From assembly GCF_013403245.1 (NCBI RefSeq), contig NZ_JACBNQ010000025.1, forward strand, positions 1 to 46,366: 46,366 nucleotides of DNA. Direction: 5' to 3'. Made by a program: the position numbers and the translations under genes. This DNA is from Sedimentibacter hydroxybenzoicus DSM 7310. Lineage in GTDB: Bacteria; Bacillota; Clostridia; Tissierellales; Sedimentibacteraceae. Each line of letters begins with the position of its first letter. Position 1 is the first letter of the stretch. Below are positions 1-46,366 of this stretch, piece by piece. The notes under the pieces are model-generated. The model searched no databases. It saw only the letters and a list, made by a program, of their open reading frames with translations, and was not told where the DNA came from.

Positions 1-56
1 GGTTCTTGCCGGACCAACATTTGTTGGTCCGGCAAGAACCGTCCCCTCTGGGTTTC
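1..56. repeat. Perfect hairpin followed by an AACCGTCCCC repeat
   Basis: Positions 1-19 and 22-40 form a perfect 19-bp inverted repeat with a 2-base loop. The arm ends in AAGAACC and runs directly into GTCCCC. The GGGGACGGTTCTT core (reverse strand here) recurs at about 23101, 24048 and 37650, so this is one member of a dispersed hairpin repeat rather than a plain terminator; no T-run follows on either visible side. Confidence 0.7.
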
Positions 57-64
57 CTATTTTA

Positions 65-571
65 TTATTGAGCGTTTGCTATTATTTTTATAATGTTGTC
101 TAAGGATGTTCCCACTTCTATATCGAAAGTACCGCTTCTCATTCTTGTATCCAAACCAAGTTCAATTGATCTGTCAAGGAAATCTTCTTTGTTGTCAATT
201 AAATTTGAATCTAAAAGAATATCACCTATTTTAGAAGGAAATGAACCTTCGGGTATGTTAATTGTTGCAATTAATCCGCTGGGTTCACCCGGATTTGTAG
301 GCTCCGGAGTTGGTTCCTGAGATGGTTCTTCATCATCCGGATCATTTTCAGGATTTTCTTCATTTTGTCCGGGATTTTCAGGGTCGTTAGGTTTGTTGGA
401 CACTATTGGCGGCAGATTATCCTTTAGTATCTCTTTTTCTATACCTTTGTTCATCAGTATATTGAATCTCCAACCCAAAATTACAACCATTACAACTATT
501 ACCGTCACTATCAATCCATAGTCCGTAATGTTATATATAAAATCTCTTATAGCATTTATAATTTTCCTCAT
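65..571 (-). CDS. Membrane-anchored protein with MltG/YceG-like N-terminal domain
   Basis: A 168-residue protein. A short cytoplasmic stretch is followed by one membrane segment (about residues 18-35), a Pro/Glu/Asn-rich low-complexity linker (about 50-97) and a C-terminal domain of about 70 residues. That domain (INIPEG, then IGDILL and SGTFDI) resembles the LysM-like N-terminal part of MltG/YceG lytic transglycosylases. The catalytic half of MltG is absent, so an enzymatic role is unlikely; peptidoglycan binding at the envelope is an inference. The start is supported by an AAGGAG site a few bases upstream on the minus strand. It is divergent from the pseudouridine synthase gene. Family assignment is from pattern memory. 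Confidence 0.7.
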   Translation of the reverse strand: MRKIINAIRDFIYNITDYGLIVTVIVVMVVILGWRFNILMNKGIEKEILKDNLPPIVSNKPNDPENPGQNEENPENDPDDEEPSQEPTPEPTNPGEPSGLIATINIPEGSFPSKIGDILLDSNLIDNKEDFLDRSIELGLDTRMRSGTFDIEVGTSLDNIIKIIANAQ

Positions 572-684
572 TGGTAACTCCTTGACTTATTTCCTCTAAA
601 AATATATTAGCACAAAAATAGTATTTGCACAATAAGGACATGCAATAAAAACTTGTTAATTTTATCAAATATTTCAATTCATTA

Positions 685-712
685 TATACATATCGGGTAA
701 TTTTGGTATAAT
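685..712 (+). promoter_or_regulatory. Putative sigma-A promoter for the rluA-family gene
   Basis: TATACA (685-690) and TATAAT (707-712) are spaced by 16 bases, with TGG just before the -10 box. It points to the pseudouridine synthase at 821. The dispersed element at 722-766 would lie at the very start of the transcript. Confidence 0.5.
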
Positions 713-721
713 AAATACAAA

Positions 722-766
722 CAGACGACCCAAATCTTTGATTTGGCGTCGGTCGATTATGCTGTA
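722..766 (+). repeat. Dispersed element, copy 1 (GACGACCCAAAT...ATTTGGCGTCGGTC)
   Basis: An imperfect palindrome of about 45 bases: a GACGACCCAAAT arm, a 5-base loop, an ATTTGG arm, then GGTCG and TTATGCTGTA. The same order of blocks recurs at 26911-26957 (opposite strand) and 32378-32424, with an extra half copy at 26881-26907. This copy sits in the leader of the rluA-family gene. Confidence 0.75.
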
Positions 767-820
767 AGTACAATAAAGGTAACAAAAATTAAGTAATACA
801 TAGTAAATATCGGAGAAATT

Positions 821-1741
821 ATGAAAGAAATTAGAATAACAAACAATGAAGAAGGTCAAAGATTAGATAGATTTTTAAAAAAATATCTGAATAAAGCAAA
901 TCAGTCATTTATTTATAAAATGCTCAGAAAGAAAAATATAAAGCTCAATGACTTAAAGGCAGAACCTGAAACTATTTTGAAAAAGAATGATTTGGTGCAG
1001 CTTTATTTATCTGATGATACGATAGATAAATTCAGGGAGAAGAAAACTTTAAAGCAGACGGATATCCATTTTAAAGTTGTTTATGAGGATGATAATATTC
1101 TCATAGTAAATAAGCCGGTTGGATTAAGCACTCAACCGGATGTAACGAGCAGCAGAAATCTGATAGATGAAATAAAAATGTATCTGGATGCAAAGGAACA
1201 AAATATAAGCTTTACATTTAAACCTGCAGTTTGCAACAGATTAGATAAAAATACATCAGGACTTGTTATTGCAGCGAAAAATTATGACACATTAAAACAA
1301 ACGAATAAAGCAATCAGAGAAAGGCGTATAAGAAAATTTTATGTGGCTAAGGTCCACGGTATTATAAAAGAAGATTTGGAACTAAGGGATTATTTAATTA
1401 AAAATGATGAAAAAAACATGGTAAAAATAGTGAAGGAAACGACGGCAAATTCAAAAAAGGTCGTTACATATGCGCAACCGTTAAAGACAGAAAACAATTT
1501 TACCTGGCTTGAAATAGAAATAGAAACCGGCAGAGCTCATCAAATAAGAGCACATCTCTCTTCTGTAGGCCATCCTGTCGCAGGAGATAAAAAGTATGGC
1601 AGAAAGGACAGTGAAAAGCATCAGGTTCTCCATGCATACAAGCTTATATTGGATGGATATGAGAATGATTTGGCTTATTTAAATAAAATGGAAATTAAAT
1701 CAGAAATAAATGACAGATTTACCATAGGAGGAGGAAAATGA
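821..1741 (+). CDS. RluA-family 23S/tRNA pseudouridine synthase
   Basis: A 306-residue protein with an N-terminal S4-type RNA-binding domain (RLDRFL at residues 14-19) followed by the pseudouridine synthase fold. The family signature RLDKNTSGL lies at residues 140-148, giving Asp142 as the predicted catalytic aspartate that isomerises uridine. The NKPVGL motif and the GRAHQIRAHL block are also present. The exact RNA target (RluC, RluD or RluA type) cannot be read from sequence. It is co-transcribed with the uridine-kinase gene, with which it overlaps by 4 bases at its TGA. Confidence 0.93.
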   Translation: MKEIRITNNEEGQRLDRFLKKYLNKANQSFIYKMLRKKNIKLNDLKAEPETILKKNDLVQLYLSDDTIDKFREKKTLKQTDIHFKVVYEDDNILIVNKPVGLSTQPDVTSSRNLIDEIKMYLDAKEQNISFTFKPAVCNRLDKNTSGLVIAAKNYDTLKQTNKAIRERRIRKFYVAKVHGIIKEDLELRDYLIKNDEKNMVKIVKETTANSKKVVTYAQPLKTENNFTWLEIEIETGRAHQIRAHLSSVGHPVAGDKKYGRKDSEKHQVLHAYKLILDGYENDLAYLNKMEIKSEINDRFTIGGGK

Positions 1742-3393
1742 TGAAAATTGAATTGCTGAACAAGAATAAAATTATAGATGTTGATAGTAATGAATCACTT
1801 TATTCCATATTAAAAAGAGAATTTGGTGATAACTATATCAGCTACTTAGGTGCTAAGGTAGACAATAAGGTTCAAGCATTGGATTATGCTAAATTGAATG
1901 AAAATGATAAGGTTATGTTTTTCGATATTACGGACAGAGACGGTCGACGAATCTATATCAGGACACTGTCACTTATTTATATAAAAGCATGTAAGGATGT
2001 TTTTAATGATATAGATGTTGAAATAAAGCATTCTTTAAACAAGGGTTTGTATACCGAATTAGAGAATAAAAACTTAATAACTAAAAATCAACTCGATAAT
2101 ATTAAAAAGAGAATGAAGGAAATTATTGAAGCTAAAAAACCTATCAACAGTATTTGCATCAGCGTAAAGGAAGCTCAGGAAATTTTCAGAAAACAGAGCA
2201 TGGAGGATAAAGTCGAACTCCTAAATTATCGCAAGGAAGAGTACATAAATATATATGAATTAGACGGATATTATGATACATTTTACGGACACATTGCGCC
2301 AAACACAGAGGTAATAGATAAATTTGATTTAAGGTTATTTTATCCCGGAATAATTTTAAACTTCCCAACAGTTGAGAGCAATTTCGAGCTGCCTGAGCAT
2401 ATTGAGCATAAGAAGCTTTTTAATGTATTCAAGGAAGCGGAGGAATGGGGAGAAATAATGAATGTAGGTTATGTGGGTGCCTTAAACAAAAAAATTGAAA
2501 ATGGCACCATCGATGACATGATTCGTATCAACGAAGCGCTCCATGAAAAGAAAATTGCTTATATTGCAGATGCTATAGCGTCTGATAAGAATATTAAAAT
2601 TGTATTGATAGCCGGACCTTCTTCATCAGGCAAGACTACATTTGCTCAAAGGCTTTCCATACAACTGAGGGTGAACGGTAAAAAAACATATGCTATTTCA
2701 CTTGACGATTATTTTGTAGATAGGCACCTGACTCCAAGAGATGAAAATGGAGATTTGAATTTTGAAACGATAAATGCTTTAGATTTAGAGTTATTCAATG
2801 AGCATTTAATAAGCTTAATGTCATGTGAAGAAGTAAATATTCCTGTTTTTAATTTTGTAAAAGGAATGAGGGAATATACGAGAGAGCCGGTTACATTGAC
2901 GGAGGATCACGTAATAATCATTGAAGGCATCCATGGACTGAATGATGAGTTAACTAAGCAAATACCCCAGATGAACAAATTCAAGATATATATAAGTGCC
3001 CTGACTCAATTAAATATTGACAATCATAATCGTATTTCCACATCGGATTTAAGATTGATACGACGAATTGTGAGGGACAATACACACAGGGGAAACAATG
3101 CGCTTAAAACCTTACAGCTCTGGACTAATGTGGTCAGGGGAGCCGAAAAATACATATTCCCATTTCAGGAAAATGCAGATGCTATTTTTAATTCAGCACT
3201 TGTTTATGAACTTTGTGTTTTAAAAAAATACGTTGAGCCTGTCTTGATGGAAATAGAGAGAGGCAGTGAGTATTATGCCGAAAGACAAAGGCTACTTAGG
3301 TTCCTAAGCTATTTTAAAACTATTGAAAATGAAGACGCAATTCCAAACACATCTATAGTCAGAGAGTTCATCGGAGGAAGCTGCTTCGAATAA
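1738..3393 (+). CDS. TGS-domain nucleoside (uridine) kinase
   Basis: A 551-residue protein. The N-terminus has a ubiquitin-like TGS domain, the middle resembles the second additional domain of threonyl-tRNA synthetase, and the C-terminal half is a phosphoribulokinase/uridine kinase-type P-loop domain. The Walker A motif is GPSSSGKTT at residues 293-301, followed by the SLDDYF substrate-side motif and IIEGIHGL. By family it should phosphorylate uridine or another nucleoside, but the natural substrate of this fused subfamily is not well established. Translation is probably coupled to the preceding gene through an ATGATG overlap, and either of the two Met codons could be used; AGGAGGA lies just upstream. 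Confidence 0.88.
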   Translation: MMKIELLNKNKIIDVDSNESLYSILKREFGDNYISYLGAKVDNKVQALDYAKLNENDKVMFFDITDRDGRRIYIRTLSLIYIKACKDVFNDIDVEIKHSLNKGLYTELENKNLITKNQLDNIKKRMKEIIEAKKPINSICISVKEAQEIFRKQSMEDKVELLNYRKEEYINIYELDGYYDTFYGHIAPNTEVIDKFDLRLFYPGIILNFPTVESNFELPEHIEHKKLFNVFKEAEEWGEIMNVGYVGALNKKIENGTIDDMIRINEALHEKKIAYIADAIASDKNIKIVLIAGPSSSGKTTFAQRLSIQLRVNGKKTYAISLDDYFVDRHLTPRDENGDLNFETINALDLELFNEHLISLMSCEEVNIPVFNFVKGMREYTREPVTLTEDHVIIIEGIHGLNDELTKQIPQMNKFKIYISALTQLNIDNHNRISTSDLRLIRRIVRDNTHRGNNALKTLQLWTNVVRGAEKYIFPFQENADAIFNSALVYELCVLKKYVEPVLMEIERGSEYYAERQRLLRFLSYFKTIENEDAIPNTSIVREFIGGSCFE

Positions 3394-3406
3394 CAGTTGT
3401 AAAAAA

Positions 3407-3478
3407 GTCATCCTGAGCGATAGCGAAGGATCTCAGCACTTGAAAAGCTGAGATTCCTCGTTGACATTCGGAATGACA
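3407..3478. repeat. Dispersed GTCATCCTGAGCG element
   Basis: About 72 bases starting GTCATCCTGAGCGATAGCGAA and ending CGGAATGAC, so its ends are inverted (GTCATtCC-type). An internal hairpin pairs TCTCAGC with GCTGAGA. Elements with this opening are common between genes of many Firmicutes (recalled, not searched). Degenerate relatives in this window lie at 34707-34743 and 41532-41563. Confidence 0.75.
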
Positions 3479-3568
3479 ATGTTGTGGGTATATCTTATAA
3501 ATAGTAAAGGGATGCAAAGCATCCCATCACGATTGTTCACCTATTGTTGTGCTATAGTTCACCTATCA

Positions 3569-4720
3569 TTAGAAATCATTCATGCTTACTTTTGCTCTTT
3601 TCAGGCCTACGCTCAGCGCCAATCCGATACTTACCGTATTGACCAGCATGAATGTTCCTCCGTAGCTTATAAAAGGAAGAGGAATTCCCGTAACTGGCAG
3701 AAGCCCCATAGTCATACCTACATTTTCAAATATGTGGAAAAATTGCATTGCGGCAATTCCCGTAACTATCAGTGAACCAAATAAATTAGATGCATTTCTT
3801 GCTATTTTTATCAGCCGATAAAACAATATGCCGTACAAGCATAATAAGAGCAAACCGCCTATAAGTCCCAATTCCTCTCCTATTACTGCAAATATAAAGT
3901 CTGTTTCCTTAGTCGGAAGATAATTCAATTGGTTTTGGACACCCTTAAACAAACCCCTTCCGTAAATCATCCCTGAACCGATGGCAATTTTTGATTGTAT
4001 AACATGGTATCCTGTATCCTCTGGGTCTAATTCAGGATAGAAAAATGTAACAATTCTGTCCACACGATAATCCTTTTTAGGTACGTAGTCCTGCATAATA
4101 TTGTATAATATCATTAAACCGATTATTAACAGTACAAATGCGATTACAAGGACTGCTATTATATATTTTCTGTCAATTCCTGCAACGAATAACATAACTG
4201 CAATGAAGAATATAAATACTAAGCTCGTTCCAAGGTCAGGCTGCATCATAATAAGTGCAATAGGAAAAAATGCAAATACTAAGATTTTAATGAGCACTGC
4301 GGGATTATTTATACTATCCTTATGGATGTCAATGAACTTAGACACGGATATAATTACACCGAATTTGGCTAATTCCGACGGTTGAAAAACAATGGGACCT
4401 ATGCTCATCCAACTCCTGACATCACCCCACTCGGAGGCCCTTACTGGATTAATCAATACATAAATAAGGAGGGCTACCGTAATACCGTAAATGGGAAGGT
4501 AAAATCCCCCATATATATCATAATCAATAAATAACAATATAAACACTGCAACCATACCTAAAGCAAATGCCGTAATCTGAGTTTTTAAAAACGGCTCACT
4601 GCCAAATGTTTTGCTCAATGTAGCGCTGTTAATTACTATAAATCCATACACGCACAAAATTATTGTAGTGAATAATAAAATAAAGTCAAATCTTTTAAGC
4701 TTGCTTTCTTTCTTAAACAT
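3569..4720 (-). CDS. rodA: SEDS-family peptidoglycan polymerase, RodA type
   Basis: A polytopic membrane protein of about 383 residues with the FtsW/RodA/SpoVE pattern. Key blocks are MMQPDLGTSL in the middle, YLPTKETDFIFAVIGEELG, and PLPFISYGGT near the C-terminus, in the order expected for the lipid II-polymerising SEDS fold. RodA is preferred over FtsW by overall similarity and absence of division genes nearby. The open frame extends three codons upstream to 4729, but AAAAGGA abuts that first ATG, whereas it is 9 bases from the ATG at 4720, so the inner start is chosen. Convergent with the uridine-kinase gene. Confidence 0.88.
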   Translation of the reverse strand: MFKKESKLKRFDFILLFTTIILCVYGFIVINSATLSKTFGSEPFLKTQITAFALGMVAVFILLFIDYDIYGGFYLPIYGITVALLIYVLINPVRASEWGDVRSWMSIGPIVFQPSELAKFGVIISVSKFIDIHKDSINNPAVLIKILVFAFFPIALIMMQPDLGTSLVFIFFIAVMLFVAGIDRKYIIAVLVIAFVLLIIGLMILYNIMQDYVPKKDYRVDRIVTFFYPELDPEDTGYHVIQSKIAIGSGMIYGRGLFKGVQNQLNYLPTKETDFIFAVIGEELGLIGGLLLLCLYGILFYRLIKIARNASNLFGSLIVTGIAAMQFFHIFENVGMTMGLLPVTGIPLPFISYGGTFMLVNTVSIGLALSVGLKRAKVSMNDF

Positions 4721-4817
4721 AGTACACATTCCTTTTAAAATCTATTCATAAAGCGTAATCAGCTAATTATAACATATTTTGAACATTTGCAAAACAAATT
4801 TTTGCATAAGCCAAAGA

Positions 4818-4846
4818 TTTACATAGTATTGCACTTATGATATAAT
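4818..4846 (+). promoter_or_regulatory. Sigma-A promoter upstream of ruvC
   Basis: TTTACA (4818-4823) and a perfect TATAAT (4841-4846) are separated by 17 bases. The region around the -10 box, TTGCACTTATGATATAATAAATAC, is nearly duplicated 101 bases downstream as TTGCACTTATGATAGAATAAATAC. The second copy lacks a recognisable -35 box, so it may be a promoter relic. Confidence 0.6.
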
Positions 4847-4955
4847 AAATACAACAAAGGAGACAAAGACTTAAGTCTTTGTTTGAAAATGTATTTATTG
4901 TATCAGTGTGAAGCAAGACGATAAGCGTCTTGCACTTATGATAGAATAAATACAT
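4827..4955 (+). repeat. Near-identical 28-base direct repeats with two small palindromes between them
   Basis: The segments 4827-4854 and 4928-4955 match at about 25 of 28 positions. Between them lie the 20-base palindrome ACAAAGACTTAAGTCTTTGT (4863-4882) and a hairpin with 8-base arms GCAAGACG/CGTCTTGC (about 4913-4933). The layout suggests an insertion or duplication in the ruvC leader. Confidence 0.55.
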
Positions 4956-4976
4956 TATTAGAAAGTTGGTAGATGT

Positions 4977-5477
4977 ATGATAATATTAGGCATAGACCCC
5001 GGGCTTGCCATTTCAGGATATGGAATAATAAATTACTCGGGCAATAAATTTGAGGTTATAGATTATGGTGCCGTTATAACTGAAAGCTCAGAGGAATTTC
5101 CAAAGCGTTTGAAGAAGATTTATGACAGTTATATGAATATATTTGAGGTGTACAAGCCTCAGGCTGTGGCAATAGAGGAACTGTTTTACAACAAAAATAC
5201 GAAGACTGCAATAGCAATAGCAGAAGCGAGAGGAATACATCTGTTAGCTGCGGAAAATAAAAATATACCTCTTTATGAATATACGCCTCTTCAGGTTAAG
5301 CAGGGTATTGTAGGATACGGCAGGGCGGAAAAAAAGCAAATTCAGGAAATGGTTAAAGTTATACTAAAGCTGGAAAAGATACCTAAGCCTGACGATGTGG
5401 CCGATGGCCTGGCGTTAGCAATATGTCATGCTCATTCGTTAAAATTTGCAGACAGCTTTAAAATTATTAAATATTAA
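4977..5477 (+). CDS. ruvC: Holliday junction resolvase RuvC
   Basis: A 166-residue endonuclease of the RNase H/integrase fold that cuts Holliday junctions symmetrically. The metal-binding acidic residues are where expected: Asp7 in LGIDPG, Glu67 in AIEELF, and Asp140/Asp143 in [10 protein letters not shown]. Length is typical of the family. It is the first gene of the ruvCAB block, with ruvA starting 20 bases downstream. The ribosome site before the ATG is weak. Confidence 0.97.
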
Positions 5478-5497
5478 CGATTAGATTTGGAGGAAAA

Positions 5498-6097
5498 ATG
5501 ATCAGCTACATCAAAGGTACGGTTGTAAAAAAGGGCTTAGATTACATAGTGATAGATAACAATGATATGGGTTATTTCGTTAACACCTCGCTTTCAAGCT
5601 TAAACAAGCTTTGTGAAGGAGAAAAAGCAACCATTCTTACATACATGCATATAAGAGAAGATGTTTTAGCTCTTTACGGATTTCTAACATCAGATGAAAT
5701 AGAATTGTTTAAAAAATTAATATCTGTTAACGGAATCGGTCCAAAGGCAGGACTTTCTGTACTGTCTACGTATGAAACAAATACTGTTAAGGAAATTATA
5801 CTAAAAGAAGATGTAACAAGGATGTCCAAGGTTCCGGGTATAGGTAAAAAAACTGCAAGTAAGGTTATCCTTGAATTAAGAGATAAGGTTGGAGCTATAG
5901 ATGGAATCGTCAGCGACACTGAAGGAACAGGAATTTTCCAGGCTGAATGTGAGTCGTCTGATATATTGAGTGCTTTGGTCGGCTTAGGATTTAATTCTTA
6001 TGAAGCTAAAAAAGTATTGGACAAAATAGATGTTGAAGGAAAAAGTGAAAACGAAATTATTAAAGAGGCGTTAAAAAATATAAATAGGCAGGTATGA
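5498..6097 (+). CDS. ruvA: Holliday junction branch migration subunit RuvA
   Basis: A 199-residue protein with an N-terminal OB-fold, paired helix-hairpin-helix motifs (NGIGPKAG at about 78-84 and VPGIGKKTA at 112-120) that bind the four-way junction, and a C-terminal domain III that contacts RuvB. Preceded by GGAGGA. The ruvB start codon follows the stop by one base, so the two subunits are produced together. Confidence 0.97.
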
Positions 6098-6098
6098 T

Positions 6099-7142
6099 AT
6101 GTTTGACAGAGAAAATGAAATTGTAGCCGGTACTGTTAATAACGGTGAAGAGGAATTGGAGCTCAGCTTAAGACCCCAGAAATTATCTCAATATATCGGT
6201 CAAAACAAGGTAAAGGAGGTTTTGAATATCTTTATTGAATCAGCAAAGCTTAGAAATCAACCTCTTGACCACGTACTCTTATCAGGACCTCCGGGACTTG
6301 GCAAAACTACTCTTGCCAATATTATTTCTAATGAAATGAATGTAAATATACGTGTGACATCAGGACCTGCTATAGAAAGACCCGGTGACTTGGCTGCCAT
6401 ATTGACTAATTTAAATGAAAATGACGTTCTTTTCATTGATGAAATACATAGATTAAACAAAAATGTTGAGGAAGTTTTATATCCTGCATTGGAGGATTTT
6501 GCACTGGATATTATTATCGGAAAGGGCCCTTCTGCAAGGTCAATAAGATTGGATTTACCGAAATTTACTTTAATAGGAGCAACAACAAAGTCAGGAATGC
6601 TGGCGTCACCTTTACGGGACAGATTCGGAGTATTGTGCAATCTGGATTTTTATGATGCAAAAGATTTAAAAGAAATAGTTGTGAGATCTGCAGGTATTAT
6701 TAATATTGAAATTGATGATAAGGGTGCGGAAGAAATTTCAAGGCGTTCAAGAGGAACACCAAGAATAGCAAACAGGCTTTTAAAGCGTGTGAGAGATTAT
6801 GCCATAGTGAAAAGCGATGGAATAATTGATACGGTCACAGCTGATCTGGCTCTGAGAATGCTTGAAATAGACCAAATGGGTCTGGATAAGCTCGACAGGA
6901 GGATACTGAATACAATTATCGATTTTTATAAAGGCGGACCTGTGGGGCTCGATACATTAGCAGCCTCCATAGGTGAAGAAAAGGGAACTATAGAGGATGT
7001 TTATGAACCTTATTTGCTGCAAATCGGTTATTTGAACAGGACACCCAGAGGCAGGGTAGTGACGGAATTGGGATACAGGCACGTTAATAAAATCAGACAA
7101 AATGACGGACAACTTTCTTTTGATTCAGGGGAGGAATTGTAA
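6099..7142 (+). CDS. ruvB: Holliday junction branch migration ATPase RuvB
   Basis: A 347-residue AAA+ hexameric motor. Walker A is GPPGLGKTT (63-71), Walker B is LFIDEIHRL with Asp114-Glu115, sensor 1 lies in GATTKSGML, and the [11 protein letters not shown] sensor 2 block and C-terminal winged helix follow. It drives branch migration with RuvA. Its TAA shares one base with the ATG of the downstream SpoIID-like gene. Confidence 0.98.
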
Positions 7143-8794
7143 TGACAAAGCTATGTAAAAGAATAACATTATTTTCAATTTTAATAGTTTTTTTGTTAAC
7201 AACAGTATGTTACGGTGCAACAGGAACCGAATATGTGAAAGTCAGAATAAGGTATCCGAGAGTTAGTAATGAACAAGCAGCCCTAAAAGGCTATGGAAGC
7301 ATATCTGTTTATGAAATAAATGAATATCCTGAAGAGCTTTTTAATCTGAACAGCAATCAGGTAAATGTACAATTGGATTCCTATAAATATTATCACATTG
7401 AATTAAGTGATTATTACAACTCCTATGAAAAGGCATTAAGCTATGCTGAAGAATTTGAGGATATTTTTGGAGATGAGTTTTATCCATACTATGACGGAGA
7501 AAGCTTCAGAGTATATGCGGGATTTTATTCGAGCAGGAATGATGCAGGCTCTTTGTTGAATCAATTGAACAAGAATGGATACGATGCGGAAGCAGTGAAT
7601 ATGGGATACAAGGGTATAGTTGTGTACAATGAAAAAAATAAGCCGGTTTTAATGTTTGACAATAGCACCAATCTGCACTTTACATCCTATTACGACAAAG
7701 AGTCAATTGACATGATAATGATTGATAACAGACCGTACAGAGGATACATGGGATTTAAAATAATTGAAGAAAGGCTTGTATCAATCAATTTTGTTGATTT
7801 GGAAAGCTATTTGTACGGTGTCGTACCTAATGAAATATCGGCTTCCTGGGGAATGGAAAGCTTGAAAGCTCAGGCTGTGGCAGCAAGAACATACGCTATA
7901 TACAATAAAAGTCCAAGAGCCCTGTACGATATGGATGATAATCAGAATTCTCAGGTTTACAGAGGATACAATTCGGAAAAAGAATCAACGGATAAAGCAG
8001 TTGATGAAACAAGGGGTGAAATGATTTATTACGATGATAAATTGATTCAGGCATTTTATCATTCAACCAGCGGCGGCAGCACCGAAAGTACTGAAAATGT
8101 TTGGTTTGAGAATTTACCCTATGCTGTAGGGGTAGATGACGGATACAGTGACAGATCCGGCTCTCCATATAATGAATGGCAAAAAAGCTACAGTAAGGAA
8201 GAAATAATCAAAAAGCTAAGGGATGATGGCAATGACGTCAGAGAGCTTTATTCGGTGGAAATAACCAAGGTAACTGAAAACAACAGAGTTGTGGAATGTA
8301 TATTTTCCACTGATATTGGAGAAATTTTATACAAGAAAGAAAATGCAAGGCTGTTATTAGGACTTATGAGCTCATGGTTTGACATAGTAAACGGCAACGT
8401 ATATTATTTTACTAACGAATTTACATATTTAAATGAAAACAGAACGATTCCTTCAAGGGGAGGAGGAAGCAGCGGCATATTAGATAATATAGTGGATGCA
8501 GAAGAGGTCGAGGAAGAGATTGAAGACTTTAAAAGCTTAAGCTCGGGAGGTATTATAGGCAAGACTGTAATATCAGACAGCGGGACGAGCAAAATAACCA
8601 AGGACACACTTTCCGTCATATCCTCAAAAGGAATATCAACTCTTAAAACAGATTCATCCTCATACAATTTTGAGGGCAGAGGCTGGGGCCATGGAATTGG
8701 CATGAGCCAGTACGGCGCTAAACAAATGGCGGAAGAGGGCTTCAGCTATGATGAAATATTAAAACACTACTTTACCGGAGTAACTATCAGATGA
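7142..8794 (+). CDS. SpoIID/LytB-domain protein with SPOR-like region
   Basis: A 550-residue secreted or membrane-anchored protein. A signal peptide (Lys/Arg then a hydrophobic core, to about residue 25) is followed by a SPOR-like repeat region (about 60-150) and the SpoIID domain, seen in [22 protein letters not shown] and, at the end, [15 protein letters not shown]. SpoIID proteins are lytic transglycosylases acting on peptidoglycan during engulfment; LytB-type relatives modify autolysin activity. A Ser/Gly/Glu-rich insertion of about 60 residues interrupts the domain before the last motif. Location between ruvB and queA is a known clostridial arrangement, and it is not obviously the spoIID of the spoIIQ region. 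Overlaps queA by 4 bases. Confidence 0.88.
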
Positions 8795-9831
8795 CAGAAA
8801 TAAATTTTAAAACAAGCGATTTTTATTATGAATTACCGGAAGAATTAATAGCACAGACGCCAATAAAGGAAAGAGACCATTCAAGGCTGTTGGTTGTTGA
8901 TAAAAAAACAGGAGAAATTGAACACAAGCATTTTTATGATATTGTTGATTACTTTAATGAGGGAGACTGCCTAGTAATAAACGATACAAAGGTATTGCCT
9001 GCAAGATTGTTCGGTACCAAAAAGGATACAGGAAGCTTAATTGAAATACTTTTGCTTAAAAGAATCGATGACAGAAGATGGGAAACCTTAGTAAAGCCGG
9101 GTAAGAAAGCAAGAACGGGAGCAGAAATAATTTTCAAAGAAAATCTGCTATCAGGAAAAATAGTTGAAGTATACGATGATGGAAACAGAATAATCGAATT
9201 TGATTACAATGGTATATTTGAAGAAATATTGGATCAGCTTGGAGAAATGCCCTTGCCGCCTTATATACATGAAAAGCTGGAGGATAAAAACAGATACCAG
9301 ACAATTTATGCTCGAAATCCCGGTTCCGCTGCGGCTCCTACCGCGGGTCTGCACTTTAACGATGAAGTATTAAAAAGCTTAGAAAAGAAGGGTGTCGATA
9401 TAGCAAGATTAACACTTCATGTAGGTCTTGGAACCTTCAGACCGGTAAAGGCCGAATTTATATCTGAGCATAAGATGCATTCGGAGTACTATGAGTTGTC
9501 CGAGATAGAAGCAAACAAAATAAACAAAGCAAAACAAAGCGGTAAGAGAGTAATTTCTGTCGGCACTACAAGCACAAGGACGCTGGAAACCATAGGAGAT
9601 GAAAATGGACTGGTAAGACATAAAAAAGGTTGGACCGATATATTTATATTTCCCGGCTACAAATACAGGGTGGTGGATTCATTAATAACTAATTTCCATT
9701 TGCCTGAATCTACATTAATTATGCTGGTAAGTGCTTTGGCAGGAAAAGAGAATATTATGAAGGCATATAAAACAGCGGTAGAAAATAAATACAGATTCTT
9801 CAGCTTCGGCGATGCAATGTTCATAAAATAA
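8791..9831 (+). CDS. queA: S-adenosylmethionine:tRNA ribosyltransferase-isomerase QueA
   Basis: A 346-residue enzyme that transfers and isomerises the ribosyl group of SAM onto preQ1 in tRNA to form epoxyqueuosine. The family blocks [36 protein letters not shown] and the C-terminal NFHLPESTL are intact. Length is standard. Start overlaps the stop of the SpoIID-like gene (ATGA). It is followed after 16 bases by tgt, which supplies its preQ1-tRNA substrate. Confidence 0.98.
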
Positions 9832-9844
9832 TTTTAGTGGGTGA

Positions 9845-10957
<1,113 letters not shown>

Positions 10958-10977
10958 TTAATTACATAGGAGGAAAT

Positions 10978-11322
10978 ATGCCAGAGCAAGGTTCACAATT
11001 CAGCGGAATTATAATGATGGTCGTATTGTTTGGATTGATGTATTTCATGATGATAAGACCACAGAAGAAAAAAGACAAACAAATTAAAGAAATGAGAAAC
11101 AGTTTAACACTTGGTGATGAAGTTATAACAATAGGCGGAATTCACGGTAAAATTGTTAAAGTTAATGACGAAGTAGTAACGTTGGAAATGTCTCACGCAA
11201 AACAGAGAATAGAATTTTCTAAATGGGCAATCGGATCGGTTGATAAAAAAGGAAAAGAAAAGGCAGCAGAAGTTAAAGATGTTGAAGAAGAAACTTCAGC
11301 AGATGAAGATAAAGACAATTAA
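10978..11322 (+). CDS. yajC: Preprotein translocase accessory subunit YajC
   Basis: A 114-residue single-pass protein: one N-terminal membrane helix (about residues 8-26) ending in MIRPQKKKDK, then the conserved LTLGDEVITIGGIHGKI block and a charged acidic tail. YajC works with SecDF, but no secD/secF follows here. The RBS AGGAGG is 5 bases before the ATG. Probably the last gene of the queA-tgt transcript, since a new promoter begins 19 bases after its stop. Confidence 0.95.
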   Translation: MPEQGSQFSGIIMMVVLFGLMYFMMIRPQKKKDKQIKEMRNSLTLGDEVITIGGIHGKIVKVNDEVVTLEMSHAKQRIEFSKWAIGSVDKKGKEKAAEVKDVEEETSADEDKDN

Positions 11323-11340
11323 TAAAAAATTAAATTACTG

Positions 11341-11369
11341 TTGACATATGAATTTTATGGTAGTATAAT
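11341..11369 (+). promoter_or_regulatory. Consensus sigma-A promoter of the his operon
   Basis: A perfect TTGACA (11341-11346), a 17-base spacer and a perfect TATAAT (11364-11369). This is the strongest promoter-like sequence in the window and lies immediately upstream of the His-rich leader ORF. Confidence 0.85.
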
Positions 11370-11392
11370 CAGGTAATTTAATGAGGTGTATT

Positions 11393-11455
11393 ATGAAAAA
11401 TATATGTTTATGGATACAATTACATCATCATCATAGGTACAGGGTTTGTAAGTGA
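11393..11455 (+). CDS. hisL: His operon leader peptide with four consecutive His codons
   Basis: A 20-codon ORF starting ATG at 11393, preceded by GAGGTG at 11383-11388, and stopping at TGA 11453-11455. Codons 11-14 are CAT CAT CAT CAT, giving the peptide core LHHHHRYR. Four His in 20 residues, between a consensus promoter and an intrinsic terminator directly before hisZ, is the hallmark of a ribosome-mediated attenuation leader, as in enterobacterial hisL. The frame is too short for length-based gene calling, and the function is inferred from codon content and position. Confidence 0.85.
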   Translation: MKNICLWIQLHHHHRYRVCK

Positions 11456-11475
11456 TCGAAAATTAATTTTCAATT

Positions 11476-11580
11476 CACAGCTACAAGCTCTATTAGTCGT
11501 ATTTTAGAGAGACTTGTATCTGTGGTATATAAAGAGATCAAAACCATCTGATATAGGTCAGATGGTTTTTTTATTGGGAG
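11476..11580 (+). promoter_or_regulatory. his operon attenuator (anti-terminator region and terminator)
   Basis: Two structures follow the leader ORF. CACAG-TACAAG (11476-11487) pairs with CTTGTA-CTGTG (11513-11524) around one mismatch. Further on, AAACCATCTGA (11541-11551) and TCAGATGGTTT (11558-11568) form an 11-bp hairpin ending in a run of seven T (11566-11572), an intrinsic terminator. The CTTGTATC strand can also pair with GATACAA (11413-11419) just ahead of the His codons, so alternative folds exist. The exact antiterminator was not resolved by eye. No T-box signature (AGGGTGG) was found. Confidence 0.75.
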
Positions 11581-11586
11581 GTAGTT

Positions 11587-12537
11587 ATGAAGTTTTTAAA
11601 TATCGAAGACGAAATGAAGTATTTTCAAAAAATGTTTGTACTGAGAAGGGAAATTGAAGATTTTCTTTTTGAAGAAGGATACATAAACATTGAGCCGTCT
11701 ATTTTTGAGGGGTATGATGAATTTATCGAAATTAATTCAAGAATAAACAAAAAATCAACCGTAAAGGTATTGGACAACAACTCAGAAATTTTAATATTGA
11801 CGCCGGACATAACCACAGGAATAGTAAATAAATTTCTTCCCAGATGGGAATACGGCCAAAAGCTGAAGATTTTCTATTATGGCAAGACCTACAAGCATAA
11901 TGGTACAGGCATTAAGGAAAACAGAGAAATGGGCGTTGAAATAATCGGTGAAAAAAATTCAAATACAGATCAGTACATTCTGAGTGCGGCAAGACGCATA
12001 ATAAGCAGGTACAGCGATGAATATTTGCTGGAAATAGGAAACAGTAAGTTTTTAAAGGGCATAATGCAGTCATGCTCCTTTAACAAGGAAAATTATGACA
12101 ATGTTATGGAGCTTTTATATTCCAAGAACAGACAGGAATTAAAGGAATATTTGTCCGGGCTGCCCTTCAGAGATGTTATGAGTACCTTGTTAAATATTTT
12201 AGACTTAGAAGGAACCTTTGACGAAATTATGGAGCAGCTGGACGGCTTGTATTTAAATGACCTGATGAAGCAGGGAATAGAAGAACTGAGACAGATTGAT
12301 AATGAAATGAAAAATACAGACCACAGAGTTTCTTATGATTTGTCCATGGTTTCAGAGCTCAGTTATTATGATGGAATAATATTGAGAGGATATATTAAAG
12401 GATCTAATAAGGAAATTATAAGAGGCGGAAGGTATGACTCCTTTACGAAGCAATATGGACAAAACATACCTGCAATCGGGTTTAAGGTGGAGCTCGACGA
12501 ACTGATTAAAGTTTTATACAAGGAGGAGCAGAAATGA
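11587..12537 (+). CDS. hisZ: ATP phosphoribosyltransferase regulatory subunit HisZ
   Basis: A 316-residue class II aminoacyl-tRNA synthetase-like protein lacking tRNA-synthetase function. It binds the short-form HisG and confers activity and histidine feedback. The motif-2 region (RWEYGQKLKIFYYGKTYKH) and a GGRYDSF block typical of HisZ/HisS are visible. It is somewhat shorter than many HisZ proteins. Presence matches the short HisG encoded next. GGGAGGT lies just after the terminator T-run, so translation starts only if transcription reads past the attenuator. Confidence 0.93.
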   Translation: MKFLNIEDEMKYFQKMFVLRREIEDFLFEEGYINIEPSIFEGYDEFIEINSRINKKSTVKVLDNNSEILILTPDITTGIVNKFLPRWEYGQKLKIFYYGKTYKHNGTGIKENREMGVEIIGEKNSNTDQYILSAARRIISRYSDEYLLEIGNSKFLKGIMQSCSFNKENYDNVMELLYSKNRQELKEYLSGLPFRDVMSTLLNILDLEGTFDEIMEQLDGLYLNDLMKQGIEELRQIDNEMKNTDHRVSYDLSMVSELSYYDGIILRGYIKGSNKEIIRGGRYDSFTKQYGQNIPAIGFKVELDELIKVLYKEEQK

Positions 12538-13172
12538 GCCTGACTATAGCAATTCCAAAGGGAAGATTAGGAACACAGGCAATACAGATGTTTAAGGCAG
12601 GGGGCATAGGAGAATCAATAGATGAAAAGTCAAGAAAGCTTGTTTTTAAGGATGAGGATATAAACATCAGCTTCATTTTACTTAAAAATTCCGATGTTAT
12701 CACTTATATTGAAAACGGAATTGCCGACATAGGCATTTCCGGAAAGGACATGATAATGGAAAAAGGGGCTGACATTTTTGAATTATACCAGATGAACATA
12801 GGCAGATGTAAAATGTCTGTGGCGGGAATTAAGGGTAAAAAGGTGTTCAAGGATGACACCATCATGAGAGTGGCAACCAAATTTCCGGAAATAACAAAAA
12901 AATACTTTGACAGCAGGGGACAAAGGATAAATATAATCAAGCTGAACGGCTCAATAGAGCTTGCCCCCATATTGGGGCTTTCGGATGTGATAGTCGACAT
13001 TGTTGAAACAGGAAATACTTTAAAAGCCAACGGCCTTGAAGTTTTTGAGGATATGTATCACATAAGCGCAATGATGATTTCAAACAGAATAAGCTATAAA
13101 TTCAAAAGGAAAGAAATAAAAAAAATCGTAGAATTGATAAGAGGTGAGGACGAAGATGGTCAGGATAATTAA
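12534..13172 (+). CDS. hisG: ATP phosphoribosyltransferase HisG (short form)
   Basis: A 212-residue catalytic subunit for the first step of histidine synthesis (ATP plus PRPP to phosphoribosyl-ATP). Recognisable blocks are AIPKGRLG at the N-terminus, GIADIGISGKDMI, and the PRPP-binding region around DVIVDIVETGNTLKANGL. It lacks the C-terminal regulatory domain of long HisG enzymes, so it depends on HisZ. Start overlaps the hisZ stop by 4 bases. Confidence 0.97.
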   Translation: MSLTIAIPKGRLGTQAIQMFKAGGIGESIDEKSRKLVFKDEDINISFILLKNSDVITYIENGIADIGISGKDMIMEKGADIFELYQMNIGRCKMSVAGIKGKKVFKDDTIMRVATKFPEITKKYFDSRGQRINIIKLNGSIELAPILGLSDVIVDIVETGNTLKANGLEVFEDMYHISAMMISNRISYKFKRKEIKKIVELIRGEDEDGQDN

Positions 13173-14475
13173 AGATAACGGTGCAGAGGAATTTTTAGAT
13201 GCCGTAAAGAAACGAAACAGTGAGGATTATAACAATGTTTATGATGCGGTAGACAGAGTACTGGATGCTGTACGAATAAACAAGGATGCTGCAGTGAGAA
13301 AATATACATACGAATTTGACAATGTTAATCTTGAAAATCTTCAGGTTACGGAAAATGAAATAGAACAGGCTTTCAAAACCATTGATCCGGAGCTTCTTGA
13401 AACCATAAAAAAAGCAAAGGAAAATATTGAAGCCTTTCACATTAAGCAAAAAAGAAACGGATATAAGTTTAAGCCTGAGGGAAAGGACATATTGCTGGGA
13501 CAGCTTATCAATCCTATTGAAAAGGCAGGAATATATGTGCCCGGAGGCAAGGCAGCCTATCCGTCAACCGTGTTGATGAACGCCATACCTGCCAAAATTG
13601 CGGGAGTAAATGAAATAATTATGATTACGCCTCCCCAGCCGGACGGAAGCATTAAGGATTCCATACTGGTTGCTGCATCATTGTCGGGAGTTGATAAAAT
13701 ATTCAAGGTGGGAGGTGCTCAGGGAATAGGCGCACTTGCTTACGGCACCGAATCAATTCCCAAAGTGTACAAAATAACGGGACCGGGAAACATTTACGTG
13801 GCAGCAGCAAAAAGGAGAGTTTCAGGCTTTGTGGGTATAGACATGATTGCCGGACCAAGTGAAATATTAATAATTGCGGATGAATTTGCCAATTCGGCTT
13901 ACATTGCCGCAGACATGATTTCTCAGGCAGAGCACGATGAAATGGCAGCATCAATTTTGGTTACAAATTCATGTACCGTGGCTAAAAAGGTTCAGGCTGA
14001 GCTTGAGAAGCAGTTAAGTAAGCTTGAACGCAGGGAAATCATAGTAAAATCCCTTGAAAATCAAGGTGCTATAATAGTAACAGATTCATTGAGTCAATGC
14101 GTTGAACTGTCAAATGAAATAGCTCCAGAGCATCTGGAACTTCTGACGGCAAATTCCTTTGAGCTTTATAAAAGCATAAAAAATGCCGGAGCAATATTTA
14201 TGGGAGAATACAGCCCTGAGCCTGTGGGTGATTACTTTGCGGGACCAAATCACACACTTCCCACAAGCTCTACAGCTAAATTTTCCTCGGCTCTGTCGGT
14301 TGATGACTTTATAAAAAAGACATCACTGATTTATTACAGCAAGGAAGCACTTAAGGAAAGTGCCGATGACATAATCAGATTTGCCGAAAATGAGGGCTTA
14401 AACGGTCATGCCAATGCAGTCAGAATACGTAAGCAGGAGTGGACACAAAATATATCTAACGGAGAACTACAATGA
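13156..14475 (+). CDS. hisD: Histidinol dehydrogenase HisD
   Basis: About 439 residues. A zinc enzyme that oxidises L-histidinol to L-histidine in two NAD-dependent steps. The family signature region is present (IDMIAGPSEILIIAD, SQAEHDE with zinc-ligand Gln/His, and APEHLEL). The frame extends to a GTG at 13144, but GAGGTGAGG is best spaced to the ATG at 13156, which gives the N-terminus MVRIIKDNG. It overlaps the end of hisG by 17 bases, consistent with translational coupling. Confidence 0.97.
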   Translation: MVRIIKDNGAEEFLDAVKKRNSEDYNNVYDAVDRVLDAVRINKDAAVRKYTYEFDNVNLENLQVTENEIEQAFKTIDPELLETIKKAKENIEAFHIKQKRNGYKFKPEGKDILLGQLINPIEKAGIYVPGGKAAYPSTVLMNAIPAKIAGVNEIIMITPPQPDGSIKDSILVAASLSGVDKIFKVGGAQGIGALAYGTESIPKVYKITGPGNIYVAAAKRRVSGFVGIDMIAGPSEILIIADEFANSAYIAADMISQAEHDEMAASILVTNSCTVAKKVQAELEKQLSKLERREIIVKSLENQGAIIVTDSLSQCVELSNEIAPEHLELLTANSFELYKSIKNAGAIFMGEYSPEPVGDYFAGPNHTLPTSSTAKFSSALSVDDFIKKTSLIYYSKEALKESADDIIRFAENEGLNGHANAVRIRKQEWTQNISNGELQ

Positions 14476-15509
14476 TTAAATTAAAACCAAGTGTGGAAAG
14501 GCTTCAGGCATACTTTGTAAACGACATACCCTACAGAGTGAAGCTTGATGCCAACGAAGGAAGTAATTATTTATTAACAGAAGGATTTAAAATGGAAAGC
14601 TTCAGTCCAAATTTATATCCTGACAGTGACTCGGTGGTATTAAGAAAGAAAATGGCAGCATACTACGGCTGCAGTCCGGATAACATCATGGTTGGAAACG
14701 GCTCCAGTGAAATGATAAACATGGTAATCAATGCTTATTGCGAAAAAGATGACAGGGTTATGAGCTTCGTGCCCTCCTTCAGCATGTATCAGACATACTG
14801 TGATTTATGCGGTGCAGAATATGTAGGTATTGAGACAGAAAATGATTTCTCTCAGAATATGGATAAATTAATAAAGGCTGTCAAGGAGCAAAAACCTAAG
14901 GTTGTAATAGTATGCACTCCCAATAATCCCACAGGCTTCGTTACTCCCAGAGAGGATATAATAGGTCTGCTGGAAAGTACGGAGGATTCACTTGTTATTC
15001 TGGACGAGGCATATATTGATTTTTCAGAGGGGTCAACCATTGAACTCATAAATACATATGAAAATCTGGTGGTTATGAGGACATTGTCAAAGGCATTCGG
15101 TCTTGCGGGACTCCGAGTGGGTGCGTTGATTGCAAAGGAAGAGACTGTGAGGTACATATGGAAGGTTAAAGTGCCTTACAACATAAATGTGTTGTCCCAA
15201 TATGCCGCAGAGCAGGCACTTGAAAATAAGGACAGAGTAAATGCATATATAAGCAGTGTTAAATCACTCAGAAGCGAGCTTGCTGAAAATCTTGAGATCT
15301 TAGGCTTTAAGATATATCCTTCCGGTGCAAATTTTCTTTTCGTACAATCACCTGTGGATAATCTATACGAAAAGCTGATGGAAAAAGGAGTGCTTATAAG
15401 AAAAATAAGCTATAAGGGAGTTGCCTATAATCGTATAACCGTGGGAACAAAAGAAGAAAATGAAATATTGATAAATGAAATTAAAAAAATTAATGGGGAA
15501 GATATATGA
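14472..15509 (+). CDS. hisC: Histidinol-phosphate aminotransferase HisC
   Basis: A 345-residue fold-type I PLP aminotransferase that makes histidinol phosphate from imidazole-acetol phosphate and glutamate. The PLP lysine is predicted at Lys207 in TLSKAFGLAGLRVG; NNPTG and VILDEAYIDF are also conserved. Overlaps both neighbours by 4 bases (ATGA). Confidence 0.96.
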   Translation: MIKLKPSVERLQAYFVNDIPYRVKLDANEGSNYLLTEGFKMESFSPNLYPDSDSVVLRKKMAAYYGCSPDNIMVGNGSSEMINMVINAYCEKDDRVMSFVPSFSMYQTYCDLCGAEYVGIETENDFSQNMDKLIKAVKEQKPKVVIVCTPNNPTGFVTPREDIIGLLESTEDSLVILDEAYIDFSEGSTIELINTYENLVVMRTLSKAFGLAGLRVGALIAKEETVRYIWKVKVPYNINVLSQYAAEQALENKDRVNAYISSVKSLRSELAENLEILGFKIYPSGANFLFVQSPVDNLYEKLMEKGVLIRKISYKGVAYNRITVGTKEENEILINEIKKINGEDI

Positions 15510-16084
15510 GAAAAAGTACGATAACGCGAAAGACTAATGAAACCGAAATAAATGTTGAGCTTAATATTGACGGCAGCGGTATAACAGAAATAGATACGGG
15601 TATAGGATTTTTAAATCACATGCTTGAGCTGCTTGGATTTCACGCAGGTCTTGATTTGAAAATCAAATGTGCCGGTGATCTGGATGTGGATACTCACCAC
15701 ACCTCAGAGGACATTGGCATTGCCCTTGGTCAGTCATTCAGAGAGGCATTGGGAGATAAAAAAGGAATCGAAAGATACGGATTCATGCTTCTCCCCATGG
15801 ATGAAACATTGGCGAGAGTGGCACTGGACTTTTCCGGCAGACCTCATCTTGCTTACAAGGTTGATTTGAAAAGAGATATGATCGGCAGCATGGCAGCTGA
15901 AGATTTTAAAGAATTTTTTAACGGCTTTGTAAATAATTCATTGTGCACTCTTCACATGGAGGTTTTGTACGGAGAAAATGATCATCACAAAATAGAAGCG
16001 GTATTCAAGGGCTTCGGAAGAGCATTAAGAACAGCGGTCAGAATAACCTCGGACAATCTGCAGTCAACAAAGGGGGTTCTGTAA
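15506..16084 (+). CDS. hisB: Imidazoleglycerol-phosphate dehydratase HisB
   Basis: A 192-residue monofunctional dehydratase. It carries both manganese-binding signatures, DTHHTSEDIGIALG in the first half and ENDHHKIEAVFKGFGRAL in the second. There is no HAD-type histidinol-phosphatase domain; that step is supplied by the PHP protein at the end of the operon. Its TAA shares one base with the hisH ATG. Confidence 0.98.
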   Translation: MRKSTITRKTNETEINVELNIDGSGITEIDTGIGFLNHMLELLGFHAGLDLKIKCAGDLDVDTHHTSEDIGIALGQSFREALGDKKGIERYGFMLLPMDETLARVALDFSGRPHLAYKVDLKRDMIGSMAAEDFKEFFNGFVNNSLCTLHMEVLYGENDHHKIEAVFKGFGRALRTAVRITSDNLQSTKGVL

Positions 16085-16689
16085 TGCACGTAATAATTGA
16101 TTATGGCATGGGAAATTTAGCATCCGTTCAAAGAGCATTTGAAAAGCTGGACGTAAATGTTAAGATAAGCAATAAGGAAGAGGACCTGAGAAATGCAAAA
16201 TCCCTCATACTTCCGGGAGTGGGAGCCTTCAGAGATGCAATCGGGCTTCTGAATGAATCGGGGCTGAGCTCCGTTATAAAAGAAGAGGTTTCCAAGGGCA
16301 AAAATATTATAGGTATATGTCTCGGCATGCAGCTTTTGTATGAAAAAGGATATGAGTACGGAGAATATGACGGTCTCGGGTTAATAAAGGGAAGCATCGA
16401 ATACCTGGATATAGAGCTTAAGGTTCCTCACATGGGATGGAACAACCTTAAATTTAATAAGCAGGACCCCATATTGAAATATATAAATGAGGATGAATTT
16501 GTGTACTTTGTTCATTCCTACTATGCGGTTTCTGATAATTCAGAGGTGCTGGCTTATTCGGAATACGGAAAAAAGATTCCTGCAATTGTGAGAAACGAAA
16601 ATGTATACGGAATTCAGTTTCATCCGGAGAAAAGCGGCGATGTTGGGCTGAACATTTTAAGAGCGTATAAAGAGATTATGGAAAAATAG
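16084..16689 (+). CDS. hisH: Imidazole glycerol phosphate synthase glutaminase subunit HisH
   Basis: A 201-residue class I glutamine amidotransferase. It feeds ammonia to HisF. The nucleophile is Cys79 in GICLGMQLL, and the catalytic His-Glu pair lies in IQFHPEKSGD near residue 183. Length and motifs are typical. Confidence 0.98.
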   Translation: MHVIIDYGMGNLASVQRAFEKLDVNVKISNKEEDLRNAKSLILPGVGAFRDAIGLLNESGLSSVIKEEVSKGKNIIGICLGMQLLYEKGYEYGEYDGLGLIKGSIEYLDIELKVPHMGWNNLKFNKQDPILKYINEDEFVYFVHSYYAVSDNSEVLAYSEYGKKIPAIVRNENVYGIQFHPEKSGDVGLNILRAYKEIMEK

Positions 16690-16707
16690 CAAGTGAAGGG
16701 AGAAAAA

Positions 16708-17421
16708 ATGATACTATTTCCTGCAATAGACATAAAGGACAATCAATGTGTGAGACTTACACAGGGTAAATTCGATCAGGTGAATGTGTATTCGGCAGAC
16801 CCTGTTGAAATGGCAAAGAAATGGGAGTCCATGGGAGCTCGATATCTCCATGTGGTTGATCTTGACGGAGCAAAAAGCGAAGGCTTTCAAAATAAAAAAT
16901 CCATAGAAAAAATAATAAAATCAATAAAAATACCCGTGCAGATAGGCGGAGGCATAAGAAACGAAGAACGGATAAAGGAACTGCTGAATGCAGGTGCACA
17001 AAGAGTTATAGTGGGCACCATGGCAATAGAGCAGCAGGAGCTTCTGACCGAGCTTGCGGCAGTGTACAAGGAGCATCTGGCAGTTTCAATCGATGCGTTA
17101 AACGGAAAGGTAGCCACAAGAGGATGGCAGGATGTTGCGGATGTTGATTCGATAGATTTATGTAAGCTTTTAGAATCAATCGGCATAAAGCATGTTGTGT
17201 ATACGGATATTTCAAAGGACGGAATGCTTTCCGGTCCCAATTTCCACATATATGAGGAATTGTCGCAAAAAACGGGAATCAATATAATTGCTTCAGGAGG
17301 GGTTACGACACTTGATGATATCAGAAAGCTAAACAGCATGAATTTGTACGGTGCAATAATAGGAAAGGCACTGTATGACAACAGACTGGATTTTAAGGAA
17401 GCACTGAGAGAGATAAATTAA
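16708..17421 (+). CDS. hisA: ProFAR isomerase HisA
   Basis: About 237 residues. A (beta-alpha)8-barrel that isomerises ProFAR to PRFAR. Asp8 in FPAIDIKDN is the predicted catalytic acid/base; IGGGIRNEE and the second-half phosphate-binding ASGGV are present. The frame can be extended to a GTG at 16693, but GAAGGGAG is properly spaced to the ATG at 16708 and the barrel normally begins MILFPAID. Confidence 0.97.
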   Translation: MILFPAIDIKDNQCVRLTQGKFDQVNVYSADPVEMAKKWESMGARYLHVVDLDGAKSEGFQNKKSIEKIIKSIKIPVQIGGGIRNEERIKELLNAGAQRVIVGTMAIEQQELLTELAAVYKEHLAVSIDALNGKVATRGWQDVADVDSIDLCKLLESIGIKHVVYTDISKDGMLSGPNFHIYEELSQKTGINIIASGGVTTLDDIRKLNSMNLYGAIIGKALYDNRLDFKEALREIN

Positions 17422-17442
17422 ATAAAGGTGATGGAGGTAATT

Positions 17443-18201
17443 ATGCTTGCACGAAGAATCATACCATGTCTCGATGTCAGAAACGGACGTGTTGTAAAGG
17501 GAACAAAATTTGAGGATATACAGGATGTTAACGATCCTGTGGTGTTAGGGAAGTTTTATTCGGACTCGGGAGCAGACGAGCTTGTGTTTTATGATATAAC
17601 CGCTTCAAATGAAGAGAGAAAGACATCATTGGAGTTTGTCAAAAGGGTTGCTCATGAAATAAACATACCATTTTGTGTGGGAGGCGGAGTTTCAACCCTG
17701 GAGGATTTTAAGTATATTTTAAGAAGCGGTGCAGACAAGGTTTCTGTCAACTCATCAGCTGTTAAAAATCCAAATCTCATAAAGCAGGCTTCGGAACGAT
17801 TTGGAAATCAATGTGTGGTACTGTCCATAGATGCAAAAAAAAATGAAAATGAATCCTGGGATGTATATGTGAAGGGCGGAAGAGAAAATACCCGTATGGA
17901 TGCCGTAGAATGGGCCGTAAGAGGCGTTGAACTGGGGGCAGGAGAAATAGTTGTCAACAGCATTGATGAAGACGGTATGAAAAACGGCTATGATATTGAG
18001 CTTCTGAAAAAAATAACACAATCTGTAAATGTACCCGTTATAGCGTCAGGTGGTGCGGGGAAAATGGAGCATTTTCTGGATGCGGTAAAATATGAGGATG
18101 CTGACGGCATTTTAGCCGCTTCAGTGTTTCATTTCAATGAAATCGGAATAATGGATTTAAAAAAATACTTAAAAGACAATGGCGTAAGCGTCAGATTATA
18201 G
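17443..18201 (+). CDS. hisF: Imidazole glycerol phosphate synthase cyclase subunit HisF
   Basis: About 252 residues. A (beta-alpha)8-barrel with Asp11 in [10 protein letters not shown] and the second catalytic Asp in the LSIDAKKN strand. It works with HisH to produce IGP and AICAR. A GTG-initiated extension from 17428 exists, but GGAGG (17433-17437) is placed for the ATG at 17443 and the family starts at MLARRIIP. Confidence 0.97.
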
Positions 18202-18210
18202 AGGAGTAAA

Positions 18211-18834
18211 ATGGAAGTAAAACAATTTATAGACAATATCAGATTTGATGATAAGGGACTGGTTGCAGCCGTAGCTCAGGATTACAAAACCAATGAGGTA
18301 CTGATGGTTGCTTATATGAACAAAGAATCAGTTGAAATAACCCTGAATGAAAAAAGAGCGTGCTATTTTTCAAGGAGCAGGAACTGCCTTTGGAGAAAGG
18401 GGGACACATCGGGACATGTGCAGCATTTAAAAGGCATGTATTATGACTGTGACGGAGATGCAATTCTCATGAAGGTGGAGCAGACAGGAGCAGCCTGTCA
18501 CACAGGAGCATATTCCTGCTTTTTCAACAAAGTGTACGAGGATGGAGTAACAGACCAGTCTGTAATAAACAAGGTATACAATCAGATTATCAACAGACGG
18601 GATAATCCGCAGGAAGGATCATACACAAATTATTTGTTTGACAAGGGTCTGGATAAAATTCTGAAAAAGGTGGGAGAAGAAACAAGCGAGGTAATCATCG
18701 GAGCAAAAAATAAAAACAAGGAAGAGCTTGTTTATGAAATGTGTGATCTTGTATATCACTCCCTGGTACTTATGGTTAACGAAGGTGTAACCATTGACGA
18801 TTTGAAAAAGGAATTAACTAAACGACACAAATAA
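18211..18834 (+). CDS. hisIE: Bifunctional phosphoribosyl-AMP cyclohydrolase / phosphoribosyl-ATP pyrophosphatase HisIE
   Basis: A 207-residue fusion. The N-terminal HisI half has the [14 protein letters not shown] block, DCDGDAIL and the zinc-ligand cysteines in [11 protein letters not shown]. The C-terminal HisE half has [16 protein letters not shown], the helical MazG-like pyrophosphatase core. It performs steps two and three of the pathway. GAGGAG precedes the ATG. Confidence 0.97.
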
Positions 18835-18854
18835 AATTGATAGATGGAGGCGGC

Positions 18855-19655
18855 ATGCAAAATTTACATACTCATACCCTTTACTGTGACGGGAAAAACA
18901 GTACGGAGGAAATGATACAGGCAGCCATAAAACGAGGCTTTGATGCTATAGGAATTTCAACCCATGGACCCGTACCCTTTGCAAGTGACTGGAACATACA
19001 AAAGGAAAATATCGAAGCATATATAGAAGAAGTGAATTTATTAAAGGAAAAATACAAAAATGAAATTAAAGTATATCTGGGAATGGAGATGGATTATATT
19101 CCGGGCGCAGGCTTTGATGAAGAGGTTAAAGCTCTCATAAACAGACTTGATTATTACATCGGCTCCGTCCATTATCTGGGCAAATTAAATGACGGTACGA
19201 TGTGGACAATTGATTACAACATGGATGAATTAAGCCGTGGAATCAATGAATCCTACAATAGAAACATACGATACGCCGTAGAGGCATACTACAATTTAGT
19301 TGCAGAGATGGCAATAAATTACGAGCCCCCCATCATCGGGCATATTGATCTGATTAAAAAGCTCAACAGAAACAACATATTGTTTGATGAAAATGAAGCA
19401 TGGTACAGACAATGCATCGAAAGGTGTCTCAATATAATCAGATACACAAGCTCGGCCATAGAAATAAACACAGGCGGCATGGCACGGGGATACACAGAGG
19501 AACAATACCCCTCAACCTTTATATTAAAATCCATAGAAGAAAAAAATATCCCCGTCATCATCAATTCAGATGCCCACACAGCTGACGGAATTGACTACAA
19601 GCTAAAAGAAATGTACGAATTAGTCAGCGGCTTAGACATAAAAATATGTTTATAG
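18855..19655 (+). CDS. hisJ: Histidinol-phosphatase, PHP family
   Basis: About 266 residues. A PHP-fold metallophosphatase that hydrolyses histidinol phosphate. The His-x-His metal motif is at residues 5-7 (NLHTHTLYCDG), with STHGP, GSVHYLG, GHIDLIK and the C-terminal NSDAH also present. The open frame begins at a TTG (18837), but GGAGG at 18846-18850 and the family N-terminus favour the ATG at 18855. It completes the pathway, supplying the phosphatase that monofunctional HisB lacks. Confidence 0.92.
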   Translation: MQNLHTHTLYCDGKNSTEEMIQAAIKRGFDAIGISTHGPVPFASDWNIQKENIEAYIEEVNLLKEKYKNEIKVYLGMEMDYIPGAGFDEEVKALINRLDYYIGSVHYLGKLNDGTMWTIDYNMDELSRGINESYNRNIRYAVEAYYNLVAEMAINYEPPIIGHIDLIKKLNRNNILFDENEAWYRQCIERCLNIIRYTSSAIEINTGGMARGYTEEQYPSTFILKSIEEKNIPVIINSDAHTADGIDYKLKEMYELVSGLDIKICL

Positions 19656-19711
19656 ACATTATTTTTGATGGTATAATACATATATCTAATATGTGTAAGG
19701 GGGGATGAGCC

Positions 19712-20254
19712 ATGTTAATGATGTATCTTTCTATGCTGGATACGGAAGAAGACAAAAATATATTTGAAGAATTTCACAATGAATACGCTCCGTTAATGTA
19801 CAAAATAGCATACGGAATATTAAGGGACAGTAAATTAGCAGAGGATGCGGTACAGGAAGGCTTCATACGTGCCATAAAATATTTTGAAAGTTTTCCTAAA
19901 AAAAAGTGTCCACAAACACGAAATAAATTCGTTAATATGGTTAGGTGTGCAGCTTTTGATATTTACAGAAAGAGAAAAGGACAGCAAGCTGATTCATACG
20001 ATGAGTTAGAAGAAACAATAGCCGATGAGTTTGCTGTTACAGATGACATGTTTGAGGGTATGGAATTTGAACGTTGTCTTTTTATGCTTCCTAAATCTTA
20101 CTATATTATCCTGTCCTTAAAACATGATGACGGATATTCATATAAAGAAATAGCCGGTATATTAAACATAACCGAAGAAAATGTTAAAAAGAGACTTATG
20201 CGTGCAAGAAAGAAGTTAAAGGAAATAATAAATGAGCAGGAGGCAAAAATTTAA
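19712..20254 (+). CDS. ECF-like RNA polymerase sigma factor
   Basis: A 180-residue sigma-70 family protein. Region 2 is seen in YAPLMYKIAYGILRD, then AEDAVQEGFIRA. Region 4, a helix-turn-helix (YSYKEIAGILNITEENVKKRL), ends the protein. AAGGGGGG lies 7-8 bases before the ATG. It overlaps by one base with the downstream DUF4367 membrane protein, so the pair resembles a sigma/anti-sigma module. A TATAAT -10 box at 19672-19677 is visible, but without a convincing -35. Confidence 0.87.
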   Translation: MLMMYLSMLDTEEDKNIFEEFHNEYAPLMYKIAYGILRDSKLAEDAVQEGFIRAIKYFESFPKKKCPQTRNKFVNMVRCAAFDIYRKRKGQQADSYDELEETIADEFAVTDDMFEGMEFERCLFMLPKSYYIILSLKHDDGYSYKEIAGILNITEENVKKRLMRARKKLKEIINEQEAKI

Positions 20255-20946
20255 TGAGAAATATCACAGACGAAGAATTAGATATATTGCTGACTGAGCA
20301 TATGCCAAAAGCCAACAAGCTGTTGAACCAACTTGAAGAAGAAAGAGACAAGGACATTACTTCTCATGTTTTTTCCGAAAGCTATAAGAAAAGAATGAAA
20401 AAGATAATAAAGGAATACAGCAGAACTCCTGCACAAATAAAATTTGCAGCCTTTCGCAAATATGCCGCTGCTGCCCTTATTATTTTTATCTTGGCAAACA
20501 GCTTCTTGATTATTACGGTAGAAGCATACAGAACACGAGTATTTAAAATAATAACCACCATATACGATACATTTACCTCAATTATAACCGAAACTGATGA
20601 TGTTCCGTTTAATGAAGCTCCTGAATTTACAGAACCATCATACGTTCCTGATGGGTTTGAAGTTATAAATAACATAAATACTGGTATTACAAGAAAAATT
20701 GATTATAAAAACAGAGAAAGAATACTTGTTTATAAACAAAGTGTTCTAACAAGTAGTGAACTTAGAATAGATACTGAAGGTACGGAAATAAAAGAGATAA
20801 AAATAGGCAATCATATAATAAATTATGTTTTCAACAAAGGCATGTATAATGCTTATTGGTTTGACAATGAATATAGCTATCTTATAACCGGGGAGATTTC
20901 ATTCGAAGAGCTGTTAAAAGTTATTGAAAGCGTTGTTCAAAAATAA
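20254..20946 (+). CDS. DUF4367-type membrane protein, probable anti-sigma partner
   Basis: A 230-residue protein. The N-terminal cytoplasmic part is about 70 residues, followed by one membrane helix (about residues 73-89, ALIIFILANSFLIITV) and an extracytoplasmic region. The outer region has the PSYVPDGFEV motif and the ending typical of DUF4367 proteins, which are often encoded directly after ECF sigma genes. Direct overlap with the sigma gene supports co-regulation. The anti-sigma role is inferred from context; no ZAS-type zinc motif was seen. Confidence 0.75.
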   Translation: MRNITDEELDILLTEHMPKANKLLNQLEEERDKDITSHVFSESYKKRMKKIIKEYSRTPAQIKFAAFRKYAAAALIIFILANSFLIITVEAYRTRVFKIITTIYDTFTSIITETDDVPFNEAPEFTEPSYVPDGFEVINNINTGITRKIDYKNRERILVYKQSVLTSSELRIDTEGTEIKEIKIGNHIINYVFNKGMYNAYWFDNEYSYLITGEISFEELLKVIESVVQK

Positions 20947-21047
20947 AAAATTAAAAATTTTTTTTAAAAATTGTGTCCACAAAAGCCACTTGGATTTCGT
21001 ATATATTTATAGAAACAATATTATACGAAAACAGGAGGCTTTTATTT

Positions 21048-21479
21048 ATGAGAAAAAAATTTATTGCTATGATGATAACGGTTGTTTTACTAACCAACTT
21101 ATTTGTTGTTACATCAGCAGCGGAAACGGAAGTATTTAAAGGAAATCAAATTATAATATCTCCCATGTATACTTATATTTCAAATGCAGAAGCATTATTG
21201 TCAATTAATTCTTCGGGAAAAGCAAAACCAGAGGTTTATGTAACCGGAAACAGTGCGGTAACAAGTATAAAGGCATCAATATTTTTACAGCAATATAGAA
21301 ACGGAAGCTGGACAACTATTAAAATATGGAATGAAAGCAGTAACTCGAATATATTGAATTTTGTTGATACATACGATGTCTCAAACGGATATGAATATAG
21401 AGTGAGAGCAACAGTAACTGCTTATAGCGGGCAGAAATCGGAAAGTACAACTTTGACGAGCAATTCGGTGAGACATTAA
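21048..21479 (+). CDS. Small secreted protein of unknown function
   Basis: About 143 residues. It has a clear signal peptide (RKKF, hydrophobic core, cleavage likely near TSAAET) and a mature beta-rich, Ser/Thr-rich domain of about 115 residues without Cys. The pattern recalls small secreted DUF6147-like proteins of Firmicutes, but this is a weak recollection. The frame extends upstream to 20973, yet AGGAGG at 21033-21038 fixes the start at 21048. It follows the sigma/DUF4367 pair by about 100 bases and might be its target, which is only an inference. Confidence 0.7.
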   Translation: MRKKFIAMMITVVLLTNLFVVTSAAETEVFKGNQIIISPMYTYISNAEALLSINSSGKAKPEVYVTGNSAVTSIKASIFLQQYRNGSWTTIKIWNESSNSNILNFVDTYDVSNGYEYRVRATVTAYSGQKSESTTLTSNSVRH

Positions 21480-21819
21480 AAATATTTATAACATTAAATA
21501 TATACTGCAATAGGGGTGCATAAACAGAGTAATATGCATAAAGTTAAATATGAACAGATAAAATAAATCTCTCAAAATATGGTGGATTTTCCGTTATATA
21601 TAAAAACCTTAGAGAGGAGAGTGGAAGTATGATACACATAAGGTCACCAAATAGGTCAAAAGACTCTTTAATACCTCACAATTTGCATACTTAATACCGA
21701 AAAAGTACATAAGAGGATATTTCAGAGCCTTGTATGTATAATGTACAATATTCAAGAAAAAATTGCAACATTTTAATTTGTAAATTCAATTCATACAAAA
21801 AATAATAAGGAGGATACAA
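21480..21819. other. Gene-poor stretch between two secreted-protein genes
   Basis: AT-rich and without a long frame. It holds a loose hairpin (CTCTC near 21571-21575 against GAGAG near 21612-21616), a possible 21-codon ORF with its own RBS at 21629, and TATAAT within TGTATGTATAATGTACAAT near 21737. No RNA family was recognised. Confidence 0.5.
21629..21694 (+). CDS. Possible 21-residue small ORF
   Basis: ATG at 21629 preceded by GAGAGGAGAG about 8 bases upstream, ending at TAA 21692-21694. The peptide starts MIHIRSPNRSK and is polar, with no hydrophobic segment. The RBS is the only support; it may be a chance frame or a leader peptide for the gene at 21820. Confidence 0.25.
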   Translation: MIHIRSPNRSKDSLIPHNLHT

Positions 21820-22548
21820 ATGAGAAAAATAGTGAGTTTTATACTAATATTTTCGATGATGTTTTCTTTTTCGGCAAGTGCTTATGCCGAGAATAGAAAG
21901 AATTCTTTAGTCACTGTAGAGAAAGAAACGCATGAGGATGTGATCAGAATAATAGAACAAGATTCGAGATATCTTGATTATGAAAAATTAACAACAATTG
22001 CTGGAGATAATCTGATAGAATCAAAAGATGGCATGTTACAAATACAAATATCAGATATAAAAAAATATTCTGAAGATGCCGGAGTTTCTAAAAGTTTTGC
22101 AGAAATATATCTGAGAGAAGCTAATAAGGTGCTTAAACACGTACAAGACCAAGGTTTTACGGTTGATAAACATGGTAATATCATTGACCCATATAAAGTG
22201 AATAGGGAAAATGATATAACAATAACAGCGATTGGTGTAGATGAAGAAGGAACCATTGAGATTGATCCCTTCCATGATAGGACATTTTTCGGTAGAGTTA
22301 AGACTGAAAAAATGCTAGATAATTTAAGTGTTCAAGCATGGGTATTTACAGGAATAAGTTTAGGTACTGCTTTTAAATGGACCCATTTGAGCTTTATAGC
22401 AGCATTATGTGCAGCAGCAACGGCCATAGAAGCGGCTGAAATTACTTCCGCTTTTAGACAAAGTGATTATAAGGGTGTAAGACATGATCATTGGAGAATA
22501 CCTGCGTCTCCTGATATTGAAGAATGGAACCCTTGGCATAGACAATAA
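21820..22548 (+). CDS. Secreted protein of unknown function with internal hydrophobic segment
   Basis: A 242-residue protein not recognised. A signal peptide ends near SAYAEN (about residue 24). The mature part is acidic and helical to about residue 165, followed by a hydrophobic, Ala/Gly-rich stretch of about 35 residues (VFTGISLGTAF ... FIAALCAAATAI) and a polar tail rich in His and Trp (HDHWRIP, WNPWHRQ). This could be a secreted effector or a membrane-inserting peptide, but nothing in the sequence decides. AAGGAGG is well placed before the ATG. A hairpin follows the stop. Confidence 0.75.
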   Translation: MRKIVSFILIFSMMFSFSASAYAENRKNSLVTVEKETHEDVIRIIEQDSRYLDYEKLTTIAGDNLIESKDGMLQIQISDIKKYSEDAGVSKSFAEIYLREANKVLKHVQDQGFTVDKHGNIIDPYKVNRENDITITAIGVDEEGTIEIDPFHDRTFFGRVKTEKMLDNLSVQAWVFTGISLGTAFKWTHLSFIAALCAAATAIEAAEITSAFRQSDYKGVRHDHWRIPASPDIEEWNPWHRQ

Positions 22549-22567
22549 CTAATTTTATAAATCAATA

Positions 22568-22591
22568 GAGGTAGATTATATTTTCTACCTC
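22568..22591 (+). terminator. Hairpin after the unknown secreted protein
   Basis: GAGGTAGA (22568-22575) pairs with TCTACCTC (22584-22591). The downstream tract is pyrimidine-rich rather than a clean T-run, so termination is only likely. Confidence 0.45.
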
Positions 22592-22765
22592 CTATTCTCT
22601 TATCTATATATTCGTAGGAGAGTTGAACAAGAAGAATGATAAAGTATGGCAATAAAAGCTTGCTATGGTATAATATAATTAATAGAGTGTATACGACTTA
22701 AAATAGAGGGTATAGTATGAGACTCTCTTTTACCTATTAAAGAATTTCTTAAGGAGGAAGGTTAA

Positions 22766-23020
22766 ATGAGATATATTGGTATTATATTAGCGTTACTTAT
22801 ACTGATACAAGTCATCAGGATATCTTTTTTAAGAGGGAGATATGGAAAGAAAAAAGGTGACTTTATAGCAATGACTTTATTGTTGAGTACATTGCCTTTT
22901 ATAGTTTTATATTATGTTAATGAAAGCAGGAGTAAGCTTTTTCTGTTGATCATGATATTAGCAGTAATTATAAATTGGGCGTATTCTTTATATGTATTTA
23001 AATTCCGTTCAAACAAATAA
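22766..23020 (+). CDS. Small membrane protein of unknown function
   Basis: 84 residues with three predicted membrane segments (about residues 3-19, 35-51 and 58-76) separated by basic loops (FLRGRYGKKKGD). No family recognised. AAGGAGGAAGG is placed well before the ATG, so it is probably real. The spacing of over 200 bases from the gene before suggests its own transcript. Confidence 0.65.
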   Translation: MRYIGIILALLILIQVIRISFLRGRYGKKKGDFIAMTLLLSTLPFIVLYYVNESRSKLFLLIMILAVIINWAYSLYVFKFRSNK

Positions 23021-23100
23021 GTCATCCTATAAATGAGTGCATTTCGGAGATGGATTTTGAGTTCCAATTTCACACATATCAAGGGTGTCAAGGAATGTCA

Positions 23101-23208
23101 AGGGGACGGACGGTTCTTTTTGGATCAAAGAAAATCAAGTAGAATAGCATTCGAAAAATATTTATAATATTAATATGCAGTCCTCCGAAAATTCAGGAGG
23201 ACTGCATA
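23101..23208 (+). repeat. Direct repeat A plus hairpin upstream of the stalk-domain gene
   Basis: Bases 23101-23166 (AGGGGACGGACGGTTCTTTTTGG onward) match 24048-24104 over nearly their full length with two small indels and a few substitutions. Repeat A is followed by a perfect 13-bp hairpin: TATGCAGTCCTCC (23174-23186) with GGAGGACTGCATA (23196-23208). The stalk-domain gene begins 25 bases after the hairpin. Confidence 0.75.
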
Positions 23209-23233
23209 TAACAGCAATTAGGAGGAGACAAAA

Positions 23234-24076
23234 ATGAATAGAAACAAGTTAAAAAATGTGATTATATTTTCATTGATATTGATGTTTGCATTTTCCGGCG
23301 TTCATGTCGTTTACGGAGAAAGCATAGATTACACTGAGCTGGTCATGTCTCTGCCAAAAGATTACAGCCTGACAGACTTTAATTCGGACTACAGTGTCAA
23401 AATTAATGGAAAAGACTATGTAATAAAAGGAAGTCCATTCCTTTATAGAAACTTAACTTATATACCTATCAGGGATGTTTCAGAAATATTTAATATTTAT
23501 GTAACTTTTAATGAAGCAGATAGAACGGTATTGTTGGCAAGCGAAGAAAAAGAAATTATAATATCCCCGAATATGAGTATATACGGAGATATGGGGACTT
23601 CAGGCGCCTTAATAAAAACAGTAGATCATACTGCTATTGAGCCAGAGGCGTCATTTATGCTTATAAATGATCGTAGCTATGTTCCCATACGCTTTATAAC
23701 AGAAACATTTGGGTTCAGCGTGGATTATAACGATGTCAATAAACAGATTGCCATAAAAGGTGAGAGTCAGACCCCCAGAACGAACAGTTTCTATACAGAA
23801 GAGCAACAGATGGTCATAGATGCTGTTGCAGCTTATGAATCAAATATGTCCATACAATTCAAAGGAATAACGGATTTTTTAGGTGAAGATAGAGAAATAC
23901 AAGCTAATGTTAAAAAAGAGCTCACAAAGGATGTTATAACCGAAATAATAACTGTTAAAGAAACCAACGGGAAGCAGTATAAAGCTGTACACAAAGCGAT
24001 GTTTAACGGAAACAATTCCACAGGAGTTTTTGAAATGTTTCCGACCAGAGGGGACGGTTCTTTTTGGGTCAAATAA
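23234..24076 (+). CDS. Stalk-domain (copper amine oxidase N-terminal-like) secreted protein with repeat-derived C-terminus
   Basis: A 280-residue protein. A signal peptide to about residue 28 is followed by a copper amine oxidase N-terminal-like (stalk) domain, about residues 50-175, seen as VKINGK then YIPIRDVSEIF, repeated as LINDRSYVPIRFITETFGFSVDY. A polar C-terminal region follows. Such domains are surface attachment or substrate-binding modules in Clostridia. The last residues, RGDGSFWVK, are read from the GGGGACGGTTCTTTTTGGGTCAAA repeat, so the original 3-prime end has been replaced or truncated by the repeat. GGAGGAG precedes the ATG. Confidence 0.85.
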   Translation: MNRNKLKNVIIFSLILMFAFSGVHVVYGESIDYTELVMSLPKDYSLTDFNSDYSVKINGKDYVIKGSPFLYRNLTYIPIRDVSEIFNIYVTFNEADRTVLLASEEKEIIISPNMSIYGDMGTSGALIKTVDHTAIEPEASFMLINDRSYVPIRFITETFGFSVDYNDVNKQIAIKGESQTPRTNSFYTEEQQMVIDAVAAYESNMSIQFKGITDFLGEDREIQANVKKELTKDVITEIITVKETNGKQYKAVHKAMFNGNNSTGVFEMFPTRGDGSFWVK

Positions 24077-24104
24077 AATCAAATAGCATTTGAAAAATAT
24101 TTAT
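24048..24104 (+). repeat. Direct repeat B at the end of the stalk-domain gene
   Basis: The partner of the repeat at 23101-23166, in the same orientation. It supplies the last eight or nine codons and the stop codon of the stalk-domain gene. As with copy A, it is followed within about 10 bases by a terminator-like hairpin, so the repeat-hairpin arrangement is duplicated around the gene. Confidence 0.75.
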
Positions 24105-24112
24105 ATTTAGTA

Positions 24113-24150
24113 AGAGCCGGTAGAGAATTACCTCTAGCCGGCTCTGTTTT
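24113..24150. terminator. Terminator between stalk-domain gene and cation ATPase
   Basis: AGAGCCGGTAGAG pairs with CTCTA-CCGGCTCT (13 pairs, one bulged G), followed by GTTTTATT. It closes the plus-strand transcript; the stem could also end the convergent ATPase transcript. Confidence 0.75.
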
Positions 24151-24165
24151 ATTAATATCTGTGTG

Positions 24166-26847
24166 CTATGCAGTTTTTCCAAACAGATTTTTACCTGCAA
24201 CAATTATTTCATGTGACAATAACGGAACCATTGATATAAGAATTAAATTACCCCATTCCTTCAGGCTTAACTGGCTTGTTTCAAACACCTCTGTAAGAAT
24301 AGGAATTTCTGTAACCGCTATCTGAAGAGCCAATCCTATTATAAATGCAGCAATCATTGATTTGTTGTCAAACATCTTCATTTTAAACAAAGATTTGTCG
24401 TAGTTTCTCATACCTATGGCGTGGAACAGCTGCGACACTCCCAATGTAGTAAATGCATACGTCTGGGCATGCTCTATGATGCTGTAATCCGCTCCGTTAA
24501 CTATAAGTGTCTGACCAAGCATCCATTTTATATTTTCGAGAGTTACTGCCATACCTTCCGCATTTAAGTGAATAATCGGTGACCACAGGAATGCTCCTAA
24601 TGTTAAAGCTGCTATCATAAAACCGTTATATACCGTAAATATCAATCCACCGTGAGCGAATAAGCTTTCATTTGGATCTCTTGGTTTAGCTTTCATTATG
24701 TCAGTGTCTTTAGGGTCAACTCCCAGTGCCAATCCAGGTAACGAGTCTGTTATCAGGTTAATCCAAAGAATGTGTATTGATTGAAGCGGTGATGCAAGCC
24801 CTGCTGCTATAGCGGAGAACATTGAAATAACTTCTCCAAAGTTGGATGAAAGAAGGAACAAGACTGTTTTCTTAATGTTATGGTAAATTCCTCTTCCTTC
24901 AGCAACCGCCTTTTCAATAGTTGCAAAATTATCATCTGTCAACACCATGTCGGCGGCACCCTTAGCAACGTCTGTGCCTGTTATACCCATTGCTACTCCT
25001 ATATCTGCTGCTTTCAGAGAAGGAGCATCATTTACGCCGTCTCCTGTCATTGAAACTATACTGCCGTTATATTTAAATGCCTTAACGATCATAACCTTGT
25101 GTTCGGGAGAAACTCTTGCGAATACCCGCAAATCTCTTACTCTGTCATTTAATTGTTCTTGAGTTAATTCATTTAAATCACTGCCTGTTATACATTGATT
25201 TTCGTTTTCGGCAATTCCTAAATCCTTAGCTATGGCTAAAGCAGTATCCTTGTGGTCTCCGGTAATCATTATGGTTGTAATTCCGGCTTGCTCCAGTACC
25301 CGAACAGAATCCTTCGCCTCAGGTCTCGGAGGATCGATCATACCTATTAGTCCCACAAATGTAAGATTTTCTTCATTTGCCGTGTCATCATCCTCTTTAT
25401 ATCCTAAAGCTAAAACTCTCAGGGCTCCTCTTGCCATTTCAGAAGCTGCCGTATTAATATCCTCTTTATGCTGATCCGTAATTTCCGTAACTTCACCATT
25501 TAAGTATATTTTTGAGCATCTTCCGAGGAGTATGTCCATAGCTCCCTTTGTATAACTCATCACTTTGCTGTCTTCCTTATGAACTGTCGTCATTAATTTA
25601 CGAGCCGAGTCAAATGACTGCTCATTAATCCTCGGATTAGTTTGCTCCAGACCTTCTCTCGTAACATTGACCAATTTTCCCATATCCAATAATGCAAGCT
25701 CTGTCGGGTCACCGATCCTTTCGTTATTAGCCGTTGAAGCATCATTACAAAGTACGAAGCCTTTAACGAAAACAGTATTTTTATCAAATGAAAGCTCTGT
25801 AACATCCTTCGTTTGATTATCCAAATAAATTTTTGTAACAGTCATTTTGTTCTGGGTAAGAGTACCTGTTTTGTCTGAACAGACAACGCTGACCGCACCC
25901 AGCGTTTCAACTGCCGGAAGCTTTCGCACTATGGTGTTAACCTTAACCATTCTTTGAACACCAAGAGCCAAGACGATTGTTACGACTGCTGTTAAGCCCT
26001 CCGGTATCGCCGCAACAGCCAAAGCAATTGCGGTGATAAGCATTTCAATTATATCTCTTCCCTGTAACAATGCCATCCCGAACATAGCCGCTACTATAAC
26101 TATTGCTACAATTCCAAGAAGCTTGCCAAGATCATTTAATCGTTTCTGCAGCGGAGTTAATTCTTCTACACTTTCATTAAGCATGGATGCAATTTTACCT
26201 ATTTCCGTATCCATGCCTGTATATACAACGACACCTTCTCCTCTCCCATACGCTACACTTGTTGAAGAATATGCCATATTTATTCTGTCTCCGATACCCA
26301 TTTCTCCTGCAGCGATGAAGTTCGCATCCTTATCTACAGGAACAGATTCACCTGTCAGCGCAGATTCTTCTACCTTTAAATTTACTGACTGTAATAATCG
26401 CAAATCTGCCGGAATTATACGACCGGCTTCTAGTATAACTATGTCACCGGCTACCAATTCGCTTGCGGATATTTCCATAACTTTACCGTTTCGTCGAATC
26501 ATAGCCGTGGGACTGGAAAGATTTTTTAAAGCTTCCAAAGCTGCTTCAGCTTTTGATTCTTGTACAACTCCTATTACTGCATTAATCACAACAATTGATA
26601 AAATTATGACGGCATCGGTTATTTCATGCAGGATGACCGATATAGCTGCTGCAGCAAAAAGTATATAAATCATCGTATCCTTGAGCTGAGCCAAAAACAT
26701 CTGCAAAATAGTTTTTCTCTGTTTCTCAACCAGAGTATTCGGTCCGTTTTCCTCCAACCGTTTTTTCGCTTCATCCTGAGTCAGTCCATTGCTGGCTTGA
26801 ACATTTAAATTCAACAATGTATCTTCAGAGCTTTTTTGATAATACAT
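24166..26847 (-). CDS. P2-type cation-translocating ATPase, probable Mn2+/Ca2+ exporter
   Basis: An 893-residue P-type ATPase. Landmarks are TGES at 165-168, the single-site M4 motif IPEGL near 281-285, the phosphorylated Asp325 in CSDKTGTLTQNK, and the GDGVNDAPSLK hinge, with about ten membrane segments. By architecture it belongs with PMCA/SPCA-type calcium pumps. A yybP-ykoY (Mn2+) riboswitch lies in its leader, so manganese export is the likelier job, as for riboswitch-controlled YoaB-type pumps. AAGGAGA precedes the ATG on the minus strand. Cation selectivity cannot be proven from sequence. Confidence 0.93.
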   Translation of the reverse strand: MYYQKSSEDTLLNLNVQASNGLTQDEAKKRLEENGPNTLVEKQRKTILQMFLAQLKDTMIYILFAAAAISVILHEITDAVIILSIVVINAVIGVVQESKAEAALEALKNLSSPTAMIRRNGKVMEISASELVAGDIVILEAGRIIPADLRLLQSVNLKVEESALTGESVPVDKDANFIAAGEMGIGDRINMAYSSTSVAYGRGEGVVVYTGMDTEIGKIASMLNESVEELTPLQKRLNDLGKLLGIVAIVIVAAMFGMALLQGRDIIEMLITAIALAVAAIPEGLTAVVTIVLALGVQRMVKVNTIVRKLPAVETLGAVSVVCSDKTGTLTQNKMTVTKIYLDNQTKDVTELSFDKNTVFVKGFVLCNDASTANNERIGDPTELALLDMGKLVNVTREGLEQTNPRINEQSFDSARKLMTTVHKEDSKVMSYTKGAMDILLGRCSKIYLNGEVTEITDQHKEDINTAASEMARGALRVLALGYKEDDDTANEENLTFVGLIGMIDPPRPEAKDSVRVLEQAGITTIMITGDHKDTALAIAKDLGIAENENQCITGSDLNELTQEQLNDRVRDLRVFARVSPEHKVMIVKAFKYNGSIVSMTGDGVNDAPSLKAADIGVAMGITGTDVAKGAADMVLTDDNFATIEKAVAEGRGIYHNIKKTVLFLLSSNFGEVISMFSAIAAGLASPLQSIHILWINLITDSLPGLALGVDPKDTDIMKAKPRDPNESLFAHGGLIFTVYNGFMIAALTLGAFLWSPIIHLNAEGMAVTLENIKWMLGQTLIVNGADYSIIEHAQTYAFTTLGVSQLFHAIGMRNYDKSLFKMKMFDNKSMIAAFIIGLALQIAVTEIPILTEVFETSQLSLKEWGNLILISMVPLLSHEIIVAGKNLFGKTA

Positions 26848-26880
26848 AATTCTCTCCTTTTTATAGTTTTGATTTCACTT

Positions 26881-26957
26881 ACAGTATAAGCAACTGACAC
26901 CAAATTTCGCATACAGCATAAGCGACCGACACCAAATATAAAATTTGGGTCGTCTGC
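26881..26957 (-). repeat. Dispersed element, copy 2, with adjacent half copy
   Basis: Read on the minus strand, 26957-26911 gives GCAGACGACCCAAAT, a short loop, ATTTGGTGTCGGTCGCTTATGCTGTATG. The adjoining 26907-26881 repeats only the second half (AAATTTGGTGTCAGTTGCTTATACTGT). It lies in the ATPase leader between the riboswitch terminator and the start codon. Copies 1 and 3 are at 722-766 and 32378-32424. Confidence 0.75.
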
Positions 26958-26976
26958 TTAGTATTCCAAATTTTCT

Positions 26977-27037
26977 AAAAAAAAAGACTTTTTGTATATC
27001 TCTTTTTTTAAAAAATCAAAGATATACTAAAAGTCTT
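26977..27037 (-). terminator. Riboswitch-controlled intrinsic terminator before the cation ATPase
   Basis: On the minus strand, AAGACTTTTAGTATATCT (27037-27020) pairs with AGATATACAAAAAGTCTT (27001-26984), 18 positions with one mismatch, followed by nine T (26985-26977). Its 5-prime arm contains the strand that forms P1 of the upstream aptamer, so aptamer and terminator exclude each other. Confidence 0.85.
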
Positions 27038-27125
27038 GTTACCTAAATTACATAATCAGATTTTCAGCCAGAATCCATGATTCCGTGTTGTTGACTGAAA
27101 ATTTAAAACTACTCCCTCTTAGTAT
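27024..27125 (-). ncRNA. yybP-ykoY (Mn2+) riboswitch aptamer
   Basis: On the minus strand a 10-bp P1 pairs ATACTAAGAG (27125-27116) with CTTTTAGTAT (27033-27024). P1 is followed at once by GGGAGTAG (27116-27109), and a P3 stem pairs ATTTTCAG with CTGAAAAT around TCAACAACACGG and CTGG. GGGAGTAG and the CAACAxACGG loop are hallmarks of the yybP-ykoY family, which senses manganese. The P1 3-prime strand overlaps the terminator 5-prime arm, so ligand-stabilised P1 should prevent termination and turn the pump on. Identification is from recalled consensus, not a covariance search. Confidence 0.85.
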
Positions 27126-27129
27126 GTTT

Positions 27130-27158
27130 ACTTTAGCAAACCTAAATTGAAATGTCAA
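27130..27158 (-). promoter_or_regulatory. Promoter of the riboswitch-ATPase transcript
   Basis: On the minus strand TTGACA (27158-27153) and TAAAGT (27135-27130) are separated by 17 bases. Transcription would start about at the first P1 base of the aptamer. Confidence 0.75.
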
Positions 27159-27255
27159 GAAATTTTATAACTAAATAGGGAAGTTTTGTCTTTAAAAGTT
27201 CTTTTTTACTTGATTTTGAATAAGATTTAATGAAAACAAAAAATGGAGGATAATT

Positions 27256-27621
27256 ATGAATATAGTTAAATTGCTTAAATATTCACTGTACCTGCTTATA
27301 ATGATACTTGTTGTATTCTTTTTTATAACAATATATATGTACTTTTTTTCAAAACAGCCCGCAGCAGAAATCAGTTACAGTATAGCAGTACCCCTTTGCA
27401 TATTTATCGTGTCATTACTGTATGCTAAAAGTGTACATGAAAGAGGTTTAATAAGAGGAATTGAAATTTGGATTGTGTATTTTGCATTGGTTCTTTTAAT
27501 GAAGGTAATTTTCAGTTATCCCGGTGAAATCAGTATTGTGAGACAATTATTATATCTTCCCGTAGCCATTGTGGGAGGGATTTTAGGAGTTAATACTAAG
27601 TTGAAAATACCAAAAAGATAA
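27256..27621 (+). CDS. TIGR04086-like membrane protein
   Basis: 121 residues with four predicted membrane helices (about 10-33, 43-58, 70-87, 95-113). Size, topology and position immediately upstream of the SCIFF peptide gene match the TIGR04086 family recalled from Clostridia. Function is unknown; a link to SCIFF export or maturation is only positional. GGAGG precedes the ATG. Confidence 0.7.
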   Translation: MNIVKLLKYSLYLLIMILVVFFFITIYMYFFSKQPAAEISYSIAVPLCIFIVSLLYAKSVHERGLIRGIEIWIVYFALVLLMKVIFSYPGEISIVRQLLYLPVAIVGGILGVNTKLKIPKR

Positions 27622-27693
27622 AACTAAAAAAAAATACTTTAAAATGCTATAAATAAGTGCTATAATTTATGGAGTTCATTAGGGAGGGTTATT

Positions 27694-27834
27694 ATGGTAC
27701 ATATTAAAACACTTAACCAAACAAAGCTTACAGATAATATGAATGTAAAAGGATGCGGAGAATGCCAGACTTCATGTCAATCTGCATGTAAAACTTCTTG
27801 TACGGTAGGAAATCAAAAGTGCGAGAATAAATAA
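27694..27834 (+). CDS. scfA: Six-cysteine ranthipeptide SCIFF precursor
   Basis: A 46-residue peptide with six cysteines at 21, 24, 28, 32, 36 and 43, within CGECQTSCQSACKTSC. This matches the SCIFF (six Cys in forty-five) signature, including the conserved HIKTLN start. ScfB forms a thioether bond between a Cys and a nearby Thr (family knowledge; Thr34 or Thr37 would be candidates). GGGAGGG lies about 7 bases before the ATG. A terminator follows, so it should be made in excess over its maturase. Too short for length-based ORF lists. Confidence 0.95.
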   Translation: MVHIKTLNQTKLTDNMNVKGCGECQTSCQSACKTSCTVGNQKCENK

Positions 27835-27837
27835 ATC

Positions 27838-27866
27838 TGTAGTGGCTGAGCCACTACATTTTATTT
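27838..27866 (+). terminator. Intrinsic terminator between scfA and scfB
   Basis: TGTAGTGGC (27838-27846) pairs perfectly with GCCACTACA (27850-27858) around a TGA loop, followed by TTTTATTT. A candidate promoter for scfB lies between 27893 and 27921 (TTGCAT, 17 bases, TATATA). Confidence 0.85.
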
Positions 27867-27942
27867 GTATACTGGATTTGCAAGTTTATAGCTTGCATTT
27901 ATTTATTTTATATAATATATACAGAATATTTTCGGAGGAAAA

Positions 27943-29277
27943 ATGATACATTTATTTAAAATGAACGACATGTATTTTGCGGTTGATACAAACAGTGGCT
28001 TAGTACATGTAGTTGACGAAATAATTTACGATTTATTAAACGATGACAGCTTCAAATGCGATCATAAGGTTAAGGAACTGGAAAATAAGCATGGCAGGGA
28101 TATAGTCAGTGAAGCAATATCCGAAATAAATTATCTCATAGTTAATAACATGCTTTATACAGAGGAAACGAATGCGGTAAATAAAATTAAACCGGCAATT
28201 AAAGCAATGTGCTTAAACATGACTCATGACTGCAACCTGAGATGCGAATATTGTTTTGCTTCACAAGGAAGCTACAAGGGTGAAAGAGAAATTTTGAGCT
28301 ATGAAACCGGTAAAAAGGCATTTGATTTTTTAGTTAATAATTCGGGACTCAGAAGAAATTTAGAAGTAGATTTCTTTGGCGGTGAGCCGTTAATGAATTT
28401 TGAAACTATCAAAAAGCTTGTGGATTACGGCAGGTCATTAGAAGAAAAACACAATAAGCATTTCAGATTTACAATTACTACAAACGGTGTGCTTTTAGAT
28501 GACGAAAAAATCGATTATATAAATGAAAATATGGACAATGTTGTTTTAAGCATTGACGGCAGAAAATCTACAAATGACCGTATGCGCAAAACAATCAATG
28601 AAAAGGGAAGCTATGAGACAATCGTAAAGAACTTTCAAAATTTTGTTTCTAAAAGAATGGACAAGGATTACTTTGCACGAGGAACATTTACCGCATATAA
28701 TTTAGATTTTTCAGAGGATGTTAAGCATATCCGCGATTTAGGATTCGATAAAATATCTGTGGAGCCTGTTGTAGCAAGTCCTGAAGAAAAATACGCCTTG
28801 AAGGAAGAGCATCTGGAAATTCTTAAGGAAGAATATGAAAAGCTGACTGAGCTTTATCTTGAAAGCAATAAAGAAGAGAATAAAAAGTTTAATTTCTTCC
28901 ATTTTAATATTGAGCTTGACGGAGGTCCGTGCATCTATAAAAGATCAATTGGTTGCGGAGCGGGAACGGAATATGTTGCCATAACTCCCAACGGAGATAT
29001 ATATCCATGCCATCAGTTTGTGGGACAGGATGAGTTTGTTATAGGAAATGTTGATGAAGGCATTTGCAATGAAGAAATAACAGATAAATTTAAAAATGTA
29101 TCTGTAAATGAAAAGCCTGTGTGTAAGGATTGCTGGGCTAAGTACTATTGCAGCGGCGGATGTCATGCCAATGCATATAATTTCAACAAGGACTTTAACA
29201 TACCGTACAGTGTGGGGTGCGAGTTAGAGAAAAAACGTATAGAATGTTCAATATATATTAAGGGCAAATTGTCATAA
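27943..29277 (+). CDS. scfB: SCIFF thioether maturase, radical SAM/SPASM
   Basis: A 444-residue radical SAM enzyme. The cluster motif CxxxCxxC is at Cys97, Cys101 and Cys104 (CNLRCEYCF). The C-terminal SPASM/twitch region carries further Cys, including GCGAGTEY, PCHQF, CKDCWAKYYCSGGC and a final GCELEKKRIEC. An N-terminal peptide-recognition region (about 1-85) resembles RRE domains. It installs sactionine-class/ranthionine thioether links on ScfA, just upstream. CGGAGG precedes the ATG. Confidence 0.95.
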   Translation: MIHLFKMNDMYFAVDTNSGLVHVVDEIIYDLLNDDSFKCDHKVKELENKHGRDIVSEAISEINYLIVNNMLYTEETNAVNKIKPAIKAMCLNMTHDCNLRCEYCFASQGSYKGEREILSYETGKKAFDFLVNNSGLRRNLEVDFFGGEPLMNFETIKKLVDYGRSLEEKHNKHFRFTITTNGVLLDDEKIDYINENMDNVVLSIDGRKSTNDRMRKTINEKGSYETIVKNFQNFVSKRMDKDYFARGTFTAYNLDFSEDVKHIRDLGFDKISVEPVVASPEEKYALKEEHLEILKEEYEKLTELYLESNKEENKKFNFFHFNIELDGGPCIYKRSIGCGAGTEYVAITPNGDIYPCHQFVGQDEFVIGNVDEGICNEEITDKFKNVSVNEKPVCKDCWAKYYCSGGCHANAYNFNKDFNIPYSVGCELEKKRIECSIYIKGKLS

Positions 29278-29395
29278 TAATCTAAAATATAGTTTGATAA
29301 TAAAAAATTGTGGTAAATATATACTATTGTATAGTATAATGTAAACATCAATATTTTAGGAAAATTTATTTAAACAACAGGAGAGGAGTGTAAGT

Positions 29396-29896
29396 ATGCA
29401 AATTGGGTTTATAGTAGTATTAATAATAGCAATATTCGTTGCGATCTTTTCTATTCAGAACGGAGATTTAGTCAGCTTGGATTTGTTTCTGGCAAGAGTC
29501 GATATGCCTTTAGCCGTAATAATAATGGTATGTATTATTATTGGAGCTGTTTTAGTATTGGCATTAGGTACAACAAGACAATTTAAGAAAAGATCCGAAT
29601 CAAAGGAACTTAAAAATAAGATCAAAACCCTTGAAAACGACAAGATGCTTGTTGACAAAACCGTTAATGATTTACAGCAGGAAATACAAACATTAACGGA
29701 AAAAAACAATGAACTTTTATCAAAAATTTCTGAGCTTGAGGAAAAAACTAAAACACAAAAAGAAACGATTGAAATATTTAGTAATGAAATAAAAGCATTA
29801 AAAAATGAATTAGAGTCTAAGGTTGATTCTGATACTATAAACGAAAGCGTCGGCACTGAATTAAACGATGAAAAAAGTGAAGCTGAAAGTGAATGA
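29396..29896 (+). CDS. LapA-domain protein with long coiled coil
   Basis: 166 residues. Two N-terminal membrane helices (about 3-20 and 38-57) frame the FSIQNGDLVSLDLF pattern of the LapA/DUF1049 family. Then a charged coiled coil of about 80 residues (heptad-rich, LEEKTKTQKETIE) and an acidic tail. LapA-like proteins are small inner-membrane scaffolds in LPS or envelope assembly in Gram-negatives; in Firmicutes the function is unknown. It overlaps recJ by 29 bases. AGGAGAGGAG lies ahead of the start. Confidence 0.8.
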   Translation: MQIGFIVVLIIAIFVAIFSIQNGDLVSLDLFLARVDMPLAVIIMVCIIIGAVLVLALGTTRQFKKRSESKELKNKIKTLENDKMLVDKTVNDLQQEIQTLTEKNNELLSKISELEEKTKTQKETIEIFSNEIKALKNELESKVDSDTINESVGTELNDEKSEAESE

Positions 29897-31787
29897 ATAT
29901 GATCAGAAAGATATTGATGATATAAGTAAAAAATTCAATCTTTCCGACATATCCTCAAGGATATTGTTAAACAGAAATTTAAGAACATTTGATGAGATAG
30001 AAGAATTTCTTGACCCGGATTATAAATACTTCGAAAGCGCAGAAAATTATAAAGATTTACAAAAGGGCGCTGATAGAATTTTAGAAGCTGTAAAAAACAG
30101 CGAGCATATGGTAGTTTATGGAGATTATGATGTTGACGGAGTTACTTCCATTTGCCAATTCATAATTTTGCTTAAAAAGGCAGGCGCAAGCATAGAATAT
30201 TATGTTCCCGAAAGAGAAACAGAGGGCTATGGCATAAGCTCAGATTTTATAGGGATGTTAAAAGATAATTCTATAAAAGCAGATTTGATTATAACAGTTG
30301 ACTGCGGTATAGCTGAAATAGAGAAAATACGTGAAATAAGCAGTTTAAACAAGGATGTTATTATTTTAGATCACCATCAGTGCAAAGAGGAATTGCCTGA
30401 CGCATATGCTATAATTAATCCAAAACAAAAAGATTGTCCGTCAAAAAATAAGCAGCTTTGTGCTTCCGGACTATCTTTTAAATTTTTGAAGGCTTTAAAC
30501 AAATATCTGAATGTACAAAATGTAGAAGATATTTTATTGGAGCTTGCGTGCTTAGGAACGATTGCAGATATTGTTGACTTAATAGGGGATAATAGAATTA
30601 TTGCCAAAAACGGATTAAAAAAGATTAACAATACAAAGCTTATCGGCTTGAAGAAGCTTATGGAGGTAGCCGGAATAAAGGATAAGGAAATTGATTCATT
30701 TCATATCGGATTTATTGTGGCACCCAGAATAAATGCTGCAGGCAGAATGGATACGGCTAAAAAAGCCATAAAACTTTTACTTGTTGAGGATGAAAACGAG
30801 GCAGAGCTCCTTGCTTTGGAGCTTGAAAGCTTAAATTTATTGAGAAAGAAAGCAGAAAGTGTAATTTTTGAAGAAGCTGTTAAGAAAATAGAAACGGAAT
30901 TTTTATATAGGAAAAATATAATCGTTGTATATGGAACTGATTGGCATGAGGGAGTACTTGGCATTGTTGCATCAAGGCTTACTGAAAAGTATGAAAGACC
31001 GAGTGTTGTTATTTCCGTAAAGGATAATGTAGGAAAGGGCTCTGCAAGGAGCTTGGACTATTTAGATATTTTTGAAAGTTTTAAAGCGGCAGATTCATAC
31101 TTAGTTAAATATGGCGGTCACAAGCTTGCTGCCGGTTTAACCATACAAGAAGAAAATATAAATGCTTTCTCTAATGAATTAAACAACTACATTCAAGATC
31201 AATATGAAGAAATAAACGTAAAGGAAATTTCTGCTGATTCTTATGTATACGTAAAAGATTTAAATATTGATCTGTATAATGAAATATGTAAATTTGAACC
31301 ATTTGGCGCCGGTAACCACACCCCGCTTCTTGCACTTTCCAAACCGTCCATAAAAAGCATTAAAAAAGTAGGAAAGGACGGAAATCATTTAAGCATTGTG
31401 TTAACAGACGGAAGCAACGACATATCGGTCATTGGATTTAATAAAATTAATTTATTGGAAAAAGCCCTTACGAAACCATATGCATATGCAGTTACATTAT
31501 GTTTAAATGAATTTAACGGAAGAAAATCAATTCAGTTGATTTTACAGAATATAGAAGAAGATGAAGCGTTTGAATATAGTATTGACGAAGAAAAATTAAA
31601 GATGATTAATTCAATCATTAATAAAACTAAATCAAAAATAATTAAAACCGATATATTTATGCTTGTTGAAAAGCTAAACAGATTATATAATACTAAAATA
31701 ACAGCGGAAGAAATTATTTGTATGTTGAAAAAAGCAAACAATATACAGTATGCATTGAAGGAAACTATGCTGTATATAAAAAAATAG
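29868..31787 (+). CDS. recJ: Single-strand-specific exonuclease RecJ
   Basis: A 639-residue DHH-family 5-prime to 3-prime ssDNA exonuclease. The metal motif DYDVD lies at residues 86-90, a VDCG motif near 144-147 and the DHH signature at 168-170. The DHHA1 part has YGGHKLAAG, followed by an OB domain and a C-terminal extension. The first Met at 29868 has no clear RBS and lies within lapA; translational coupling is likely, though a nearby GTG could also be used. Upstream of apt and relA, a common clostridial arrangement. Confidence 0.93.
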   Translation: MKKVKLKVNEYDQKDIDDISKKFNLSDISSRILLNRNLRTFDEIEEFLDPDYKYFESAENYKDLQKGADRILEAVKNSEHMVVYGDYDVDGVTSICQFIILLKKAGASIEYYVPERETEGYGISSDFIGMLKDNSIKADLIITVDCGIAEIEKIREISSLNKDVIILDHHQCKEELPDAYAIINPKQKDCPSKNKQLCASGLSFKFLKALNKYLNVQNVEDILLELACLGTIADIVDLIGDNRIIAKNGLKKINNTKLIGLKKLMEVAGIKDKEIDSFHIGFIVAPRINAAGRMDTAKKAIKLLLVEDENEAELLALELESLNLLRKKAESVIFEEAVKKIETEFLYRKNIIVVYGTDWHEGVLGIVASRLTEKYERPSVVISVKDNVGKGSARSLDYLDIFESFKAADSYLVKYGGHKLAAGLTIQEENINAFSNELNNYIQDQYEEINVKEISADSYVYVKDLNIDLYNEICKFEPFGAGNHTPLLALSKPSIKSIKKVGKDGNHLSIVLTDGSNDISVIGFNKINLLEKALTKPYAYAVTLCLNEFNGRKSIQLILQNIEEDEAFEYSIDEEKLKMINSIINKTKSKIIKTDIFMLVEKLNRLYNTKITAEEIICMLKKANNIQYALKETMLYIKK

Positions 31788-31808
31788 AGCTTATCCGGAG
31801 GATATAAT

Positions 31809-32321
31809 ATGGACTTAAAAGAGAAAATCAGAGTAATTGATGGATTTCCTGCAGAAGGAATCAGTTTTAAGGATATTACAACACTTTTGAAGGATGCTGA
31901 TGCATTAAAGGATTGTATTAATCAAATGGCGGAAAGATTTAAGGATGTTCATGTTGATATAGTAATAGGACCTGAATCAAGAGGATTTATTTTTGCTACA
32001 CCTCTTGCCTATTTATTAGGAACAGGTTTTGTACCTGTAAGAAAACCGGGGAAGCTTCCTGCTGAAACAATAAGCTACGAATATAAGCTTGAATATGGAA
32101 CCGATAAGTTGGAAATCCACAAAGATGCAATCCAGCCGGGTCAGAAGGTATTGATAATAGATGATTTATTAGCTACCGGAGGAACTATGTATGCAGCCGC
32201 TAAACTTGTAGAAAAGCTTGGCGGAGAAGTAGTGGGACTTGGTTTTTTAATAGAACTTAACGATTTAAACGGAAGAGAAAAATTAGAAGGATACAAGGTA
32301 GAATCATTGATTCAGTATTAA
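31809..32321 (+). CDS. apt: Adenine phosphoribosyltransferase
   Basis: A 170-residue enzyme that salvages adenine to AMP using PRPP. The PRPP-binding motif [13 protein letters not shown] spans residues 114-126, and GPESRGF is present near 54-60. AGGAGG precedes the ATG. Its stop codon sits inside a perfect 14-bp inverted repeat (32309-32340). Confidence 0.97.
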
Positions 32322-32504
32322 CTAAAGTTAATACTGAATCAGTGAACAGTGAACAGTGAACAGTGAACAATGAATAAGCAGATGACCCAAACTTTTGATT
32401 TGGTGTCAGTCGCTTATACTGTATGTGAAATAAAAGAAATTGTGCACGGCACAATTTTCATTAACTGTTAGTTGTTCATTGTTAATTGTTCATTATTCAT
32501 TGTT
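32309..32504 (+). repeat. Compound repeat block between apt and relA
   Basis: Four nested layers are visible. A perfect 14-bp hairpin (32309-32322 with 32327-32340) contains the apt stop codon. A tandem array of AGTGAAC is repeated four times (32341-32368). Inverted ends AACAATGAATAA (32366-32377) and TTATTCATTGTT (32493-32504) bracket the block. Between these lies copy 3 of the dispersed element (32378-32424). Confidence 0.75.
32378..32424 (+). repeat. Dispersed element, copy 3
   Basis: GCAGATGACCCAAAC, loop, GATTTGGTGTCAGTCGCTTATACTGTAT. It matches copy 2 at most positions after the short loop and is bracketed by AACAATGAATAA-type inverted repeats, unlike copies 1 and 2. Confidence 0.7.
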
Positions 32505-32516
32505 ACAGGAGATAAC

Positions 32517-34697
32517 ATGCTTGAAAATTTAATCAATCAAATTGAATCATACAATCCAAATGCAGATATAGCGGTTGTGGCCAAGGCATACAATTATGCG
32601 GAAATGGCTCACTCAAATGCACAAACAAGATTTTCCGGTGAAAGATATTTCGTTCACCCTTACCATGTTGCGCTCATTTTAGCCGACTTACACGTTGATG
32701 TTCAAACAATTGCAGCCGGACTTCTCCATGATGTAGTTGAGGATACAGGTATAACCGATGATGATATAAAAAGAGAATTCGGCGTAGAAATTGCCAATAT
32801 GGTTGACGGTGTTACAAAGCTGAGTAAGGTCAAATACAGAAATAAAGAGGAACGTCAGGCTGAATCATTAAGAAAAATGATAATTGCAATGTCAAAGGAT
32901 ATCAGAGTGGTTATCATAAAGCTTGCCGACCGCCTGCATAACATCAGAACCCTTGAGTACATGCCGAAAGAGAAGCAATACCAAAAAGCAATGGAAACCA
33001 TCGAAATATATGCTCCGATTGCAAATCGTCTCGGTATGGCTTCAATTAAGTGGGAATTAGAGGATTTGAGCTTAAAGTATATAGATCCTGACGGATATGA
33101 GGATCTGGTAAGAAAGGTACAGGAAAAAAGCGAGAAACGTAAGGATTATATTGATCATATTATTTCAATTATGTACGAACAACTCAATGAGTCCAATATA
33201 CCGGCAGATATTAAGGGAAGACCGAAAAGTTTGTATTCAATTTATAAGAAAATGTATTTCAAGCATAAAACATTTGAACAAATATATGATTTAATAGCAG
33301 TGAGACTAATTGTTGACAGCATTAAGGATTGTTACGGTGCATTAGGTACTGTTCATACATTATGGAAACCTATACCCGGAAGGTTTAAGGACTATATTGC
33401 AATGCCTAAGCCAAATATGTATCAATCGTTGCATACCACGGTTATAGGTCCTCAGGGAGAACCCTTTGAAATACAAATCAGAACATTAGATATGCATAGA
33501 ACTGCCGAATACGGTATCGCAGCGCATTGGAAATATAAAGAAGGAATTGATGAGCAAGCTCATTATGAGGAAAAATTGAACTGGTTGCGACAAATGCTCG
33601 AATGGCAACAGGAAACAAATGATCCTCAGGAGTTTATGGAATCATTAAAAATAGATTTGTATGCCGATGAGGTATTTGTATTTACTCCGAAGGGGGAGGT
33701 CGTAAATCTGCCTACAGGTTCAACACCGATAGATTTTGCGTACAGAGTTCACAGTGCTGTGGGTAATAAGTGTGTTGGTGCTAAGGTTAACGGGCGAATC
33801 GTTCCGATTGATACAAAACTTAGAACCGGGGATCAGGTAGAAGTTTTAACGTCGCAGCAAAGCAATGGTCCCAGCAGGGATTGGCTTAAAATTGCCGCAT
33901 CAAGTCAGGCTAAATCGAAAATCAGAAAATTCTTTAAAGAAAGAGATAAAGAATTCAATGTTGAAAAAGGTAAGGAGCTTGTTGAGAGAGAAATCAAGAA
34001 ACAAGGATTTTTGGTCGGTGATTTGTTAAAGGATGATTGGGTTAAAACAGTTGCCGAAAAATACAGTCTGTACACCGCAAGTAATCTTTATGCGGCGGTT
34101 GGTAATGGGGGCATCACCGAAAATCAAATAGTAAACAGATTAAAGCTAATTTATCTTGAAAAAAATAAAGATAAAATAGAGCTTGAAAAAATTGAAAGCC
34201 TTGAGAAAAATGTTGCCAATAAAGCACCTTCAAGTATTGAGAAGCATGCTTCAGGTGTTATAATAAAAGGTATAGATAATGTTAAAATTCGCTTTTCCAA
34301 GTGCTGCACTCCGGTACCCGGAGATGCAATCGTTGGATATATAACGAGGGGAAGAGGAGTTTCAGTGCACAGAGCCGACTGTACAAATATACATGATTTA
34401 AACGATAGCGAAGACCAAAGATTTATAGAGGTTGAATGGGATACGGGTAAGAAGGTAAAATTTGTGAGCGAGCTTCAGATTAAAGCTCTTGACAGACCAA
34501 AATTTTTGCAGGATCTTACTAATTTATATTCTGAAGCAAAATTAAATGCCGTATCTTTAAATTTGAGAGTTAATAAAGAGAGAATAGCAATTGTTGATAT
34601 AGGCTTTGAAATACAGGAAACTAAACAGATAGAAGATTTAATTAAAAAAATTAAAAGATTAGACGGTGTATTGGAAGTTTACAGAAATAAGAAGTAA
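32517..34697 (+). CDS. relA: Bifunctional (p)ppGpp synthetase/hydrolase, Rel/SpoT family
   Basis: About 726 residues. The N-terminal HD hydrolase domain has an intact HD motif (LLHDVVEDT), so hydrolase activity is expected. The synthetase domain carries GRPKSLYSIYKKM and MYQSLHTTVIG. TGS (VFVFTPKGEVVNLPTG), a conserved-Cys region (KCCTPVPGD) and a C-terminal ACT domain follow. The frame extends upstream into the repeat to 32472, but AGGAGAT at 32507-32513 and the family N-terminus set the start at 32517. It governs the stringent response. Confidence 0.96.
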   Translation: MLENLINQIESYNPNADIAVVAKAYNYAEMAHSNAQTRFSGERYFVHPYHVALILADLHVDVQTIAAGLLHDVVEDTGITDDDIKREFGVEIANMVDGVTKLSKVKYRNKEERQAESLRKMIIAMSKDIRVVIIKLADRLHNIRTLEYMPKEKQYQKAMETIEIYAPIANRLGMASIKWELEDLSLKYIDPDGYEDLVRKVQEKSEKRKDYIDHIISIMYEQLNESNIPADIKGRPKSLYSIYKKMYFKHKTFEQIYDLIAVRLIVDSIKDCYGALGTVHTLWKPIPGRFKDYIAMPKPNMYQSLHTTVIGPQGEPFEIQIRTLDMHRTAEYGIAAHWKYKEGIDEQAHYEEKLNWLRQMLEWQQETNDPQEFMESLKIDLYADEVFVFTPKGEVVNLPTGSTPIDFAYRVHSAVGNKCVGAKVNGRIVPIDTKLRTGDQVEVLTSQQSNGPSRDWLKIAASSQAKSKIRKFFKERDKEFNVEKGKELVEREIKKQGFLVGDLLKDDWVKTVAEKYSLYTASNLYAAVGNGGITENQIVNRLKLIYLEKNKDKIELEKIESLEKNVANKAPSSIEKHASGVIIKGIDNVKIRFSKCCTPVPGDAIVGYITRGRGVSVHRADCTNIHDLNDSEDQRFIEVEWDTGKKVKFVSELQIKALDRPKFLQDLTNLYSEAKLNAVSLNLRVNKERIAIVDIGFEIQETKQIEDLIKKIKRLDGVLEVYRNKK

Positions 34698-34706
34698 AAG
34701 CATTTT

Positions 34707-34743
34707 GTCATCCTGAGATTTTTCACTTGAGGTTCAGAATGAC
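34707..34743. repeat. Short GTCATCCTGAG element
   Basis: GTCATCCTGAG ... TTCAGAATGAC forms an imperfect inverted repeat in the relA-dtd gap. It is a shortened relative of the element at 3407-3478. Confidence 0.6.
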
Positions 34744-34801
34744 AGAGCGGTGTCATCTGTATAGCTTTATTCATAGCAGACAAATAACAGGAGAATAAGA
34801 A

Positions 34802-35251
34802 ATGAGAGCAGTTGTGCAACGCGTAAAGCGTGCAAATGTAACGGTTGACAATAAGGTAATCGGTGAAATCAACCATGGTATTTTACTATTGTTAGGCGTT
34901 GAAGGCAATGACGATGCAAAGGATTTGGAATATATGTGTGATAAGGTTCCGAATTTAAGAATATTTGAAGATGAAAACGGAAAAATGAATAAGAGCTTGT
35001 TGGATGTGGGTGGGAGTTTGCTGATTATATCACAATTCACTCTTCTTGGTGATGCGAGAAAAGGCAGAAGACCAAGTTTCACTGAAGCTGCTCAACCAGA
35101 CAAAGCAATACCCATGTACACAAAATTTATCAGCAGCATGAAGGAAAAGAACATATTTACTCAAGAGGGTGAATTTGGAGCTGATATGCAGGTTGAATTG
35201 GTAAATGACGGACCTGTTACGATACTTTTAGACAGTAAAAAAGGTTTTTAG
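34802..35251 (+). CDS. dtd: D-aminoacyl-tRNA deacylase
   Basis: A 149-residue enzyme that cleaves D-amino acids (and Gly) mis-attached to tRNA. Family motifs [17 protein letters not shown] and, near the end, [11 protein letters not shown] are intact; together they form the cross-dimer active site. GGAGAA precedes the ATG. Follows relA and precedes an MBL hydrolase and hemZ, as in other Clostridia. Confidence 0.97.
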
Positions 35252-35260
35252 GAGGAGCTT

Positions 35261-35881
35261 ATGATATTTAAAGGATTTGCAGTTGGTTCATATTATTCTA
35301 ATTGTTATATAATTGGAAGTGAAATTAGCAGGGAAACGGCAATTATTGATCCAGGTGCGGATTTTAATAAAATTGAAAGTTTGATAGAGGAACTTAAGTT
35401 AATCCCTAAAATGATTATTCTTACACATTTTCACGGAGACCACATAGGTGCTGTCTTAGATATTGTTGAAAAATATGGTGCTAAAGTATACATACATAAG
35501 GATGACGCCGAATATCTGAAGGATAGCAATATAAATTTTTCCAAACAAATAGTGGGAAAAAATATTTCAATTAAACCTGATGTATTGCTTAATGACGGGG
35601 ACGTATTGGAGCTTGGAGAATTAAAATTTGAAATTATACATACTCCCGGGCACACTAAGGGAGGAGTTTGTATCAAGGTAGGCAATATAATGATGACAGG
35701 TGATACATTGTTTAACAAATCAATAGGCAGGACTGATTTACCCGGAGGATCATACGAAGAATTAATTAAGTCTGTAACAGAAAAAATCTTTAAATATGAT
35801 GAAGACATCACTATTTATCCCGGTCACAATTCTCCTTCAACGATAAAATCCGAAAAGCTCGGCAATCCATTTTTTAATTAA
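35261..35881 (+). CDS. Metallo-beta-lactamase-fold hydrolase (glyoxalase II-like)
   Basis: 206 residues. The zinc-binding motif is THFHGDH, with the later ligands in HTPGHTKGG, TGDTLF and YPGHN. Architecture matches the YcbL/GloB-like branch of the family. The physiological thioester or lactone substrate is unknown. It starts 10 bases after dtd and ends 7 bases before hemZ, so all are probably co-transcribed. Confidence 0.9.
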   Translation: MIFKGFAVGSYYSNCYIIGSEISRETAIIDPGADFNKIESLIEELKLIPKMIILTHFHGDHIGAVLDIVEKYGAKVYIHKDDAEYLKDSNINFSKQIVGKNISIKPDVLLNDGDVLELGELKFEIIHTPGHTKGGVCIKVGNIMMTGDTLFNKSIGRTDLPGGSYEELIKSVTEKIFKYDEDITIYPGHNSPSTIKSEKLGNPFFN

Positions 35882-35887
35882 AGAAAG

Positions 35888-37360
35888 ATGTTAAAATTTT
35901 ATTTGACAGGGCATAATTTTGAATACGAATCAAGAAATGCCCTACGAGTTTTTGATTTAAATTTACATTATATAATTAAATATTGCAGTGAATTAAACGA
36001 CATTGATAAAGAAGGCCTATGCTTGGCGTCAATATTGAAAGAAAATGATGACATAATTCTGGCCGAAGCATATTTATATAAAGATGGAGCTTTGTTGTAT
36101 CATGCTGCTTTTAACAGTGAAGAAATACTTTTAGAAAGCAATAATGAAAAGAAGCTGAAGAAAACCCTTGTTGTAAAAGCAATTCACAATGTGCTGAAGA
36201 AACACTATAATGTGGAACCGGATTATGGGATTTTAACAGGTGTAAGAGTGATTAAAATTCTGATTACAGCTAAAAATAATTCGAAAAGCGATGATGAAAT
36301 AAACCGGATACTCAAAGACACATATGAAATTAAGAACGACAAAATCAAGCTTCTTTGGGAAATATTAAAGATTGAGAGCAAGTATATATCTGCCGAACAA
36401 AATACAAAAAATTATAATTTATATGTGAGCATACCATTTTGTCCGTCTAAGTGCAGCTATTGTTCCTTTACTTCCTTTGTAAATACAAAAGAGGATAAAA
36501 TTAATGTATATTTAAAGAGTCTGATTTATGAAATTGAAAAAACTATTGAGCTTGCTTTAAAGAAAGATATGAATTTAAATACTGTCTATATTGGGGGAGG
36601 AACGCCTTCAGTACTTAACGAAGCCCAAATTGATTTAATATTTTCTTCGATAAGTAAATACTATGACTTAACTAAGATTAAAGAAGTTACATTTGAAGCA
36701 GGAAGACCAGATACCTTAAGCAGAGAAAAATTAGAATGCTTAAAACGAAACAATGTCAGCAGAATAAGCATCAATCCTCAGACGATGAATGAAAAAACCT
36801 TAAACTTAATCGGAAGAAGCCACACGATAGATGATGTAATTCAAAAATATAAGCTTTCAAAAGAAATAGGGTTTGCAATCAATATGGATGTAATATTAGG
36901 ACTGACAGGTGAAGATGAATCGGATGTCAGAAATACAATAACAGAAATAGTCAAGCTGAAGCCTGAAAATATAACCGTGCACTCGCTGTCATACAAGAAG
37001 AAATCGGAGCTTATGAGAGAAACTCAGGAAATGTCGAAGGATTATGATTTAATGGCTAAAATGCATGAGATTGTCAATGAAAAATGCCAATCATCCGGAT
37101 ATGCTCCATACTATATGTACAGACAAAAAAATATTAAAGGTAATTCAGAAAATATCGGATTTACATTGCCTGATAGGGAATGTATTTATAATATGATTAT
37201 AATTGAGGAATTAGAAACAATACTTGCCTGTGGCTTAGGTGCCTCAAGCAAAATACTTCAGGATAAGGTTAGGCATGAACCGGTCCGGAACTTTAAAAGC
37301 TTAGAGGAGTATAACAGCCGTATACACGAAATAATAAATAAAAAAATAGAATTATTATAG
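35888..37360 (+). CDS. hemZ: Oxygen-independent coproporphyrinogen III oxidase-like HemZ
   Basis: A 490-residue radical SAM protein. The [4Fe-4S] motif is Cys185, Cys189 and Cys192 (FCPSKCSYCSF), preceded by a long N-terminal region characteristic of HemZ rather than HemN. It has the GGGTPSVL and later HemN-like blocks. By family it performs the oxygen-independent decarboxylation in haem synthesis, although some relatives are haem chaperones. No dedicated RBS is evident beyond GAAAG. Confidence 0.9.
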   Translation: MLKFYLTGHNFEYESRNALRVFDLNLHYIIKYCSELNDIDKEGLCLASILKENDDIILAEAYLYKDGALLYHAAFNSEEILLESNNEKKLKKTLVVKAIHNVLKKHYNVEPDYGILTGVRVIKILITAKNNSKSDDEINRILKDTYEIKNDKIKLLWEILKIESKYISAEQNTKNYNLYVSIPFCPSKCSYCSFTSFVNTKEDKINVYLKSLIYEIEKTIELALKKDMNLNTVYIGGGTPSVLNEAQIDLIFSSISKYYDLTKIKEVTFEAGRPDTLSREKLECLKRNNVSRISINPQTMNEKTLNLIGRSHTIDDVIQKYKLSKEIGFAINMDVILGLTGEDESDVRNTITEIVKLKPENITVHSLSYKKKSELMRETQEMSKDYDLMAKMHEIVNEKCQSSGYAPYYMYRQKNIKGNSENIGFTLPDRECIYNMIIIEELETILACGLGASSKILQDKVRHEPVRNFKSLEEYNSRIHEIINKKIELL

Positions 37361-37375
37361 ATTAAAGGAGAGAAA

Positions 37376-37633
37376 ATGAAAAAAATCAAAGCTTTTTATT
37401 TACAAAATTGCCCGCATTGCAAGCGTGCTTTTAAAATGCTTGAAGAATTAAAATCACAAAATTCCAGTTATTCAGAAATTGATATTGAATATATTGAAGA
37501 ATCTGAAAACGTTCAAGCTGCAAGCGCTCACGATTATTACTACGTACCTACATTCTATGTTGACGGAGTAAAAATACATGAAGGTGTTCCAACCTTGGAA
37601 AAATTAGAGGAAGTGCTAAAAAAAGCACTGTAA
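37376..37633 (+). CDS. Glutaredoxin-like thioredoxin-fold protein
   Basis: 85 residues. The redox motif NCPHCKR (Cys12 and Cys15) and the later cis-Pro (YVPTFYVDG) fit a small glutaredoxin/thioredoxin fold. AAGGAG precedes the ATG. Located at the end of the hemZ run. Confidence 0.85.
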   Translation: MKKIKAFYLQNCPHCKRAFKMLEELKSQNSSYSEIDIEYIEESENVQAASAHDYYYVPTFYVDGVKIHEGVPTLEKLEEVLKKAL

Positions 37634-37643
37634 GAACGTAGAT

Positions 37644-37704
37644 AAAACAGGGACGGTTATTTTGTTTCGCATTTGGAAACAAAAAGAACCGTCCCCGTTT
37701 TACG
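37644..37704. repeat. GGGACGGTT hairpin repeat
   Basis: AAAACAGGGACGGTT then TTTGTTTC pairs with GAAACAAA then AACCGTCCCCGTTTT. It shares the GGGGACGGTTCTT core with 1-56, 23101 and 24048. It separates the hemZ-glutaredoxin genes from tetR and may act as a terminator. Confidence 0.75.
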
Positions 37705-37723
37705 TTTTATCTGTAAATAGCGA

Positions 37724-37752
37724 TTGACAATTTGTCAGTTACGTATTATACT
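37724..37752 (+). promoter_or_regulatory. tetR promoter with overlapping operator
   Basis: TTGACA (37724-37729), a 17-base spacer and TATACT (37747-37752). The palindrome TGACAATTTGTCA (37725-37737) overlaps the -35 box, so binding of the TetR protein there would block its own promoter. Confidence 0.8.
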
Positions 37753-37773
37753 AAATCTATAAGGAGAGTAAAA

Positions 37774-38394
37774 ATGAGAGATGTAAAAGAGCCTGAGGTG
37801 CGACGAGCCGAAATTATGGAGGCTGCATTGTTGTTATTCATGGAAAAAGGATATATGAATACTACTACACAGGATATTATTGATAAAGTAAAAATATCAC
37901 GCGGTTTATTATATTATCACTTCAAGAATAAAGAAGATATTCTTTATTGCATGGTAGAACGGTATTCAGAGCCACTATTACGGAATCTGTCAGCAATTTC
38001 TTATGACAAAGATAAATCAGCAATAGAAAAAATTAGGTCCTTCTTGGAGGTTACACTTATTTCCACCGATACTATCACAAACGAGATGGTAGAATTGCAA
38101 AAGACAGTTGATCTTGAGCAAAACCGTTATATGATGGACAAATTTTCACATAATTTCATTAGAAAAGTGACGGCATATTTTACTTATATCATTGAGCAGG
38201 GTGTTTCGGAAAAGGTCTTTTATGTGGAATACCCTTCGGAAACCGCTTATTTCCTTATGACTGGATATGTGTTCGCTTCTAATGACATGAACGCGTTATA
38301 TCTGGACGAAGAGAAAGCAAATGGTTATTTCATTGCGTTCAAAACATTGCTGGCACGAGCTTTAGGAACAGATCCATCTATTTTTAACAGCTAA
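37774..38394 (+). CDS. TetR-family transcriptional regulator
   Basis: About 206 residues. The N-terminal TetR helix-turn-helix is clear (TTQDIIDKVKISRGLLYYHF), followed by a helical ligand-binding domain. AAGGAGAG positions the start at 37774, 14 codons inside the longest frame. Gene order tetR-ABC ATPase-permease, and the shared operator, indicate it regulates itself and the exporter. Its inducer is unknown. Confidence 0.9.
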   Translation: MRDVKEPEVRRAEIMEAALLLFMEKGYMNTTTQDIIDKVKISRGLLYYHFKNKEDILYCMVERYSEPLLRNLSAISYDKDKSAIEKIRSFLEVTLISTDTITNEMVELQKTVDLEQNRYMMDKFSHNFIRKVTAYFTYIIEQGVSEKVFYVEYPSETAYFLMTGYVFASNDMNALYLDEEKANGYFIAFKTLLARALGTDPSIFNS

Positions 38395-38426
38395 TAAACC
38401 AATGGCTGATTGTCATTGGTTTTCTT
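38394..38426 (+). terminator. tetR terminator
   Basis: AAACCAATG pairs with CATTGGTTT around a short loop (about 38397-38423), followed by TTCTT. It separates tetR from the transporter genes. Confidence 0.6.
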
Positions 38427-38430
38427 GGCA

Positions 38431-38514
38431 ATCAAACTGACGATTTGTCAGTTTGATAATTTGCTTTTCCGATAGCTATCGGCATTATTTTAAATCACAA
38501 CTGACAAGTTGTCA
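38431..38514 (+). promoter_or_regulatory. Operator cluster before the ABC exporter
   Basis: ATCAAACTGAC and GTCAGTTTGAT (38431-38457) are perfect 11-base arms around GATTT. The palindrome TGACAAGTTGTCA lies at 38502-38514. Both share TGAC(A/G)A-N-TTGTCA with the tetR promoter operator. A 14-base palindrome, CCGATAGCTATCGG (38469-38482), lies between them. The last site is just upstream of the ATPase start at 38531. Confidence 0.8.
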
Positions 38515-38530
38515 CTTAAGGAGGCTAAAT

Positions 38531-39241
38531 ATGTTAGAAATTAAGAACTTTACCAAATCTTATAACGAGAAGAAAAAGGCCGTTGATGATCTATCTCTTT
38601 CAATAGATCCTGGAGATATTTACGGCTTCATTGGAGCAAATGGATCAGGAAAGACAACAACGATTAAAGCTGTGGTAGGTATCCACGATTTTGACAGTGG
38701 CAGAATTACAGTTTGTGGTCATTCAATCAAAAAAGAGCCGATTATCTGTAAAAAGATGATGGCGTATATACCCGATAACCCGGACTTGTATGAACATTTA
38801 ACAGGGTATCAATACATTAACTTTATTTCTGATTTATTTGATATTCCAACTGATGAACGCACGGCAAAAATAGAAAAATACGGGGACCTATTTGAAATGA
38901 CCGGAAATCTTGGAAATATTATTGCATCTTATTCTCACGGAATGAAGCAGAGGACAGCTATTATATCCGCATTGGTACATTCCCCTAAGCTGTTGGTTTT
39001 GGACGAGCCGTTTGTTGGTCTTGACCCTAAAGCGACATTTACACTGAAACAGATAATGCAGGAGTGTGTTTCTGACGGTGGTGCAATTTTCTTTTCTACA
39101 CATATACTTGATGTTGCAGAAAAACTTTGTAATAAGATTGCCATTATCAAAGGAGGGAAACTTATAGCAAGCGGACCGACAGAAACGGTTAAGGGCAATC
39201 AATCTTTGGAGTCTTTCTTTATGGAGGTACAGGATATATGA
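38531..39241 (+). CDS. ABC-2 type exporter ATP-binding protein
   Basis: About 236 residues. Walker A is GANGSGKT (35-42), the signature is a variant YSHGMKQR, and Walker B is LLVLDEPFVGLD, as in BcrA-type ATPases. The frame can be extended upstream to 38453 but AAGGAGG (38518-38524) fixes the start. Overlaps the permease by 4 bases. The cargo is unknown; drug or peptide export is typical. Confidence 0.9.
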   Translation: MLEIKNFTKSYNEKKKAVDDLSLSIDPGDIYGFIGANGSGKTTTIKAVVGIHDFDSGRITVCGHSIKKEPIICKKMMAYIPDNPDLYEHLTGYQYINFISDLFDIPTDERTAKIEKYGDLFEMTGNLGNIIASYSHGMKQRTAIISALVHSPKLLVLDEPFVGLDPKATFTLKQIMQECVSDGGAIFFSTHILDVAEKLCNKIAIIKGGKLIASGPTETVKGNQSLESFFMEVQDI

Positions 39242-40800
39242 ATAAAACATGGATATTACTTAGAGCGCAAATAATAAATTTTTTCCCTATCAATGAAATT
39301 CGAGAGCCGTGGAATAAGAAGCAAAATACGGCTGTTATTATGGGCCTTGGTGTGATAACGCTTATGTTGTTCATCTGCATTTATAATGTCTTAACTGCAA
39401 AAATTTTGGTGCAGGTTGGAGAACAAGAATTGATACCCGCTTATATGGTTGCAATATCCAGCTTTGCAATATTTTTTCTGACAATGCTTCGCTCCAATGG
39501 CATATTATTTGGCAGCCGTGATATAGATATGCTTTCGTCCTTGCCTGTAGAGGTCGGTGAAGTCATCAGCAGTAAGTTCCTGTTTATGTATTTATTAAAC
39601 TTTTTGGTTGGCTTTGTCTTTATGGTTCCGGGCGGAATTGTCTGGGTTATAAATGCTGAAACAGATATTTTGCGATTTGCACTCTACTTTGCATCGGTTT
39701 TCTTTGTTCCGCTGATACCCATGTGTATGGCATCTTTTATTGGTGTTCTGGTTGTTATGGTTTCATCTTGTTTTAAAAACAGAAATATTCTAGCTTTAGT
39801 GTTTTCATTTGCAGCCCTTGGATTAGTTGGATATATAGGAATTTCAGGTACGCATGGTGATAGTGATATGGTCAGTCTTGGAGTTGAGCTTGCGAAACAG
39901 ATTACCGAAATTTATCCATTATCTGAGCTGTTTTTGAAAAACTTTAGTCTTTTAGTGTTAGAAGGTATAGGTACTTTTATCATTCTATCTTCTGTGATTT
40001 TTTATTTATTCGTAAAGATAGTATCCAAAAAATATGACTTGTTTAATAAGCTTTTCAACACATCATCAAAATATACCAGATACAAGGGAGTTATCAAACG
40101 TCAATCATCATTTGCAACGCTCTATAAAAAAGAATTGGGGCGGTTTTTCAGTTCATACACGGCAGTTTTGAATACAGGGCTTGGAGTGATACTATTATGT
40201 GTTTTTAGCATATTGTTGTTAGTTATCTCCCCGCAGAAATTAGGCCTTTATGCGGGGATTGAGGATATGGGCGGTTTTCTCGCCAACTATGCACCTATTG
40301 TTATTGCATCAATGCTTTCTTTAAGTTGTCCTGCCGCTTCTTCCATTTCCTTAGAAGGAAAAAATATGTGGATACTGCAAAGCTCTCCTGTGTCAATAAA
40401 AATGATTTTGAATAGTAAACTTGCTGTAAATTTGACGTTGCATGCTTTCGGGTATTTCTTTGCTGTAATTGCCGTCATTACACGGTTGAATATGAGCTTA
40501 ATTCAATTTACCGGCCTTTTAATTATCCCTGTTTGTTATTCTATCTTTATTGGTGTACTTGGTATTTTTCTAAATAAAAAATATCCAAATTATGAGTGGA
40601 ACAGCGAAATGGTGGTGGTAAAGCAAAGTATCCCGGTTATTATATCCGGCATTATTGGAATGATTGCGGTGGCGGCGCCTATATTACTTAACTGGTTTTT
40701 ATCCTTTCATATTATGCCGACTCTATGGGGCATGGCAGCTATCTTGATTATTACTGCAAGTATTATGTATCAAAAATCATGTATGTCAAATTACATTTAG
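39238..40800 (+). CDS. ABC-2 type exporter permease
   Basis: A 520-residue integral membrane protein with about twelve hydrophobic segments in two groups, separated by a polar stretch (about residues 260-300) after VKIVSKKYDLFNKLF. It pairs with the ATPase by a 4-base overlap. Topology resembles large BcrB/YthQ-type permeases; no substrate motif visible. Confidence 0.8.
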   Translation: MNKTWILLRAQIINFFPINEIREPWNKKQNTAVIMGLGVITLMLFICIYNVLTAKILVQVGEQELIPAYMVAISSFAIFFLTMLRSNGILFGSRDIDMLSSLPVEVGEVISSKFLFMYLLNFLVGFVFMVPGGIVWVINAETDILRFALYFASVFFVPLIPMCMASFIGVLVVMVSSCFKNRNILALVFSFAALGLVGYIGISGTHGDSDMVSLGVELAKQITEIYPLSELFLKNFSLLVLEGIGTFIILSSVIFYLFVKIVSKKYDLFNKLFNTSSKYTRYKGVIKRQSSFATLYKKELGRFFSSYTAVLNTGLGVILLCVFSILLLVISPQKLGLYAGIEDMGGFLANYAPIVIASMLSLSCPAASSISLEGKNMWILQSSPVSIKMILNSKLAVNLTLHAFGYFFAVIAVITRLNMSLIQFTGLLIIPVCYSIFIGVLGIFLNKKYPNYEWNSEMVVVKQSIPVIISGIIGMIAVAAPILLNWFLSFHIMPTLWGMAAILIITASIMYQKSCMSNYI

Positions 40801-40840
40801 TTCTAATAGGGGCGCTGTTATAAAGAAAGCTATCTTGAAA

Positions 40841-40911
40841 GAATAAGAAAACGGCATAGCCGTTATAGCTACACCGTTTTTCTTATTCCTCACAATGTTC
40901 CTTATGTGAGG
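40841..40911. terminator. Terminator hairpins after the ABC exporter
   Basis: GAATAAGAAAACGG (40841-40854) pairs with CCGTTTTTCTTATTC (about 40874-40888), followed by a second hairpin CCTCACA/TGTGAGG (about 40888-40911). The first could work from both strands, ending the permease and the convergent DUF1622 transcripts. Confidence 0.65.
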
Positions 40912-40937
40912 AGGACATTTGTTCGTCGATTTTAATT

Positions 40938-41327
40938 TTACACTTCGTGTGAGGATTCTTCTTCATTTTTTTTGTTAAATTTCTTAAGATCCAGGAAATG
41001 ATTACATCTTTTAGAGTCTGATTCGATTTCCCAATGAATAATCAAAGTTAATGCTGCTCTTAAAACAACTATGGATGCAAGAATTATTAATTCATCAATA
41101 GTTCTTATAACCAAGGTTTTGAGTATTTCGGCACCAAGCTTAAATTCCAAAGCCATGGCCAGAGCCTGAGAAAATTCAATCTTAATTGTTTCATCTGAAA
41201 AATTAAAAAATCTTATTGCATACCGGCCAAAAGTTTTAAGCGCAGAATAAATTACTATAAAAACACCTATTAATTCCAAAATATGTGCAATATTTGGCAC
41301 GATAATACTAATTAAATGTTCAAGCAT
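40938..41327 (-). CDS. DUF1622 membrane protein
   Basis: 129 residues with about three hydrophobic segments and a charged C-terminal tail (LKKFNKKNEEESSHEV). The core LALEFKLGAEILKT and the following TIDEL match the DUF1622 family. Function unknown. GGAGGA precedes the ATG on the minus strand. Confidence 0.85.
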   Translation of the reverse strand: MLEHLISIIVPNIAHILELIGVFIVIYSALKTFGRYAIRFFNFSDETIKIEFSQALAMALEFKLGAEILKTLVIRTIDELIILASIVVLRAALTLIIHWEIESDSKRCNHFLDLKKFNKKNEEESSHEV

Positions 41328-41765
41328 AGTTCCTCCAGAAAATCATTAATTCCATCCATTTTTCATTAAAAAAATTGAAAAAGGGGTTATGTCTGTTAAA
41401 AGCTAATTAGTATTATAATCTATAATATCTTCCCTGTCAAAGGTTCCTTTGCAAAACTTGGCATTGTTATTAATGTGTCAATATTGTGCTCTCTCGTCAT
41501 TGATGTGAATAAACGTAAATCGTCCATTTTTGTCATTCCGAAAGTTAAGGGGGAATCTCATTTTGAAGGGGATATTCCTTATACTCCAAAGACTATCCCT
41601 TAACCAAAGGTGTGTCCCCATAAATCTGATAAATGGGGTTAGGACAAATTTTGCTATCGTTCAGTGAGGACGAATTGACAGTAATACGTAAAATACAATT
41701 CAATTTCCTAAAATAAATACATAATGTCCACATTTTCTTATATATATAGTATAGGGGTGATGGAT
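41328..41765. other. Intergenic region with fragmentary repeats
   Basis: No gene. It holds a decayed GTCATTCCGA element (41532-41563), a hairpin CCCCAT/ATGGGG inside TGTCC...GGACA (about 41613-41648), and AT-rich sequence running up to the pdaA RBS. No RNA family recognised. Confidence 0.5.
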
Positions 41766-42575
41766 ATGTTTATATATATAAGAAAAAAAACAATCGGAAT
41801 TTTGTTAGGCTGTGTAGTTTTAATATTTGCTTGTCTTTTTATTTATGAAGCAATGTTTAACTTTTCTGTTACCGTTTCAACAGAAATTACGAACTGGGGG
41901 TTAAGTTTCAGAGAAAATGGGAAACCTCCTGTAGGAAATGCCTCAGCAAGGGCTCTTAAAGAATACAACGCTTACTATGTGGGCAAAGATGATTTGAAAG
42001 ATATATATTTGACCTTTGATGCGGGATTTGAAAACGGATTTACACCAAGTATACTTGATGTTTTGAAAAAGCATGAGATTAAGGCGGCATTTTTTTTGGT
42101 CGGTCATTATTTAGAGGAAGAACCGGAACTGGTAAAACGAATGATTGAAGAAGGTCACATAGTAGGAAACCACACATACAATCATCCGGACATGTCAAAG
42201 ATATCAGATGTTGAATCCTTTAAAAAAGAGTTAATCTCCTTGGAAGAGCTTTATAAGCAGATAACCGGATTAGATATGCCCAAATATTACAGACCTCCCC
42301 AAGGTAAATTCAACGAAGATAATTTAATAATGGCAAAGGATCTAGGTTATAAAACAATATTCTGGAGCTTGGCTTACGTTGACTGGTATAACGATAAGCA
42401 ACCTACTAAGGAGCATGCCTTCAGTAAACTTTTGCCGCGAACTCACCCTGGGGCAGTAATACTTTTGCACAGTACTTCTAAAACAAATTCGGAAATATTA
42501 GATGAGCTCATAACTAAATGGAAGGAAGCCGGCTACCGTTTCAAAACCTTAGACGATTTAACAGAACTACAATAG
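41766..42575 (+). CDS. pdaA: Polysaccharide deacetylase, PdaA type (spore cortex)
   Basis: About 269 residues with an N-terminal membrane anchor. The NodB-type catalytic motifs are present: LTFDAGFENG (catalytic Asp), GHIVGNHTYNHPD (metal His pair), YYRPPQGKF and VDWYNDKQ. Closely resembles PdaA, which removes N-acetyl groups to allow muramic delta-lactam in spore cortex. AGGGG is 8 bases before the ATG at 41766; upstream Met codons at 41724 and 41760 are less well spaced. It supports sporulation capacity. Confidence 0.93.
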   Translation: MFIYIRKKTIGILLGCVVLIFACLFIYEAMFNFSVTVSTEITNWGLSFRENGKPPVGNASARALKEYNAYYVGKDDLKDIYLTFDAGFENGFTPSILDVLKKHEIKAAFFLVGHYLEEEPELVKRMIEEGHIVGNHTYNHPDMSKISDVESFKKELISLEELYKQITGLDMPKYYRPPQGKFNEDNLIMAKDLGYKTIFWSLAYVDWYNDKQPTKEHAFSKLLPRTHPGAVILLHSTSKTNSEILDELITKWKEAGYRFKTLDDLTELQ

Positions 42576-42717
42576 CTTTGTAAAATAGCCAAGAAATAAC
42601 ATTAAATATCAATTTGCTAACTTTATTGATAATCATTATTTACAAATCATGTAAAACAATATATAATTATATTAGATATAATTTGTAAAAGTTAGAGGTG
42701 ATACTTTATCAAAGGAC

Positions 42718-43010
42718 ATGAGAAAAAAAATAAATTATATATATTTATAATAATTGTATCAATTATTTATGTATTTTTGTCTCTGTATTTAAGAGTAAAT
42801 AAGAATATATTGGAAATAACTAAAATAGAGATAATCTGGTGGATTTTGTATTTTATAATTATAGTGTCATTCTATATATTCTTTTTATATGATGAAACAT
42901 GGAAAAAGAAAAAGATTATAAATAGCAAAAAAAAATTCCTAATTACTTATTTTATTTTAGTGCTTATAGCAACGATTATAATGCTTAGAAATACGTTTTT
43001 AATATATTAA
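42718..43010 (+). CDS. Small three-helix membrane protein, frame interrupted at an A8 run
   Basis: The open frame from 42702 encodes three hydrophobic helices (LYIFIIIVSIIYVF, WILYFIIIVSFYIFF, FLITYFILVLIATII), but it has no ATG, GTG or RBS-linked TTG before the first helix. An ATG at 42718 lies in another frame and would stop after ten codons. Adding one A to the run of eight A (42723-42730) joins this ATG to the frame as MRKKNKLYIF. The gene may be a pseudogene, phase-variable, or a sequencing artefact. The strict open part with a TTG is 42777-43010. Function unknown. Confidence 0.45.
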
Positions 43011-43078
43011 ATAATATAACATTTAATTAGTATAAGGGGTTAGAACCACAAGTAAGATAACAGGGATTTATATTTATA

Positions 43079-43130
43079 TCAATCAAGAAAAGGCTTTTGG
43101 CAGACACACCAAAAGCCTTTTCTTGATTGA
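43079..43130. terminator. Perfect 22-bp hairpin, probable bidirectional terminator
   Basis: TCAATCAAGAAAAGGCTTTTGG (43079-43100) pairs perfectly with 43109-43130 around an 8-base loop. The stem core AAAAGGCTTTTGG/CCAAAAGCCTTTT with adjacent T-rich sequence is a typical terminator on either strand. It lies between two convergent genes. Confidence 0.75.
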
Positions 43131-43141
43131 CATTGTTATTA

Positions 43142-43552
43142 TTATAGAGTTATCCATCCATTAGGATTGATTTGGTGCACTGCAACAACTCTCAGATCTG
43201 TTGGTAAATTATAAGTGATACCTTCATATGTTATACTCTTATATGTCATTTCTACTCTTATCAAATCATACGTTAAAGGATTGTTTTGTAAAAAATCTTC
43301 ATAATTCTCAAATTCATAAATTGCATCATCACATAAATCACTAAGGTTGTCCCAGTCGCTAGTTGCAAATAATCCTATTGCAACAAGAGCTCCTATAGCT
43401 GGATGTGCAGCAAAACCAAGCATTATACCAACTGCAAGAGCCGCAACTTCAGCTTTTCTATCCTCAGCATTTACTATGTCCCTTGCATCGTCTAGGTCAC
43501 CTATAAAATCTTGAATACCACTCAAACTAAAGTTTTTTGTTTTTTTTGCCAT
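43142..43552 (-). CDS. Unknown hydrophobic-segment protein, possible bacteriocin-like
   Basis: 136 residues, no family recognised. A polar, acidic N-terminal part (about 1-35) is followed by a Gly/Ala-rich hydrophobic segment (about 36-63: AALAVGIMLGF ... IGALVAIGLFA) with GxxxG spacing, and a polar C-terminal part. There is no Sec signal peptide and no Cys. AAGGAG is placed well before the ATG. It lies just downstream, on the same strand, of a UviB-like holin gene, an arrangement that recalls small bacteriocin loci. The toxin idea is an inference. Confidence 0.65.
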   Translation of the reverse strand: MAKKTKNFSLSGIQDFIGDLDDARDIVNAEDRKAEVAALAVGIMLGFAAHPAIGALVAIGLFATSDWDNLSDLCDDAIYEFENYEDFLQNNPLTYDLIRVEMTYKSITYEGITYNLPTDLRVVAVHQINPNGWITL

Positions 43553-43644
43553 TATTCATTCTCCTTTTTTATTTTTAAGACTTAATTCCCGGGTTGATTT
43601 GTCTTATATATAATATAAACGATTTTTTTTACTTAATTGTAAAT

Positions 43645-43875
43645 CTATTCTGATTTTTTTATATAATTTTTTATTTCATTGACATCATTTTTTATAACCT
43701 CTATTATATCAAGCTTATTATTTAAACCAGTAATTATATTATGATAGGATTTTTCTCTATCTTCTTGCTTTGAATCTCTCTTTTCTTGAGCTTTTAAAAT
43801 ATAAAATATTAAAATCATGGATAGAAGTGCCCAGATTCCTTGTGATTTTGCTAATTCATATATATGCTCGTCCAT
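43645..43875 (-). CDS. BhlA/UviB-like holin
   Basis: 76 residues. A short N-terminus (MDEHIYELAKSQGIWALL) leads into one membrane helix (about 14-29), then a charged helical tail ending IKNDVNEIKNYIKKSE. This matches BhlA and C. perfringens UviB, small holin-like proteins linked to bacteriocin release. The RBS TTGGAGG lies on the minus strand just upstream, within the end of the preceding frame. Confidence 0.85.
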   Translation of the reverse strand: MDEHIYELAKSQGIWALLSMILIFYILKAQEKRDSKQEDREKSYHNIITGLNNKLDIIEVIKNDVNEIKNYIKKSE

Positions 43876-43876
43876 A

Positions 43877-44084
43877 TTAATAGTTTTCCTCCAATTCTTT
43901 TTTTAATTTTAAAAATGCTTTTTTTTCTGGAAGTAAATGGTTTGTCTTGATCAGTGTGAGCTTCTTCATAGTAAAGCTTTTTACTATAATAATTTATAGT
44001 AGGTTTAAATTTCACATAAAGAATTTCCTTTGCATCGTTATCCCCATTTTTAGCATCCTTTAATATCTCCAATAACCTTTTCAT
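43877..44084 (-). pseudogene. Broken sigma-region-2 (UviA/TcdR-like) gene
   Basis: The start is sound: TAGGAGGT precedes ATG at 44084, and the first 45 residues (LLEILKDAKNGDNDAKEIL ... FKPTINYYSKKL) look like region 2 of UviA/TcdR-type sigma factors. After EEAHTD the frame runs into a basic, unconserved tail and stops only at 43851, inside the holin gene. A different frame from about 43955 gives LIKTNHLLPEKKAFLKLKK, ending in TAA at 43877 two bases before the holin ATG. A small indel near 43947-43956 is the simplest explanation; no region 4 is present in either frame. Confidence 0.55.
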
Positions 44085-44819
44085 TTGTTTTTACCTCCTA
44101 TAATATAAGAACGGATTTTTGGTCTAAAAAAGTAAGGGATTTAATGAAAATAGAATGTTAAGAATTATTAATACTTTTATATTGAATATAATTGTTTGAT
44201 GGTATTAATGATTTAAGTTAAATAAATTTAGTTGATCAATAAAATAATATTTTTACAATTTAGTATTTTTTGTATCATTGTTTTTCGAGTTTCTCCATCA
44301 TAGGAATCAAAAAATATATCAATCTGTTGTGATTTAACATATTTTAAGTTTTAAATACTCACTTTAGTTTTCATCAAAACCTTTTTAATCTAGTAGACAA
44401 GAGCATAATAAATAAACTTAGAGAGATAATTTTTTCTTTTAATTTGTAAGTAATATCATAAGGTTTTTTCCAAAACAGTAGACTACTATTAAAGTTAATT
44501 CTTGTTTTGAAAATTTGCATAATCTAACAGTAATATAGCTGATTTTGCAATAAACATGCTTTTTATTTCTACACTTGAATTTCAAGCTGTAATTGCCTTT
44601 GTATTTGTTTGCTACATCAAGAACATTTTGTATTTTACCATTATAGATTATATTTTTATTATTTTTATTTCTCTATAGGCGTTCAATAGTTTTATATAAT
44701 GGGAAAACTCAAAATCATTGTTCTATTGACTTGTACTTGTAAGCTGTGTTAATATCTCTCTATAATTGAAATTTAATCCAAATAATTCAAACTTAGGATG
44801 ATGATTATCGGAGGATATT
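44085..44819. other. AT-rich stretch with decayed coding traces
   Basis: No intact gene over about 735 bases. The middle holds a transposase remnant on the minus strand. The flanks contain only short, interrupted frames. Confidence 0.6.
44439..44672 (-). pseudogene. Decayed IS4-type transposase fragment
   Basis: Minus-strand frame between stops gives about 75 residues: IIYNGKIQNVLDVANKYKG, then SLKFKCRNKKHVYCKISY, ending LTLIVVYCFGKNLMILLTN. The last block resembles the VVV-GFG-KPMMLLTN strand region of IS4-like DDE transposases. Both ends hit stop codons and no start is present, and the downstream frames are riddled with stops. No terminal repeats were identified. Confidence 0.5.
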
Positions 44820-45353
44820 ATGATAGATATGCAAAAGCAGACAAATAACCACAACACCTTTAAATGGGAAAGCTTAGGCGATATAAAAAAGGGTCGAGGG
44901 GATCTGGGAGAAGAAATGCCTGTAATTGTATATCGCCTGATGCAGTATACCATGCTTGATGTACTAAGCAAAGAATACGGAAATGAAACGGCAAATGAGC
45001 ATTTCCGTAAGGCAGGACATTTGGCAGGTACGGAGTTTGCAAAGAACGTTCTGGATCTGAAGGTTGGATTCAATACTTTTGTTGCAAGACTGCAATGTAA
45101 GCTTAAAGAACTGAAAATTGGTATCCTTCGCATGGAAGATTTTAATGAAGATACCGGGGACATTGTTCTCACCGTAAGTGAAGATTTGGACTGCAGCGGG
45201 ATTCCCATCACAAACGAAAATGTATGTTATTACGACGAAGGTTTTGTTGCGGGCATCCTTGAAGTATACACCGGTAAAAAATACAATGTGCGTGAAATTG
45301 ATTGCTGGGCGAACGGTGACAGAGTGTGCAGGTTCCGGGGTATAGTCGAATAA
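44820..45353 (+). CDS. V4R (4-vinyl reductase) domain protein
   Basis: A 177-residue soluble protein. The C-terminal V4R domain is clear in CYYDEGFVAGILEVYTGKK and the closing CWANGDRVCRF, with two conserved Cys. V4R domains bind small hydrophobic ligands or metals in sensors and in BchJ. GGAGG is 7 bases before the ATG at 44820. Only 14 bases separate it from the diguanylate cyclase downstream, suggesting that it senses something for that enzyme. Confidence 0.85.
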   Translation: MIDMQKQTNNHNTFKWESLGDIKKGRGDLGEEMPVIVYRLMQYTMLDVLSKEYGNETANEHFRKAGHLAGTEFAKNVLDLKVGFNTFVARLQCKLKELKIGILRMEDFNEDTGDIVLTVSEDLDCSGIPITNENVCYYDEGFVAGILEVYTGKKYNVREIDCWANGDRVCRFRGIVE

Positions 45354-45367
45354 GGAAGGTGAAGCAT

Positions 45368-46264
45368 ATGGATTCCATTGCAGATGTTTTGCAAGATTAT
45401 TTGAATAATGTAATATACGATCCTGAACACGCTGTTTTGGACCTACAGAAGCTGCCGGAAGAATTTCAGGAGTTCGGTAAAAATCTTGTGCTTTTTTCTG
45501 ATTGTGTAATGGAAATGGGCGCGTTAGCCAAGGCTATATCAAAGGGAAATCTGGGAGTTGAATTACCGTCACCCATTAATGAAATGGCTGCCCCACTTAA
45601 AGCGCTTCATGCTTCACTTAAGCATCTTACATGGCAGACACAGCAGGTAGCTAAGGGAGACTATCAACAGAGGGTAGACTTTATGGGAGATTTTTCCGAG
45701 GCTTTTAATGAAATGGTGGAGCAGCTTGAACAACGGAGACTGAATCTTCTGACGGATATATGCACTGAGCGCGAAAAGCTGAAAGAATTTCAGAATATAG
45801 CAAATATTGATACCTTGACCCAATTAAACAATAGGCGTTACGGTATGGAGGTTATGGAGAAGTGGCTTTTGGAAGGCAGAAGCTTTGTTCTGTGCTTCGT
45901 TGATATAGATAATCTGAAATTTGTGAATGACTGGTATGGACATGCAGAGGGAGACAAGTACATTACATGTATATCGGATGAAATGAGCGAATTGACACCG
46001 GAAGCAGTTATATGCCGCATAGGAGGAGATGAGTTCATGCTGCTGTCTGAAGACTGGAATTCGGAAGTTGCAAAGGAGAAGCTGGAAATATTGCGAAAGA
46101 GGTTGATTAACTGTAACTGTGTTTATGAACGCAGCATCAGCTACGGGGTAATCAAAGTAGGGGCGGATAATACGTTAAATGTAAGTGACATTTTAAGTGC
46201 GGCTGATGAAAAAATGTATGAATACAAGCGCGCTTATAAATTGCGGCAGAAAAGAAAACCGTGA
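45368..46264 (+). CDS. Diguanylate cyclase (GGDEF) with HAMP-like region
   Basis: About 298 residues and no membrane helix. The N-terminal half has a helical region resembling a HAMP linker (about 65-115, AKGDYQQRVDFMGDFSEAF). The C-terminal GGDEF domain has NNRRYGMEVM, FVDIDNLKFVNDWYGH and the active-site RIGGDEFML; the I-site RxxD is not obvious. It makes c-di-GMP. AAGGTGA precedes ATG at 45368; the frame extends further upstream but overlaps the V4R gene end. Confidence 0.9.
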   Translation: MDSIADVLQDYLNNVIYDPEHAVLDLQKLPEEFQEFGKNLVLFSDCVMEMGALAKAISKGNLGVELPSPINEMAAPLKALHASLKHLTWQTQQVAKGDYQQRVDFMGDFSEAFNEMVEQLEQRRLNLLTDICTEREKLKEFQNIANIDTLTQLNNRRYGMEVMEKWLLEGRSFVLCFVDIDNLKFVNDWYGHAEGDKYITCISDEMSELTPEAVICRIGGDEFMLLSEDWNSEVAKEKLEILRKRLINCNCVYERSISYGVIKVGADNTLNVSDILSAADEKMYEYKRAYKLRQKRKP

Positions 46265-46366
46265 TGTCACAACGGTGAATTTATTGTTTCCACGACAAAC
46301 GCATGAGTTAAGAAAAAGTAACAAATAAAGAAAAAGCTTTTTTTGGTTGGCAAAAACAGGTATAAT

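Follow-up and report, generated by a model that had tools for sequence, protein, structure and literature searches.

Ribosome-stalling leaders of the hisL kind are best known from Proteobacteria, and the E. coli hisL-type leader (Rfam family His_leader, RF00514) is laid out in six segments, A–F. Firmicutes are better known for T-boxes. Leader-peptide control of histidine genes in Firmicutes is nonetheless already in print. The available text of Naville and Gautheret (2010; PMC2965389) describes, for bacilli, His leaders ahead of hisZ and hisS*, and that of Ashniev et al. (2022; PMC9413887) lists candidate His attenuators in the B. cereus group, in four Peptostreptococcaceae plus Lutispora, and in Erysipelotrichales. 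Within the Tissierellales, the latter places the his operon of Gottschalkia under HisR, and its main text contains no occurrence of Sedimentibacter. A third system, the trpB motif (RF04312), is an orphan RNA published as a strong candidate riboswitch, with the speculation that its ligand belongs to amino acid metabolism and with a classic attenuator left possible; the words 'leader peptide' are absent from the available text of that report (PMC11109978). No leader peptide of the trpB motif was found in the literature searched, which leaves most subscription journals outside.

The element described here lies in a window of 46,366 nucleotides, the whole stretch of Sedimentibacter hydroxybenzoicus DSM 7310 DNA that was analysed, and all of its features are on the forward strand. 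A sigma-70-type promoter, TTGACA-17-TATAAT (11341–11369), matches the consensus at 12 of 12 positions and places the transcription start, by assumption from its position, at ∼11376. A ribosome-binding site read in the sequence, GAGGTG (11383–11388), which likewise precedes the leader in the Sedimentibacter relatives compared, is followed by a leader ORF of 20 codons (11393–11455) that encodes MKNICLWIQLHHHHRYRVCK before its stop codon. The sensor is formed by four consecutive CAT (His) codons (11423–11434). Downstream of the sensor, R0 (AGGTACA, 11435–11441) is a tentative partner of R3 in folds predicted without a ribosome. R1 (GGGTTTGTA, 11442–11450) overlaps the end of the leader ORF and is the partner of R2 (11476–11490), in which bases 11482–11490 pair with R1 and bases 11476–11487 pair with R3 in the P2 helix. 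R3 (CTTGTATCTGTGGTAT, 11513–11528) pairs with R2 in the terminating state or, by prediction, with R4 in the antiterminator. R4 (11540–11553) is the 5′ arm of a predicted intrinsic terminator, and R5 (11558–11572) contains its 3′ arm and the T run. The leader RNA fold is more stable than those of 199 of 200 dinucleotide shuffles (z −4.23).

Ten ORFs (11587–19655) follow the terminator and match a his operon by Pfam family and order. The first, hisZ (11587–12537; PF13393, 9.1e-46), is succeeded by hisG, hisD, hisC (aminotransferase), hisB, hisH (amidotransferase), hisA, hisF, hisIE and a PHP-domain phosphatase gene (12534–19655), the names being given from family and order. The consensus promoter, the leader with its four CAT codons ahead of hisZ and the operon complete through the phosphatase thus stand as the first-pass annotation had described them. 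Its terminator is also present, as a stem at 11540–11569 followed by T's, but with 13 pairs by program count instead of the 11 bp given.

The His-codon stretch in a short ORF before hisZ and the premature terminator are shared with the leaders of Naville and Gautheret (2010; PMC2965389), which are from bacilli and are likened to this element by description. Three to five consecutive His codons, attenuator and terminator hairpins, a his operon and a genome without HisR or a His T-box are likewise features of the candidates of Ashniev et al. (2022; PMC9413887); these belong to other taxa, are again compared by description, and stand in an account that, in its available text, contains no other sensor amino acids. 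The His element alone is therefore of an already published kind, and the earlier premise that his genes in Firmicutes are usually under T-boxes or repressors, with hisL-type leaders best known elsewhere, needs correcting to that extent.

The window contains no match at the gathering score of any Rfam family. The closest match to the leader is the trpB motif, at 28.4 bits (E 0.037) and below the gathering score of 59. A T-box (RF00230), which shares the amino-acid-dependent choice between terminator and antiterminator, is found neither in the window nor on its contig, whereas at least 31 matches occur elsewhere in the genome among the 150 of 170 first-look candidates that were scored. The His_leader family, which works on the same principle of ribosome position on His codons, has no match in the window or the genome (150 of 219 first-look candidates scored), and its six segments differ from the R0–R5 layout. 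The HisR/TrpR family gives no match above the cut-off in the genome, in a search able to find the family because B. subtilis and E. coli give matches. Its single match (L048) was rejected, being below the cut-off, with neighbours that resemble a toxin-antitoxin pair, which we take to be of the HigB/HigA type, and a gene that looks like the antitoxin. The histidyl-tRNA synthetase gene of the same genome (L274) has no T-box on its contig among the matches listed and no His-run leader in the stretch examined.

The His-rich leader is retained in relatives. HisZ was sought in 80 genomes, and 26 of the best 30 hisZ-like loci examined contain a leader ORF with a run of three or more His codons, some of these loci being near-identical (L020/L021 and L027/L028). 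The runs consist of three codons in 18 loci and four in 8 (80 CAT and 6 CAC codons). The four loci without a leader (L043, L044, L045 and L047) have HisZ identities of 30–32%, and one of them (L047) offers only ∼150 bases upstream. The conservation of the His leader is more than chance, and together with the T-box result it supports the first-pass annotation's reading of a ribosome-stalling His-leader attenuator. Further residues recur in these peptides: ACAATT or ACAACT (Q-L/F) is found ahead of the His run in 20 of the 26 loci, and most Sedimentibacter leaders end in RVCK.

The RNA element is present in all 18 same-genus genomes with a HisZ match below 1e-100 (the window's own genome included) and in two further ones with a weak HisZ match (about 1e-12), and the five same-genus genomes that lack it (G004, G006, G011, G015 and G017) have no HisZ match below 1e-100 either. 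In G019 the element precedes hisG (L079); that of G005 sits at the end of a contig (L091). A covariance model (model R1) matched 40 of 249 genomes of the order and 11 of 391 genomes of the class, counts that include one rejected match each (L088 in G054 and L100 in G281; a gene-end terminator or no sensor leader). Besides hisZ, the element precedes hisS (L081 and L109 by Pfam, L083 by gene start), hisG (L079) and hisD (L098). Two distant members have interrupted His runs, HIHH (L087) and HNHH (L086).

The R1 segment is conserved as RNA, because its reading frame varies among loci. In the His loci compared, R1 consists of seven bases, G[AG]GUUUG, located 5–8 nt after the last His codon, and its frame relative to the His codons changes, giving peptide endings such as RVCK, SKSL and RTKSL. 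In two loci (L041 and L046), the stop codon precedes R1. Pairing was counted in a Sedimentibacter-centred alignment of 21 elements, which leaves out near-duplicates or close relatives (L021, L024, L027 and L028) and an element with a long loop (L040). R1 pairs with CAAGCUC in R2 in 98.8% of cells, compared with 29–56% in slid controls, a percentage reached by 5 of 500 shuffles. Five of the eight R1:R2 pairs are invariant in this alignment, and the two that change on both sides are no excess over shuffles, 186 of 500 of which reach this number. R2:R3 (P2) and R4:R5 (terminator) together are paired in 91.8% of cells, with nine pairs changed on both sides (reached by 3 of 500 shuffles) and a covariation score reached by none of 500. 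The eight terminator pairs counted are 100% paired, five of them having varied on both sides. R1 (U/C), R2 (A/G) and R3 (U/C) change partly in concert at one position.

Matching of R1 to its own R2 was also observed across elements. In 29 elements drawn from RF04312 matches in the 80 relatives and the class (L102 left out), duplexes with the own R2 average −18.37 kcal/mol and those with another element's R2 −11.79 kcal/mol; in 126 RF04312 matches of the order of genome G858, the values are −16.82 and −12.40 kcal/mol. Neither difference is reached in 5000 permutations, which ignore relatedness. Within the 21 much-alike His elements, the matched duplexes are only slightly better (−13.63 versus −12.73). 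Mutually exclusive folds are thus outlined, R1:R2, R2:R3 and R4:R5 by pair counts in the 21 elements and R3:R4 by predicted folds only. A different competing helix had been suggested at first, between GATACAA (11413–11419) and TTGTATC (11514–11520). These segments are exact complements, but relatives mostly contain GTACAA or GTGCAA at the site; the helix was rejected as a conserved one, and the competition of R1:R2 with R2:R3 and R3:R4 is better supported.

The leader was folded at several transcript ends with the footprint of a ribosome masked, a mask that itself imposes the loss of R1:R2 when the ribosome is at the stop codon. With His codon 1 or 2 of the window in the A site and transcript ends at 11558–11562, R1:R2 and the R3:R4 antiterminator are both predicted, with 5.7–7.1 expected pairs each; both are weaker (1.3–4.8) with His codons 3 and 4 in the A site. 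With the ribosome at the stop codon, R2:R3 reaches 6.0 expected pairs and the antiterminator 0.0–0.4, and the growing terminator has 4.7 at 11562. Without a ribosome, R1:R2 is predicted together with R0:R3 (4.6 and 3.5), and the antiterminator is also present (1.9 and 3.6); at the 11562 end, R0:R3 and R3:R4 are about equal (3.5 and 3.6), which gives a mixed state. R0:R3 is also predicted to take a small share with His codon 1 in the A site.

Across the 21 elements, the antiterminator is higher in the stalled state than at the stop codon in 18, with means of 6.5 and 2.6 expected pairs averaged over decision lengths; three elements fail (L025, L036 and L039) and three pass by a small margin (L026, L030 and L033). 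R2:R3 and the terminator are each higher at the stop codon in 20 of 21. Among the predictions for the window that count against an attenuator, stalled states with ends at 11535 and 11554 contain mostly R2:R3 and not R1:R2, and every state settles into the terminator once the transcript has its full length (11575). The decision would therefore have to be kinetic.

We infer, with a probability of roughly 0.9, that the element in the window is a ribosome-mediated (leader-peptide) transcription attenuator. Polymerase would start near 11376, and a ribosome would translate the 20-codon leader. When charged His-tRNA is short, the ribosome would stop on the CAT run and leave R1 free; R1 would pair with R2, freeing R3 to pair with the terminator's 5′ arm (R4), and transcription would continue into the his operon. 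When His-tRNA is plentiful, the ribosome would reach the stop codon and cover R1, which would allow R2:R3 to pair and the terminator R4:R5 to form. If the leader is not translated, an R0:R3 helix may enclose R1:R2 and thereby restrain the antiterminator, a state for which the prediction is mixed.

In other Firmicutes, the same scaffold, consisting of a sensor ORF, R1, the R2–R3 hairpin and a terminator, would be used with the His codons replaced by Trp, Tyr, Phe or Leu codons. RF04312 gives 14 rows in the 80 relatives, 11 of which have a sensor leader (8 His, 2 Phe-type and 1 Tyr), and 23 rows in 391 class genomes, none over the cut-off and 19 with a sensor leader (9 His, 5 Tyr, 3 Phe-type and 2 Leu). 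The Tyr, Phe-type and Leu sensors were assigned by eye; Tyr and Phe are mixed in L121, L137, L158, L164 and L265, and the assignments of L104 and L116 (an element also listed as L096) are weak. Rows of RF04312 and of a second covariance model (model R2) that fall on elements already examined were matched by coordinates. The leader KYYYYYSHYF precedes an ABC permease gene (L136; PF02653), NNNFFFSFFR (L125) and FNRVLLLADLF (L135) precede sodium symporter genes (PF00209), and NTYYYGYYR (L138) precedes a gene with a symporter-like start, each peptide ending at a stop codon. L284 has a third Leu leader and L102 a Tyr leader. A reverse-strand match (L101) was replaced by the forward element L136, and L108, L110, L114, L124, L127, L133, L134, L154 and L304–L308 were rejected as false matches, with gene-end terminators or no sensor leader.

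The RF04312 cut-off is passed in one of 398 phylum genomes (G858). In the family of this genome, matches are found in 27 of 29 genomes, and its order contains 127 matches in 116 of 246 genomes, with 49 rows over the cut-off. The Rfam model begins downstream of R1 and the ORF; its members have the sensor-codon leader ORF and R1 immediately ahead of it. Trp occurs among the last ten codons of this ORF in 122 of the 127 matches, compared with 5–12 in five shuffles and 6 of 126 in a stretch 120 bases further upstream. When the ORF with the most Trp is taken, all 49 over-cut-off rows have at least one Trp codon near the leader end, 44 having at least two and five a single one. The five matches not counted as Trp comprise three with Tyr/Phe leaders (L248, L265 and L271), L154 and L153, in which TGG codons are visible upstream and no ORF was found by the script. 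The genes downstream of the 127 matches are, by a simple pattern, TrpX-like in 106, TrpB in 4, AroE in 1 and neither in 16, among which one (L141) encodes a PALP-family enzyme whose start reads as TrpB. By Pfam, L139 is followed by PF04392, L160 by TrpP, and L158, L164 and L265, with leaders resembling FYFSYYR, by shikimate dehydrogenase. The RF04312 elements and the window have in common a P2 hairpin with a CAUAGAUAC/GUAUCUAUG core, an antiterminator proposed in its right shoulder and a terminator, and differ in that the sensors are mostly Trp in matches over or near the cut-off.

An alignment of 33 elements with His, Trp, Tyr, Phe and Leu sensors (A3) is paired in 95.3% of cells, with changes on both sides in 15 of 22 pairs, and none of 500 shuffles reaches it on any of five measures; L113 and L137 were left out of this alignment and of A4. 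Covariance model R2, built from A3, gives 44 rows in 42 of 120 relatives, one of them in the window's genome and six of them rejected. Because A3 holds one Sedimentibacter element and other His elements, a further model (model R3) was derived solely from 24 non-His elements. Its top match is the window, at 11471–11577 (35.1 bits, E 7.3e-5; the next match has 21.2 bits). It finds all 22 His loci given, out of the 26, at the correct place and strand with E up to 9.1e-4, L021, L024, L027 and L028 being those withheld; eight weaker rows correspond to these hairpins on the opposite strand. The window has one of the three lowest scores among the 22, and the four leaderless hisZ-like loci and ten other stretches give no match above 19 bits. 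By this model, built here and distinct from that of Rfam, the window contains the P2 hairpin and the terminator with the shared core.

These results make it quite probable that one scaffold, whose sensor codons can be exchanged (His, Trp, Tyr, Phe and Leu), is shared by Clostridia and a further order of their phylum, probably Lactobacillales, and that the trpB motif is its Trp-form leader-peptide attenuator, with the ORF just outside the published model. Independent origins of the His, Trp, Tyr, Phe and Leu attenuators, with a layout dictated by the switch, would concern the origin of the elements and not the mechanism in the window. Such convergence would fit the R1:R2 sequences, which differ between sensor groups, and the scores of the His elements found, which lie below the RF04312 cut-off. 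The P2 core CAUAGAUACAA / UUGUAUCUAUG, however, is shared in sequence, and a model without any His element recovers all 22 His elements given; independent origin is accordingly rather doubtful and shared descent of the sensor variants likely, though part of the layout may be convergent.

Nascent-peptide arrest, to which TnaC is the example for a free amino acid, would have the leader peptide itself stall the ribosome in response to the amino acid and not to codon starvation. The peptides do carry conserved residues beyond the sensor. In the 127 Trp-type matches, the counts of Gln (115), Arg (116), Ser (98) and Asn (97) likewise exceed those of shuffles (Q 22–34 and R 28–42), because the typical leader end, WQxWRR, is conserved as a whole, and [QK]L[NH] is found ahead of Trp in 32 of 122 leaders; the Q-L/F and RVCK residues of the His leaders point the same way. 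The conservation of WQxWRR may have a peptide or an RNA basis, and that of Gln and Arg goes beyond what codon starvation alone accounts for, though RNA pairing could be its cause. The mixed fold without a ribosome and the conserved Gln and Arg slightly lower the confidence in an attenuator and slightly raise that in arrest. Against arrest, the residues after the His run differ in frame and sequence between genera, the conserved leader residues overlap pairing bases (R0 and R1), and consecutive sensor codons, which change with the gene, suit codon starvation; we regard it as very unlikely. A T-box or small-molecule riboswitch that senses histidine or its tRNA directly, beside an incidental His-rich ORF, has in its favour the abundance of T-boxes in this genome and the published view of RF04312, but is the least probable reading and is hardly credible, since a ligand-binding RNA needs no match between leader codons and gene of the kind seen here (His with hisZ, hisS, hisG and hisD; Trp with the TrpX-like binding protein, trpB and trpP; Tyr with aroE and transporters) and the window contains no Rfam match at gathering score.

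The probable leader-peptide attenuator in the window is one His member of the scaffold, from a genus absent from the main text of the earlier His survey (PMC9413887). What appears to be new is a shared scaffold on which sensor codons can be swapped, together with the re-reading of RF04312. If this re-reading is true, ribosome stalling at Trp codons, rather than a ligand, is to be expected for this orphan riboswitch candidate, and leader-peptide attenuation would be a reusable platform in Firmicutes. The sensor codons could also help to predict the substrates of uncharacterised transporters, as with the Tyr, Phe-type or Leu leaders before sodium symporters and the Trp leaders before ABC binding proteins.

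Short motifs recur ahead of the sensor codons in the leader peptides. The hexamer ACAATT or ACAACT, encoding Q-L/F, precedes the run of consecutive histidine codons in 20 of the 26 histidine leaders (positions 11413-11422 in the window, and relatives), and a [QK]L[NH] motif lies ahead of tryptophan in 32 of the 122 tryptophan leaders. These motifs may play a role in the RNA or in the peptide.

Many of the histidine elements also share a conserved sequence, UAUUAGUCGU, in the R2-R3 hairpin loop (positions 11491-11500 in the window, and relatives). Within this hairpin, AGUC could pair with GACU.

Several Sedimentibacter genomes (loci L022, L024, L033 and L034) carry repeat-like inserts (CCTAACCCC ... 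GGTAGGTCAA) downstream of the terminator and ahead of hisZ. At the same-genus locus L079 (draft assembly G019), the leader precedes hisG with no hisZ behind it, and the hisG reading frame spans only 104 codons. Upstream of hisS in the window's own genome (locus L274, about 790-915, G000:C2), an inverted repeat (GGACGGTTCT ... AGAACCGTCC) is present, and neither a T-box nor a histidine leader was seen in this region.

The mixed tyrosine/phenylalanine leader at locus L121, YYFSYFG, is located upstream of a branched-chain amino acid transporter family gene (PF05525), and its codons suggest an aromatic substrate for this transporter.
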